This document shows, one piece after another, positions 1-52,875 of a DNA stretch of 52,875 nt. Every line of letters starts with the position of its first letter. The first letter of the stretch is position 1. This DNA comes from Thiotrichales bacterium (GTDB lineage Bacteria > Pseudomonadota > Gammaproteobacteria > Thiomicrospirales > Thiomicrospiraceae): assembly GCA_016936535.1 (NCBI GenBank), contig JAFGXP010000031.1:1-52875 (forward strand), in the 5' to 3' direction. The notes beneath the pieces are model-generated. The model was not told the origin of the DNA. It searched no databases and worked only from the letters and a program-made list of their open reading frames with translations. The translations under genes were made by a program, and so were the position numbers.

Positions 1-787
1 AATAACTGAGTGGAACTGCGACCAAGAGGCTGTCGATTCGATCCAATATCCCACCATGACCAGGCAAGCATCGACCGCTGTCTTTCAACCCTGCTTGACG
101 CTTAAGTACACTTTCAAACAAATCGCCAAATACCGAAAACAGGGCAATGGCGGTTAATAATAGCGCCAACAACACATTATCTTGTAACGAAAATTCTGAC
201 CAAGCAAACTGCAAAATCAAACACGCAAAAAGGAACGTGCTTAAGGCGCCGCCCCAAACCCCTTCCCAACTTTTTCCAGGACTGACATGCACCGCAAGTT
301 TCCGCTTACCAAAACGCCGCCCGCTAAAATAGGCACCGGTATCCATTACCCAAACCACCGCTAAACTGAGCAACAACAGCCAAGGTGAAACCAATGCCTG
401 CAGACCAATCAAACCTTTCGCCAGCAACAAGGTCAAAACAAAGCCTAAAAGCAAACGCAAACGGACTGAGGCAATGCCTTTTAATCCTGCACTCTTCTGA
501 TATTGAATGACCACTCGCACCATAAATAACAGCACTAAAAGGGTCAAACCAATGACAACCGGCGACTCAAGTAAACGGACAATTAAAGTAATCAGCCCCG
601 CGCCTAAGACGGTATAAAGCACTTGAATCCTTGGGGTGTGGCACTGCGCCAACTTCGCCCACTCCCACAGCGCTAAAACGCTCAATGCGATGATTGCCAC
701 AAACCATACGCCTGTCGAAGCATAAAAAATACCCGCTACAACTAAAATCACTAGCAACAGAGCTGTAAAAATCCGTGGCATTAACAT
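1..787 (-). CDS. cdsA: Phosphatidate cytidylyltransferase (CDP-diglyceride synthase), 3' end missing
   Basis: CdsA makes CDP-diacylglycerol from CTP and phosphatidic acid in the inner membrane, the branch point of phospholipid synthesis. The reading frame runs off the left edge with no stop, giving about 262 residues. It is rich in hydrophobic segments from the N-terminus onward. Near the visible end it carries the CDP-diglyceride synthase signature: S-x-x-K-R, then K-D-S-G, then PGHGGILDRID, with the metal-binding aspartates. The start is the ATG at 785-787, overlapping the end of uppS; a second in-frame ATG lies at 779-781. The overlap suggests translational coupling. The uppS-cdsA order is typical of Proteobacteria. 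Identity is secure; the last residues are outside the window. Confidence 0.95.
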   Translation of the reverse strand, partial: MLMPRIFTALLLVILVVAGIFYASTGVWFVAIIALSVLALWEWAKLAQCHTPRIQVLYTVLGAGLITLIVRLLESPVVIGLTLLVLLFMVRVVIQYQKSAGLKGIASVRLRLLLGFVLTLLLAKGLIGLQALVSPWLLLLSLAVVWVMDTGAYFSGRRFGKRKLAVHVSPGKSWEGVWGGALSTFLFACLILQFAWSEFSLQDNVLLALLLTAIALFSVFGDLFESVLKRQAGLKDSGRCLPGHGGILDRIDSLLVAVPLSY

Positions 788-1518
788 GATGATTGCACCT
801 GTTCACTGGTTTGACCAAAACGGCGTTCTCGTTGCGCAAAAGAGGCAAAGGCCGCATCCAATTGCTCTGGCCCAAAATCCGGCCAAAGCGCATCGGTAAA
901 ATAAAGCTCGGCATAAGCCATTTGCCAAATCAAAAAATTACTGATGCGTTGCTCGCCACCGGTACGAATCAATAGATCGGGTAAGGGAAGATCGGCATTG
1001 GCAACATATTGAGACAAGGTTGCCACATCCAAAACATCCACGGACTGCTCTGGATTCGCCTGTTGCCAATTCTTAACCGCCTGAATAATATCGGCCTGAC
1101 CACCATAATTTGCCGCAATCGTTAACACTAAGCCGGTGTTCCCACAGGTTAGCGCTTCCGCACGAAGAATGTGTTCTTGAATTTCTTGGCTAAAAGCACT
1201 GCGCTCGCCAATAATACGTAACTGCACATTGTTTTCGTGCAACTTGACCACCTCTTTTTGCAGAGCATGCAAAAACATCGACATCAATTTGTTCACTTCT
1301 TCTTTTGGTCGCCGCCAATTTTCAGTGCTAAAGGCAAACAATGTCAAAGCCTTAACGCCGACTTTTGCACAGTGCGTAATGGTTCGTTTGACGGCATTTA
1401 AACCTTTTTGATGCCCAATAAAACGTGGCAGAAGACGCTTTTTTGCCCAACGCCCATTGCCATCCATAATAATGGCCAAGTGTTGCGGCAGCGGTTTTAC
1501 AGCAGGGTTGGCGGACAA
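781..1518 (-). CDS. uppS: Undecaprenyl diphosphate synthase (cis-prenyltransferase)
   Basis: This enzyme condenses isopentenyl diphosphate units with farnesyl diphosphate to make C55 undecaprenyl diphosphate, the lipid carrier for peptidoglycan and O-antigen. The 245-residue length is normal for the family. The N-terminal motif IIMDGNGRWAKKR holds the catalytic aspartate, FAFSTENWRRP follows, and the C-terminal RTGGEQRISNFL and ELYFTDALWPDF blocks are intact. The start codon appears to be TTG (1516-1518), supported by GGAG at 1525-1528 six bases upstream; there is no better ATG. The gene lies after a terminator that follows frr, so it probably has its own promoter in 1519-1660, though I see no convincing one. 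cdsA overlaps its stop codon. Confidence 0.96.
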   Translation of the reverse strand: MSANPAVKPLPQHLAIIMDGNGRWAKKRLLPRFIGHQKGLNAVKRTITHCAKVGVKALTLFAFSTENWRRPKEEVNKLMSMFLHALQKEVVKLHENNVQLRIIGERSAFSQEIQEHILRAEALTCGNTGLVLTIAANYGGQADIIQAVKNWQQANPEQSVDVLDVATLSQYVANADLPLPDLLIRTGGEQRISNFLIWQMAYAELYFTDALWPDFGPEQLDAAFASFAQRERRFGQTSEQVQSSC

Positions 1519-1524
1519 ACTGAA

Positions 1525-1528
1525 CTCC
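1525..1528 (-). promoter_or_regulatory. Ribosome binding site deciding the uppS TTG start
   Basis: The minus strand reads GGAG, six bases before TTG, the first codon in frame with the conserved N-terminus. No ATG with a comparable site exists upstream of the catalytic motif, so this site decides the start. Confidence 0.6.
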
Positions 1529-1660
1529 GTAAAAAAAGAATCGATTCAACGCCGATGACATCGGACGCCAAAACCAATAAATAAAGGAAGATGGTTCGAT
1601 CGTTTCCAAATAATCGAACATGGGGTAAACGCTCAAAAAAACGCAAACAAAACCAAAAGC

Positions 1661-1695
1661 AAAAGGCCAAAAATCACAGCGATTTTTGGCCTTTT
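1661..1695 (-). terminator. Intrinsic terminator after frr
   Basis: A perfect 15-bp inverted repeat (arms 1661-1675 and 1681-1695) with a 5-base loop lies 60 bases past the frr stop. On the minus strand the stem ends in TTTT and is followed by a T-rich run. It separates rpsB-tsf-pyrH-frr from uppS-cdsA. The rest of the 237-base gap (1519-1755) shows no clear gene or promoter. Confidence 0.85.
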
Positions 1696-1755
1696 CCATC
1701 GCATCAAGCGTCTAATTATGCCTGAGTTGATTGCAAATAGCGATGAAGGTCACCC

Positions 1756-2313
1756 TTATACATCCATTAAAGAAGCTTCTTTGCCGGCCAACAGCTCATC
1801 CACTTTTTTAATCATTTCATCCGTCACTTTTTGGATCAGTTCTTCCGCACGACGTGCATCGTCTTCAGAAACCACTTTATCCTTAAGTAGTGTTTTCACA
1901 TCTGCATTGGCATCACGACGCACATTACGAATAGCAACGCGCGCGTTTTCCGCTTCAGAACGCGCCACCTTGGTTAAATCACGACGACGCTCTTCGGTTA
2001 ATGCAGGAAGAGGAATACGAATCAAGGATCCAGTCGTTGCAGGATTGATCCCTAAATCGGAGGTCATAATCGCCTTTTCAATCTTCGACACCATTTGCTG
2101 TTCCCAAGGTTGAATGCTCAGCGTGCGAGCATCTTCAACATTGACATTGGCAACCTGAGTCAAAGGCACATCAGAACCATAGTAATCGACCATAATCGAA
2201 TCAAGAATTGATGGATGAGCACGACCTGTACGGATCTTGGCAAAATTGACTTCCAGATTCTCAAATGACTTCTGCATTCTTACCTTGGCGTCTTTTTGAA
2301 TTTCGTTTAACAT
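1756..2313 (-). CDS. frr: Ribosome recycling factor
   Basis: RRF works with EF-G to split post-termination ribosomes. The 185-residue length is exactly the family norm. It begins [13 protein letters not shown] and has the conserved block [16 protein letters not shown], followed by the [10 protein letters not shown] domain II region and a highly charged helical C-terminal half. It starts two bases after the pyrH stop, and its ribosome binding site (GGAG) lies inside the end of pyrH, so the two are almost certainly translationally coupled. The order rpsB-tsf-pyrH-frr is one of the most conserved in bacteria. A strong terminator follows. Confidence 0.98.
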
Positions 2314-2315
2314 TT

Positions 2316-3035
2316 TTATTCTCCTGCGCTAACCAAGGTGCCTTCGTCTTCACCTTGAACAATTCGTATTACCGCCTGCTCTTTGAACATATCAAATACC
2401 CGTATTGGCATCCGATGATCGCGGCACAAAACAAAGGCGGTCATATCCATAACTTGCAAATTCTTTTGAATGACCTCGTCGTAACTCAGCTGAGTGTAAC
2501 GTGTGGCACTTGGATCTTTATGCGGATCTGCGGTGTAAATGCCATCTACTTTAGTCGCTTTTAGAACAATATCGGCATCGATTTCAACACCACGCAAGGC
2601 CGCAGCCGTGTCAGTGGTAAAAAAAGGCGAGCCGGTACCGGCTGCAAAAATAACCACATCACCACTGGCTAACTGCTTCTTGACCAAATTGGCATTAAAT
2701 CCACTTGAAATACCTTCAATCGACATCGCAGACAAAATCTGAGCCTTTAACCCTACCGCTTCAATCACATCACGCAATGCCAACGCATTAATCACGGTTG
2801 CCATCATTCCCATATGATCGCCGGTGGTACGTTGAATACTTGAGCCCTGAATCTGAACACCACGGAAGATATTGCCGCCGCCAACAACTATCCCAATTTG
2901 CACGCCTAAATCATGCAGTTGTTGAACCTGTTTCGCCACCTTATTCAAAGTTTCGGCACACAGCCCAAAATCGCCATCCCCCATGAGCGCTTCACCGCTA
3001 AACTTCAATAAAATTCGCTGATACTTCAGAGCCAT
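2316..3035 (-). CDS. pyrH: UMP kinase (uridylate kinase)
   Basis: PyrH phosphorylates UMP to UDP with ATP and belongs to the amino-acid kinase fold. The protein has 239 residues from the ATG at 3033-3035. Key blocks are [11 protein letters not shown] at the N-terminus, [31 protein letters not shown], and [20 protein letters not shown] codon lies immediately upstream (3036-3038), but AGGA is only three bases before it and six before the ATG, so the ATG is preferred. It sits between tsf and frr. An inverted repeat lies in the tsf-pyrH gap and could be a control site for pyrH. Confidence 0.97.
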
Positions 3036-3061
3036 CACGTATCCTAAAAGAGTTAAAAAAC

Positions 3062-3099
3062 ATTTTGTAAAACATTGATTTCATAGATTTTTACAAAAT
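3062..3099. repeat. 11-bp inverted repeat upstream of pyrH
   Basis: ATTTTGTAAAA (3062-3072) is repeated in inverted form at 3089-3099 with a 16-base spacer, 27 bases upstream of the pyrH start. It is AT-rich and lacks a GC core, so it looks more like an operator or weak hairpin than a terminator. Its function is unknown. Confidence 0.5.
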
Positions 3100-3112
3100 A
3101 TTTTATACGAAA

Positions 3113-3143
3113 AAAACCATGAGAGACTTGCTCCCATGGTTTT
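3113..3143 (-). terminator. Hairpin after tsf, possible terminator or attenuator
   Basis: Inverted arms AAAACCATG (3113-3121) and CATGGTTTT (3135-3143) lie 16 bases past the tsf stop. On the minus strand the hairpin is followed by a T run. It may partly separate tsf from pyrH-frr. Confidence 0.65.
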
Positions 3144-3159
3144 CTGGGTTCAAAGCAAA

Positions 3160-4071
3160 TTAAACGCCTTTTGCTGCACGAGCGGCTTCAGCCACTTCTT
3201 CAGCAAAATTGGTTTCTAGCTTCTCAATACCTTCACCCACTTCAAGACGGATAAAAGTATGAACAGTAGCGGCATTTGTCTTTAACAAATCTTTGACTTT
3301 AAGACTAGGATCCTTAACAAACTCTTGTTCAAGCAAGGTAATTTCCGCTGCAAATTTACGCATACGCCCTTCAATCATTTTCTCGATGATATCCAATGGC
3401 TTACGCTTCTCTTCTGGCAACTTATCATTGTCTTCTTGCGCTTTTTCAATCTGGAATACACGCTCTTTTTCAACGACAGAAGGATCTAAATCATCGGTTG
3501 AAATCGCTTGAGGTTTAACAGCAGCAACATGCATAGCCACATCACGAATTAGGCCGTCATTGCCGCCTTCCATGGCAACCACAACCCCGATTTTTTCACC
3601 GTGTTGGTATTGGCCGATTGCACCCGAAGTTTCAATGATTTCAACACGACGCATCGTCATGTTCTCACCAATTTTGGCAATCATTTCACGGCGGCGCTCA
3701 TCCACAGTTTTACCACTGGCCATGGTCGCTGCCATGATTGCATCGATATCGGTTGTACCCAGCGTTAAAGCAATTGATGCAATTTCATCTGCAAAGGCTT
3801 TGAACTCATCGCCCTTCGCAACAAAGTCGGTTTCGCAGTTCACTTCCACGATGGCCGCTTTCTTCTTATCCGCAGAAATCGCAACCGCAATCACCCCTTC
3901 TGCAGCAACACGACCGGCTTTTTTATCTGCACCAGCCATGCCTTTTTTGCGCAAAAATTCAATTGCCGCGTCCATATCACCATTGGTTTCTGCCAATGCT
4001 TTTTTACAATCCATCATGCCAGCGCTTGTAATTTCACGTAGCTCTTTTACCATTGCAGCCGTAATTGCCAT
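3160..4071 (-). CDS. tsf: Translation elongation factor Ts
   Basis: EF-Ts is the nucleotide exchange factor for EF-Tu. The 303-residue protein is slightly longer than the E. coli form (about 283). It begins with the N-terminal UBA-like domain (VKELREITSAGMMDCKKAL), followed by the EF-Tu-contacting motif NCETDFVAKGDEF. The C-terminal part is charged and alanine-rich. The start ATG (4069-4071) has AAGGAA upstream. It is the second gene of the rpsB-tsf pair, here separated from rpsB by a 264-base spacer with several inverted repeats. Confidence 0.98.
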   Translation of the reverse strand: MAITAAMVKELREITSAGMMDCKKALAETNGDMDAAIEFLRKKGMAGADKKAGRVAAEGVIAVAISADKKKAAIVEVNCETDFVAKGDEFKAFADEIASIALTLGTTDIDAIMAATMASGKTVDERRREMIAKIGENMTMRRVEIIETSGAIGQYQHGEKIGVVVAMEGGNDGLIRDVAMHVAAVKPQAISTDDLDPSVVEKERVFQIEKAQEDNDKLPEEKRKPLDIIEKMIEGRMRKFAAEITLLEQEFVKDPSLKVKDLLKTNAATVHTFIRLEVGEGIEKLETNFAEEVAEAARAAKGV

Positions 4072-4335
4072 GTTAATTCCTTAGTTGTTATGGTTTAAAA
4101 AAACGGGAAGGAGATTCTGGATTCACTTTTGATCAACCCAAAATCTTGGAAGCGCCACGCATCTTTTTCAAGTTATGCGTGTCAGCTAGAAAGGCGTCTG
4201 CCTGAATCCAACCCCTGATAGAGGTTGGCTGTTGAACAAATTGACCAATGGCTCGATTACCAATTATGCCAATTTGTTAACCTAATTGACCAAACCCGGT
4301 TTAAGGTTTGGCGCTTCCTTTAGCTCGCGTTGAGA
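4072..4335 (-). other. Structured rpsB-tsf intergenic spacer
   Basis: This 264-base spacer holds no credible gene but four inverted-repeat pairs: CCAAACC/GGTTTGG (4290-4296 and 4305-4311), AACAAATTG/CAATTTGTT (4234-4242 and 4270-4278), CCAACC/GGTTGG (4208-4213 and 4223-4228), and TGGATTC/GAATCCA near 4120 and 4205. The first, closest to the rpsB stop, could be an attenuator. In E. coli the rpsB-tsf spacer also contains a hairpin that tunes tsf level. No strong T run follows any of these hairpins. Confidence 0.6.
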
Positions 4336-5076
4336 TTATTCTGCGGCTTTTTCGTCAGCTTCTACAAAATCATCGCCTTCAACGGCTGTCGTAATTGTGG
4401 CTTTACCTTCAATAACGGCATCGGCGGCTGAACTTAGGTACAAGCTGATGGCACGAATGGCATCGTCGTTACCTGGAATCACATAGTCGATATTGCGTGG
4501 GTCATTATTGGTATCAACCACACCAATTACTGGAATACCCAATGTTTGCGCTTCTTGAATCGCAATTTTTTCGTTACCAGTGTCAATGATAAAGATTGCG
4601 TTTGGCATGGCACGCATATCTTTAATACCACCCAATGAAAGCTCAAGTTTATGCTTCTGACGCGTCAACATCAGCGCTTCTTTTTTCGTCATTTTCTCAA
4701 AAGTGCCATCTTGTTCCATCGCTTCAAGCTCTTTCAAACGCTTAATCGACTGTTTGATGGTTTTGAAGTTGGTCAACATACCGCCTAACCAGCGGTAGTT
4801 AATGTATGGCATACCGCAACGAGCGGCTTCTTGAGCAACGATATCACGCGCTGCACGTTTGGTACCCACAAACAAAACACTGCCTTTATTTGCCGCAATG
4901 CCGCCCATGAAATTTAGGGCATCGTTAAACAAAGGTAAAGTCTTCTCTAGGTTAACGATATGAATTTTGTTGCGCTCGCCGAAGATGTACTTTGACATCT
5001 TAGGGTTCCAGTAACGTGTTTGGTGACCAAAGTGAACACCGGCTTCCAGCATTTGACGCATGGTAACTTTTGCCAT
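4336..5076 (-). CDS. rpsB: 30S ribosomal protein S2
   Basis: S2 binds late in 30S assembly and helps recruit S1. The 246-residue protein starts [19 protein letters not shown], the S2 hallmark, and contains [17 protein letters not shown], the [12 protein letters not shown] block, and [12 protein letters not shown]. An upstream in-frame ATG would add five residues (MEKKI), but GGAG at 5086-5089 lies nine bases before the ATG at 5074-5076, which is chosen. The C-terminal tail is acidic. A folded leader and an extended -10 promoter lie upstream, consistent with S2 autoregulation as known in gammaproteobacteria. Confidence 0.98.
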
Positions 5077-5108
5077 GATTTTTTTCTCCAATAATTGGGT
5101 TAGGCCTC

Positions 5109-5183
5109 CGTTTACCCATAAAAACGAACCTCAGACTGGCGGCAAAGCCAGGCGCGGCACCCCGCTTTATGTGTCGGTAAACG
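5109..5183 (-). promoter_or_regulatory. Candidate S2-responsive rpsB leader RNA
   Basis: The rpsB 5' leader can fold into a closed structure: an 8-bp outer helix pairs 5176-5183 with 5109-5116 (GGTAAACG with CGTTTACC), enclosing two hairpins, 5136-5140 with 5147-5151 (CTGGC/GCCAG) and 5154-5157 with 5162-5165 (GCGG/CCGC). E. coli rpsB is autoregulated by S2 through a conserved gammaproteobacterial leader; position and architecture here fit that role. I have not compared it with the known consensus. Downstream of the map-side promoter area, 5258-5421 shows nothing recognisable. Confidence 0.55.
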
Positions 5184-5228
5184 TGCGGATTTTCTGTTAG
5201 AATTGCTTTCAATTTAAAAAGCGCGGCA

Positions 5229-5257
5229 TTTATACCACATTTGCCGAGGCTGCACAA
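5229..5257 (-). promoter_or_regulatory. Probable rpsB promoter
   Basis: The minus strand reads TTGTGC (5252-5257), a 17-base spacer, then TATAAA (5229-5234) preceded by TGG, an extended -10. A GC-rich discriminator (GCCGCGC) follows, typical of stringently controlled ribosomal promoters. The predicted leader is about 145 bases. Confidence 0.65.
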
Positions 5258-5421
5258 TCAATCTAATCAATAAACTCTGATTGGTTTCAAGGCGATAAAA
5301 ACCATCTCGTCAACGCATCCTAAACGTATGTTTCGCTCTTATTCACTTTACAGGCCTTGTTTACACTATTTGGTTACCGAACGCCTTTCTCTTTTAATTT
5401 CAACGTAAAAAGCCAATTTGC

Positions 5422-6210
5422 ATGACAATCAAAATTAAAACCGCTGATGAACTCGAAAAAATGCGCCATGCCGGTCATTTAGCTGCCCAGGTACTCGACT
5501 ACATTGCACCTCGGGTTGAACCCGGAATCTCCACCGGTGAACTCAATCAAATTATTCATGATTACATGGTAAACACTTTAGAAGTGATTCCAGCCACGTT
5601 GAACTATCATGGTTTTCCGGCATCCAGCTGCATTTCTATCAATCAGGTGGTGTGTCATGGCATCCCTGATTTTGCCAAAAAGCTCAAAAAAGGCGACATC
5701 GTTAATATCGACGTTACCGTCATTAAAGACGGTTACCACGGCGACACCAGTATGATGTTTTGCGTGGGTGAGACCAAACCCTTTGCAGAACGTCTGTGCA
5801 CTGTTGCTCGTGAATGTCTTTGGCTGGGCATTGAGCAGGTCAAACCCAACAACACCCTCTACGAGGTTGCCCGTGCAATCCAAACTCACGCGGAAGCAAA
5901 CCACTTTTCTGTAGTTAGAGAGTATTGTGGTCACGGAATTGGTGCAGAATTTCATGAAGACCCACAAGTGCTGCATTACGCTGCGGAGGAGCTTAAGGAA
6001 ATCATTCTGCAACCTGGAATGGTTTTTACCATTGAGCCGATGATTAACCTCGGTCGCCCAGAAATCAAATTACTGTCGGATAGCTGGACGGTAGTAACCA
6101 AAGACCGCAAGCTTTCCGCTCAATGGGAACACACTTTGGCGGTGACGGATACTGGCTACGAAATTTTCACTCTGCGTCAAGGGGAAACCCCTTTTCTACC
6201 GAATTCTTAA
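5422..6210 (+). CDS. map: Methionine aminopeptidase, type I
   Basis: Map removes the initiator methionine from nascent proteins. The 262-residue protein matches the family length. All five metal ligands are visible: the two aspartates in NIDVTVIKDGYHGDTS, the histidine in YCGHGIG, the glutamate in FTIEPM, and the glutamate in QWEHTLAV. The substrate-pocket region ASSCISINQVVCHGIP is also intact. It is divergent from rpsB, the standard arrangement in gammaproteobacteria, and is followed 23 bases later by glnD, also as in E. coli, so the two probably share a transcript. Confidence 0.98.
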   Translation: MTIKIKTADELEKMRHAGHLAAQVLDYIAPRVEPGISTGELNQIIHDYMVNTLEVIPATLNYHGFPASSCISINQVVCHGIPDFAKKLKKGDIVNIDVTVIKDGYHGDTSMMFCVGETKPFAERLCTVARECLWLGIEQVKPNNTLYEVARAIQTHAEANHFSVVREYCGHGIGAEFHEDPQVLHYAAEELKEIILQPGMVFTIEPMINLGRPEIKLLSDSWTVVTKDRKLSAQWEHTLAVTDTGYEIFTLRQGETPFLPNS

Positions 6211-6233
6211 ATCACGAACCTGAGCCGTACATC

Positions 6234-8876
6234 ATGAGCCAAGAGATTCTCCGCCCCTCTCTACCCCACTTTGTCAATGTGCTCAATAATGCCCTCGCCA
6301 AACCCGCTGACAAACTCAAAGCGGGCCGCGAACTTCTTAAGCGCTTCATTGATTATCAATTTGCACAATACGAGATGGGGGTGCCGGTTGCTGAATTGAT
6401 TAAGGAGCGAGCCTCTTTTATCGATCAAGTTTTGAAGAAAATCTGGGCGCATTTCATCCAGGACGCCGAAGCGGCTTTAATTGCTGTTGGCGGCTATGGT
6501 CGCGGTGAACTTCACCCTTATTCCGATATCGATCTTTTAGTTATTACCGAAACTCCGAATAATTTGCAGGCCGCGCTCTCGGAATTCATTACTTTTTTAT
6601 GGGATCTAGGCTTAGAAATTGGCCATGCCATTCGCACGCTTGATCAGTGCCAAGAAGAGGGGCAAAAAGAAGTTGTTACGGCAACCAACCTGTTAGAGGC
6701 GCGTTGGATTGCCGGTAACTATTACGCTTTTCAGGGCGTAATCAGTCTTTGGGCGCGCAGCGATTTCTGGCCAGCAAAAGCGTTTTTATCAGCCAAACTG
6801 CAAGAACAGACATTACGCCATGAACGCTTTCAGGACACAACTTATCAACTGGAACCCAATATTAAAGAGAGCCCCGGCGGATTGCGTGATCTTCATATGA
6901 TCAACTGGGTCGCAAAGCGCTACTTTCGAGTCAAATCAATCAATGAACTGGTGCAACGCAATTTCTTAACCACCGAAGAATTTATTGAGATGGAAGCGGC
7001 CAACAAATATCTCAACCGAATCCGCTTTGCCTTGCAACACCTCAAGCGTCGCCGAGAAGAGCGTTTGTTATTTGATCATCAACAGCGGCTTGCCGCCGAG
7101 TTTGGTTACCGCAACCATGCCGATAAAATGGCGGTAGAACAATTTATGAGCAGTTACTACCGCAATGTGCAAAGTGTTGCCAAGCTCAATGAAATTCTAC
7201 TGCAGCACTTCAGAGAAGCCTTACTGGAGCCCAGCTCCAGTCAAATTACCCCGATTAATAATCGTTTTTGTCTGCGCAATCGTTATCTGGATATTACGCA
7301 TCCAGAGGTCTTCTCGATTAATCCAACCTCTATCTTAGAAGTCTTTATTGCCATGGCCAATTTGCCGGAAGTAAAGGGCTTAAGTTCAAATGCTATCCGC
7401 TCCATTCGAGACCACTTGCACTATATCAACGACCAATTCCGTAATGATCCAATCAATAAAGCCCTGTTTATTGAACTGTTTCGTCAACCCAAAGGCGTTT
7501 ATCACGCGTTAAAACGCATGCACAGTTATGGCATTTTGGACGCCTATTTACCGGTCTTTAAGCAAATCAGCGGACTGATGCAATTCAATATTTTTCACGC
7601 TTACACGGTGGACGACCACACCCTTTTGGTGATTCGCAACCTGCGGCGGTTTTTTGTAGAAGAATACGCCTATGAATTTCCAACTGCACATCAAATTGCC
7701 AAGCAAATTTGTCGGCCTGAAATTCTATTTTTAGCCGGTCTTTTTCATGATATTGCCAAGGGTCGCAAAGGTGAGCATGAACTTTTAGGCGCTCTAGACG
7801 CAGCGGAATTTGCGCAGCATCACAACCTACCGCTAAAAGATCAGAAACTGATGGCTTGGTTGGTCGAATACCATCTCGTGTTTTCTCATGTCGCACAACG
7901 AAAAGACCTTGGTGATCCAGAAACGATTACTGAATTTGCACAACTGATGGGTGACCAGGAGCATCTCAACCACCTCTACCTTTTAACCGTAGCGGATGTC
8001 TGTGCTACCTCTAAAGAGGTCTGGAATGACTGGAAAAACTCTTTGTTTTTAGAGCTTTACAATGAGACCAGCAAACTCTTGACGTTAAATTCAAATGCGC
8101 CAAAAAGCAAAGCAATGAAAGCGCTAAAAACGCAAGAGAAAGCCAAAGAGCAACTGAGTAAACATCAATTAAGCGCCAGCGACTATCAGCTTTTTTGGGA
8201 AAGCATGGCAAACAGTGAGTTTTTCAGCCGACAAAGCGCCACCGAGGTTGCACGCATTACCGAGCAACTTTATCATGCTGATCGCAACCAAGTGCACATT
8301 CAAGTGCGTGCAAAAACCGCTCGCGGGGCTTCAGAGCTGATGATTTATATGCCAGATCGGGACTATCTCTTCGCCCAAATTACCACCGCGCTTGATAAGC
8401 TCAAAATGAACATTATGGAAGCGCGTATCTTCAGTAGTAATGACGGTATGACCTTGGTTTTAATGTACTTTTTAACCCAGGATGAGCAACAAACGGTCAG
8501 CAATGAGCAGATTGAAGAGATTCAAAACACCATTCGCCAACAGATGTTGAAACTGGCCGTCCACCCCATTCAACCCAATCGGTTTTTGAATCGACGTATG
8601 CGTTGCTTCGATACACCTACCGAGATTGAATTTGTCAAACTCAGCAAAGAGCGCAGCGAGATGCATTTAATCGCCAAGGATGCCCCGGGACTTCTGTCTC
8701 GGATAGGTTGTGCACTGCGTGAATGTCAAATACGCCTCCACGATGCGCGCATTACGACCGTTGGCGAAAAAGCCGAAGACTGGTTTGTGATTAGCGGTGT
8801 CGATAACCTCGCCTTGACGGATAAAAACTTACAAGAAAAGCTAAAACAAACACTCATTGAAAAAATCGGAACTTAA
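6234..8876 (+). CDS. glnD: Bifunctional uridylyltransferase/uridylyl-removing enzyme (PII modification)
   Basis: GlnD senses glutamine and adds or removes UMP on PII signalling proteins, which control glutamine synthetase and the Ntr response. From the ATG at 6234 it has 880 residues, close to E. coli (890). The N-terminal nucleotidyltransferase site is GGYGRGELHPYSDIDLL; a GlnD-specific helical region includes ESPGGLRDLHMINW; the HD domain has LFHDIAKGRKGEHE; two ACT domains occupy roughly the last 190 residues. The open frame extends upstream into map to 6123, but that part is a frame overlap and MSQEIL is the sensible start. rpoN, its pathway partner, lies 10 kb away. Confidence 0.97.
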   Translation: MSQEILRPSLPHFVNVLNNALAKPADKLKAGRELLKRFIDYQFAQYEMGVPVAELIKERASFIDQVLKKIWAHFIQDAEAALIAVGGYGRGELHPYSDIDLLVITETPNNLQAALSEFITFLWDLGLEIGHAIRTLDQCQEEGQKEVVTATNLLEARWIAGNYYAFQGVISLWARSDFWPAKAFLSAKLQEQTLRHERFQDTTYQLEPNIKESPGGLRDLHMINWVAKRYFRVKSINELVQRNFLTTEEFIEMEAANKYLNRIRFALQHLKRRREERLLFDHQQRLAAEFGYRNHADKMAVEQFMSSYYRNVQSVAKLNEILLQHFREALLEPSSSQITPINNRFCLRNRYLDITHPEVFSINPTSILEVFIAMANLPEVKGLSSNAIRSIRDHLHYINDQFRNDPINKALFIELFRQPKGVYHALKRMHSYGILDAYLPVFKQISGLMQFNIFHAYTVDDHTLLVIRNLRRFFVEEYAYEFPTAHQIAKQICRPEILFLAGLFHDIAKGRKGEHELLGALDAAEFAQHHNLPLKDQKLMAWLVEYHLVFSHVAQRKDLGDPETITEFAQLMGDQEHLNHLYLLTVADVCATSKEVWNDWKNSLFLELYNETSKLLTLNSNAPKSKAMKALKTQEKAKEQLSKHQLSASDYQLFWESMANSEFFSRQSATEVARITEQLYHADRNQVHIQVRAKTARGASELMIYMPDRDYLFAQITTALDKLKMNIMEARIFSSNDGMTLVLMYFLTQDEQQTVSNEQIEEIQNTIRQQMLKLAVHPIQPNRFLNRRMRCFDTPTEIEFVKLSKERSEMHLIAKDAPGLLSRIGCALRECQIRLHDARITTVGEKAEDWFVISGVDNLALTDKNLQEKLKQTLIEKIGT

Positions 8877-8892
8877 ACACAAAAAACTATCG

Positions 8893-8917
8893 TTTTAGCG
8901 CAGCTAGCACGCTAAAA
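8893..8917. terminator. Hairpin between convergent glnD and gmhA
   Basis: TTTTAGCG (8893-8900) and CGCTAAAA (8910-8917) form an 8-bp stem with a 9-base loop. On the minus strand a TTTTTT run follows about six bases after the stem, so it may terminate gmhA; it could also block glnD transcripts. Confidence 0.55.
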
Positions 8918-8966
8918 GAACGGGAACAAAAGTTAAAGCAATGCCGTGCAAGTAAAGGATCAACCC

Positions 8967-9590
8967 TTAGCCAAAATGCAAATCCAAACTTTCACACAGC
9001 AGATGATTAATCAAGGTATGCGCTTCTTGAATGCGGGCCGTCTGAGTCGAATCCACCTTAATCACCAGATCGGCCAGAGGCGCAATATGTTGACTCTCTG
9101 CCCCCACTAATGCCAAGACGTTAAGCCCCTGGCGCTGAGCTTGAGCACAAGCCAGCAAGACATTTTCACTGCAGCCCGAAGTACTCATCGCCACCAACAA
9201 ATCCCCTGACCGCCCGAGCCCTTGTACTTGACGAGCAAAGACGCTGGCAAATTCATAATCGTTTGGATGCGCCGTTAAAATCGAGCTATCGGTGGTCAAC
9301 GCAATCGAAGCCAAAGGCGCGCGGTTTTTTACATAGCGCACCATTAATTCGGCCGCCATGTGCTGAGCCTCGGCCGCGCTACCACCATTACCGCACCACA
9401 GCACTTTATTCCCTTGACGCAGAGCCTGCACCATCATATTTGCCGCAGATTGCACCAAGGCGTGCTGGGCAAACACCGAGTCCACTGCACGCTGATGCGC
9501 TTGTGCAATCGCGACAAAGTCTAGCGGCATAATAACCTCAGCCGGAACGACAACGGTAGTCTCAACTGGATTGCTTGGTGGATTGGACAT
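8967..9590 (-). CDS. gmhA: Sedoheptulose-7-phosphate isomerase (SIS domain)
   Basis: GmhA converts sedoheptulose 7-phosphate to D-glycero-D-manno-heptose 7-phosphate, first step of ADP-heptose synthesis for LPS core. The SIS-domain motifs are clear: VLWCGNGGSAAEAQHMAAEL, LTTDSSILTAHPNDYEF, and the phosphate-binding MSTSGCSENVL. The chosen start (MSNPPSNP, ATG at 9588-9590) has AAGGA upstream and gives 207 residues, near the usual 190-200; the frame stays open farther upstream. It overlaps the 3' end of hldE by 29 bases, and hldE catalyses the next steps, which supports GmhA over other SIS proteins such as DiaA. Confidence 0.9.
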   Translation of the reverse strand: MSNPPSNPVETTVVVPAEVIMPLDFVAIAQAHQRAVDSVFAQHALVQSAANMMVQALRQGNKVLWCGNGGSAAEAQHMAAELMVRYVKNRAPLASIALTTDSSILTAHPNDYEFASVFARQVQGLGRSGDLLVAMSTSGCSENVLLACAQAQRQGLNVLALVGAESQHIAPLADLVIKVDSTQTARIQEAHTLINHLLCESLDLHFG

Positions 9591-11010
9591 CGTTAAGAGA
9601 TCCTTCGATTCGCTGGATAATTTTACTGGTGGAGAACCCCTCCCAAAAATGGAGAACCTTAACCTCACCACCTTTTGCCCAAACACAGTTGGCTCCGGCG
9701 ATTTGTTGCGGTTGATAATCTCCACCTTTTACCAAAACATCGGGGCCAAGTTCGCAAATTAAACGCTCTGGTGTGGCTTCCGAAAAAGGAATCACCCAAT
9801 CAACACAACTTAAAGCGGCTAAAAGCTCCATGCGATTCTGCAAAGGCACCACGGGTCGCGAAGGTCCTTTTAAGGCTTGAACAGAAGCGTCCGAGTTCAC
9901 CGCTACCACCAATCGATCCCCAAGCTTGGACGCTTCATCAAGATAGCGAACATGTCCAGAATGCAATAAATCGAAACAGCCATTGGTTAAAACCACCTTC
10001 AAATTTTGCTGCTGTGCTTGGCTAATCAGCACCTTGAGCTGTGCCTCAGAAGGCGCAACATAACCTTGATGCCGCTGCTTTTGGGAGAATTTATCGTTGA
10101 GTTCGGCATGGGTCACCGTGGCGGTTCCCACCTTGGCAACCACAATACCGGCGGCCAGATTGGCAAGAAAAACCGCTTCGGGCAAGGCGTAACCATTGGC
10201 CATGGCCGCCGCTAAAGTCGCCATGACGGTATCGCCCGCACCGGTTACATCAAACACTTCTTGAGCCTGAGTCGGCAACAGATAAGGCGATTGATCACGG
10301 CTAAAAAGTGCCATCCCTTTTTCACTTCGTGTAATCAACAGATGCGCTAAATTCAACTGCGTAAGCAAAGCTTGGGCTTGTTGATGAAAATGTTCCTCAT
10401 TCTGACTTGCCCCCACAATCTGCGCAAATTCTGCCATATTGGGTTTAATCAGCGTTGCCCCCTGGTATTTGTCATAGCAACTACCCTTTGGATCAACCAA
10501 GCTGGGAATCCCCAAACGCTGTGCGGCTTGCAACATCGGTGTAATCTGCTGCAAGGTCCCTTTTGCGTAATCGGAAAAAACCACTAAATCATAATCAACC
10601 AGATGCTCGAGCACCCATTGCAGCATATCTTGGCCTGCCGATTCCGGCAGAGGCTGTTCAAAATCCAAGCGCAAAAGCTGCTGATGCCGACTCAGCACGC
10701 GCAATTTACGGATAGTCGGAGCGGAACTGATTACAAAGTGAGCCGGAATCTGCTGTTGCTGCAAAAGCTGCTGCAACTGCTCACCCGCTTCATCCGCGCC
10801 CCGAACCGCACACAGGCTCACTTGAGCGCCAAGCATTTTTAGATTGAGCGCAACGTTCGCCGCCCCACCCAGACGCTGTTGTTGTTGCTCAATTGCCACA
10901 ACCGGCACCGGAGCCTCCGGCGAGACCCGGCCCGTCGAACCCGACCAATATTGATCAAGCATGACATCACCAACCACAAGGATTTTGGCATTTGAGAAGT
11001 CAAATTGCAT
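9562..11010 (-). CDS. hldE: Bifunctional heptose 7-phosphate kinase / heptose 1-phosphate adenylyltransferase
   Basis: HldE phosphorylates heptose 7-phosphate at C1 and later adenylylates heptose 1-phosphate, producing ADP-heptose for the LPS inner core. The 482-residue protein has both domains. The N-terminal ribokinase-fold kinase (about 1-320) begins KILVVGDVMLDQYWSG and ends with the catalytic DVTGAGDTVMATLAAA. The C-terminal nucleotidyltransferase (about 340-475) has TNGCFDLLHSGHVRYLDEA with the HxGH motif. GmhA is encoded immediately downstream; gmhB and hldD are not in the window. A VOC-family gene ends 12 bases upstream. Confidence 0.97.
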   Translation of the reverse strand: MQFDFSNAKILVVGDVMLDQYWSGSTGRVSPEAPVPVVAIEQQQQRLGGAANVALNLKMLGAQVSLCAVRGADEAGEQLQQLLQQQQIPAHFVISSAPTIRKLRVLSRHQQLLRLDFEQPLPESAGQDMLQWVLEHLVDYDLVVFSDYAKGTLQQITPMLQAAQRLGIPSLVDPKGSCYDKYQGATLIKPNMAEFAQIVGASQNEEHFHQQAQALLTQLNLAHLLITRSEKGMALFSRDQSPYLLPTQAQEVFDVTGAGDTVMATLAAAMANGYALPEAVFLANLAAGIVVAKVGTATVTHAELNDKFSQKQRHQGYVAPSEAQLKVLISQAQQQNLKVVLTNGCFDLLHSGHVRYLDEASKLGDRLVVAVNSDASVQALKGPSRPVVPLQNRMELLAALSCVDWVIPFSEATPERLICELGPDVLVKGGDYQPQQIAGANCVWAKGGEVKVLHFWEGFSTSKIIQRIEGSLNDVQSTKQSS

Positions 11011-11022
11011 AGTCGTATTCCA

Positions 11023-11400
11023 TTAGTCAGGCTGGGTTAACTCAACCGCATTGCCATCCGGATCACGAAAAAACAGCGCCTTTCGTCCAGATTGACTCTC
11101 GTTGTAGAACACGCCTGCATCTTGCAGGCGCCGTTTAAAAAAGGCAATTTCGGCAACCCGCAGGGCCAAATGGAAATCACGACCGCCATGCTCAGGTAAT
11201 TTATCCAGCAGCAGATGATCGCGCGCCACCTGAAGCAGGTGTAATGTCTGTCCTTGCCCCAGATCCAACCAATAACCGGGAAACCCTAAATCTGGGCGAG
11301 GTAATAATCCCAACCCCAGAACAGACTGGTAAAAATGCTTCGATTTATCCGCATTTTTTACCAACAGACTGACATGATCGATGCCAAGTAACTTTGACAT
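11023..11400 (-). CDS. VOC (glyoxalase/bleomycin-resistance fold) protein
   Basis: A 125-residue single-module protein of the vicinal oxygen chelate superfamily. The N-terminal half starts GIDHVSLLVKNADKSKHFY and the C-terminal half ends FRDPDGNAVELTQPD, the usual paired beta-alpha-beta-beta-beta ends with metal-type residues (His near the start, Glu near the end, and HLAL in the middle). Members include glyoxalase I, dioxygenases and resistance proteins, so the substrate cannot be given. It lies between dapD and hldE on the same strand, 12 bases before hldE, and may be cotranscribed with the heptose genes, without an evident functional link. Confidence 0.85.
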   Translation of the reverse strand: MSKLLGIDHVSLLVKNADKSKHFYQSVLGLGLLPRPDLGFPGYWLDLGQGQTLHLLQVARDHLLLDKLPEHGGRDFHLALRVAEIAFFKRRLQDAGVFYNESQSGRKALFFRDPDGNAVELTQPD

Positions 11401-11460
11401 AAAGACTCACTTAAAATGACCAGCCTTACCTTCTAGGCGAGACTTGTACCAACACTCAAA

Positions 11461-12360
11461 TTAATCGTTGCTATGCAGCATGGTATTGAGACCCCCCCAC
11501 ACCGAACCGTCGGTTACAATCGCTTGCACCTGGCCAGTCTGGCTGTGACGGCGGAACAACAGTTTGGATTGCCCCGAAAGATCACGCGCAGAGACCACTG
11601 AACCATCCGGCATCTGCACCTTGGTCCCAGCGGTCAGATAAAGTCCTGACTCCACAATACAGTCGTCCCCCAAGGAGATACCCAAACCGGCATTAGCGCC
11701 CAACAGGTTGCGCTGCCCCATGGAAATGACTTGCTTGCCGCCACCAGAAAGCGTGCCCATAATCGATGCGCCGCCGCCAATATCGCTGTTTTCACCCACA
11801 ACCACGCCGGCGCTGATCCGCCCTTCCACCATGGAATTCCCCAGGGTGCCAGCATTAAAATTCACAAACCCTTCGTGCATAATTGTGGTGCCTGGCGCCA
11901 AATGCGCGCCTAAACGCACGCGGTCTGCATCGGCAATTCGCACGCCTTCAGGCATCACATAATCCACCATACGTGGGAATTTATCGATCGCGGTGACGGT
12001 AAATTGAATTGGCTCACCAGCAATCCCTTCACGCAAGGTTTCCACTTCTGAAGGTAATACTGGACCGGCATTGGTCCAAGCCACGTTGGCCAGCAACCCA
12101 AAAATACCGTTCAAATTGATTTCGTGCGGCTTGTAAGCGCACTCAGATAACAGGTGCAGACGCAAATAGGCATCTTCAGTCGATTTTGGCGGCTCGTCAA
12201 CCGAGGCAATTTCCACTGTCACAAAATCGCTTTTAATCACACCAGCCTTCAAGGCCAAACAGTAACGGGCTATTTCTTTATTAGAACGCGGAAACCACAC
12301 ATCCAAAGTTACGCCGGTTTTGGCATCGGTATAACGGTGTCCAACACGCTGAATCGTCAT
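11461..12360 (-). CDS. dapD: Tetrahydrodipicolinate N-succinyltransferase
   Basis: DapD succinylates tetrahydrodipicolinate in the lysine/diaminopimelate pathway. The protein (299 residues from MTIQRVG) has the C-terminal left-handed beta-helix of hexapeptide repeats ([20 protein letters not shown] and onward) and a conserved GTLSGGG loop. It resembles the longer Pseudomonas-type DapD rather than the 274-residue E. coli type. An AGAAGAG site eight bases before the ATG at 12358-12360 favours this start over an ATG two codons upstream. The later enzyme dapE is on the opposite strand 0.7 kb away. The 274-base region before it (12361-12634) shows no gene. Confidence 0.94.
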
Positions 12361-12634
12361 AATCATTTCTCTTCTTGTAAATAAAGGGGTTATCTTGGAA
12401 AACGAGTTTGGCAAGGGCGCAGAAGAAAACAACACGTTTACTTAGGCCATTTGGACTTATTCTGGGCTTGTATAGGTCAGCCTTGTCTCAAACTTCCTTA
12501 AATTAAGTCGCAGAGTATAACCGCTTGTTTTGTCAGTTACAAAATCCACACGGATATTGGCTGCAAATTTGCTGCCAATCAAAACCAGCAAGCCATTATA
12601 ATGCGCAGTCGTAAGTGGTATTGAGGAGCTCAGT

Positions 12635-13000
12635 ATGGCCAACCTAGTGATCTATGGAATTGCAAATTGCGATAGTGTGCGCAAAGCAAGGGCATTCTTG
12701 CAACAGCATCAACTCGATTATCAGTTTCATGATTTTAAAAAAGTCGGTATCGCGCGCAGCGACTTACAAAAGTGGTTACAGCTCTGTTCAAGCAGCGAGC
12801 TAATTAACCAAAAAAGTCGTACTTGGCGCACCTTGAGTAACGAAGAACAAGACTTACTCAAACAAGTGCCACTCAGCGATGAAGCTTTAAATCTACTACA
12901 GGCACAACCCACTTTGCTCAAGCGGCCGCTGCTGATACAACAAGACCGCCTTCTACTTGGCTTTAATGAGGCCGAGTATCTGCAGCTTGTTAAGACTTAA
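12635..13000 (+). CDS. yffB: Spx/ArsC-family protein (YffB-like)
   Basis: A 121-residue thioredoxin-fold protein of the ArsC/Spx family. It starts LVIYGIANCDSVRKARAFL, with the family cysteine but no second CxxC cysteine, followed by YQFHDFKKVGI and a C-terminal KRPLLIQ segment containing the cis-proline region seen in glutaredoxin-like folds. E. coli YffB, encoded just before dapE, has the same size and place; its function is poorly known, with glutathione-dependent thiol reduction suggested. GAGGAG lies just before the ATG. dapE follows after 95 bases. Not a proven arsenate reductase. Confidence 0.88.
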   Translation: MANLVIYGIANCDSVRKARAFLQQHQLDYQFHDFKKVGIARSDLQKWLQLCSSSELINQKSRTWRTLSNEEQDLLKQVPLSDEALNLLQAQPTLLKRPLLIQQDRLLLGFNEAEYLQLVKT

Positions 13001-13095
13001 GCGCTATGAATTCCTTAACAAATCTCATGTAAACCCCCTTTACCTAAGTATAAATACCAGTAAGATGAACCCTAAAATCAACCTAGGAAATCTGT

Positions 13096-14229
13096 ATGAG
13101 TGAAACCCTTGATCTTGCCCAATCGCTAATTCGGATTGACTCCGTCACCCCGTACGACAAAGGGTGCCAGCGCTTTATCGCGGATTATCTTGCACCACTG
13201 GGATTTAACAATGAGTTCATGCCGTTTGGTGAAGTGAGCAACCTTTGGGCAAGACGCGGCCAAACGGCACCCTGCCTTGTTTTTGCAGGTCACACCGATG
13301 TGGTTCCCCCCGGCCCTCTTGACGCCTGGCGCCATCCGCCTTTTGCCGCAGCCATCGAGGACGGTATGCTTTATGGTCGCGGGGCGGCGGATATGAAAAG
13401 TTCCATTGCTTGCTTTATGGCAGCAAGCAAGCGTTTTATCGAAGATTATCCCAACCACCAAGGGTCAATCGCTTTTCTCATCACCAGTGACGAAGAGGGC
13501 CCTGCCGTTGATGGGACGGTCAAGGTAATTGAAACCTTAGAAGCCCGCAACGAAAAGTTTGCTTACTGCTTGGTGGGTGAACCTTCTAGCAGTGATAAAT
13601 TGGCCGATTCCGTTAAAAATGGGCGGCGCGGTTCACTTAATGGCACACTGAAAGTTCAAGGCATCCAAGGCCATATCGCCTATCCAGATTTGGCGGACAA
13701 TCCAATTCATGCGCTCATTCCTGCGCTGGAACAATTGGTCAAGGTCCACTGGGATAATGGTAATGAATACTTCCCGCCAACCTCATTGCAAATTTCCAAT
13801 GTACACGCTGGAACGGGAGCCACCAATGTGATTCCTGGAAGCATCGAAGTTTTATTTAACTTCCGTTTTTCAACCGAACACACCGCCGAAGATTTGCAAC
13901 GCAGCGTTGAGTCCATCTTGGATCAACACAACCTTAACTACCAATTAGAATGGCAAATTTCGGGCCACCCTTTTATTACTGCTGCAGACGGTGAACTCAT
14001 GCAGGCCATTCGTCATGCCTGTCTGCACACACTGGGTTACGAGCCACAACTCTCTACGGCGGGTGGAACTTCCGACGGTCGTTTTATTGCCCCTACTGGC
14101 GCACAAACGATTGAATTAGGTCCTCTCAATGCAACCATTCACCAGGTAGACGAGCGGGTGAGTATCGCTGACTTGGAACAACTCAGCGAAATTTACTACC
14201 AAATTTTGCGTCAACTGTTGGCGGCTTAA
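13096..14229 (+). CDS. dapE: Succinyl-diaminopimelate desuccinylase
   Basis: DapE hydrolyses N-succinyl-LL-diaminopimelate to LL-diaminopimelate and succinate, using two zinc ions. The 377-residue protein shows the M20 metallopeptidase motifs: FAGHTDVVPPG, LYGRGAADMKSS, the catalytic glutamate pair in TSDEEGPA, CLVGEPSSSD, and a C-terminal histidine within GPLNATIHQVDE. The dimerisation (lid) domain lies roughly between residues 180 and 290. AGGAA precedes the ATG. It follows yffB as in E. coli, and a small membrane protein starts 15 bases after its stop. Confidence 0.97.
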   Translation: MSETLDLAQSLIRIDSVTPYDKGCQRFIADYLAPLGFNNEFMPFGEVSNLWARRGQTAPCLVFAGHTDVVPPGPLDAWRHPPFAAAIEDGMLYGRGAADMKSSIACFMAASKRFIEDYPNHQGSIAFLITSDEEGPAVDGTVKVIETLEARNEKFAYCLVGEPSSSDKLADSVKNGRRGSLNGTLKVQGIQGHIAYPDLADNPIHALIPALEQLVKVHWDNGNEYFPPTSLQISNVHAGTGATNVIPGSIEVLFNFRFSTEHTAEDLQRSVESILDQHNLNYQLEWQISGHPFITAADGELMQAIRHACLHTLGYEPQLSTAGGTSDGRFIAPTGAQTIELGPLNATIHQVDERVSIADLEQLSEIYYQILRQLLAA

Positions 14230-14243
14230 CCAAAGGATTTGTT

Positions 14244-14498
14244 GTGCAAGAAACCGATTTACCAGCAGGGGTTCAATACTTTCTGATCGCGTTGCAGTTG
14301 TTTGCATTGTTAATTTTTTTGTATTTCATTTGGCCTTTGGTAAAAAAAGAGCCATGGAAAGCCAAATTTATTGACAACAAAACAGCACGCTCAATATTGA
14401 TTGTGTTTGTGTTAATTTTTGTTTTTGTGTACGGCCTGAGTGCAAGTTTTGATTACTTGTTTCCCTTAGAAACCTTAGAGGCTTCTGCGCTTCCCTAA
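14244..14498 (+). CDS. Small two-helix membrane protein of unknown function
   Basis: An 84-residue protein with a GTG start supported by AAAGGA seven bases upstream, 15 bases after dapE. It has two predicted membrane helices, about residues 11-31 (YFLIALQLFALLIFLYFIW) and 49-67, separated by a short basic loop (VKKEPWKAKFIDNK) that should lie in the cytoplasm, so both ends would face the periplasm. I do not recognise the family. It is probably cotranscribed with dapE. Coding potential is supported by the binding site, spacing and membrane pattern, not by homology. Confidence 0.7.
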   Translation: MQETDLPAGVQYFLIALQLFALLIFLYFIWPLVKKEPWKAKFIDNKTARSILIVFVLIFVFVYGLSASFDYLFPLETLEASALP

Positions 14499-14557
14499 GA
14501 AGCGTCATCCTTTTTAAACGAAAAGCGCTGCTCTCAATACGGATTAAAATAACCTCC

Positions 14558-15139
14558 ATGACGTTAAATTCTCTGCCTATGTTCATGACTTGGAGCCGCA
14601 TCGCTCTAATTCCTATTTTTATTGCACTCTATTACGCGCCACTGGAAGACGCTCGATTATGGGCTGGGCTGGCTTTTATGATTGCCGCTATTACCGACTG
14701 GTTTGATGGTTACCTTGCCCGTAAACTTGGCTCATCCAGTCGTTTAGGCGCCTTTTTAGATCCCGTAGCCGACAAATTAATTGTGGCCGCCGCTCTCATC
14801 ATCGTAGCAGCAGAATATCATCAAAACCTTTTAGTGATTCTTTCTGCGGTGGTGATTATGATGCGTGAAGTGGCGATTTCGGCATTGCGCGAATGGATGG
14901 CCGAAAACCAAGCCCGTGATACGGTTAAGGTTTCCAACCTTGGCAAACTAAAAACCACTGCGCAACTTGCCGCCTTGACTTGGTTACTGTATGGCGGTGA
15001 ATTACTGGGCATTCATTGGGGCGAACTGGGCTTACCAATGCTCTATTTTGCCGCCGTGCTTACCCTCATTACTTGGATTCAATACACCAAAGCCGCTTGG
15101 CCGCATTTACTTGCTGCTGCCGGAAAAACACCAGAATAA
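14558..15139 (+). CDS. pgsA: CDP-diacylglycerol-glycerol-3-phosphate 3-phosphatidyltransferase
   Basis: PgsA makes phosphatidylglycerol phosphate in the inner membrane, the committed step to phosphatidylglycerol and cardiolipin. The 193-residue protein has the CDP-alcohol phosphatidyltransferase signature DGYLARKLGSSSRLGAFLD followed by PVADKL, which supplies the metal-binding aspartates, plus several membrane helices and an N-terminal LPMFMTWSRIALIP segment typical of PgsA. It precedes three tRNA genes, an arrangement known from E. coli (pgsA-glyW-cysT-leuZ). uvrC, colinear with pgsA in E. coli, is here on the opposite strand beyond the tRNAs. cdsA, which makes its substrate, is at the left edge. 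Confidence 0.96.
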   Translation: MTLNSLPMFMTWSRIALIPIFIALYYAPLEDARLWAGLAFMIAAITDWFDGYLARKLGSSSRLGAFLDPVADKLIVAAALIIVAAEYHQNLLVILSAVVIMMREVAISALREWMAENQARDTVKVSNLGKLKTTAQLAALTWLLYGGELLGIHWGELGLPMLYFAAVLTLITWIQYTKAAWPHLLAAAGKTPE

Positions 15140-15177
15140 CCCAGTGATTATGTTGTAAAAAACTCTTAAAAAATCAC

Positions 15178-15205
15178 TTGACCTTTCACCCTCAGCCCCT
15201 ATAAT
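15178..15205 (+). promoter_or_regulatory. Promoter of the tRNA cluster
   Basis: TTGACC (15178-15183), a 16-base spacer and a perfect TATAAT (15200-15205) are followed by a GC-rich discriminator (ACGCCCC), typical of stable-RNA promoters under stringent control. The predicted start lies just before tRNA-Gly. Confidence 0.85.
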
Positions 15206-15218
15206 ACGCCCCATTCAA

Positions 15219-15294
15219 GCGGGAATAGCTCAGTTGGTAGAGCGCAACCTTGCCAAGGTTGAGGTCGCGAGTTCGAGCCTCGTTTCCCGCTCCA
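15219..15294 (+). tRNA. tRNA-Gly (GCC)
   Basis: A 76-base cloverleaf with acceptor arms GCGGGAA and TTCCCGC, D-arm TAGCTCAGTTGGTAGAGC, anticodon loop TTGCCAA (anticodon GCC), T-loop GTTCGAGCC and an encoded CCA end (15292-15294). Confidence 0.97.
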
Positions 15295-15298
15295 ATAT

Positions 15299-15372
15299 GG
15301 CGCGATGGCAGAGTGGCTATGCAGCGGATTGCAAATCCGTGGACCTCGGTTCGACTCCGGGTCGCGCCTCCA
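15299..15372 (+). tRNA. tRNA-Cys (GCA)
   Basis: A 74-base cloverleaf starting four bases after tRNA-Gly. The acceptor arms are GGCGCGA and TCGCGCC, the anticodon loop is TTGCAAA (anticodon GCA), the T-loop is GGTTCGACTCC, and CCA is encoded. Confidence 0.96.
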
Positions 15373-15441
15373 AATTTAGATCTGAAGACCACCTCTTTTG
15401 ATCTCTTTTCAGTTAAGGCTTTTAGCAACAACTGAATCCAA

Positions 15442-15528
15442 GCCCAGGTGGCGAAATAGGTAGACGCAGGGGACTTAAAATCCCCCGGTAGAAATACCGT
15501 GCCGGTTCGACTCCGGCCCTGGGCACCA
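15442..15528 (+). tRNA. tRNA-Leu (TAA)
   Basis: An 87-base class II tRNA with a long variable arm. The acceptor arms are GCCCAGG and CCTGGGC, the anticodon loop is CTTAAAA (anticodon TAA), and ACCA ends the gene. It is third in the Gly-Cys-Leu cluster, matching E. coli glyW-cysT-leuZ. A T-rich stretch follows, toward the end of convergent uvrC. Confidence 0.96.
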
Positions 15529-15569
15529 TTTTTCTTTATTAAAACTTCTCTTGTGATTCCTCACAACGC

Positions 15570-17450
15570 CTAGACTTCACCATGAAAGAAGTCGTAAATC
15601 TTTTGTGCTTTTTCTTGACTGATACCCTTAACTTTTTGCAGCTCACTGACCGCGGCTTTTTTCACTTCGGCCAAGCCTCCAAAATGCATCAGTAGGTTTT
15701 TTCGTGTTTTAGGGCCAATACCCGGAATCTCTTCTAGATGAGATTGGGTTAGCGCTTGATTACGTTTTTTGCGGTGTGCGGTAATCGCAAAGCGGTGTGC
15801 TTCATCACGAATATGATTCATCAAATGCAAAGCACTGTCTTCCGGATTCAAATCAATCCCTTGTAAATGAAACGGTGTGTATAAAATTTCTAAGCCGGCT
15901 TTACGCCCTTCGCCCTTCGCTACCGAAACCAAAGGTAAGAAATCGAGCTGCAATTGTTTTAATACCTCAATGGCTTGATTAAGTTGTCCTTTGCCGCCAT
16001 CAATTACGATCAAGTCAGGTAAAGGTTGCGCCTCATTTTTTAAACGAAGATATCGACGACTCAGCACTTGATGCATTGCCGCATAATCATCCCCGGGCGT
16101 AATGCCTTCAATATTAAATTTACGATAATCACGTTGACAGGGAACACCATCCCGAAAAACCACACAACTCGCTACGGTTAGATTCCCTTGGGTATGACTG
16201 ATATCGAAACACTCCATATAGTTTGGGGCTTGCGCTAAAGCGAGCACCTCCTGCAAAGCGTGTAATCGAGCGGATTGCTGGCCTTTTTGCATCAAACGCT
16301 GCTTTAAACTCGCTTCCGCATTCGTTAAAGCTAATTGCCATAAACTTTTTTCAGTTGCACTCTTGGGCATCTTAATCGTTAAGGTTCCTGCTGCTTTTTG
16401 CCGTAACCACTCCAGTAGATCCTCCCGATCTTGCGGGGTTTGGGTTAATAAGAGGGTTTTTGGCACGGGATGTAACGCATAATGCTGACTGATAAAAGCC
16501 GCCATAATATCCGCTTGATCAGTTTCAGTTTGCACCTGCGGAAAATAACTTTCACTGCCCCACAAGTTGCCACCGCGGTAAATCATCAAGCAAACACAAA
16601 CTTGCTCACCATTTTGCGCCAACGCAATCACATCCAAATCTTGATTGCCTGGCTGATTGATTAAATGCTGAGATTGCACGGAGCGCAGTGTGGCAATTCG
16701 ATCACGCAGTTGCGCGGCAGACTCAAAGTCGAGTTCAGCAGAGGCTTCTTGCATCTGCTGTGCTAATTCTTCAATGACAGCAAAACTTTTGCCTTGCAGA
16801 AACATCAGAGTATGGCGTACATCCCGTTGGTAAGCTGAATCACTAACCAATCCCGCAACACAAGGCCCAGAACAGCGTTTAATTTGGTACTGCAAACACG
16901 GTCTAGAACGATGCAGAAAAACACTTTCAGCACACTGTCGTACCGGAAACAATCTTTGCAGAACACTCATGGTATGGTGCACGGCTGACGCATTTGGAAA
17001 GGGGCCAAAATATTCGCCCACGCCACGCTTAGCACCTCGATGAAAACTTAAAGATGGATATTTTTTTCCTGTAGAAACATAGAGATAAGGATAGGACTTA
17101 TCATCACGAAACAAGATATTGTATTTGGGCTTATGGCGTTTAATGAGCGTACTTTCTAATAGAAAGGCTTCATTTTCGGTTTCAGTGATAGTGACTTCTA
17201 CTCGTGCAACTTGCGCGACCATTTTGGTCGTTTTAATCTCATCGTGCTGTTTTTTAAAATAGCTACTAACGCGACGTTTCAGATTTTTGGCTTTTCCTAC
17301 ATACAAAATTTCGCCCGCTTGATCCAGCATTCGATAAACCCCCGGTCTCTGCGTCAAATTTTTTAGAAAGACGTCAAGATCAAAGGCATTATGAGCGCTT
17401 TCACGCTCAACAGTGTTTTCAGGATACAAATCGGAGTTTGTTTGAGTCAT
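15570..17450 (-). CDS. uvrC: Excinuclease ABC subunit C
   Basis: UvrC makes both incisions around a lesion in nucleotide excision repair after loading by UvrA and UvrB. From MTQTNSD (ATG at 17448-17450) it has 626 residues. Domains in order: GIY-YIG nuclease (RPGVYRMLDQAGEILYVGKA), a cysteine-containing region (QIKRCSGPC), the UvrB-binding UVR motif (LDFESAAQLRDRI), the RNase H-like C-terminal endonuclease (FDISHTQG, VIDGGKGQLNQA), and a helix-hairpin-helix pair (IPGIGPKTRKNL). There is no strong ribosome binding site; the open frame extends 20 codons upstream, but those residues are not UvrC-like. A TATAAT on this strand (17485-17490) could be the -10. Confidence 0.96.
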   Translation of the reverse strand: MTQTNSDLYPENTVERESAHNAFDLDVFLKNLTQRPGVYRMLDQAGEILYVGKAKNLKRRVSSYFKKQHDEIKTTKMVAQVARVEVTITETENEAFLLESTLIKRHKPKYNILFRDDKSYPYLYVSTGKKYPSLSFHRGAKRGVGEYFGPFPNASAVHHTMSVLQRLFPVRQCAESVFLHRSRPCLQYQIKRCSGPCVAGLVSDSAYQRDVRHTLMFLQGKSFAVIEELAQQMQEASAELDFESAAQLRDRIATLRSVQSQHLINQPGNQDLDVIALAQNGEQVCVCLMIYRGGNLWGSESYFPQVQTETDQADIMAAFISQHYALHPVPKTLLLTQTPQDREDLLEWLRQKAAGTLTIKMPKSATEKSLWQLALTNAEASLKQRLMQKGQQSARLHALQEVLALAQAPNYMECFDISHTQGNLTVASCVVFRDGVPCQRDYRKFNIEGITPGDDYAAMHQVLSRRYLRLKNEAQPLPDLIVIDGGKGQLNQAIEVLKQLQLDFLPLVSVAKGEGRKAGLEILYTPFHLQGIDLNPEDSALHLMNHIRDEAHRFAITAHRKKRNQALTQSHLEEIPGIGPKTRKNLLMHFGGLAEVKKAAVSELQKVKGISQEKAQKIYDFFHGEV

Positions 17451-17501
17451 AGCACACGAACCGAGTAAAATGCACGAGCTCGATATTATAAAGGAACTGC
17501 T

Positions 17502-18506
17502 ATGCAACAAGAGTCAAACAATTCCAGCGGCGTGACGAACGCCGAATCAAAAGCTGCAGGTGACAGTGGCGTCCCCTTAGCGCATTTTGACCGTCTCGCA
17601 GGCGCAGTCGAATCTTTGGTAAAACAAGAGCGTTGGAGCCGGCGCTTTGCCAACCTACTAAAACTGGCGATTGCCGGTTACATTCTGTTTTTTATCTACC
17701 TAGCGGTTGAGAATATGGGCGCTGCGAAACAACTGAGTGAAGCGAACAGCAAAAATGAACATCTCGCCGTTATCCGTCTTGAAGGCCCAATTCTGCCGCA
17801 GGGCGATTTCAGCGCTGAAACCATGATTCCTTTATTACAAGACGCGTTTAGCAACCCAGCCGCCAAGGCGGTCATTATTAAAGCTAACTCGCCAGGTGGA
17901 AGCCCGGTTCAGTCTGCTCTGATTAACGATGAAATCACGCGCCTCAAAGCCATTTATCAAAAGCCGGTGATTGCAGTCGTCGAAGATCTTTGCGCCTCGG
18001 GCTGTTACTACATCACGGTAGCGGCCGACAAAATCATTGCCAATAAAGGGTCTTTAATTGGTTCAATTGGGGTTCGGATGGATGCGTTTGGTTTTACCGG
18101 CTTAATGGAAAAACTTGGTATCGAAAACCGCTCGATGCACGCAGGCGAGCACAAAACCTTTATCAACCCGTTTGCGCCGAAAGATGAAGAAGGGGCCGAA
18201 TTTTTCCGGACACAGGTGTTAGAAAAAACCCATCAGCAATTTATTCAGGCGGTGCGTGATGGACGAGGCAACCGAATTCAAGAAGACAAGGATATTTACA
18301 GCGGCTTAGTTTGGCTGGGAGAGGATGCGATTCAAAAAGGCTTGATTGATGAAACGGGCGATCTAGGTTCTGTGGCACGTGATTTGCAAGAAACGCCAAA
18401 CTTACGTTATTACGAAGTTGAGAAGAATTTGTTTGAACAGCTCATGGGCGACATTAGCACAGAGACCGCAGCGCGCTTAAGTGCTTACTTTACCGGATTA
18501 CGCTAA
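17502..18506 (+). CDS. sppA: S49-family signal peptide peptidase (SppA-like), single-domain form
   Basis: A 334-residue membrane-anchored serine protease that would degrade cleaved signal peptides and other membrane peptides. It has one membrane anchor (about residues 53-69) after a cytoplasmic N-terminus, then the ClpP-like S49 fold. The nucleophile serine is in VEDLCASGCYYITVAA and the general-base lysine is probably the one in HAGEHKTFINPF. It is about half the length of E. coli SppA (618) and resembles the short form that assembles as an octamer. AAAGGA precedes the ATG. It is divergent from uvrC, 51 bases apart, and ends at a strong hairpin. Confidence 0.9.
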   Translation: MQQESNNSSGVTNAESKAAGDSGVPLAHFDRLAGAVESLVKQERWSRRFANLLKLAIAGYILFFIYLAVENMGAAKQLSEANSKNEHLAVIRLEGPILPQGDFSAETMIPLLQDAFSNPAAKAVIIKANSPGGSPVQSALINDEITRLKAIYQKPVIAVVEDLCASGCYYITVAADKIIANKGSLIGSIGVRMDAFGFTGLMEKLGIENRSMHAGEHKTFINPFAPKDEEGAEFFRTQVLEKTHQQFIQAVRDGRGNRIQEDKDIYSGLVWLGEDAIQKGLIDETGDLGSVARDLQETPNLRYYEVEKNLFEQLMGDISTETAARLSAYFTGLR

Positions 18507-18519
18507 ACACTGAGTCTAT

Positions 18520-18555
18520 ACACTCGGATGAGACCTGAATCAATCATCCGAGTGT
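18520..18555 (+). terminator. Terminator after the S49 peptidase gene
   Basis: A perfect 12-bp inverted repeat, ACACTCGGATGA (18520-18531) and TCATCCGAGTGT (18544-18555), with a 12-base loop, 14 bases after the stop. The following T run is short. It lies between convergent genes and may act both ways. Confidence 0.75.
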
Positions 18556-18575
18556 TTAGGATTTCCTTAAAGCTC

Positions 18576-19013
18576 CTAACCTTCTAGCAGAATATGCACC
18601 ATTGGAATCAAGGACACGAGCGCTAATAAAATGGGAATCCAAGCCTTCTCTTCCTGCTTAAAACTCCCAATAATTCCCGCAATCAAAGCCACTCCGGCGG
18701 CGACCCAAGCAATTGGAGGAAATGGAATGCTAAACACAACCGCCACCGCACCACTAACCATACCCAGCGTTGTCGCATTACCGGGTTGGTAACTCCGCGT
18801 ATTACGCATATCGTCCGGCATTGAACTCGATGACTGCAAACGCGTGAGCAAACTGTTTAATTGCGCATCACTCAGCCTATCTTGTAAGCGCTCTTCTTGA
18901 GACATCCCGACTTCAATTTTTCCTTGGCGATAAAGCTCTTTGAGCAAATCATCCCAATTTGCTTGCTCAGGTAAAGCATTAATAATCGATTGTGCTTCTT
19001 CTTTAATCGACAT
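18576..19013 (-). CDS. Unknown protein: soluble N-terminal segment plus membrane C-terminus
   Basis: A 145-residue protein with two parts. Residues 1-60 are charged and helical; IINALPEQANWDDLLKELY resembles the short N-terminal segment of many small uncharacterised bacterial proteins, some annotated as antitoxin-like. Residues about 80-143 are hydrophobic, with two or three membrane helices (VSGAVAVVFSIPFPPIAWVA, then GVALIAGIIG, then IPILLALVSLIPMVHILL). No catalytic motif is visible and I do not recognise the family. It stands alone, convergent with the S49 peptidase and divergent from rpoN. The gap to rpoN (19014-19267) holds only possible promoter sequences. Confidence 0.7.
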   Translation of the reverse strand: MSIKEEAQSIINALPEQANWDDLLKELYRQGKIEVGMSQEERLQDRLSDAQLNSLLTRLQSSSSMPDDMRNTRSYQPGNATTLGMVSGAVAVVFSIPFPPIAWVAAGVALIAGIIGSFKQEEKAWIPILLALVSLIPMVHILLEG

Positions 19014-19267
19014 GGTTTCTCCTCATCACATTCTCGGTGTTGGGCAACTTCTCGAACTTGAGCGTCTGAGAATATTTGCTTGAACATTTTTGTTTAGGGT
19101 AGAATTTTGCCAAATGGATTTCGTCAAAGCACAAATCAAACCAACTATGACTTTTAATCCTTTGGATCTGCTGTTTTTAAAACAAAATTCTTATCCGCGC
19201 GGTTATTATAGACAGATTGTGAAAGGCGTTCGACTTTCTCCACCGCACACTTGATAAAGGATGACCT

Positions 19268-20782
19268 ATGGCAATGATGCCCGGCTTACAGTTGCATATC
19301 GGCCAACAACTCAAGCTCACTCCTCAGCTGCAACAATCTATCAAAATTTTGCAGTACTCCGCGCTAGAAGTTCAACAAACCATTGAGGCCATGCTGGAAA
19401 ACAACTTCATGCTGGAAGTGGATGAAGAAGAAGGCAACGAGCCCGAAAAAAACCTCGCCAATGAAAGCACAGAGGAAGAAGCGGCCTATGCGGAATCTCG
19501 TGATCTCGATGAACAACCTCTCGAGATGAACGCAAATGACAGCTTAGAAAGTGATCTAAGCTTTGACATGGAATGGGAGGAGGTCTTTGCAGACCACGCA
19601 TTGACCAGCAGTAGCCACAGCGATACCAGCGAATATCAGGCGGCGGAAACTTACACTAGCAACGAACTCAGTCTGCACGACCATCTTCAATGGCAACTTG
19701 ATACCGCCAGTATGGATTCCCCCATGCATCTTCTGGCTTCATACCTAATTGATGACATTAATGATGAAGGCTATCTCAGTACGCCTCTGCCCGAGCTCTT
19801 ACTCACAATTAATGCGCACGAATCTCAAGCGGATGGCAGCCAATTTACGCTCGCCGCATTAGAAGCAGCTCTAGCACGCGTGCAACAGTTTGAGCCAAAT
19901 GGGGTTGGCGCACGCACGGTGCAAGAAAGCTTATTGCTGCAATTGGCGGTCATGCCACAGACTCCGTATGTGGTCACCGCTCGCCAATTAATTCGCGAAA
20001 ACTTCGATTGGCTGAGTTTTCATGACCACAAACGGATTAAAAAGGTTTATGGACTCGATGACGAAGAATTGAATCGTTTATTGCGGCTGATTCAAACCCT
20101 CAACCCAAGGCCGGGTCGAGCGTTTTCATCAACGCAGTCGGAAATCGTTATTCCAGACTTACGCTTGCGTAGAGTCAAAAATGGCTGGCTGGTTGAACTC
20201 AATCAGGATGCCTTTCCGCGTCTGAGCGTGAACAGTACTTACCTTAAACTGGCCAATTCGCTTGAAGATTCTGAACAAAATCGGCAGATTAAAGATCAAG
20301 TTAACGAAGCCAAAGGTTTAATCAAAAGCATACAAAGCCGAGGCGAAACCCTGCTCAAGGTCGGACGCTTTATTGTAGAACGGCAACAGGCTTTCTTTGA
20401 AGAAGGTGAGATGGCGATGAAACCTTTAGTTTTACGCGAAGTGGCCGAGTATTTGGATCTGCATGAATCCACTATTTCACGCGCTACAAACCAAAAATAT
20501 ATGCAAACGCCGCGTGGAACCTTTGAGTTGAAATATTTCTTTTCCACTGCGGTCAGCCAATATGGTAGCGATGATCAATCGGCAACTGCGATCAAGGCCT
20601 ACATCAAACAACTCATCGAACAAGAAGACCCAAAAAAACCGCTCAGTGACAGCAAGCTTATGAGTCTTTTGGAGGCGCAACACGATATTTCCGTTGCCAG
20701 ACGAACCATTGCCAAATATCGCGAAGCGTTGAATATCGCCGCGTCGAGCGAACGCAAACAATTCAACTCATACAAACGCTAA
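19268..20782 (+). CDS. rpoN: RNA polymerase sigma-54 factor
   Basis: RpoN directs RNA polymerase to -24/-12 promoters and needs enhancer-binding ATPases. The 504-residue protein is slightly longer than E. coli RpoN (477). Region I is the glutamine-rich LKLTPQLQQSIKILQYSAL; region II is long and acidic (about residues 50-130); the core-binding domain follows; the C-terminal DNA-binding part contains LHESTISRATNQKYMQTPRG and the RpoN box VARRTIAKYREALNI. AGGA precedes the ATG. Neither lptB upstream nor hpf/ptsN downstream is present, unlike the common proteobacterial cluster; an unrelated bicupin gene follows. Confidence 0.97.
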   Translation: MAMMPGLQLHIGQQLKLTPQLQQSIKILQYSALEVQQTIEAMLENNFMLEVDEEEGNEPEKNLANESTEEEAAYAESRDLDEQPLEMNANDSLESDLSFDMEWEEVFADHALTSSSHSDTSEYQAAETYTSNELSLHDHLQWQLDTASMDSPMHLLASYLIDDINDEGYLSTPLPELLLTINAHESQADGSQFTLAALEAALARVQQFEPNGVGARTVQESLLLQLAVMPQTPYVVTARQLIRENFDWLSFHDHKRIKKVYGLDDEELNRLLRLIQTLNPRPGRAFSSTQSEIVIPDLRLRRVKNGWLVELNQDAFPRLSVNSTYLKLANSLEDSEQNRQIKDQVNEAKGLIKSIQSRGETLLKVGRFIVERQQAFFEEGEMAMKPLVLREVAEYLDLHESTISRATNQKYMQTPRGTFELKYFFSTAVSQYGSDDQSATAIKAYIKQLIEQEDPKKPLSDSKLMSLLEAQHDISVARRTIAKYREALNIAASSERKQFNSYKR

Positions 20783-20866
20783 ATTGCCGGTAAATGACCT
20801 TCTGCAAAAGCGCCTGAATAAGCCTTAAGAATGACGGCAGCGATAGTATAAATAAGCGCCTCGTTT

Positions 20867-20872
20867 TATAAT
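20867..20872 (+). promoter_or_regulatory. TATAAT element before the bicupin gene
   Basis: A perfect TATAAT lies 43 bases before the bicupin start in an AT-rich stretch. No good -35 lies at the right distance, so the promoter is only suggested. Together with the terminator downstream it implies separate transcription from rpoN. Confidence 0.35.
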
Positions 20873-20914
20873 GGGAAAAATTTTTTGCATGTCCGAACCA
20901 AGAGGAAATTCATA

Positions 20915-21844
20915 ATGCAACCTAATCTGGTACAAGAGATTCAGCAAGCCGCTCAACAAAAATGGGAACGCCACGCTGAGGTTAAAGAGTATATGTCTGC
21001 CGTTAACCCGCCAATGCCCAAAATTGATGTGGTTCACTATCCCAGCGCTTTACATCAATCGGGCGAAAGTCGAGTGATTCGTTTTGACCAATCTGAAAAA
21101 CTTCAAACGCCTTATCCAGCCACTACCCCTAACCTGCTAGCTAATTATCTGCGCATTTGTGCTGGGGATACGCTTAAAACCGAGGTAAACGCCAGTTCGC
21201 AAATGTTTTATGTCATTCGCGGTCAAGGCAGAACCCAAATGCGCCACGGTACCCTGGAATGGAAAGAAGGCGATTTGTTCACTCTGCCTGCTGTTCCCGA
21301 TGCGTTGCACAGTGCCGATAGCGACACCGCTATTTATTGGGTACACGATGCGCCCGTGCTCGATTACCTTGGTGCAAAAGCAGACAAAGAGCGTTTTGAA
21401 CCCGTGCTCTATACCAAAGAGCGTTTAAATAAAGAGCTTGCTGATGTGCGTAAAATTGCTGAAGGGCGTAACCGCACAGGCATTTTGCTTGCTAACCCAA
21501 ACTTTCCACTGACGATGACCCTGACCCATACCTTATGGGCTTTGTACAATGTGTTGCCTGCGGGTGTCACACAAAAACCTCATCGCCATAATTCGATTGC
21601 GGTTGACTTTGTCGTCGCTTCTGGCCCAGAAACCTATACCCTAATTGGTAAGGAACTCAATCCGGACGGCTCAATCAAAGACCCAATTAAAGCACTTTGG
21701 ACACCAGGTTCTGTCTTCATTACCCCTCCAGGCTGGTGGCATTCACACCACAACGATTCGGGTGAAGATGCGATTGTTCTGCCGATTCAGGATGCTGGCT
21801 TAATCATGAATATGCAGCTACTGGACTTTCAACACGTCAAATAA
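20915..21844 (+). CDS. Bicupin protein related to gentisate 1,2-dioxygenases
   Basis: A 309-residue protein with two cupin domains. The start (ATG at 20915) has AGAGGA eight bases upstream. The N-terminal cupin (about 80-145) includes MFYVIRGQGRTQMRHG and EGDLFTLPAVPDALHS. The C-terminal cupin (about 205-290) has PAGVTQKPHRHNS and TPGSVFITPPGWWHSHH, so a metal could be held by His223, His225 and a histidine near 276-279. In gentisate and salicylate dioxygenases the iron is in the N-terminal cupin, which here lacks the HxH pair. A ring-cleavage role is therefore doubtful. It appears to be a single-gene unit with its own terminator. Confidence 0.75.
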   Translation: MQPNLVQEIQQAAQQKWERHAEVKEYMSAVNPPMPKIDVVHYPSALHQSGESRVIRFDQSEKLQTPYPATTPNLLANYLRICAGDTLKTEVNASSQMFYVIRGQGRTQMRHGTLEWKEGDLFTLPAVPDALHSADSDTAIYWVHDAPVLDYLGAKADKERFEPVLYTKERLNKELADVRKIAEGRNRTGILLANPNFPLTMTLTHTLWALYNVLPAGVTQKPHRHNSIAVDFVVASGPETYTLIGKELNPDGSIKDPIKALWTPGSVFITPPGWWHSHHNDSGEDAIVLPIQDAGLIMNMQLLDFQHVK

Positions 21845-21853
21845 ATTAGCCAT

Positions 21854-21888
21854 AATGCGCTGAAAACGCCCTTTGTTTTCGGCGCATT
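21854..21888 (+). terminator. Strong intrinsic terminator after the bicupin gene
   Basis: A 14-bp stem (21854-21867 with 21875-21888, one G-T wobble) with a 7-base loop, followed by TTATTT, begins ten bases after the stop codon. Confidence 0.9.
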
Positions 21889-21981
21889 TTATTTGAGCGC
21901 TTTGCCCGAATCAGGTGTAAAGCCCTCCATTTGGAAAGACGCTTTAAAAGCCGGCCTCCGTCTCTGCAAAAGGACCTATCT

Positions 21982-22698
21982 ATGCTCAACACGGATTATC
22001 GCATCGCCATTATTGAAGACGACCCAATTCAGTTACAAACCCTGGTTACTGCCCTCCAACAGCAAGGGTTTGTGGTACAAGCTTTTGCCGATCGAATCAG
22101 CGCAGAACAAGCCTTTGCCAAACAACTGCCCGACTTGGTCATTTCTGACATCATTTTGGGTTCAGAAATGGATGGCGGCTTTGATTTGGCCAAACATTTA
22201 TTGGGCTACAACCAACCGATTCCGATTATTTTTCTTTCCGAACGTCAATCCGAATTTGATATCTATACCGGCCATGCCCTCGGAGCAATCGATTACCTTC
22301 CCAAGCCGATTAGTCTGAATGTTTTGATTGTCAAAGTTAAAAATCTTCTGCGTATTACCAGCTCAAATAAAAGCGAGCTCAATGACGAAGAGCGCTCGAA
22401 AATCCAAGATTTGGAATTGGTCGCAGAGCAATTCAAAGCCTATTGGCACGGCAAGGCCTTAAGCCTAACGGCGACTGAGTTTGAAATGCTCAAGCAGTTC
22501 GCAACGGCTGGCGAAGGGGCTGTGGTGACCTACGATGCTTTACAGAAATCGACTCAAGGGGTAGTTGAACGCAACACCATCAACACCCATATTTGTCGGA
22601 TTCGTAACGCCTTCAAAAAAATTACGCCCGATTTTAACTTAATTCATAACGAGTATGGACGAGGCTATTCTTGGCAAACGTTACCCGATCAAGATTGA
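21982..22698 (+). CDS. OmpR-type response regulator, dedicated sortase-system type
   Basis: A 238-residue two-domain regulator. The receiver (1-125) starts IAIIEDDPIQ, has the phosphoacceptor Asp56 in DLVISDIILG, and the conserved lysine (Lys108) in DYLPKPIS. The winged-helix effector (about 155-235) includes LSLTATEFEMLKQF and NTINTHICRIRNAFKKI and ends EYGRGYSWQ. Around the active site the sequence MDGGFDLAKHL and FLSERQSEFD recalls the regulators of proteobacterial dedicated sortase systems; that assignment rests on memory of the family. AAAGGA precedes the ATG. The partner kinase follows after 80 bases. No sortase or sortase substrate is visible in the window. Confidence 0.82.
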   Translation: MLNTDYRIAIIEDDPIQLQTLVTALQQQGFVVQAFADRISAEQAFAKQLPDLVISDIILGSEMDGGFDLAKHLLGYNQPIPIIFLSERQSEFDIYTGHALGAIDYLPKPISLNVLIVKVKNLLRITSSNKSELNDEERSKIQDLELVAEQFKAYWHGKALSLTATEFEMLKQFATAGEGAVVTYDALQKSTQGVVERNTINTHICRIRNAFKKITPDFNLIHNEYGRGYSWQTLPDQD

Positions 22699-22778
22699 TG
22701 TCATTTCATCGGCAAGAAGAACTCAACGCGATGTCGGATTGTTTAACACTTTCGCATTTTACGGTTCGGTAGCGGCGG

Positions 22779-24338
22779 ATGTTTCTGATTCCGAAAGGCA
22801 GCTGGCGCTTATCCATTCGCGCCAGACTGTTTATTTTGCTGCTGATCTTAACCATTCTGCCTTTTCTTGCTTACCGCTTTGCGATTGACCTTCATCGTAT
22901 TTTGCTCAATAACCAAGCCATTGTGCAGCAGCAAACCGTTGAAAACCTAGCATTAATTCTCGAAAACCGTACCGATCTTTGGGCACTGCAGATACAATCG
23001 GGCATGCCAACTCGTCTGAGTCACTTGAACTTAAATAATTCGGTTTTATGGGTGGTCAATGAACTCGGACAAACCACTTATGTCGTGGGTAAGTTGCCGC
23101 CTCTAGCCGACCCAAGTGCCGAAGGCTTTTTTGTCGCAATCGGTAAGCTCCTGATCAAAACATTTGCCACCTTTCTGCCCTACTCTCTGCCTTATCCTTA
23201 CCCACAGAGTCCGCAGCCAGAAATTACCCTTATTCAACACTCATTGAACGGCCAAACACTTCAGCAATATCGCATGGATGCCTCGCGTAACCCAGTTTCG
23301 TTGATGTCTGCCACACCGCTAATGGTACAGAATCGTATTATTGGCTCATTGGTGTTGGAGCAACGAATGGAAACCCTCTTTAGCGAAAGTCTCGATTATT
23401 TTTATCGTTTAATCGGCATTGCGGCAACGCTATTTTTTATTGTCATGGTTGGCGCGATTGTTCATACCGCTTCCCTTTCCAATCGGATTATTCGCTTGGA
23501 TGAAGATGTGAAAAAGACTTTTGACCTAAAAGGCCGTTTAACCCAACTGGACTTTCCGGATCAACGCAATCGGATGTACCAAGATGAGCTGTCAGATTTA
23601 CGACATCATATCTACGAAATGCTCAAACAATTAGGCGCTTATGAACGCTACCTAAAACAGCTGCCTAAAACGCTGCGCCATGAGTTGCACAATCCATTGA
23701 ATCGATTGTCGATGGCCCTCACCCTTCTCGAAAAAGAAACGCAAAATCAACAGCTTATTTATGCACAGCATGCCGTTGTTCAGCTCAAACAAATCATCGC
23801 CTCACTTTCAGAAGCCACCAGTATTGAAGACAGCCTGCAAAGTCAACAGCCCGAATCCTTTCCTATCGGCTTGATGTTGCGCCACTACATTGAAAACATT
23901 GTGCTCCTTCACCCTGAATATCAGATAGAGTCACACCTGCATATCGATGAGCAGACTCAGGTACTCGGGGATGGTTTTATGATTGAGCAGATGATGGACA
24001 AACTGCTCTCAAATGCGAATGATTTTACCGATCGGCAAATGCCAATTCAGATTCGGGCGCAACGGATTGGCAATGTGCTTGAGTTAAGCGTCGAAAACAG
24101 CGGACCTCTGCTGCCGTCTGGGCATGAACGACAAATTTTTGATGGCATGACTTCGATGCGTGCCATTAATCAAGATCAACAGGCGCATCTTGGACTCGGT
24201 CTTTATATTGTCAAATTGATTGTCGATTTTCATCGTGGCAAGGTACACGCTGAAAACAGTCAATTTGATTATCGGGGCAAGCGTTTGCAAGGCGTTAGCT
24301 TTAAAATTCGCCTGCCAATTGAGCGTATTGAACGCTAA
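22779..24338 (+). CDS. Sensor histidine kinase, dedicated sortase-system type
   Basis: A 519-residue inner-membrane kinase. Membrane helix 1 spans about 15-33, a periplasmic domain about 35-205, and helix 2 about 211-230, followed by a HAMP-like linker. The phosphoacceptor is His301 in LRHELHNPLNRL. The N box is in EQMMDKLLSNANDFT, the G2 box is LGLGLYIVKLIVDFHRG. The N-terminus (RLSIRARLFILLLILTILPF) and LSEATSIEDSL resemble kinases of proteobacterial dedicated sortase systems. A TAG five bases upstream in frame makes this ATG the first possible start, although the binding site is weak. It pairs with the regulator upstream. Confidence 0.85.
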   Translation: MFLIPKGSWRLSIRARLFILLLILTILPFLAYRFAIDLHRILLNNQAIVQQQTVENLALILENRTDLWALQIQSGMPTRLSHLNLNNSVLWVVNELGQTTYVVGKLPPLADPSAEGFFVAIGKLLIKTFATFLPYSLPYPYPQSPQPEITLIQHSLNGQTLQQYRMDASRNPVSLMSATPLMVQNRIIGSLVLEQRMETLFSESLDYFYRLIGIAATLFFIVMVGAIVHTASLSNRIIRLDEDVKKTFDLKGRLTQLDFPDQRNRMYQDELSDLRHHIYEMLKQLGAYERYLKQLPKTLRHELHNPLNRLSMALTLLEKETQNQQLIYAQHAVVQLKQIIASLSEATSIEDSLQSQQPESFPIGLMLRHYIENIVLLHPEYQIESHLHIDEQTQVLGDGFMIEQMMDKLLSNANDFTDRQMPIQIRAQRIGNVLELSVENSGPLLPSGHERQIFDGMTSMRAINQDQQAHLGLGLYIVKLIVDFHRGKVHAENSQFDYRGKRLQGVSFKIRLPIERIER

Positions 24339-24488
24339 GACGTTATAAAACAAATCAAAGCAAACAAGCGCCCGCCCACAATCAAAAAAACCGATGAATA
24401 AAGCGCAAACCGCTCTGAGTTAATTTTACAGATGCGGTCGTAGTGAAATGGTCTACAAAAGAAATTGATTGTTAGCATTAGACCGAAG

Positions 24489-24529
24489 GTGGATTGACTA
24501 AACCGCTTCTCTTGGCTTCGTCAATCCAC
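24489..24529. repeat. Long inverted repeat between convergent genes
   Basis: GTGGATTGAC (24489-24498) and GTCAATCCAC (24520-24529) are perfect 10-bp inverted arms with a 21-base loop, in the 250-base gap between the kinase gene and the SPOR-domain gene. There is no T run, so it may be a weak terminator for the kinase or a protein-binding site. No gene was found in 24339-24588. Confidence 0.5.
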
Positions 24530-24563
24530 TCAACAATGAAGATGGCAGAGATCGCAAATAAAG

Positions 24564-24589
24564 AGGCAACTTAAGATACTGGGTTGCCT
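24564..24589 (-). terminator. Terminator of the SPOR-domain gene
   Basis: AGGCAAC (24564-24570) pairs with GTTGCCT (24583-24589); on the minus strand the hairpin begins at the stop codon and is followed by TCTTTATTT. Confidence 0.65.
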
Positions 24590-26106
24590 TAAGCCTTGGG
24601 CAAACGCCGACTGAGATCCTCCATCTGCCGACGCCATGGTGTGATCCCTAACTCACTTTTAATTTTTTTAGCAACCACATCCGCCTCTTTTTGACTGGAA
24701 AAAGAGCCCGTGACTAAGATATAGCCTTGTTCGCCATTTCGAACTTGCGGCAAGATATGTGCATTTTGCAATTTTTTCTGGCGCATCATTTTCTCAAGCG
24801 AACCCTTATCCGGCACACTTGCTAACTGTAAAACATAATGCTTTTTAGGTTGCTGCTGCAGCCAAACAATTTCTTGGGAGCCTTGAGAAGACCGATCTTT
24901 AACCGCGACCTTCGCGGCCGTTTCAGGCTTAATACGGGGTTCATCCATCACACTGGGCGCGGAGATAGAGGCAACAGGCTTGACCTTAGCCGGCGGTAGT
25001 ATCTCTGCAGACTTCTGCACAGGCGGCACTACTGATGCCGTTGTCGGAGGCGAAATCGTAGAGGACAATGAACTTGGCACCGACAAAACAGGCTCCGCAA
25101 CTTCAGATACCGTTGGCACATTTGGCTCGGCAATTTGCGCGGCCGCACCCTCAGGCTGAATCACCGTTACCGTGGTTTGAAAAGGTTTTATCGTCGGTTT
25201 ATTCAACGTTGCTTGAGCTGACTCCAGAAATTGGAGTTTTTGCATGACCTGTTCAAGTTTTTCACCAAGCGCCTTTTCAGCGTCCAATCTTTGATTGCTT
25301 GCTGTTTCGCTTTGTTGAGCCTTGAGCTGGGTTTGCAACTGCGTCAGTTGCGCTTGCAATTCAACCAGTTGCGCTTGCAAAGTTTGCATTTTCTGTTGAT
25401 TTTCAGCAGTGTAACTTAGCGTTGCCTCCGCACTAAGTGGTAGCTGTTGCAATTGCGTTTGCAAAGTTTCGATTTGAGCGCGATCCTGTTCGTTTTGCGC
25501 ATTCATTTGCGCCAAATCTTGCTGCATATTTTGGTAACCCAAGCCGACAATTCCCAGCGTTGCCAGCAATAGGGTTAAATTTATTGCCACACCAAGCATT
25601 TTGAATCCTCGTCCATTGCTTGGAGCAGGAATCGAAACTCGACTCGGTTGTGCCGCATACTGAGATTGATAGGGATTGACCACAGGCTCTACCTTATTAT
25701 TAACACGATGCTGGGTCGCCTCCGGCTTTGCCTGTGCCGAAAGCGTGACCGAATCCAAAGTATCATCCGCGAAATCGGTAGGATTAAACCCTTGGTTAGG
25801 TACCGAGTCGCTCGGCGAATAAGCATCGTTTATCGTATTTTTGTAAGGTGTACTTTTCGCAGACATCCCCCTCATCCCATCTTCTTCAAATGCAGAAAAC
25901 GCCTTAGACGCGGGGTTGGCAAAGTCGCGGTTTTGCCCCTTGGCATTGGGAAGAATGGTTTCGGGTACGACTTCGTTTGCCGCTTTTAACCAATCTTGTA
26001 AGGAATGGCCTTGGGTGTTCGGTTCCGCCATGGATTTGGCTTTATTTTCAATCGCTTCTAAAATCTTTGCGCGTTCCGCAGCAAGCTCAGACACTGTTTT
26101 GGCCAT
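24589..26106 (-). CDS. Membrane-anchored coiled-coil protein with C-terminal SPOR domain
   Basis: A 505-residue bitopic protein. Residues 1-165 are hydrophilic and presumably cytoplasmic; one membrane helix (about 169-190, LGVAINLTLLLATLGIVGLG) follows; then a glutamine- and leucine-rich coiled coil (about 195-300, repeats such as LQAQLTQLQTQL), a proline/valine/alanine-rich linker (about 300-400), and a SPOR domain (about 422-492, HYVLQLASVPDKGSLEKMM and YILVTGSFSSQKEADVV). SPOR domains bind denuded peptidoglycan glycans at the division septum, so a division or envelope role is likely. It resembles DamX/FtsN in plan only. It appears monocistronic. Confidence 0.85.
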   Translation of the reverse strand: MAKTVSELAAERAKILEAIENKAKSMAEPNTQGHSLQDWLKAANEVVPETILPNAKGQNRDFANPASKAFSAFEEDGMRGMSAKSTPYKNTINDAYSPSDSVPNQGFNPTDFADDTLDSVTLSAQAKPEATQHRVNNKVEPVVNPYQSQYAAQPSRVSIPAPSNGRGFKMLGVAINLTLLLATLGIVGLGYQNMQQDLAQMNAQNEQDRAQIETLQTQLQQLPLSAEATLSYTAENQQKMQTLQAQLVELQAQLTQLQTQLKAQQSETASNQRLDAEKALGEKLEQVMQKLQFLESAQATLNKPTIKPFQTTVTVIQPEGAAAQIAEPNVPTVSEVAEPVLSVPSSLSSTISPPTTASVVPPVQKSAEILPPAKVKPVASISAPSVMDEPRIKPETAAKVAVKDRSSQGSQEIVWLQQQPKKHYVLQLASVPDKGSLEKMMRQKKLQNAHILPQVRNGEQGYILVTGSFSSQKEADVVAKKIKSELGITPWRRQMEDLSRRLPKA

Positions 26107-26194
26107 ACAAACTCTCGGTTTCTCAGGATAAAAACACGAACTATTGTAGAATGCTTGAATTTAAAAAGATACCTTTCACCTAGGAGTTTTACCT

Positions 26195-26326
26195 ATGCCG
26201 AATTTAACCGATCTTGGGGATGCTTTATTAATTACGCTCGCACTTTTAAGCGTATCGGTATTCATTGTTGGACTTTTGATGTGGTGGCTATATCGAGCAT
26301 TCCGTAATCAGGATGGCCGCGAATAA
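26195..26326 (+). CDS. 43-residue single-pass membrane protein, unknown
   Basis: A short open frame with a good ribosome binding site (AGGAG eight bases before the ATG). The protein has an acidic N-terminus (MPNLTDLGD), one membrane helix (about residues 10-32, ALLITLALLSVSVFIVGLLM) and a basic C-terminus (WWLYRAFRNQDGRE), giving an N-out, C-in orientation by the positive-inside rule. It ends four bases before the stop of the convergent YchJ-like gene and lies divergent from the SPOR gene. It is of the size of small subunits such as those of terminal oxidases, but no oxidase genes are nearby and I do not recognise it. Confidence 0.65.
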   Translation: MPNLTDLGDALLITLALLSVSVFIVGLLMWWLYRAFRNQDGRE

Positions 26327-26330
26327 CTTC

Positions 26331-26726
26331 CTAGGCAACCTCTCCAGAGACATATCGCCATTCGCCTTGCGTATTACGACAAAAATAGCTTTTTTCCTGT
26401 AAGCAGCCTTGTTGTGCCGCATCCAACTCGTAATAAGCGCAAAAACTGACCCAGCCCTCAGAATCTTTTGCCCGCCCTTTTTTACGGCCATGAACATTCA
26501 GTCGTATCCAGCGTAGAAGCGGGTCAAACTCGATTGCAGCGGGTCGTGTAGACGCGTCCCAAGTTTCCAGTAAATAAGGTGCGAGATGCAAAACATAAGC
26601 ACTGTAACGTGAACGCATCAAATCTTCTGCCGTGGACGGTGTTGACTGCCCCTGATGAAAAGGCGCACAACACTCGGCATAAACACGGGGACGACCGCAT
26701 GGACAGGCTAAATTCGAATAAAACAT
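26331..26726 (-). CDS. ychJ: YchJ family protein with SEC-C zinc motif
   Basis: A 131-residue protein of the UPF0225/YchJ family. The N-terminus carries a SEC-C-like zinc motif (LACPCGRPRVYAECCAPFHQG), followed by the family block AEDLMRSRYSAYVLHLAPYL and a C-terminal NTF2-like region (GWVSFCAYY ... EWRYVSGEV). E. coli YchJ is about 152 residues with two SEC-C motifs; here only the N-terminal one is present. The function of the family is not established. It lies ten bases downstream of a MATE transporter gene and is probably cotranscribed with it. Confidence 0.87.
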   Translation of the reverse strand: MFYSNLACPCGRPRVYAECCAPFHQGQSTPSTAEDLMRSRYSAYVLHLAPYLLETWDASTRPAAIEFDPLLRWIRLNVHGRKKGRAKDSEGWVSFCAYYELDAAQQGCLQEKSYFCRNTQGEWRYVSGEVA

Positions 26727-26736
26727 GAAGTGCCTC

Positions 26737-28152
26737 TTAAACGTTTGCTGAGTGGCATTGCTGCATTTCAGCTTGAATACTGGGCAAGCGCACTCGCAAG
26801 CGCCAGACTAACAACAAGGCCGCCATGGCTAAACCGACACAGATGCCTATCCAAAATCCATAGACTCCTAAAGGCTCAACCAGCCAATCGGTAAAACTCA
26901 GTAAATAACCGCCACCCAATCCAATTAACCAATAGCTGAGGAACGTTACCCACATGGTAATACGCGTATCATGAAATCCACGCAAAATGCCAGCGGTAGC
27001 GACCTGCAAAGCATCAGAAATCTGATACAAGGCCGCTAAAATCAACAGCCCAAGTGCCACGGTTACCACCTCAGGTGCATCGCTGTACAAGCCAACTAAC
27101 TCGGCACGCAACATCAGGGTCAACACCGAAAGAAAAATACCGATTAAGACCGCGTAGAAAAACCCAGTTTGCAAAACTTCGCGCAGCCTCTGCTGATCTC
27201 CTTGCCCATAAACTTGGCCGATGCGAACTGTTAGAGCCATCCCCAAACTTAACGGCAACATAAACGCGACGGAAGTGACGCTGATTGCGATTTGCTGTGC
27301 AGCGATGATATTGGCGCCCAGTGGCGCAACAAACAAGGCAATCAGCGTAAAAAGACTCACCTCAAACAATAGCGCGAGCGCGTTTGGCAGACCAATCGCT
27401 AAAATCGGTTGCCAACCTGCTTTTAGATAACGGGGAGCCAGTTTGTGCCAAGCAACAAACTGTTTACAAAAAGGATTAAGGTGAATGTAGAGTAAGGCAA
27501 AAACCAGCATTAACCACATTACAATGGCGGTCGCCACTCCACAACCGGCCGCGCCCATCGGTTCAAGGCCAAAGCCTCCATAGATAAACAACGCATTCAG
27601 AGGAATATTCAGTAACAAGGCGGCAAAACTGATCCACATAGTCGGTAAGGTTTGCCCTAAGCCTTCCCAATAAAAACGTAACGCTTGGTAAAGTGCGATT
27701 GCGGGCATACCAAAAGCCACATACCAGAGGTAATCCTCACTGAGCTGATAGACAAGAGGTTCCAATTTGAGCAAATCCAGCACCGGCTGCATATTTGCTA
27801 AAAAAAGCGCACAGACCAAACCGATTGGGACCGCGAGTAAAGCGCCCTGACTTAAGTAAAGACCCACCAACGCACCCTGACCTCGCCCATGCGCCTTTGC
27901 CACCAAGGGTGGGATAGCCAAAAGAATGCCCGTGGCAAAAATGAATACCGGTAGCATAATGCTCGAACCTAAACCGATCGCCGCCAAATCTTCCGTTCCT
28001 GACCAAGCAGACATCAGGGTATCGACAACGCCCAGAGCCGTCAGCGCCAATTGCGCTAAAAAGATAGGTAAGGTCAGCCGTAATAGCTGCCGAGATTCAC
28101 GGCGAAAGCTCTGCGCCGAAATGGAAAACAGGTTCGTGGTGAACACGGCCAT
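26737..28152 (-). CDS. MATE-family multidrug/cation antiporter (NorM-like)
   Basis: A 471-residue inner-membrane exporter with about 12 helices. MATE features include the N-terminal LLRLTLPIFLAQLALTALGV followed by VDTLMSAWSG, the IFATGILLAIPPLVAKAHG segment, and an internally repeated second half beginning near ILAIGLPNALALLFEVS. NorM-type MATEs use sodium or proton gradients to export cationic drugs and dyes; the substrate here is unknown. The YchJ-like gene follows within ten bases. The upstream gene (unknown membrane protein) ends 39 bases before this start, so the three may form an operon. Confidence 0.93.
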   Translation of the reverse strand: MAVFTTNLFSISAQSFRRESRQLLRLTLPIFLAQLALTALGVVDTLMSAWSGTEDLAAIGLGSSIMLPVFIFATGILLAIPPLVAKAHGRGQGALVGLYLSQGALLAVPIGLVCALFLANMQPVLDLLKLEPLVYQLSEDYLWYVAFGMPAIALYQALRFYWEGLGQTLPTMWISFAALLLNIPLNALFIYGGFGLEPMGAAGCGVATAIVMWLMLVFALLYIHLNPFCKQFVAWHKLAPRYLKAGWQPILAIGLPNALALLFEVSLFTLIALFVAPLGANIIAAQQIAISVTSVAFMLPLSLGMALTVRIGQVYGQGDQQRLREVLQTGFFYAVLIGIFLSVLTLMLRAELVGLYSDAPEVVTVALGLLILAALYQISDALQVATAGILRGFHDTRITMWVTFLSYWLIGLGGGYLLSFTDWLVEPLGVYGFWIGICVGLAMAALLLVWRLRVRLPSIQAEMQQCHSANV

Positions 28153-28191
28153 CTTTACAATCCAGGTATTTTGCAGAATTTATCTGCGGTT

Positions 28192-28611
28192 TTATGGTTT
28201 ATCATCTGTTTTTGTAGAGGGAGTAATAGGCGAATGAGAATCGAGTTTTGCATCGGTTTTACGCCAGTAGTCCGCACCATACTCTGCTTCCGCTTCCGCT
28301 AGTTGAGCTTGCTGAATACTATCCAGTGCTTCAGGTTGCTCAATCGGCACGACCCCTGCAGGATAGAAATAAATCAACCCGACTTTGATTCCCCAATAAA
28401 CCAGAGCGTAAATCATAATCGCCATGGCCAACACCAAAGGGACACCCAGCAGCAAATCAATCAACAGCGCGTGCCCTGCCAGCATTTTATCCAAAAGCGA
28501 TTTTTGCAAAAAGGCGAATTCCAACCATAAAAAAACAGCCAACCAACTTAACAGAATGGCCCAAAGATTCCATTTTGGGTGAATTCGTGTAGAACGAAAA
28601 AGACACAACAT
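28192..28611 (-). CDS. Unknown three-helix membrane protein
   Basis: A 139-residue protein with probable membrane helices at about residues 16-34 (LWAILLSWLAVFLWLEFAFL), 47-68 (HALLIDLLLGVPLVLAMAIM) and perhaps 68-83, followed by an acidic, charged C-terminal tail of about 45 residues containing EAEAEYGADYWRKTD. It has no motif I recognise. It lies 21 bases downstream of nudF, with AAGGGG before its ATG, and upstream of the MATE gene, all on the minus strand. Expression as part of a nudF-led unit is likely. Confidence 0.7.
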   Translation of the reverse strand: MLCLFRSTRIHPKWNLWAILLSWLAVFLWLEFAFLQKSLLDKMLAGHALLIDLLLGVPLVLAMAIMIYALVYWGIKVGLIYFYPAGVVPIEQPEALDSIQQAQLAEAEAEYGADYWRKTDAKLDSHSPITPSTKTDDKP

Positions 28612-28632
28612 CGCTAAGACCCCTTCTCTTAA

Positions 28633-29262
28633 TTATTCTGTGTTGGCATGAAAAGGCAAACTATGCCGGCCAGGTCCTTGTAAAAACAACCACTGTAAAG
28701 CAATTAAGGTACTGGCTACGGTGAATTCGCCAGCCACTAGTCGTTGATAAGCTTCGGCAAAAGGCAATGGTACAACACGAATATCTTCCCCGTGCTCAGC
28801 CAAACCGGCAAACTGAGCCACCTCTGATGAAGAGACGGCCGCCGCGAACAGATGCAGCACTTCATCACAACCACCGGGGCTTGGAAAGAACTTGCAGATA
28901 AACTCAGCGTCGTTCAAAACAACGCCGGCCTCTTCTTCTGCCTCGCGCAATGCTGCCTGTAATGGGCTCTCGCCAGGATCAATCATGCCCGCAATCGGTT
29001 CAAGTAACCACGCCAATTCCGGTTGGTCGTGTGTCTGCGCTTGACTGAGCGCACCGGCACGACATTGCTCAATCAAAAAGACCAGCTGCGACTCCATGTC
29101 ATATAACAACAGCACAGCCGCCTCTCCCCGACCAAACAGCTCTCGACGTAAAATTGCACTTTGTCCGCCCCGATAAAGACTGTGCTGGTATCGAACTAGA
29201 TCAATTCTAAAAAAACCTTGGTAAGAAGTTGTTTTATCAATAATTTTTAGCGATTTCAACAC
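28633..29262 (-). CDS. nudF: ADP-ribose diphosphatase (Nudix hydrolase, NudF-like)
   Basis: A 209-residue Nudix enzyme expected to hydrolyse ADP-ribose to AMP and ribose 5-phosphate. The Nudix box is complete, from GMIDPGESPLQAALREAEEE through AGVV, and the ADP-ribose pyrophosphatase proline-rich stretch FFPSPGGCDEVLHLFAA follows about 16 residues later, with QPELAWLLEPIAG before it. The start is GTG (29260-29262) with GAGGAG five bases upstream; an ATG nearby is out of frame. alr ends upstream on the same strand after 22 bases, so alr-nudF-membrane protein may be one transcript. In E. coli nudF is elsewhere, beside tolC. Confidence 0.92.
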   Translation of the reverse strand: MLKSLKIIDKTTSYQGFFRIDLVRYQHSLYRGGQSAILRRELFGRGEAAVLLLYDMESQLVFLIEQCRAGALSQAQTHDQPELAWLLEPIAGMIDPGESPLQAALREAEEEAGVVLNDAEFICKFFPSPGGCDEVLHLFAAAVSSSEVAQFAGLAEHGEDIRVVPLPFAEAYQRLVAGEFTVASTLIALQWLFLQGPGRHSLPFHANTE

Positions 29263-29284
29263 GACATCTCCTCGTTAATGGGCC

Positions 29285-30367
29285 TTAAGACACTTCAATA
29301 AAAGGCACGCGCGGACTGATGCCTGTAAGCAACTCATAACTAAGCGTTCCGCAGTACTGCGCTACCTCATCCACCCTAAGTAAAGGATCGCCCCATAAAA
29401 TAACCCGATCACCAATCGTAATTTGCTCGGCCAACTCCGTGACATCGACAGTGATCATATCCATTGAAACACGGCCGATTAGCCCAACCCTCCGACCTCG
29501 AATTAATACTGGCGTTCCCGAGACAGCCGTGCGGGGGTAACCATCCGCATAACCAATTGCGACCACGGCCACCAACGTAGGCCGAGGCGCTTGCCAAGCC
29601 TGACCATAACCCACCGTCTCCCCAACGGGAACCCAACGCAGCGCCAAGACCGCCGATTCCAAACGCATAACCGGTTCAAACTCTGGATGCTCAGCCGCTA
29701 GCCCACTCCCAAAGAGCGCAATTCCGGGGCGAACCCATTCATAATGGCTCTCAGGGTAAGCGATGATTCCAGCCGAATTAGCCAAACTTTTCGCAAAAGG
29801 CCAGGGGGCACACGTCTGGACAAAACACAAATGCTGTGCTTGAGTGAAAGCCACAGATGAAGCCTTATTTTCATCGGCACTGGCCAAGTGAGATAAAAAC
29901 CGCAGTTGATAAGCGTGACCACTCTGCTGCAAAGCAGCAACTACCTTCGCAACTTGCTCCGGAGCAAAGCCCAAGCGGTGCATACCGGTATCTATTTTTA
30001 TCCACAAGTGCAAAGAAGCATTGGGCGCAGACGCCAGTAACCAATTCAATTGATGTTCGGCATGCACAACGAGATCAAGGCGATTCTGTATCACAACCGG
30101 CAATTCTGCTGCAGAAAACAATCCTTCCAGTAAAACAATCCGGTGTAAAAATCCCATTTGCCGTAGTTGCAATGCTTCCTCTAAAGAGGTAACCGCAAAA
30201 GCATCTGCTTCGGAGAGCTGGCGGGCGACGCGATACAAACCGTGGCCATAGCCATTGGCCTTAATCACCGCCATAATCTTAGAACCTGGCGCTAATGATT
30301 TGATTCGCTTTAAGTTTGTGGCTAATGCAGGCAAAGAAAGATAGGCTTTTGTGGGTCGATAAATCAT
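29285..30367 (-). CDS. alr: Alanine racemase
   Basis: Alr interconverts L- and D-alanine for peptidoglycan. The protein has 360 residues from MIYRPTKAYL, the normal size. The PLP lysine is in MAVIKANGYGHGLYRVA, the HRLGFAP block is in the TIM barrel, and the C-terminal beta domain has VGYGQAW, YADGYPR, GRVSMDMITVDVTEL with the second catalytic region. The frame is open for 17 more codons upstream, but that would overlap dnaB and the typical N-terminus begins here. It follows dnaB by 16 bases, the gene order of E. coli, so cotranscription is likely. Confidence 0.96.
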   Translation of the reverse strand: MIYRPTKAYLSLPALATNLKRIKSLAPGSKIMAVIKANGYGHGLYRVARQLSEADAFAVTSLEEALQLRQMGFLHRIVLLEGLFSAAELPVVIQNRLDLVVHAEHQLNWLLASAPNASLHLWIKIDTGMHRLGFAPEQVAKVVAALQQSGHAYQLRFLSHLASADENKASSVAFTQAQHLCFVQTCAPWPFAKSLANSAGIIAYPESHYEWVRPGIALFGSGLAAEHPEFEPVMRLESAVLALRWVPVGETVGYGQAWQAPRPTLVAVVAIGYADGYPRTAVSGTPVLIRGRRVGLIGRVSMDMITVDVTELAEQITIGDRVILWGDPLLRVDEVAQYCGTLSYELLTGISPRVPFIEVS

Positions 30368-30383
30368 GCAACGCTCAAATTTA

Positions 30384-31826
30384 TTAAGATTCGGCCGCAT
30401 AATGGGCATGATTGTCAAAACGGGTGTACTCGCCGATAAATGTCAAACGAACCGTACCAAGGGCACCATTACGATGCTTCCCCAAGATAATTTCGGCAAC
30501 ACCCTTATCTTCAGATTCTGGATGATAGACCTCATCTCGATAGATAAAAATAATCAAGTCAGCATCTTGTTCAATCGCTCCAGATTCGCGTAAATCTGAC
30601 ATAACCGGACGCTTGTTTGGACGTTGCTCTAAACTGCGGTTAAGCTGCGATAAAGCGATAACGGGAACATTTAACTCTTTGGCCAGCGCCTTAAGCCCGC
30701 GCGAAATTTCAGAAATTTCGTTGACTCGGTTTTCAACATTGGCGGATCCACGCATCAGTTGTAGATAATCCACGACAATCAATCCCAGCCCAGTGACGTG
30801 TTTTTCTAAATCGGCTTGTCCGGCCTGTTGCGCTTCTTTACGCTGTAGGTCACGAATATCCTTATCAATTCGTCGCGCTCTGGCCCGCAGTTCGGTAATC
30901 ATTAAGGCTGGCGTATCATCTATAAAAATTTTGGCTTTTGAAAGAATATTCACCGCTTTATTCAGTTTCGGCCAATCTTCCTGCTTAAGCTTACCGGTAC
31001 GCATTCGACTTGCATCTATACGCCCGATTGAACTGATCATACGCATCGCCAAGGATTCCCCTGGCATTTCCATTGAAAAAACGGCTACTGGCGTACCATT
31101 TTTGGTCGCAATGTTTTCCGCCATATTCATTGAAAAAGTGGTTTTTCCCATCGAAGGACGACCGGCCACAATGATTAAATCCCCATTCTGCAAACCCGCG
31201 GTCAGCGCATCAAAATCGGTTAAATGCGTTTCCTGTCCAGTAATGTGTCCTTCTGTATTAAATAACTCATCAATTTTATTCAACGCCGAGGTTAGTAACG
31301 TATGCATGGTTTTATACTGACGCTCTCGCCCTTCGCCATGCTCAGCAATTTCAAGGATTTTTGATTCCGCCAAATCCAAGATTTCGCGAACATCTTTGCC
31401 TTTTGGAAAATACGCCGTCTGTGCTACTTCGTTCGTAGCGCTAATCAAGTTGCGTAAAATCGCTTTATCACGAACAAGTTGAGCGTAATACAGAATATTG
31501 GTCGCACTGGGCGTGTTCTTAACCAGTTCGACCAGATATTCACGGTTACCGGCTAAATCTAGCGTTCCTTTACTTTGCAACTGATTCACGACACTGACCA
31601 GATCAAAGGGCTTGCTGTTTTGATTCAGCTCGACAATCACTTCAAAAATCGCTTGATGCTGCTTAGTATAAAAATCTGCCGTATTTACAACCGCCTGCAC
31701 ATCATCCAAGCGATCATTTGAGAGCATCAAACCCGCCAATACCGATTGTTCAGCATCTAACGAATGTGGAGGTACCTTAAATGGATTTTCATTTTCAACG
31801 GATTTTTGTGCGGAATAATTCTGCAT
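30384..31826 (-). CDS. dnaB: Replicative DNA helicase
   Basis: DnaB is the hexameric helicase that unwinds DNA 5' to 3' at the replication fork and recruits DnaG. The 480-residue protein has the N-terminal helical domain (PPHSLDAEQSVLAGLMLSND), a linker helix region, and the RecA-like C-terminal ATPase with Walker A GRPSMGKTTFSMNMA, catalytic VFSMEMPGESLAMRM, Walker B LGLIVVDYLQLM, and the arginine-finger region SDLRESGAIEQDADLIIFIY. It appears intein-free. It is upstream of alr. The 323-base region before it holds the rplI terminator and a possible -10 (31924-31929). Confidence 0.98.
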   Translation of the reverse strand: MQNYSAQKSVENENPFKVPPHSLDAEQSVLAGLMLSNDRLDDVQAVVNTADFYTKQHQAIFEVIVELNQNSKPFDLVSVVNQLQSKGTLDLAGNREYLVELVKNTPSATNILYYAQLVRDKAILRNLISATNEVAQTAYFPKGKDVREILDLAESKILEIAEHGEGRERQYKTMHTLLTSALNKIDELFNTEGHITGQETHLTDFDALTAGLQNGDLIIVAGRPSMGKTTFSMNMAENIATKNGTPVAVFSMEMPGESLAMRMISSIGRIDASRMRTGKLKQEDWPKLNKAVNILSKAKIFIDDTPALMITELRARARRIDKDIRDLQRKEAQQAGQADLEKHVTGLGLIVVDYLQLMRGSANVENRVNEISEISRGLKALAKELNVPVIALSQLNRSLEQRPNKRPVMSDLRESGAIEQDADLIIFIYRDEVYHPESEDKGVAEIILGKHRNGALGTVRLTFIGEYTRFDNHAHYAAES

Positions 31827-32087
31827 ACAAGTTGAGCCTATTCAACCTTCTATTTGAACGCCAAGACGAGCAATGCCATGTCCATCTTGCGTCATCCATG
31901 CCAGTGATTTGACGGAAGCGCCTATTATAAACGCTGCCTTCCTAGCTTTGGCTAAGAATCTAAAGTCACCTAAAAATAATAAGAAGCTCTTTTTGGAGAG
32001 GGATTTCGCGAGCGTTATTGTGAGCCAAAAGGCTGACTGTCAACGCGAAACCATTCCAAGATTCAAACAAATACGAATTCTCAAAAT
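31827..32087 (-). promoter_or_regulatory. Region upstream of dnaB with a possible -10
   Basis: No gene is evident here. The minus strand has TATAAT at 31924-31929, about 98 bases before dnaB, without a good -35. A TTGACA occurs farther upstream near 32036-32041 but its matching -10 is poor. The stretch probably carries the dnaB promoter; nothing else is recognisable. Confidence 0.35.
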
Positions 32088-32127
32088 AAAAAACGCCCGT
32101 CAAGCCAAAGCTCGACGAGCGTTTTTT
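32088..32127 (-). terminator. Intrinsic terminator of the rpsF-rplI operon
   Basis: A hairpin pairing AAAAACGCCCGTC with GACGAGCGTTTTT (one mismatch) begins 23 bases past the rplI stop; on the minus strand it is followed by a long T run. Confidence 0.9.
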
Positions 32128-32149
32128 CAATCGAAGCGTAAAAAGTCGA

Positions 32150-32596
32150 TTAAGCGGCTTTTACTTCAACCGTAATGGTTGCAACCACATCCGTGTGCAA
32201 TTGAACATCAATTTCGTAAGTACCAACAAAGCGCAATGCACCTTCTGGCATACGAACGTCACGACGCTCAACCACAAAACCTGCTGCATTCAAAGCATCT
32301 GCGATGTCTTGAGTACCCACAGAACCGAATAGCTTGCCTTCGTCACCAGAAACAGCTTCAACCGTGATAACTTGACCGTTTAGGTTTTCGTAAACACCTT
32401 GAGCAACTGAAAGTTGCGCTGCCGCCGCTTTTTCCAAATCCGCACGACGCGCTTCAAATTCAGCAACATTGTCTTTTGTTGCTGCTTTTGCTTTACCTTG
32501 TGGAATCAAAAAGTTACGAGCATAACCCGATTTAACAGAAACTTGGTCACCCAATGTTCCCAAATTTTTTACTTTTTCAAGCAGAATTACATTCAT
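32150..32596 (-). CDS. rplI: 50S ribosomal protein L9
   Basis: L9 binds 23S rRNA near the L1 stalk and helps maintain reading frame. The 148-residue protein starts [19 protein letters not shown] and has the L9 signature [17 protein letters not shown], a long connecting helix ([17 protein letters not shown]) and the C-terminal domain ([20 protein letters not shown]). It is the last gene of rpsF-rpsR-DUF2232-rplI, followed by a strong terminator. GAGG lies upstream of the ATG. Confidence 0.98.
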
Positions 32597-32615
32597 GGCT
32601 TAAACCTCTATCTCT

Positions 32616-33506
32616 TTATTGCCTATCCTCACGGCCGCGAAAATTCATCCAATTATCGATCAGGCCGATCGTTGCTAAAATCAGCATCATTTGCGGAAGC
32701 AGAAACAACAGAAGATACATCCCAACTAACCAAGCACTACTTGCTTCACGCTGCTTTACCATAAAATGCACAAGACTTATGCCTTGAAACATCCAAGCCG
32801 CCATAACAACGCCGGTTAAATCGTAAAGCAATGGAATTTGTTCCGATAAGAACAAACCTCCAACCGCGATGGAAATAGCGGCGTAAAACAAGTTTTTGGG
32901 CAATTTCAACTGATGAAAATCACGCTGAAACTCACCGGGACAATACAACTGACTTTGATACCAACGACCCAAGGTTAAAATACTAAACCACAGCACTAAG
33001 ACAAAAACAGCCATCAACATGGTGGCCATTTTGGCTAACTGTGGAATCAATTCCACCTGATACTCAACCCCTGCATTATCCAATACGGGTTGGATCTGTT
33101 GTTGGTAAAGGTTAAGCCACCATTGGGTGGTGTCGCCTGCCAGGAAGTGAAATCCCAGCAAACCGATCGCCACCATCAGCACTGCAACTTGCAAAGCGTG
33201 GGCCAAATCATTGCTTCGGCGTACCACTACCGCCAATACATAAACTGGCAATAAAAACTCCACAACCGCAATCAAAGCCGGCCAGTAACTGCCGGTTAAG
33301 CTTAACGTCAGCGCGATTTGTACCAGCATGGCCCAAATCAGTGCTTTTGCCCCTTCAACTTCGTTAATACGTAACGTAATTAGGGCGATGATTGCACCAG
33401 CAAGCATACCTATCGGTGCAATCCAGATCGTCAACAGCGAAAGCAATACTACGACAAGGGTGGCCTGCTTGGGGCCTTTCATGCTGTAGTTGGCTAAGGC
33501 TAACAT
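32616..33506 (-). CDS. DUF2232-family membrane protein
   Basis: A 296-residue integral membrane protein with about eight hydrophobic segments, for example ATLVVVLLSLLTIWIAP, GMLAGAIIALITL, IWAMLVQIALTLSL and MGMYLLLFLLPQMM-like stretches near the C-terminus. Proteins of the DUF2232 family occupy this position between rpsR and rplI in Pseudomonas and many other gammaproteobacteria; their function is unknown. Loop lengths and the AGGA site before the ATG support the call. It lies 35 bases after rpsR and 19 bases before rplI, so it is part of the ribosomal operon despite having no known ribosomal role. Confidence 0.88.
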   Translation of the reverse strand: MLALANYSMKGPKQATLVVVLLSLLTIWIAPIGMLAGAIIALITLRINEVEGAKALIWAMLVQIALTLSLTGSYWPALIAVVEFLLPVYVLAVVVRRSNDLAHALQVAVLMVAIGLLGFHFLAGDTTQWWLNLYQQQIQPVLDNAGVEYQVELIPQLAKMATMLMAVFVLVLWFSILTLGRWYQSQLYCPGEFQRDFHQLKLPKNLFYAAISIAVGGLFLSEQIPLLYDLTGVVMAAWMFQGISLVHFMVKQREASSAWLVGMYLLLFLLPQMMLILATIGLIDNWMNFRGREDRQ

Positions 33507-33541
33507 GAGATGATCCTAGCTATTTCTGTTCATCAAACAAA

Positions 33542-33769
33542 TTATTTGTGTTGATCAGTGTATGGCAATAAAGCGAGGTAACGTGCACGCTTAATTGCAT
33601 TTGAAAGCTGGCGCTGATATTTAGCGCTGGTTCCAGTAATACGGCTTGGAACGATTTTACCGGTTTCGGTAATGTACGCTTTCAAGGTTTCCATATCTTT
33701 ATAATCGATCTGTTTAACACCCTCTGCACTAAAACGGCAGAATTTTTTACGACCAAATCCACGAGCCAT
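33542..33769 (-). CDS. rpsR: 30S ribosomal protein S18
   Basis: S18 forms a heterodimer with S6 on the 30S platform. The 75-residue protein is complete, with the N-terminal [20 protein letters not shown] and the conserved [20 protein letters not shown] block and ALLPYT end. AAGGAG lies before the ATG, and the stop of rpsF is five bases upstream, consistent with coupled, equimolar synthesis of S6 and S18. Confidence 0.98.
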
Positions 33770-33774
33770 CTTTA

Positions 33775-34128
33775 TTACTCCTTAAATTGACGCTTTTCGG
33801 TTTTTTCATCTTTACGAGCCATCATCACTGAAGGTTCGGTAACCGCTTCATCTTGCTTAAGCACCATGCTACGTAGCACGGCATCGTTGTAGTAGAAAGC
33901 GTTCTCAAGCTCAGCCAAAGCCGCTTGGTTACATTCAATGTTCATTAGGATGTAATGCGCTTTGTGAACCTTATCAATTAGGTACGCCAGTTGACGACGG
34001 CCCCAATCTTCTAGACGGTGAATTTTGCCGCCAGATTGCTCGATGATCGCTTTATAGCGGTCAACCATAGCAGGAACCTGCTCGGATTGGTCAGGGTGGA
34101 CTAGAAATACGACTTCATAATGACGCAT
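33775..34128 (-). CDS. rpsF: 30S ribosomal protein S6
   Basis: S6 pairs with S18 in the small-subunit platform. The 117-residue protein begins [20 protein letters not shown], and contains [19 protein letters not shown] and [10 protein letters not shown], with a charged C-terminal tail ([15 protein letters not shown]). AAGGAG lies before the ATG. It leads the rpsF-rpsR-DUF2232-rplI operon, with a good promoter and a hairpin in its leader that may be the S6:S18 control element. Confidence 0.98.
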
Positions 34129-34157
34129 TCAATTTTCTCCTTATGGATGGATAAACA

Positions 34158-34177
34158 GTCTCCCTCAGCGGTGAGAC
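34158..34177 (-). promoter_or_regulatory. Candidate S6:S18-binding hairpin in the rpsF leader
   Basis: About 30 bases before the rpsF start the minus strand reads GTCTCACCGCTGAGGGAGAC. The outer GTCTC/GAGAC pair forms a stem with an ACCG element next to it. Known S6:S18 leaders carry a CCG element in an internal loop or bulge near a short stem, so this is a reasonable candidate. Comparison with the published consensus was not possible here. Confidence 0.4.
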
Positions 34178-34209
34178 AAGGATATTTCGGCAGATCCGAA
34201 AAACGCGAG

Positions 34210-34238
34210 ATTATAGTTTTTTTATCTGTCAATAGCAA
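34210..34238 (-). promoter_or_regulatory. Promoter of the rpsF operon
   Basis: TTGCTA (34233-34238), a 17-base spacer and a perfect TATAAT (34210-34215), followed by a CTCGCG discriminator. A TTGACA inside the spacer is too close to the -10 to be its partner. Confidence 0.75.
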
Positions 34239-34244
34239 GTCGCT

Positions 34245-34958
34245 TTAAAGCAAAGACGCATTGATTTGTGCCAAAACTTGAAGGGGCTGGTCTGCTTGAG
34301 TAATGGGACGACCAATCACCAGATAACTCGAACCACACTGCATGGCTTCCGCCGGCGTCATAATCCGTTTTTGGTCATTGGCAGCCGCGCCAGCGGGTCG
34401 AATTCCTGGCGTAACCAAGCAAAAATCTTGCCCCAGCTCCTGACGGAGAAGCGCCGTTTCTTGGGCTGAGCACACCACCCCATCCAAACCAGATGATTGT
34501 GCCAATTTAGCCAGACGCAGAACCGCTTCTTGAGGGGTTCCTGTCAAACCGATTTCCAACAAATCCTGCTGTTCCATGCTGGTTAAAATCGTCACCGCAA
34601 TCAACAGAGGCGGCTTGTGAAACCCAGTCAATCCTTCCTTAGCGGCCTCCATCATCTTGCGCCCACCTAAGGCATGCACATTTACCATCCACACGCCCAT
34701 TTTGGCTGCCGCTTGAACTGCCTTGGCAACGGTATTTGGAATGTCGTGATATTTCAGATCCAAAAATACCTCAAACCCCTGCGCAATCAAGCGTTGAACT
34801 AAATCCGGCCCGGCCACCGCAAACAGCTCTTTTCCGACCTTTAAACGACAATCTGCCGGATGGCATTGTATGGCAAAATCCCAAGCACTTTGTGCATCAG
34901 CAAAGTCCAGTGCAATCAGAACTTTTGGATCCATTTGAATAGGGGTTACAGCAGTCAT
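34245..34958 (-). CDS. pyrF: Orotidine 5'-phosphate decarboxylase
   Basis: PyrF decarboxylates OMP to UMP, the last step of de novo UMP synthesis. The protein has 237 residues from MTAVTPIQ, near the usual 230-245. The catalytic lysine/aspartate array is in [19 protein letters not shown], with KVGKELFAV upstream and the phosphate-binding VTPGIRPAG and YLVIGRPIT near the C-terminus. Two other in-frame ATGs nearby (two codons upstream, eight downstream) leave the start slightly uncertain. It follows lapA directly; lapB, which lies between lapA and pyrF in E. coli, is absent here. Confidence 0.96.
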
Positions 34959-35004
34959 ATCCATTCCATTAAAAACATAATTAAAATTTGTAAAGTGAGA
35001 GCCT

Positions 35005-35355
35005 TTATCCGTGCGATCCAGAGACTTCAACCAAAGACGTCACGCCCTCAAGCGTTGATTTTTTCTGAGTTGCTTCCAGCAAACGTTTTTTCAAGTGCAC
35101 CAATTCATCAGCTTGCTTTTGCGCTAACCGCTGCTGCTTGGCTAAGCGCCAGCGCAATTGCGCGACCTGTAACTTAATTAATAGCGCACCCAATGCCATT
35201 CCCAGCACCAACATCAAAGCCATCAACACACCTAATGGCCAATCAAACTGCTGCCAGAAAAAATCCACTTTTACAAAGTGCGGGTTTAACAAACCCAGAA
35301 AAAGCCCGCCCAGAATAAACGATACAGTTATTGAGAGAGAAATTAGGCGATACAT
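35005..35355 (-). CDS. lapA: LapA-domain (DUF1049) inner-membrane protein
   Basis: A 116-residue protein with two N-terminal membrane helices (about residues 5-24 and 43-64, [17 protein letters not shown]) and a charged coiled-coil tail (about 65-105, [20 protein letters not shown]), the plan of LapA (YciS). In E. coli LapA works with LapB in the control of LPS synthesis through FtsH and LpxC. The position downstream of rpsA-ihfB and upstream of pyrF supports the name, but the expected lapB is missing between this gene and pyrF. The 171-base gap to ihfB contains a terminator. Confidence 0.88.
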
Positions 35356-35473
35356 CGCAAACCCTTTTTGTCGTTGAAAGGCAAACGCTCTGATTATAAA
35401 GGCAAGCTGTCGCTAGGCGTTATAAGATTTGCCCTATACCCAACAGAGAATTACACATCCACCGCCATAAAAA

Positions 35474-35501
35474 AGGCCACGGTGAAAAATCACCGCGGCC
35501 T
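35474..35501 (-). terminator. Intrinsic terminator after ihfB
   Basis: AGGCCACGGTGA (35474-35485) pairs with TCACCGCGGCCT (35490-35501) with one mismatch and a 4-base loop; on the minus strand TTTTTT follows. It separates ihfB from lapA-pyrF. Confidence 0.9.
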
Positions 35502-35526
35502 AATTTAGCAGCAGAAAACCAGCTTG

Positions 35527-35832
35527 TTAAACAAGAATATCGGTATTATCTTTAGACTCATTCACCCGCTCTCTTAGTGCCTTTCCAGGCTTAAAGTGCG
35601 GAACGCGTTTGTCCATTAACTTAACCGTTTCACCTGTTTTAGGATTTCGCCCAACCCTCGCTTTGCGATGATGCAAACTGAAGCTACCAAAGCCACGAAT
35701 TTCAATTCGCGCACCGTGAGACAACGTATCGATCATCGAATCAACAATTTGATTGACAGCCAACTCCACATCTTTTTGTGAAAATTGAGTCTGCTTGCGA
35801 GCAATTAACTCAATCAATTCTGACTTGGTCAT
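35527..35832 (-). CDS. ihfB: Integration host factor subunit beta
   Basis: IHF-beta pairs with IHF-alpha to bend DNA sharply at specific sites, aiding sigma-54 promoters, recombination and replication. The 101-residue protein begins [20 protein letters not shown] and has the HU/IHF DNA-binding arm [20 protein letters not shown], then RNPKTGE and [15 protein letters not shown]. It lies after rpsA, as in E. coli and Pseudomonas. The beta rather than alpha assignment relies on both sequence and this location. A terminator lies on either side. Confidence 0.97.
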
Positions 35833-35896
35833 TTGATTTCACTCTTATCTTATTGCTAACGAAAGAGAGTTTATAAAACCCCTATTAGACCAAAAA

Positions 35897-35939
35897 GCCT
35901 CTAAAACCATGAAATGATCACTTTGTTTTAGAGGCTTAA
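35897..35939 (-). terminator. Intrinsic terminator after rpsA
   Basis: A perfect 13-bp stem, AAGCCTCTAAAAC (35897-35909) with GTTTTAGAGGCTT (35927-35939), is followed on the minus strand by TTTTTGG. A second short hairpin (AAACTGG/CCAGTTT, 35941-35958) lies between it and the rpsA stop. ihfB must therefore have its own promoter or rely on readthrough. Confidence 0.88.
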
Positions 35940-35966
35940 CAAACTGGAAAACCAGTTTATTTCAGA

Positions 35967-37628
35967 TTACATCTTGTCTTTGAACAGATCGCCGAAAGTG
36001 TTGCCTGCAACGGTTTGTTGCTCGGTGTAACCTTTAATTGCTTCTTGCTCTTCATGCGCTTCTTTGGCTTTCACCGATAGCGAAATTGAACGGTTTTTGC
36101 GATCAATGTTAGTGATCTTTGCCGTTACTTCTTCGCCTTCACGCAATACAGAAGAAGCATCACGAGTCTCTTCCATCAATTCAGAAGCGCGCAAATAACC
36201 TTCTACTTCAGCAGCCAAATCGACTACAGCACCACGCTCATCAACAGATTTGACGATACCTGTCACAATTGCACCCTTGCCGTTTGAAGCAACAAACTGG
36301 CTGAAAGGATCTTGCTCAAGCTGTTTTAGACCAAGAGAGATACGCTCACGCTCAGGATCGATTGACAGAATAATCGTTTCTAGTTCATCGCCTTTTTTGA
36401 AGTCACGAATTGCTTCTTCACCAGGTTGATTCCAAGAGATATCCGTTAGGTGAACCAATCCATCAATGCCACCGTCTAGACCGATAAAGATACCGAAGTC
36501 AGTGATTGACTTAATTGAACCGGTAATCTTATCGCCTTTAGCATGAGTCGCTGAGAAACCTTCCCATGGGTTAACCGTGCACTGCTTGATTGACAAAGAG
36601 ATACGACGACGCTCTGGATCCACATCCAAAATTTTCACTTTCGTCGCTTCACCTAAATGCACCACTTTAGAAGGATGGATGTTGCGGTTTGTCCAATCCA
36701 ACTCTGAAGTGTGAACCAAACCTTCGATACCATCTTCGATTTCAATGAAAGCACCGTAGTCGGTAATGTTCGCAACTTTACCCATTACCTCAGCACCGAT
36801 TGGGTAGCGAGCAACCATATCCGCCCATGGATCTTCTTCCAACTGTTTTAGACCCAACGATACGCGGTTACGATCTTTATCGAACTTCAACACTTTGACT
36901 TCAAGCTCATCACCAACTTGAACGATTTCAGATGGGTGATTCACACGACGCCATGCCATGTCGGTAATGTGCAACAGACCATCAACGCCACCCAAATCAA
37001 TGAATGCACCGTAGTCAGTCAAGTTTTTAACGATACCTTTAAGAACCGTACCTTCTTCCATATTGGCCAGAATCGCTTCACGCTCTGCTGAAGACTCTTG
37101 CTCAATCACCGCGCGACGAGACACCACAACGTTGTTGCGCTTACGATCCAACTTGACCAGTTTCAACTCGATTTCTTTGCCTTCCAAGAAGCCAAAGTCA
37201 CGAATTGGACGAATATCAACAAGTGAACCAGGTAAGAAGCCGCGAACGCCTTCTACATCAACGGTTAGGCCGCCTTTCACTTTACCAGTGACCAAGCCTT
37301 TCACCACTTCGCTGGCTTCCATAGCGGTTTCCAAACGATCCCACGTTTTTGCGCGCTTGGCTTTTTCACGTGAAAGACGGGTTTCGCCCATACCGTCTTC
37401 TAGTGTTTCTAGATAGACTTCAACTTGATCGCCGACAGCAACTTCAAGCTTGCCTTCCGCGTTCAGGAATTGGGATTTTGGAATAGCAGACTCAGACTTC
37501 ATGCCTGCATCAACCATAACGGCTTCTTTATCAATACCAACCACCGTACCGATGATTAGAGAGCCAGTTTTAAACTTGTCGTCAACTAGAGACGCTTCAA
37601 ATAGTTCAGCGAAGGATAATTCACTCAT
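35967..37628 (-). CDS. rpsA: 30S ribosomal protein S1
   Basis: S1 binds mRNA and helps load structured messages onto the ribosome. The 553-residue protein has the full set of six S1 (OB-fold) repeats, e.g. [59 protein letters not shown] and [19 protein letters not shown]. The start is ATG at 37626-37628 ([14 protein letters not shown]), matching the family N-terminus; the open frame adds five residues upstream. There is no clear Shine-Dalgarno, as is usual for rpsA, which is autoregulated by S1. It follows cmk, as in most gammaproteobacteria, with a hairpin in between. Confidence 0.97.
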
Positions 37629-37743
37629 GGATTTAGGTACCAACGTTTCTCAACCGAAAATTACTGCGAATGGGATATTCGTAACTCATCGGGTCAGTTA
37701 AATTAAACCAGTCGCCCCAAACGACCGATTATAAAAAACAAAA

Positions 37744-37767
37744 CCCCAGATTCTAAGGAACCCAGGG
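37744..37767 (-). terminator. Hairpin with T run between cmk and rpsA
   Basis: On the minus strand CCCTGGGTTC pairs with GAATCTGGGG (allowing G-U pairs and a bulge) and is followed by TTTTGTTTTTT. It may end most cmk transcripts or act as an attenuator in the 246-base rpsA leader region. Confidence 0.6.
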
Positions 37768-37874
37768 AGGCATTATTTACTTTAAAAACAAGGTGTTCGA
37801 CAAGATTAGCTTTGGATGCACTGAGTACGTCTACCAAACGCTAACCTTGTATTTTCACCTTTATTTGCGGAGCG

Positions 37875-38540
37875 TTAACTTAAAAAGCCCTTCTCCCAAA
37901 GCAAGGATTCTGTTTGTTGACAAACCGCCTCGATACTGAGCTCAGTCGTGTCAATCATCACAGCATCCTGAGCGGCAACTAAAGGAGCCGTCTTTCGAGT
38001 GGCATCCCGTTCGTCACGCGCGACAATGTCCTGAATAATTTGCGGGATGTTAGCATCAATCCCTTGGTTTTTCAACTGCTTAACTCTTCTTTGTGCACGT
38101 ATTTCAGCAGAAGCTGTTAAATACAACTTCAAAGGCGCTTCCGGAAAGACCACGGTGCCCATATCTCGCCCATCCGCAACTAACCCTGGCAATTGCGCAA
38201 AGGCTCTCTGCCTGGCCAAGAGCGCTTCGCGTACCTGAGCAATTGCCGCCACTTGCGACGCAATCGCTGCCACAGCTTCCGTCCGAATTTGTGCCGTTAT
38301 ATCTTGTTCCGCATAAAACACACTCGTGGCAAGGAAACGCACCGGCAGCTGTTGCGCCAAATCCGTGATTTCCGCCACCGAATCGACGCTCAACTCCTCA
38401 GCCAGCACTCCATAGGCTAAGGCGCGATAAATGGCACCGCTGTCTAAAAAATGAAAACCCGTTTTACAAGCCACCCATTGTGCAAGGGTACCCTTGCCGA
38501 CCCCACTTGGCCCATCAATGGTAATAATGGGAAGCGTCAT
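37875..38540 (-). CDS. cmk: Cytidylate kinase
   Basis: Cmk phosphorylates CMP and dCMP with ATP. The 221-residue protein has the P-loop IDGPSGVGKGTLAQWVA at the N-terminus, the CMP-binding LDSGAIYRALAYG, VADGRDMGTVVFPEAPLKLY, and the arginine-rich lid RDERDATRKTAPL. Its ATG overlaps the end of aroA by four bases, implying translational coupling. Upstream of rpsA, this is the conserved aroA-cmk-rpsA order. Confidence 0.97.
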   Translation of the reverse strand: MTLPIITIDGPSGVGKGTLAQWVACKTGFHFLDSGAIYRALAYGVLAEELSVDSVAEITDLAQQLPVRFLATSVFYAEQDITAQIRTEAVAAIASQVAAIAQVREALLARQRAFAQLPGLVADGRDMGTVVFPEAPLKLYLTASAEIRAQRRVKQLKNQGIDANIPQIIQDIVARDERDATRKTAPLVAAQDAVMIDTTELSIEAVCQQTESLLWEKGFLS

Positions 38541-39880
38541 GCCACAGTCTCCATCGCGGCAACTTGCATCCCGACTTGATTAATCAAGGGCAAGAAGATC
38601 GGAAATGAGGTATTGACATTGGCGCAATCATCAATGACTAAAGGCGCAGCGGCACGCAGCCCTGCTACCGTCATTGCCATTGAAATACGGTGATCATGAT
38701 GACTGAGAATTTTGGCTTTTTGAGGGCACTGGCTGCCGCCTTGAATAATCATGCCATCTGGCGTTGGCTGCGCATCAATCCCGACCGCTTGCAAAGCATC
38801 TGCCATTACCTGAATTCGATCAGACTCCTTAACGCGCAGCTCTTCCGCACCGGTCAACACTGTTGTCCCTTCAGCCGCCGCCGCCGCCACAAACAAAACA
38901 GGAAACTCGTCAATCGCCAGAGCCACTAAAGCTTCAGGTATTTCAATACCTTTTAAGGGCGCGTAGCGAATATGAACATCCGCAACCGGCTCACCACCTA
39001 CTTCATGTGCATTTTCCAAAACAATATTGGCGCCCATTAACCGTAGGATATCAATCACCCCAGTGCGGGTTGGGTTCATGCCCACGTGCTCAATGACTAA
39101 ATCAGACCCTTCACAAATGGCTGCCGCTACCATAAAAAAAGCCGCTGAGGAGATGTCGGAGGGGACATCAATATGACAAGCAGTTAGACGACCTCCGCCC
39201 TGCAAACAAGCCCGGGTTTGTTGGGCATCTAATTTTTCGGTTTGCACCGCATAACCGAAACCGTTAAGCATTCTTTCGGTATGGTCACGCGTCGGCGCAG
39301 GCTCAGTAGCACAAGTTCTTCCATCTGCATAGAGACCAGCAAGCAGAACACAGGATTTAACTTGCGCACTGGCCATCGGCAAAATGTAGTCAATGGCCTG
39401 CAACGGTTTACCACGGCCTTTGATTAGCATTGGCAAGGTACCGCCAGCCTGAGTTTCAATTTGCGCACCCATCGCCGTTAAGGGATCTACCACCCGTTTC
39501 ATGGGACGTTTAGACAAAGAAGCATCACCAATCAAGGTCACATCAAAACTTTGGCCAGCAATAATGCCGGCAAGTAAACGCGTTGAGGTACCGGAGTTAC
39601 CCATATCTAAAGGTTGCTTAGGCGGTTGCAAGCCATGCAAGCCCACACCGTGGATGGTAACCTTTCCCTCGTCCGGCCCCTCAATCTTCACGCCCATTTG
39701 CCGAAAGGCGTTGAGTGTAGCCAGTGCATCTGCACCTTCCAAGAAACCGGTAACGGTGGTAGTGCCTTCTGCCAAAGAGCCGAGCATAATACTCCGATGC
39801 GAAATCGACTTATCTCCAGGCACACGTACCCGCCCTTTAATATGACCCCCAGGTTGAACGTGAAATTGAATATTTGTCAT
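38537..39880 (-). CDS. aroA: 3-phosphoshikimate 1-carboxyvinyltransferase (EPSP synthase)
   Basis: AroA transfers the enolpyruvyl group of PEP to shikimate 3-phosphate, step six of the shikimate pathway. The 447-residue protein shows RVPGDKSISHRSIMLGSLAE, the PEP/glyphosate-site region MGNSGTSTRLLAGIIAGQ, the DASLSKRPMKRVVDPL block, and the C-terminal ELRVKESDRIQVMADAL and HDHRISMAMTVAGL. The residue pattern in the N-terminal motif (alanine in LLAGIIAGQ) recalls class II enzymes, as in other Pseudomonas-like clusters. It overlaps cmk and follows tyrA, within the aromatic supraoperon. Confidence 0.97.
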   Translation of the reverse strand: MTNIQFHVQPGGHIKGRVRVPGDKSISHRSIMLGSLAEGTTTVTGFLEGADALATLNAFRQMGVKIEGPDEGKVTIHGVGLHGLQPPKQPLDMGNSGTSTRLLAGIIAGQSFDVTLIGDASLSKRPMKRVVDPLTAMGAQIETQAGGTLPMLIKGRGKPLQAIDYILPMASAQVKSCVLLAGLYADGRTCATEPAPTRDHTERMLNGFGYAVQTEKLDAQQTRACLQGGGRLTACHIDVPSDISSAAFFMVAAAICEGSDLVIEHVGMNPTRTGVIDILRLMGANIVLENAHEVGGEPVADVHIRYAPLKGIEIPEALVALAIDEFPVLFVAAAAAEGTTVLTGAEELRVKESDRIQVMADALQAVGIDAQPTPDGMIIQGGSQCPQKAKILSHHDHRISMAMTVAGLRAAAPLVIDDCANVNTSFPIFLPLINQVGMQVAAMETVA

Positions 39881-39944
39881 AGTGCTCTTCTTCTCTACCC
39901 TAGAAATACGGAATCAAACAAAAATTACGAGAGTGCAAAGCGCT

Positions 39945-40829
39945 CTACGAATGTTTTTTACCCAAAATATGTTCATCGCGCGCTCGCTTGGCAGTCGCAA
40001 ACAATTCATAAAGTGCGGCGCCATCTTGCGCTTCAATCAACCCAATCATCTGCGTCAGATAATCACGATACTCGGTTAGCCATTTGCTAATTGCTTGCGG
40101 ATTCGCCAGAGCGATATCCCGCCACATGGTGGCATCACTAGAGGCAATTCGACTAAAGTCTCGAAATCCGCCGGCCGTATAACGAAACACATTGCCCAGC
40201 TCAGGATGCTCATGCAACATTTCCACCAGAGCAAATGCTAACAGATGCGGCAGATGTGAGGTTGCCGCAAAAACTTCGTCATGAAACGTGGCCGAAAGCA
40301 ACTCTACTTCCGCCCCTAAAGCTTGCCAAACGGCTTGAACCTTGGCCACAGCGACCGGTGAGCTCTGTGGCGTAGGAGTTAAAATCACACGATGTTTGAC
40401 AAACAAATCCGCATCGGCTGCGGCAACACCACTTTGTTCCTTTCCTGCAATAGGATGACCCGGCACAAAATTGGTAGGCAGCTCACCAAAAACCGAGTGT
40501 ACCGCATCAATCACATTCTGCTTTGCCGATCCAGCATCCGTTAAAATCGTATTTGGGGACAAGTAAGGCTTTAAGGACGCAATCACCGAAGGCATTGCAC
40601 CAAGAGGCACTGCCAACATGACCAAATCACTGTCCGCAACTGCGGTTTCGAGCGCCATGGTGGCGGTGTCGATCACATTCAACTCAATGGCTAACTGCAG
40701 CGCCTCAGTATCTACACCATAACCGCACACTTCTTTTGCCAAACCCTGCGCCTTAATCCCTTTTGCAAAAGAGCCGCCAATCAGGCCAACACCCACCACA
40801 GTAACTTTATTAAACATTTGTAGATTCAT
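39945..40829 (-). CDS. tyrA: Prephenate dehydrogenase
   Basis: TyrA oxidatively decarboxylates prephenate (or arogenate) with NAD(P)+ on the way to tyrosine. The 294-residue protein has an N-terminal Rossmann motif VVGVGLIGGSFAKGIK, the catalytic histidine region FVPGHPIAGKEQSGV, and the C-terminal helical dimer domain with FAATSHLPHLLAFAL and GGFRDFSRIASSD. It is not fused to chorismate mutase, unlike E. coli TyrA. The start at 40827-40829 (MNLQMF) is followed four codons later by another ATG. It lies between hisC and aroA, four bases after hisC. Confidence 0.94.
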   Translation of the reverse strand: MNLQMFNKVTVVGVGLIGGSFAKGIKAQGLAKEVCGYGVDTEALQLAIELNVIDTATMALETAVADSDLVMLAVPLGAMPSVIASLKPYLSPNTILTDAGSAKQNVIDAVHSVFGELPTNFVPGHPIAGKEQSGVAAADADLFVKHRVILTPTPQSSPVAVAKVQAVWQALGAEVELLSATFHDEVFAATSHLPHLLAFALVEMLHEHPELGNVFRYTAGGFRDFSRIASSDATMWRDIALANPQAISKWLTEYRDYLTQMIGLIEAQDGAALYELFATAKRARDEHILGKKHS

Positions 40830-40833
40830 TGAG

Positions 40834-41952
40834 TTACAGCACTTTGCTCAGAGCGCCGATGAAGTGGCTATTTTCGTGATTATTACCAATCGAAACTCGT
40901 AAAAAATTCGCTAAACCATAGTTCGCCAAAGGCCGAACAATGACCCCTTCACGCAGCAATTTGTCGTAAATTTCCAGTGCTTGCTCACCAAACTCAATGG
41001 TTAAGAAGTTAGCGAATGAGGGAATTACCTTGAAACCCTTGGCTTCGACCGCCGCCTTAAGCTGCACCATGCCCTGCTGATTGGTTCTTAACGATTTAGC
41101 CACAAACTGAGGATCACTCAATGCCGTAATCGCGGCCACTTGTGCATAAGCATTAACACTAAAAGGCTGACGTAACCGATTGATATAACCGAGAATTTCT
41201 TCACAACCCAGTAAATAACCAACTCGCAATGAAGCCAAACCATAGGCTTTAGAGAAAGTACGAGAAACCAGTAAATTTGGGTAATCTCTAAAATAATCGA
41301 CGCCATTTGGATAGGAGCCATCTGGACAAGCGTGCTCGGCATACTCCAAATAAGCCTCATCCAAAACCACAATCACATTTTCTGGCACTTGAGCCAAGAA
41401 AGACTCCCACTGCGCCTTGCGAAACAGAGTACCGGTTGGATTATTCGGATTCGCAATGTAAATCAGCTTAGTTCTTGGCGTAATTGCCGCCAGCATGGCT
41501 GGCAAATCGTGCCCATAATCAACCGCCGGTACCTCAACAGCTGTCGCGCCGACCAGTTGAGCGGAGATTGGATAAACAGCAAAACCGTACTGCGAATAGA
41601 TAATTTCATCGCCTGGCCCTGCAAATACTCGGGCAATCAATTCCAGCAACTCGTTGGAGCCATTACCAAGCGTAATTTGACCCATTTCAACCTGAAGGAA
41701 AGACGCTAAGCGTTCACGCAAATTATGCCCAGCCGAATCCGGGTAGCGCGCCATTTGGTTTGAAAAATTAAATAAGGCCGTTGCCACCTTCAGACTCGAA
41801 CCCAATGGATTTTCGTTCGAAGCCATTTTTGAAACATAACTGACTTTATATTGGCGCTTTAACTCATCAATAGGCTTGCCAGGCTGATAAGGTCTCACTT
41901 GGTGCACGGCAGGCTGAACCAAATGCAAAAAGTTTTCTGAAGATTCACTCAT
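40834..41952 (-). CDS. hisC: Histidinol-phosphate aminotransferase, likely also aromatic aminotransferase
   Basis: A 372-residue class I/II PLP aminotransferase of the HisC family. The PLP lysine lies in LLVSRTFSKAYGLASLRVGY; the pocket NPNNPTGT and VVLDEAYLEYAEH are present, and an early SNENPLGSS block is typical of HisC. Being in an operon with pheA, tyrA and aroA and far from any other his genes, it probably serves as the aminotransferase for phenylpyruvate and 4-hydroxyphenylpyruvate, as proposed for HisC paralogues in Pseudomonas-type supraoperons. Whether it also works in histidine synthesis cannot be told. Confidence 0.93.
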   Translation of the reverse strand: MSESSENFLHLVQPAVHQVRPYQPGKPIDELKRQYKVSYVSKMASNENPLGSSLKVATALFNFSNQMARYPDSAGHNLRERLASFLQVEMGQITLGNGSNELLELIARVFAGPGDEIIYSQYGFAVYPISAQLVGATAVEVPAVDYGHDLPAMLAAITPRTKLIYIANPNNPTGTLFRKAQWESFLAQVPENVIVVLDEAYLEYAEHACPDGSYPNGVDYFRDYPNLLVSRTFSKAYGLASLRVGYLLGCEEILGYINRLRQPFSVNAYAQVAAITALSDPQFVAKSLRTNQQGMVQLKAAVEAKGFKVIPSFANFLTIEFGEQALEIYDKLLREGVIVRPLANYGLANFLRVSIGNNHENSHFIGALSKVL

Positions 41953-41983
41953 AGGATAAAGGTGCCACTCAAAACGAAAAAAA

Positions 41984-43096
41984 TTACAAAGGAGAGATCG
42001 GGAAAGAACCGAGTATCTTGCAATAGGCAGCCAAAACAGTCACTTCTTGTAAGGCCGCCTGTAAATTCTTATCCTGCTGATGCCCTAAAACATCGATAAA
42101 AAACAGGTAGTCCCAATTTTTGCTTTTGGAAGGACGAGAAATAATCCGCGTCATATTAATGCCCCGACGCGCAAACGCTTGCAAGACCTCTAATAAGGCC
42201 CCTGATTGATTCTTAATTGACAAAACCAACGCCGTCTTATCTTCGCCACTGGGAGGAACCGCTTCTCGCCCCAAAACCCAAAAACGGGTGCGGTTGGCCT
42301 TAGAATCGGCAATATGATGCGCTAAGATCGGTAATTGGTAGAGATCGGCGGCTTGCTCAGACGCAATGGCAGCAACCGTTGGATCACTTTGCGCCAGAAT
42401 CGCCGCAGCCGCATTCGAACTCACTTCCTGCAAACGCGCCCAAGGCAAATGATTTTTCAACCATTCACGACACTGCCCCAAGGCTTGAGTGTGCGCCAGT
42501 ACTTGTGTCACCTGTTCACTGGAGGCAGCATGCGACAAAAGACAATGCTCAACGGCCAATTCCAGTTCGCCAGACACCAACAAAGAAGTTTTTAACAAAC
42601 TGTCTTGAGTGGTCTTAACCTCACCTTCACTGGAATTTTCAACAGGCACAATGCCGTAATGAACGTCACCTTGCTCAACCGCATGAAAAACCGCTTCGAT
42701 GCTCGACACCGCAACCGGATGAGCCGAGGTGCCAAACTGCTTGATGACACTGGCATGAGAATAACTGCCTTCTGGTCCCAAATAAGCGACCGAGATGGGT
42801 TGCTCCAACGCCAAGCAGGTGGACATAATTTCACGGAACAATTTAGCCATCTCTTCGTCAGGCAGCAGACTCGTGTTGCGCGCTTTTACCGCACGTAAAA
42901 CTTGAGCTTCCCGCTCTGGACGATAAAAAACGGCCTCCACCTTGCCGCCTTGCGTTTTAATTTCGGCAACACGATGCGCACACGCCGCACGCTGGCCAAT
43001 CAACTGCTGAATTTGTTCGTCAATTGCATCAATCTGTTGGCGAATTTCAAGTAACTGGGCCTGTTCAGCAGCGTTTTGTTCTGGATTTGGTGTCAT
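41984..43096 (-). CDS. pheA: Bifunctional chorismate mutase / prephenate dehydratase (P-protein)
   Basis: This enzyme turns chorismate into prephenate and then phenylpyruvate for phenylalanine synthesis. The 370-residue protein has an N-terminal chorismate mutase helix bundle (about 14-100, IRQQIDAIDEQIQQLIGQRA), a prephenate dehydratase domain (about 105-285, SVAYLGPEGSYSHASVIK and NRTRFWVLG), and a C-terminal ACT domain (SIKNQSGALLEVLQAFARRG) for feedback by phenylalanine. The ATG at 43094-43096 (MTPNPEQN) has only a weak binding site; the open frame reaches a GTG at 43171, so up to 25 extra residues are possible. It follows serC by 87 bases. Confidence 0.94.
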   Translation of the reverse strand: MTPNPEQNAAEQAQLLEIRQQIDAIDEQIQQLIGQRAACAHRVAEIKTQGGKVEAVFYRPEREAQVLRAVKARNTSLLPDEEMAKLFREIMSTCLALEQPISVAYLGPEGSYSHASVIKQFGTSAHPVAVSSIEAVFHAVEQGDVHYGIVPVENSSEGEVKTTQDSLLKTSLLVSGELELAVEHCLLSHAASSEQVTQVLAHTQALGQCREWLKNHLPWARLQEVSSNAAAAILAQSDPTVAAIASEQAADLYQLPILAHHIADSKANRTRFWVLGREAVPPSGEDKTALVLSIKNQSGALLEVLQAFARRGINMTRIISRPSKSKNWDYLFFIDVLGHQQDKNLQAALQEVTVLAAYCKILGSFPISPL

Positions 43097-43183
43097 AGTG
43101 GTTTCAGCAAAATTCAATGGATTGAGCTTTTCGGTTGAACTCCGTGGCCGCTCTGAACGACCGACGGCCACCCGAAAATCCGC

Positions 43184-44272
43184 TTAGGCGTGGGCGCGAG
43201 CAAAGTCTTGCATAAAGCCAATTAACGCATCGACCCCCGCTTCCGGCATCGCGTTGTAAAGACTGGCACGCATACCGCCAAAGGCTTTATGCCCTTTCAA
43301 ACTTAGTAAACCTGCCTGTTTAGCTGCATTCAGAAAGACGCTGTTTTGCTCAGCATTCGGCAGTTCAAAGGTCACGTTCATCCAAGAACGCTCAGCTGGG
43401 TGAATCCGGTTGCGGTAAAAACCAGAGGCATCGATAAAATCATAGAGCTTTTGTGCCTTGCGTTGATTGATTTGTGCAATGGCTTCCACGCCGCCATTTG
43501 CCTTAATCCACGCAAAAACCAGCCCAGAAAGATACCATGCCCAAGTGTTTGGGGTGTTAAACATTGACTCGTTATTGGCATAAGTTGACCATTTCAACAA
43601 AGTCGGGCAGTCACTTCGCGCTTGGTTCAAAAGATCGTCACGCACAATGACAATCGCCAAGCCCGCAGGTCCGATGTTTTTTTGCGCGCCCGCATAAATC
43701 ATGGCATAGCGCGAAACATCCAAGGGGCGTGACAGAATATTCGAAGACATGTCTGCAATCACTGGCTTACCTTGAGCAAAAACCGCTTCAAGATGAGCTT
43801 CTTGCAGCTCCAATCCAGTGATAGTCTCATTTGCACAAACGTGGATGTACTTAGCGTCGGCACTGAACTGCCACTGCTCAATCGGCGGCACTTGCGTTGG
43901 ATTTTCGCCCTCACCGGCAACCACATGAACCTTAGCATATCGAGACGCCTCTTTAATTGCCTTGGCTGACCAAACACCCGTGTTCAGGTAATCAACCGTC
44001 TCTCCGGGCGCAGTGAGGTTCAGCGGAATCGCGGAAAACTGCAAGGAGGCGCCACCATGAATAAATAAGACTTTATAGTTATTAGGAATCGCCATAATCG
44101 AACGCAAATCTGCTTCCATTTGCGCAGCCAATGCCATGAATTCGGCACTGCGATGACTCACTTCCATCACTGACATCTGAGTTTGATTCCAATTCAAAAG
44201 GGCCTGCTGCGCCTCCCGCATAACCGACTCTGGCAACATCGCTGGACCGGCACTGAAATTAAAGGTTCTCAT
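43184..44272 (-). CDS. serC: Phosphoserine aminotransferase
   Basis: SerC transaminates 3-phosphohydroxypyruvate to phosphoserine, and a related step in pyridoxal phosphate synthesis. The 362-residue protein is complete: FNFSAGPAMLPESVMREAQ at the N-terminus, VLFIHGGASLQFSAIPLNL, the PLP lysine in YAGAQKNIGPAGLAIVIVR, and C-terminal LKGHKAFGGMRASLYNAMP. It follows gyrA and precedes pheA, the first gene of the mixed-function block seen in Pseudomonas and relatives. An inverted CGTTTAAACG (44296-44305) sits in the short gap to gyrA. Confidence 0.97.
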   Translation of the reverse strand: MRTFNFSAGPAMLPESVMREAQQALLNWNQTQMSVMEVSHRSAEFMALAAQMEADLRSIMAIPNNYKVLFIHGGASLQFSAIPLNLTAPGETVDYLNTGVWSAKAIKEASRYAKVHVVAGEGENPTQVPPIEQWQFSADAKYIHVCANETITGLELQEAHLEAVFAQGKPVIADMSSNILSRPLDVSRYAMIYAGAQKNIGPAGLAIVIVRDDLLNQARSDCPTLLKWSTYANNESMFNTPNTWAWYLSGLVFAWIKANGGVEAIAQINQRKAQKLYDFIDASGFYRNRIHPAERSWMNVTFELPNAEQNSVFLNAAKQAGLLSLKGHKAFGGMRASLYNAMPEAGVDALIGFMQDFARAHA

Positions 44273-44316
44273 GACTTTTTAACCGTCTCTTTATTCGTTT
44301 AAACGTATTGTTAAGT

Positions 44317-46923
44317 TTATTCTTGCTCTGGTTCAGGTGTGGAAATCCCAGAAAGGTTCTCGTTCATAGACGCTTGCTCTTCGGGTAGCTCTTCGCCTTC
44401 ATCCATATCGACCACCGCAATATCCACCAGTACTTCGCCAGCACCGAGGTTCATCAGTTTGACGCCTTGGGTATTGCGCCCGACTACTGAAATTTCGTTT
44501 ACGCGAGTTCGCACCAAGGTGCCACGATTCGTAATCAGGACAATTTCCTGCTCGGCAGTCACGCTTAAGGCTTTGACTACCATACCGTTTCGGTCGCTGG
44601 TTTTAATCGAAATAACCCCTTGGCCACCGCGATTAATCGTCGAATAATCCTCAACGGGTGTCGATTTACCAAAGCCATTTTCGGTCGCTGTTAAGATAAG
44701 CGTCTCGGCTTTAGCCACTTGCATACTGATGACTTTTTGATGGTCACTGAGCTTCATACCACGAACACCACGCGCGGTACGTCCCATGATACGGACATCG
44801 GCTTCATTAAAACGAATTGCCTTGCCAACATTACTAAAAAGCATAATTTCTTGGTTGCCGTCCGTCAGAGCCGTACCCACCAGCTCATCATCATCCAATA
44901 GGTCCACCGCAATAATACCGTTGGCACGCGGGCGGGAAAAATCAATTAAGGCAACGCGCTTGACCACTGCATTTTTGGTTGCCATAAACACAACCCGCTC
45001 TTCATCAAACTGATCTACCGGCAGCACAGAGGTAATCACTTCCCCTTCTTCCAGCGGCAGAACATTGACGATTGGTTTCCCGCGACTGCCTCGACTGGCC
45101 AAAGGCAACTGCCAGGTTTTCTGCCAATAGAGCTTGCCGCGATTTGAGAAACAGAGCAGCATATCGTGCGTACTGGCAACAAACAACTGGCCCACTTGAT
45201 CTTCTTCTTTCATGGCAGTTGCCGATTTTCCTCGCCCACCGCGACGTTGAGCACGATAGTCGCTTAGCGGCTGAGTCTTAATATAACCATCCTGCGAAAT
45301 GGTAACGATGCGATCTTCAACCGCAATCAAATCCTCGGCATCTAAATCTTGGTAACTGTGGTCAATTTCAGTACGTCTTACATCGCCAAAACTTTCGACT
45401 ACTTCTTGCAACTCCGTTTTGACCACTTCGGTCAAACGATCTGGATTGCGCAAAATTTCTAAAAATTCAGCGATTTTCAAAATTAAATCGCGATACTCGG
45501 CCAAGATTTTATCCTGCTCCAGCCCGGTTAAACGGTGCAGTCGCATCTCTAAAATCGATTGCGCCTGTACTGGCGACAACTTATAGATGGCGCCATTCGC
45601 ACCAAAACCAGCCGGCAAATCTTCTGGACGCACATCACTAAGTTCAACCCGCTCTAATAAATCCACCACCGAACCAATCGGCCAGTCGCGCGCCAACATT
45701 CGTTCTTTGGCAACCGCAGGATTCGGCGAAGACTTAATCAGCTCAATCATTTCGTCGATATTGGTTAAAGCAACCGCCAACCCTTCTAAGGTATGTGCTT
45801 TTTCACGGGCTTTGCGTAATTCAAAAATCGTGCGGCGCGTTACGACTTCACGACGATGTTTAACAAACGCTTCAATGATTTGCTTTAAATTCAATAACCT
45901 AGGTTGGCCATCAATCAGTGCCACCATGTTGACACCAAAAACAGTCTGCATAGTGGTTTGTTTGTAAAGATTATTGATAATCACCTCGGGAACTTCCCCG
46001 CGGCGCAACTCAATCACAATACGCATACCGTCTTTATCGGACTCATCGCGTAAAGCGGTAATACCTTCAATTTTTTTCTCTTTAACCAACTCAGCAATAC
46101 GCTCAATCAGCTTAGCTTTATTAACTTGGTAAGGGATTTCGTGAACAACGATTTGGGACTTGCCATTCTTATCCGTTTCGATTTCAGTGCGAGCACGCAT
46201 CTGTACGCGACCACGGCCGGTTTCATAAGCTTGACGAATGCCACTGGTGCCATTAATGATGCCGTAAGTCGGAAAATCCGGCCCTGGGAGATATTCCATT
46301 AAGCCAGAAATATCAATCTGCGGATTTTCAATATAAGCCAGACAGGCATGAACCGTTTCGGTCAGATTATGCGGCGGAATGTTGGTCGCCATGCCAACTG
46401 CAATCCCAGACGAGCCATTCACCAAGAGATTAGGGACGCGAGTAGGTAATACATCCGGCTCACTCTCAGAGCCATCATAGTTTTCAGAAAAGTTGACCGT
46501 CTCTTTTTCTAAATCTGCCAACAAGTGATGCGCAATACGCGACATGCGAATTTCGGTGTAACGCATTGCCGCCGGTGAATCGCCATCGACCGAACCAAAG
46601 TTTCCTTGGCCGTCCACCAACATATAACGCAGTGAGAAGGGTTGCGCCATGCGCACGATGGTGTCATAAACAGCAGTGTCACCGTGGGGATGATATTTAC
46701 CGATGACATCACCGACTATACGGGCCGATTTTTTATAGGGTTTGTTGAAGTCATTTTTTAATTCGTTCATCGCGTAAAGCACGCGACGGTGCACGGGCTT
46801 TAGGCCGTCTCGCACATCGGGGAGCGCTCGACCAACGATCACACTCATTGCATAGCTTAAATAGGATTGCTCCATCTCATCTTCGAGAGCAATCGGGATA
46901 ATCTCACGTGCAAATTCCGCCAT
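44317..46923 (-). CDS. gyrA: DNA gyrase subunit A
   Basis: GyrA is the DNA-cleaving subunit of gyrase, which introduces negative supercoils. The 868-residue protein has the catalytic tyrosine in [11 protein letters not shown], the quinolone-determining region [20 protein letters not shown], and a C-terminal beta-pinwheel with the GyrA box QRRGGRGK and repeated blades ([32 protein letters not shown]). The QRDR carries D and Y at positions that include the usual hotspots (Asp in HGDTAVYD; the residue aligned with Ser83 is also D/T-like), so resistance cannot be judged. A -10 lies upstream at 46959-46964. ubiG is divergent. Confidence 0.98.
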
Positions 46924-46958
46924 GGGTGTTCACTTTCATCCAAACAAATTAAATGCGA

Positions 46959-46964
46959 ATTATA
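46959..46964 (-). promoter_or_regulatory. gyrA -10 element
   Basis: A perfect TATAAT on the minus strand about 36 bases before gyrA, followed by TCGC. The -35 region is not clear. Confidence 0.45.
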
Positions 46965-47113
46965 GCCCTATTTGCGCACCAAAGCGATGTTTTAAGGACG
47001 ATAATTTCGCACTCGACCCCCTATCGAGAAACGAGAAAAACTTGAGGTTAAGCCTTATTTTGCGTTTCAGCGTTTTTCAATGGGATTTGTCGCCCGTACG
47101 CATAGACAAACGC

Positions 47114-47119
47114 TATAAT
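47114..47119 (+). promoter_or_regulatory. ubiG -10 element
   Basis: A perfect TATAAT about 47 bases before ubiG. A good -35 is not seen at the right spacing. The 242-base gyrA-ubiG gap otherwise shows no gene. Confidence 0.45.
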
Positions 47120-47165
47120 CGTTGACCACTTTATTTGCCAAATTTTTATCAAAGGGGTCAAGGTT

Positions 47166-47906
47166 ATGGACGCACCCGCGACAGCAGAAATGCGCACGCA
47201 CGCAATCAATGACAATGTAGATGACCAAGAACTTGAAAACTTTAACCGGTTATCCAGTCGCTGGTGGGATAGCCAAGGGGAGTTTGGTGCTTTGCATAAA
47301 ATCAATCCTTTACGATTAGCGTTTATTCAACGCTGGCAACCCATTCGTGCGCAAAAAATTTTAGATATCGGTTGTGGTGGCGGCATTCTTTCAGAAGCCA
47401 TGGCCAAGATGGGGGCTCAGGTTACGGGGATTGATTTGGCCGAAGCGGTTTTGAGTGTGGCGCGTTTACATAGCTTAGACCAGGAAGTCTTGGTTGATTA
47501 TCAGCTGATCAGTGCAGAAGCTTATGCGCTTGCCCACCCTAATGAGCACGATTTGGTGACCTGCATGGAAATGCTGGAACATGTTCCCAATCCACAGGCG
47601 ATTATTCAAGCGGCCGCCGACAGCGTGAAACCAGGGGGCTGGGTCTTTTTTTCCACCCTTAATCGCAATTACAAAGCTTATTTACTTGCGATTTTTGCCG
47701 CCGAAAACCTTCTAAATCTTGTTCCTAAGGGCACACACACCTATCAAAAATTTTTGACACCAGCCGAGCTGGACGCTATGGCGCGTCAAGCAGGCTTGCA
47801 GTTGCGGGACAGCTCAGGAATCGATTTTAATCCCCTTTTGAATCGCTACCGCCTAAAGAGCGCATTAGACGTCAACTATCTTTTGGCTTATCAAAAAACC
47901 AACTAG
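47166..47906 (+). CDS. ubiG: Ubiquinone biosynthesis O-methyltransferase
   Basis: UbiG performs both SAM-dependent O-methylations in ubiquinone synthesis. The 246-residue protein has the UbiG N-terminus (ELENFNRLSSRWWDSQGEF, then KINPLRLAFI), SAM motif ILDIGCGGGILSEAMAKMG, ITGID-like VTGIDLA, the post-II region LVTCMEMLEHVPNP and motif III PGGWVFFSTLNRN. The ATG has GGGG eight bases upstream. It is divergent from gyrA and followed by a phosphatase and a short-chain reductase, the order ubiG-mupP-yciK known in Pseudomonas. Confidence 0.96.
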   Translation: MDAPATAEMRTHAINDNVDDQELENFNRLSSRWWDSQGEFGALHKINPLRLAFIQRWQPIRAQKILDIGCGGGILSEAMAKMGAQVTGIDLAEAVLSVARLHSLDQEVLVDYQLISAEAYALAHPNEHDLVTCMEMLEHVPNPQAIIQAAADSVKPGGWVFFSTLNRNYKAYLLAIFAAENLLNLVPKGTHTYQKFLTPAELDAMARQAGLQLRDSSGIDFNPLLNRYRLKSALDVNYLLAYQKTN

Positions 47907-47957
47907 CCAAAATCTGCTTTGGCCCTTATTCAGTCTGAACGATTAAAGGACTTTTTT

Positions 47958-48632
47958 GTGACACCAACCCGTTTTCCCCTCAAAGGGGTCTTGTTTGATT
48001 TAGATGGCACACTACTCGATACCTCTTTGGATTTCACCTATGCACTCAATCAAATCTGTGCCAAATTTGACCAGCCCAGAATCCGTTATCAGGATTTGCG
48101 TAAAACCGTGTCACAAGGTGGAACAGCCATGGTACAACAGGCGTTTCCTAATTTAACAGGCGAGGCTTTGGAACAAAGACGCCAAGAATTTCTGGACCTC
48201 TACTTTGAACATATCGACCGCCATACTCGACTCTTTCCCGGGCTGGAAGGCGGTATGGAACACCTTGCGTCTAAGCAGATTCCATGGGGAATTGTCACCA
48301 ATAAACCGACGTGGCTGACCGAAAAGCTCTTGTCGATTGTCCACTTTCCTAGCCGCCCTTTAACCGTAATTTGTGGCGACACCTTAAAGGTTCGTAAGCC
48401 GCATGCAGAACCAATGCTACTTGCCGCGCAACAGTGTGGTTTACCCTCGCAAAACTGCCTTTATCTCGGCGATCATCCGCGTGACATTGAGGCTGGAATC
48501 AATGCAAAAATGGCAACGGGAGTGGCCTACTACGGTTATTTGCCAGAAAATGCCGACGCAAGTGCTTGGCCGGCCGATTTTGAATTTCACACCCCTTACG
48601 AAATCAGCCAATTCATTCAATCGACTTTTTAG
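47958..48632 (+). CDS. mupP: HAD phosphatase, MupP/Gph type (probable MurNAc 6-phosphate phosphatase)
   Basis: A 224-residue HAD-superfamily phosphatase. The start is GTG at 47958, supported by AAAGGA seven bases upstream; the frame runs on to a TTG at 47919. Motif I is VLFDLDGTLLDTSLDFTYAL, motif II IVTNKPTW, motif III KVRKPHAEPM and motif IV YLGDHPRDIEAG, the cap being helical. Phosphoglycolate phosphatase (Gph) is the generic call, but the location between ubiG and yciK is that of MupP in Pseudomonas, which dephosphorylates N-acetylmuramic acid 6-phosphate in cell-wall recycling. The choice between the two is inferred from context. Confidence 0.85.
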   Translation: MTPTRFPLKGVLFDLDGTLLDTSLDFTYALNQICAKFDQPRIRYQDLRKTVSQGGTAMVQQAFPNLTGEALEQRRQEFLDLYFEHIDRHTRLFPGLEGGMEHLASKQIPWGIVTNKPTWLTEKLLSIVHFPSRPLTVICGDTLKVRKPHAEPMLLAAQQCGLPSQNCLYLGDHPRDIEAGINAKMATGVAYYGYLPENADASAWPADFEFHTPYEISQFIQSTF

Positions 48633-48643
48633 TAAGGGACATG

Positions 48644-49363
48644 ATGAAACACTATCTGATTACTGGCGCAGCTCAAGGACTGGGACGCGCATTGACTCGA
48701 CAACTGGTCGCCCAAGGCCACTTTGTTATCCTACTCGACAAGGCTATGGCGCCCTTAGTGCAGCTGTACGATGAACTGGAAGCGCAGTTTCCAGAGCAAT
48801 GTGCGCTCTACCCATTGGATCTGCTCGGAGCCAATATCGATCATTATCAGCAACTGGGAAAAACCTTGACGGAAACCTTTGGTGGCTTGGATGGTGTCTT
48901 TTTGAATGCAGCCATTTTGCCCGCTTTTACACCGATTGCGCATTTTCAATACAGCCAGTGGTATGAAGTACTACACACCAATCTCAACGCTAACTTTCAT
49001 TTAATTCAAGTCACGCTTCCCTGCTTGCTTGAACGTCAAGGGTCATTAGTGGCGATTTTAGATACCGAAGTCGAGCAGTCACCTGCGTTCTATGGTGCTT
49101 ATGGGGTCGCCAAGAGCGGCTTAGCCCAATTGGTACGGACCGTGGCGGCTGAAAACTGTGCCCAGCCATTGCATTGCACTTTGGCCCATATCGGGGTGTT
49201 CGCCACTGAATCACGCGGCCGGCTTTACCCAGGTGAAAATCCAACCCAGCTGTGCAGTGCAGAACAGATGGCACAACGCCTACTCAATGCCCTAGCCAAC
49301 CAACAACCGCAAGTCGGTGTGGCGCAATGTATTACCCTGAATGCAGACTCAGTTGAGGTTTAA
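48644..49363 (+). CDS. yciK: YciK-like short-chain dehydrogenase/reductase
   Basis: A Rossmann-fold oxidoreductase of about 239 residues. The coenzyme motif is HYLITGAAQGLGRALTRQL, the NAG-like motif is LNAAILPAF, and the catalytic tyrosine and lysine are in FYGAYGVAKSGLAQL; the usual catalytic serine position is in LVAILDTEVEQSP, where a serine is not evident. Two ATGs are adjacent (48641 and 48644); the second has better spacing from AAGGGA. E. coli and Pseudomonas have YciK near this context (ubiG-mupP-yciK in Pseudomonas). Substrate unknown. It ends 64 bases before the convergent ABC transporter gene. Confidence 0.8.
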   Translation: MKHYLITGAAQGLGRALTRQLVAQGHFVILLDKAMAPLVQLYDELEAQFPEQCALYPLDLLGANIDHYQQLGKTLTETFGGLDGVFLNAAILPAFTPIAHFQYSQWYEVLHTNLNANFHLIQVTLPCLLERQGSLVAILDTEVEQSPAFYGAYGVAKSGLAQLVRTVAAENCAQPLHCTLAHIGVFATESRGRLYPGENPTQLCSAEQMAQRLLNALANQQPQVGVAQCITLNADSVEV

Positions 49364-49427
49364 TTACTCAAGAAACCAACAAACCGCTGAGTCAAAAGTC
49401 CATGCCAAGACGGCGACTTAAACAGGT

Positions 49428-51101
49428 TCAAGGACGGCCAGACTCAGGAGCTGCAAGAGCTTGACGGACCAGCTCAGGAGCAGAAGCCAACAACGCTCGG
49501 GTGTAATCGTGTTGCGGGGATTGCAACACCTGACGCACCTCACCCTGCTCAACAATCTTACCCTGCTGCATCACTGCCACTCGATGCGCAATGGTTGGCA
49601 CAATCGACAAATCGTGGGTAATGAAAAGATAGGAAATGCCATACTGCTGCTGCAATTGATGCAATAACTGCAGAACTTGAGCACGTACGCTGACATCCAA
49701 CGCACTGGTGGGTTCATCGCAAATAATTAACTCTGGTTCAACGGCTAAAGCACGGGCAATGCCGATACGCTGTCTTTGCCCTCCAGAAAACTCATGCGGA
49801 TAACGATCTAAGTGCTCAGGTAATAACCCAACTTGCAATAACAGTGCTTCCAACCGTTGATTTTGCTGCTCGCGATCACGAGGACCGACCTGCAAACTCT
49901 GCATTCCCTCGCGCAGAATTTCTCGAATGGTCATACGAGGATTCAGCGCCGAAAAGGGGTCTTGAAAAATCACTTGAATTTTCTTGCGTAAAGGACGCAT
50001 TTTGCGCTCTGATAAACGATTCAAAACGATGGGATCCGACAAGGTTTTATCGGCAAAAAATCGAACTTCGCCGCCACGGGTTTTGGTTAGATTTAAGATG
50101 GCCTGACCAATCGTACTTTTGCCACTGCCTGATTCACCGACCAAGGCCAGTGTCTGCCCTCGCGGAATGGACAAATCCACTCCATCCACCGCCTTTAAAT
50201 ACCCTACCGTTCGCTGGAACAAGCCTTTTTTGATTGGAAAATACACCTGCAATCCCGAAAGTTGGAGCAAAGGCTGGCGCTCATCAATTGCATCCACCAA
50301 AGGTTTTGGAACCGAATCGGCTAATAGTTTCTGGGTATAAGGATGCTGCGGATTCTCAAAAAAACGTGCCTTATGCGCTAATTCAACCAACTTACCATGA
50401 CGTAAAACGGCAATTGTATCGGCCATTTCATACACGACCCCCATATCGTGCGTAATAAATAAAATCGAAAGCTTACGGGTTTGACGCAAATTTTTGAGCA
50501 ATTGTAAAACTTGAGCCTGAATGGTGACATCCAGTGCAGTCGTAGGCTCATCCGCAATTAACAAATCCGGCTCACAAGCCAAAGCCATAGCGATCATCAC
50601 CCTTTGCTTCTGTCCGCCGGAAAGTTGGTGCGGGTACCAATGATAACGAGCGCTCGCTTCGGGAATACCCACTTCCTCAAATAAGGCAACCACCTTGTTT
50701 CGAGCGGCCTTAGCACTTAAGCGAAGATGAACTCGAATGACTTCTGCAACCTGCTCACCTACCTTCATAACCGGATTCAATGAAGTCATTGGCTCCTGAA
50801 AAATCATGGCAATTTTTTTGCCTCGCCACTGCTGCATTTCCGCTTCTGTCAAGGCAAACAAAGCCTGTTCTTGCATGGTAATCGAGCCAGTGCTCACCTG
50901 TAATGCTGGCGGCAGCAGGCGCATAATCGCCAAAGAGGTCAGAGATTTACCACTGCCGGACTCTCCAACTAAGGCAAAAATTTCGCCCCTATGGACATCA
51001 AAGGTAAGATTTTCAACTAAAGGCTTACCGGCGACCTCAATCGAGAGATCATGGACACTCAAAACCGGAAATTCATGTTCTTTTGGGTATTTCTTAAGCA
51101 T
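49428..51101 (-). CDS. ABC transporter ATPase with two nucleotide-binding domains, oligopeptide/YejF type
   Basis: A 557-residue fused ATPase that should energise uptake of peptides or similar solutes. The first domain has Walker [17 protein letters not shown], signature [15 protein letters not shown] and Walker [13 protein letters not shown]; the second has [31 protein letters not shown] and [12 protein letters not shown]. Each is followed by the oligopeptide-type C-terminal extension with HPYTQKLL or HDYTRALL. The plan is that of YejF and GsiA. The start (MLKKYPKEH) is preferred over an upstream frame extension. It is downstream of two permease genes; the substrate-binding protein is not in the window. 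Confidence 0.93.
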
Positions 51102-51121
51102 AATGCCACTCTTTTTCGGGT

Positions 51122-52519
51122 TTAGTGGGCTCGAGGATCGAGTACCCACTGCACTCGATCGGAAAACAAATTGGCAGCCAATACCAAAATAAACATAAAG
51201 CCAAAAGCCGCAGCCAATGACCACCAAACCATCGGCTCACGCGCCATTTCTAAACGCGCTTGGTTGATCATGTTCCCCCAACTTGGAGTGGTGGGGTCAA
51301 CCCCTACCCCCACGTAGGATAAAACCGCCTCCGCCAAAACCAAGCCACTGAAATCCAATACCAAGGCAATTAAAACCAAATGTAAAAGGTTAGGCATAAT
51401 ATGCCGACGAATAATGCTAAAGCCGCCTAACCCAAAAGCCTTCGCTGCCGTAACATATTCGATCTGACTGATTTTTAAAGTTTCGGCACGTAATAAACGG
51501 CATAAACCCGTCCAACTGGTCACCCCTAAAATCAAAATCAAAAACAAGAGGCGCATATCGGCACGTTCTTCAGTTGACCCAAACCAATCACTGTGACTGT
51601 TCAACAGGGATTGCATCACCAACACCGCAGCCGCGATCAGCAAAACCCCAGGAATCGAATTCAGCGTGGTATAGAGGTATTGAATAAGATCGTCCACCCA
51701 CCCCTTAAAGTAACCCGCAGAAATCCCCAGTATCAATGCCAAAGGCAACATGACCAAGGTCGTTAATAACCCAATCATCACTCCGGTACGAATCGCTTTA
51801 AAAGCTTGATAAAGCACGTCTTGGCCGACCTTATCGGTTCCCAAAACATGATAGAAATGACTCAGATAAAGCAACCACGTTAAGGTAAACAGCACAAAAA
51901 AGAGGGTAATGTACAAGGTGCCCCAAGGCAAGGCTTGGTAAGTTTGGGTGGGCTCTCGAAACACAAAAGCCCTTAACCGAAAATAGCCGTGAAACAGCCA
52001 AATTGATAAGGTAATAAAAAAGGCAATTAAAAAAGCATAGAGGGATTTTAAGCCAATATCCGCCATTTGCTCACTTGGAGAGGAAAGATGGCCACCCGCG
52101 TACTTAAGTGGCAGATAGGCCTGACTGACCCCGTCCTCGGTATAAACCACAGAACTACTGTATTCTTGCAAGGCAAAAGGTGCCGAATAGGTGCGTTCCG
52201 TCGAAAGCATAAGATGCTGCGTTGCCAAATCAAACAGACTGAGTGTTTTATCATATAAGGCTGGCTCAACCAGTGCATGCCAAGGGCTCGGAGCAGTCTC
52301 GGCCTCTGGGGCATGAACCTTAAAATGTACCGAATCAATCAGTGCAATCGCAAAATAGACTGCCAAAATCAAGCCGGTAGCCATTGCCATTTTTGACTCA
52401 AATACCTTTCTCCACTGTTTTCTGGCTTGCGAGGAATGCCGAATCGAACGCACTCCCCAAATCAGCACGAACAAAAGAATCCAGAGTAAAAAATCGGTCC
52501 ACAACCAAACCATGCTCAT
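51122..52519 (-). CDS. ABC transporter permease, DppC/OppC/YejE type, with long N-terminal extension
   Basis: A 465-residue inner-membrane permease. The C-terminal half (about 250-460) is the typical BPD permease domain, with the LGTDKVGQDVLYQAFKAIRTG entry, EYVTAAKAFGLGG (EAA loop) and SYVGVGVDPTTPSWGNMI. The first 230 residues are longer than in ordinary DppC: two N-terminal helices surround a hydrophilic stretch (about 75-160) that would be periplasmic, then another helix pair. YejE-type permeases also have such an extension. It overlaps the upstream permease gene by four bases, so the two are coupled. The ATPase gene follows after 20 bases. Confidence 0.9.
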   Translation of the reverse strand: MSMVWLWTDFLLWILLFVLIWGVRSIRHSSQARKQWRKVFESKMAMATGLILAVYFAIALIDSVHFKVHAPEAETAPSPWHALVEPALYDKTLSLFDLATQHLMLSTERTYSAPFALQEYSSSVVYTEDGVSQAYLPLKYAGGHLSSPSEQMADIGLKSLYAFLIAFFITLSIWLFHGYFRLRAFVFREPTQTYQALPWGTLYITLFFVLFTLTWLLYLSHFYHVLGTDKVGQDVLYQAFKAIRTGVMIGLLTTLVMLPLALILGISAGYFKGWVDDLIQYLYTTLNSIPGVLLIAAAVLVMQSLLNSHSDWFGSTEERADMRLLFLILILGVTSWTGLCRLLRAETLKISQIEYVTAAKAFGLGGFSIIRRHIMPNLLHLVLIALVLDFSGLVLAEAVLSYVGVGVDPTTPSWGNMINQARLEMAREPMVWWSLAAAFGFMFILVLAANLFSDRVQWVLDPRAH

Positions 52520-52875
52520 GCCAGTTTTACCCGCGGGTCAAAAAAGGTGTAAGAAATATCCGTCAACAAAAGACCGATAATGTAAAGCAATGAACCAATA
52601 AAGACCATCGCTTTCACGATACCAAAATCCTGCGAATTAATCGCATCAATAGTGTAGCTACCGAGTCCAGGAATCGCAAAAAACGATTCCATAATCAAAC
52701 TACCCATAAAAAGTGTGGGAATGACGACGACCACACCGGTTAGAATCGGCAGCATCCCATTACCCAAAACATGACGAAACAGCACTTGAATATCATTAAG
52801 CCCTTTGGCCTTAGCAGTTCGAACATAGTCTTTATTCATCTCTTCTAAAAAGAGGCTGCGATACCAGCGAATACC
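52516..52875 (-). CDS. ABC transporter permease, DppB/OppB/YejB type, 5' end missing
   Basis: The last 119 residues of a peptide-type permease, cut by the right edge; it continues past the first in-frame ATG up to the boundary. It contains the EAA loop (MNKDYVRTAKAKGLNDIQVL), then FRHVLGNGMLPILTGVVVVI, MESFFAIPGLGSYTIDAI and the C-terminal LLTDISYTFFDPRVKLA, all typical of DppB/OppB. The stop overlaps the start of the partner permease by four bases. The rest of the operon, including a solute-binding protein, would lie to the right. Confidence 0.93.
   Translation of the reverse strand, partial: GIRWYRSLFLEEMNKDYVRTAKAKGLNDIQVLFRHVLGNGMLPILTGVVVVIPTLFMGSLIMESFFAIPGLGSYTIDAINSQDFGIVKAMVFIGSLLYIIGLLLTDISYTFFDPRVKLA

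Follow-up and report, generated by a model that had tools for sequence, protein, structure and literature searches.

Gentisate 1,2-dioxygenase (GDO; TIGR02272) and the salicylate 1,2-dioxygenase of P. salicylatoxidans (SDO; PDB 2phd and 3nl1) are the closest described systems to the protein reported here. In SDO, His119, His121, and His160 are described as the iron ligands and His162 as a second-sphere residue (PMC4019311, PMC11264262), and a metal-free second cupin is reported for both SDO and the E. coli GDO (PMC10306065). Arg83, Gln108, Arg127, His162, Trp172, and Asp174 are called strictly conserved in GDOs, and substitution of either Arg83 or Arg127 reportedly leaves SDO inactive; the part played by Arg127 as a proton shuttle in GDO/SDO catalysis is presented in the same source as a matter of debate (PMC11264262).

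The gene examined here lies in a stretch of 52,875 nucleotides from a Thiotrichales bacterium (the window; contig JAFGXP010000031.1). The features relevant to the analysis are as follows.

19268-20782, upstream of the bicupin gene: rpoN, named from sequence.
20915..21844, + strand: bicupin gene, 309 aa, GDO-like, predicted Fe(II) dioxygenase family; ATG at 20915, stop codon ending at 21844.
21125..21373, + strand: N-terminal cupin, approximately residues 71-153; no metal motif; best match, the GDO/SDO C-terminal cupin.
21308..21310, + strand: H132, the invariant histidine of the N-terminal cupin; SDO His162 column.
21458..21814, + strand: C-terminal cupin, approximately residues 182-300; predicted metal site; best match, the iron-bearing GDO/SDO N-terminal cupin.
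21473..21475, + strand: R187; SDO Arg83 column (substrate carboxylate); invariant in 33/33.
21581..21589, + strand: H223-R224-H225; predicted metal ligands; columns of SDO His119 and His121.
21605..21607, + strand: D231; SDO Arg127 column; Asp in 33/33 of the family, Arg in 14/14 GDO/SDO-like comparators.
21740..21754, + strand: H276 (SDO His160 column, third predicted ligand), H278 (SDO His162 column), H279, and N280, placed by alignment.
21854..21888, + strand: terminator-like hairpin of 15 pairs with a T-rich tail, directly 3′ of the bicupin gene.
21976-22698, downstream of the bicupin gene: response regulator; best NCBIfam model TIGR03787, below cut-off.
22779-24338, downstream of the response regulator: histidine kinase; best NCBIfam model TIGR03785, below cut-off.

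A purine-rich stretch resembling a ribosome-binding site directly precedes the bicupin ATG. The 3′ hairpin is a consensus match only, the scan giving one site against a mean of 2.9 in shuffles of that stretch. The best models for the two downstream regulators describe a proteobacterial dedicated sortase system pair (183.9 bits versus a cut-off of 335.7 for the response regulator and 263.3 versus 612.2 for the histidine kinase).

The encoded protein is a member of the cupin superfamily. Cupin_2 (PF07883) matches two stretches, the better of them (residues 213-290, E 4e-10) scoring 39.6 bits against a gathering score of 27.2, and the cupin-type family AraC_binding matches residues 98-144 (E 8e-5). 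At E up to 1, just two NCBIfam models match: MabB, the 5-aminosalicylate 1,2-dioxygenase (NF049978), at 65.7 bits (below its cut-off of 650), and GDO (TIGR02272) at 53.6 bits (far below 442.1). The best PDB sequence matches are also SDO/GDO (E 1.6e-11). None of the PHROGs families was matched, and the bicupin had one match in its own genome at E 0.001. An AlphaFold2 model (pLDDT 87.4) returned GDO 3bu7 as its first-ranked Foldseek match, with oxalate decarboxylases close behind by E value, and in VIA-align the SDO/GDO entries scored Z 24.3 to 25.2 (rmsd 2.8 to 5.4, 246 to 283 residues), the next-ranked entry outside that group reaching Z 19.9. Both measures give the predicted model a GDO/SDO-type bicupin fold; the alignment with SDO (4fbf) was collinear (Z 25.2, rmsd 5.4, 283 residues), and that with GDO 2d40 gave Z 24.8 (rmsd 2.8, 246 residues). 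Sequence and model together make the bicupin a relative of the gentisate/salicylate 1,2-dioxygenases, probably one whose catalytic cupin is C-terminal and whose substrate is neither gentisate nor salicylate.

The original prediction placed a metal motif in the C-terminal cupin only, naming HRH at 223-225 and further histidines near 276-279. These residues are present as described, and H223, H225, H276, H278, H279, and N280 are invariant in 33/33 aligned homologues, a conservation that puts the motif far beyond chance. The protein has histidines at positions 20, 41, 47, 111, 132, 144, 205, 223, 225, 276, 278, 279, and 307, and its sole complete metal motif is that of the C-terminal cupin (H223, H225, and H276, plus H278), the three-His set being complete in all 33 homologues. 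PDB alignments equate H223, H225, H276, and H278 with SDO His119, His121, His160, and His162, from which we infer that H223, H225, and H276 bind Fe(II). The companion claim, that the N-terminal cupin lacks HxH and keeps a single histidine, is right about the motif but not about the count: this cupin has three histidines (111, 132, and 144), and H132 alone among them is invariant (33/33). H132 falls in the second-sphere His162 column, outside the metal-ligand columns, and His occupies that column in 10/14 GDO/SDO-like C-terminal cupins as well. None of the three ligand columns holds a His in the N half of the window protein; among the 11 family members aligned here (of 33), His occurs in the first ligand column in one and in the other two columns in none. 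On this sequence evidence, the bicupin family lacks the three-His iron site in the N-terminal cupin that characterizes GDO. Two members, L034 and L089, have an HTH triplet in the N-terminal cupin, offset by two residues from the usual first ligand columns; it may be there by chance or may be left over from a second metal site.

A metal confined to the C-terminal cupin is no oddity by itself, since homogentisate dioxygenase and KduI are tabulated with the same arrangement (PMC2684688), the active site of the former being placed in the C-terminal cupin also in PMC4019311. The notable feature is rather the crossing of roles, the C-terminal cupin of the bicupin being closer in sequence to the N-terminal cupin of GDO.

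The crosswise resemblance of the two halves to GDO is seen in several sequence comparisons. In the PDB matches to SDO, bicupin residues 71-153 align with SDO 276-358 and residues 170-285 with SDO 66-169, and family and PDB matches agree in aligning the N half to the GDO C part and the C half to the GDO N part. With hhalign, the crossed pairings of halves scored 83.0 (N half versus GDO C) and 86.9 (C half versus GDO N), compared with 43.9 (N versus N) and 55.2 (C versus C) for the collinear ones. Between whole proteins the best single alignment was collinear (score 85.9, 230 columns), followed by two crossed alignments (84.5 over 99 columns and 81.7 over 117) that together exceed it. The crossed sum was higher than the collinear sum in 458/462 protein pairs, and in 448/462 with the metal motifs masked, the pairs not being independent of each other. 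In six further members, the best stretch was crossed in 11/12 rows for TIGR02272 and NF049978, the exception being L084 with NF049978.

Two histories could account for this pattern. Either the bicupin is circularly permuted with respect to GDO, or the domain order never changed and a two-metal ancestor gave rise to GDO, which kept the N-terminal site, and to the bicupin family, which kept the C-terminal one, so that the crosswise resemblance would come from site-linked sequence retained in common by one pair of halves and lost in common by the other. The latter concerns history alone and is compatible with the function proposed below. The description of an S. pomeroyi GDO with iron in both cupins (PMC10306065) lends it credibility, as does the collinear whole-protein structural alignment over 283 residues, although such a fit would be expected under both histories because the two barrels are pseudo-symmetric. 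The crossed similarity, however, survives masking of the metal motifs (83.0 and 56.4 for the crossed halves versus 40.4 and 45.8 for the collinear ones), and the bicupin N half shares off-site features with the GDO C half, namely, the W..(G/R)D.F..P and D.P....L stretches. The model of the C half by itself does not discriminate between the GDO N- and C-terminal cupins, fitting both similarly well (Z 11.1 to 2phd_D, from residue 50, and Z 10.8 to 2d40_B 205-334).

Domain trees favor the crossed grouping weakly. They were built from 11 of the 33 family members, 5 deeper homologues, and 14 GDO-like loci, the last being those left of 19 tried after L051, L103, and L104 gave no ORF by the motif rule and L048 and L050 proved to be duplicates; of the 12 scored against TIGR02272, 8 lie above its cut-off and 4 below it, and the other two, L049 and L052, came from the search of the class sample. 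In the maximum-likelihood tree with the four metal-site columns masked, the crossed split had support of 97/87, and neither the collinear (p-AU 0.127) nor the independent-duplication arrangement (p-AU 0.345) was rejected. The preference was lost in a second tree without the pocket columns and without the long rows (six rows of L076, L049, and L100 omitted), where the crossed split fell to 65/0, nothing was resolved, and the p-AU values were 0.49 (collinear) and 0.497 (independent duplication), a result that speaks for reciprocal site loss. On balance, we regard circular permutation as the somewhat likelier history, with reciprocal loss a serious but lesser possibility.

Within the C-terminal cupin, R187, W208, N212, H223, H225, D231, H276, and H278 are invariant in 33/33. 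Two of the six GDO pocket residues are kept (Arg83 as R187 and His162 as H278, 33/33 each), and the other four are changed and fixed in all 33 (Gln108 to N212, Arg127 to D231, Trp172 to V288, and Asp174 to P290). The Arg127 column of the alignment reads Arg in 14/14 GDO/SDO-like sequences and Asp in 11/11 family rows, with 4 Thr and 1 Asp among the deeper homologues; D231 itself sits past what we take to be the usual Glu position of the cupin motif. At the same position, distant relatives have Asp in L078-L080 (L079 and L080 judged by eye) and Thr in L075/L045 and L084. Four deeper homologues (L076, L083, L084, and L045) share the cupin order and have Thr in the Arg127 column, and in the first three an equivalent of R187 is not evident by eye; these proteins possibly act on other substrates.

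The fixed replacement of Arg by Asp suggests that the substrate, or its protonation state, differs from a hydroxybenzoate. Neither gentisate nor salicylate should be the substrate, because the Arg that favors deprotonation in SDO is replaced by an invariant Asp and the contacts to the gentisate 5-OH are changed. We envisage that a (hetero)aromatic or enediol-like substrate would chelate Fe(II) in bidentate fashion, held by R187 closing over it, and that O2 would bind beside it, with cleavage of the ring or of a C-C bond as in GDO/SDO. By analogy with the GDO/SDO model, H278 would serve as the acid-base group, and an amino or ring-NH group of the substrate might, at a guess, lie opposite D231.

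It is improbable that the protein is instead a diverged but true gentisate/salicylate-type dioxygenase of ring degradation. The family resemblance to GDO and MabB would fit such a role, as would the catabolic-looking genes near some distant homologues (28-47% identity), which include an FAA-hydrolase domain protein near L078 (28.5 bits, cut-off 23.9), an NtaA/DmoA-type monooxygenase (L079), ABC/TTT transporters, and a class II aldolase; the same surroundings would suit an enzyme that helps to break down some small organic molecule. Against it stand the pocket changes fixed in 33/33 and the apparent lack of the downstream GDO pathway (maleylpyruvate isomerase and fumarylpyruvate hydrolase) in the window genome. 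FAA-hydrolase PF01557 had no match there at E 0.001 (the genome is 97.54% complete, so that a missing stretch is possible) versus a match in 11/14 control genomes, and the MaiA model (TIGR01262) reached just 51.1 bits against a cut-off of 171.05. The conclusion of the original prediction, that this is unlikely to be a standard GDO, is thus borne out by the TIGR02272 score, the altered pocket, and the genome without an FAA-hydrolase match.

An equally improbable reading is that of a non-oxidative bicupin with its metal in the C-terminal cupin, similar to ureidoglycine aminohydrolase or KduI. Ureidoglycine aminohydrolase (AllE/YlbA) has a Mn site, with metal only in the C-terminal cupin. KduI, as stated above, is also listed with metal there alone (PMC2684688), and VIA-align gave Z 18.9 to 4e2q (rmsd 3.2, 220 residues) and 17.5 to KduI 7e4s. 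These values are, however, approximately 5 to 8 below those for GDO/SDO, neither family model appeared among the NCBIfam matches at E up to 1, and the combination of three His, a second His, and R187 is the GDO/SDO pattern.

The bicupin was found in 51/62 genomes of the window's taxonomic family (43/50 of those of good quality; E 1e-40), a group known for chemolithoautotrophs, and in 39/74 genomes (21/36 of good quality) of a family that seems to be Mariprofundaceae. In a sample of the class, 13/274 genomes had a match at E 1e-3, 8 spanning most of the length and 5 short ones inside longer GDO-type frames. Among named relatives, Thiomicrorhabdus comes closest (86%, 83%, and 85% identity in the best segment), and other named matches, many of them to MAGs, include Gallionella, Sulfuriferula, Hydrogenovibrio, a Synechococcales MAG, Verrucomicrobiales, Planctomycetota, and Thioploca. 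Overall, the family is patchily spread through sulfur and iron oxidizers, Planctomycetota, and Verrucomicrobiota. Among 72,556 plasmid records, 7 matched, the annotated copies being named merely "cupin domain-containing protein" or "hypothetical protein." On one of them, the Komagataeibacter xylinus plasmid pB, the family member (L111, 8950-9888) shows 47.8% identity; an IS630 transposase lies approximately 2 kb upstream of it and genes for the molybdenum cofactor follow it, a setting that hints at mobility. A Neorhizobium plasmid (L113, 7884-9759) carries a distant homologue (28.2%) followed 1 bp on by a gene annotated as a nucleoside hydrolase, with an ABC transporter, a class II aldolase, and an LLM flavin oxidoreductase in the surroundings.

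The gene had been seen as a single-gene unit beside rpoN that offers no pathway clue. The lack of a pathway clue stands: rpoN recurs only in the Thiomicrospira group among the loci compared, where rpoN, the bicupin, the response regulator, and the histidine kinase are adjacent (neighbor clusters in 17, 18, and 15 loci). A conserved operon was rejected because the neighbors differ by lineage. In the seeming Mariprofundaceae, a PurT-like gene, recognized from N-terminal residues, lies nearby in 5/7 loci (L085-L088 and L092, but not L089 or L090), and L034 shares a neighbor cluster with the Campylobacterota locus L025, where Pfam gives ATP-grasp, with PurT_C just under cut-off. A purine link was considered too thin, resting on PurT, on an Amidohydro_1 protein near L078 (read as guanine-deaminase-like), and on the nucleoside hydrolase beside L113. 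In the other lineages compared, no partner gene recurred besides the one in Planctomycetota, where 3/4 of the loci so titled (L027, L031, and L032) have homologous FAD-oxidase genes upstream of the bicupin (cluster C13; L032 checked directly, L027 and L031 assigned by homology cluster). L032 (2225-5930) has this protoporphyrinogen-oxidase-type gene upstream of the bicupin and a uroporphyrinogen decarboxylase as well. An accessory role in heme biosynthesis, which this neighbor might suggest given that the L032 copy is a protoporphyrinogen oxidase (304.4 bits versus a cut-off of 97.85) and that HemN is convergent to the bicupin in L019, is the least credible of the alternatives, the pattern not being seen in other lineages compared and HemJ-family and HemF matches over cut-off covering those steps in the window genome.

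We return, then, to a GDO/SDO relative acting on some other substrate. The bicupins make up a coherent dioxygenase-like family, with approximately 45-87% identity to the window protein, that extends across several phyla and in which no characterized member was found. In the literature covered (subscription papers lying mostly outside its scope), we recognized no account of a permuted or reversed-cupin bicupin dioxygenase or of the present family. Physiologically, these proteins probably turn over a small molecule, internal or scavenged, and do not serve growth on aromatics. More speculatively, and with considerable doubt about the whole combination, the family may be a permuted offshoot of the GDO superfamily with an undescribed reaction of its own, one that uses R187, D231, and H278 over a three-His Fe(II) to cleave a nitrogen-bearing (hetero)aromatic, as a clean-up or salvage step spread by transfer outside ring-degradation operons. 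The presence of the gene in most genomes of its taxonomic family, together with the failure to find the usual gentisate pathway partners in the one genome searched, points to an unrecognized metabolite. A natural family working with Asp instead of Arg127 would also offer a test of the Arg proton-shuttle question.

Compared with SDO/GDO (2phd, 3nl1; 3bu7, 2d40), the bicupin has the same fold in the predicted model, with one putative three-His metal cupin and one predicted to be metal-free, and keeps the equivalents of Arg83 and His162; it differs in that its predicted catalytic cupin is the C-terminal one and its halves are alike crosswise, with 14-20% identity in structural alignment. MabB (NF049978) is its top NCBIfam match, although the score is far below 650 and the halves again match crosswise. 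Homogentisate 1,2-dioxygenase is a ring-cleaving bicupin whose active site, like the one predicted here, is C-terminal (PMC4019311), but its ligands are a 2-His-1-carboxylate set, whereas the aligned ligands of the bicupin are three histidines, and it is absent from the Pfam/NCBIfam matches at E up to 1. The 5-nitrosalicylate 1,2-dioxygenase (8ch4) is a relative of the GDO N-terminal cupin in which Arg127 is replaced, as here, and the substrate differs (PMC10306065). It ranked first in VIA-align, tied with several others, when the C half was modelled by itself (Z 11.7, rmsd 3.8, 123 residues); unlike the bicupin, it is a monocupin, with Tyr in place of Asp in the Arg127 column and Trp in that of His162, where the bicupin has His.
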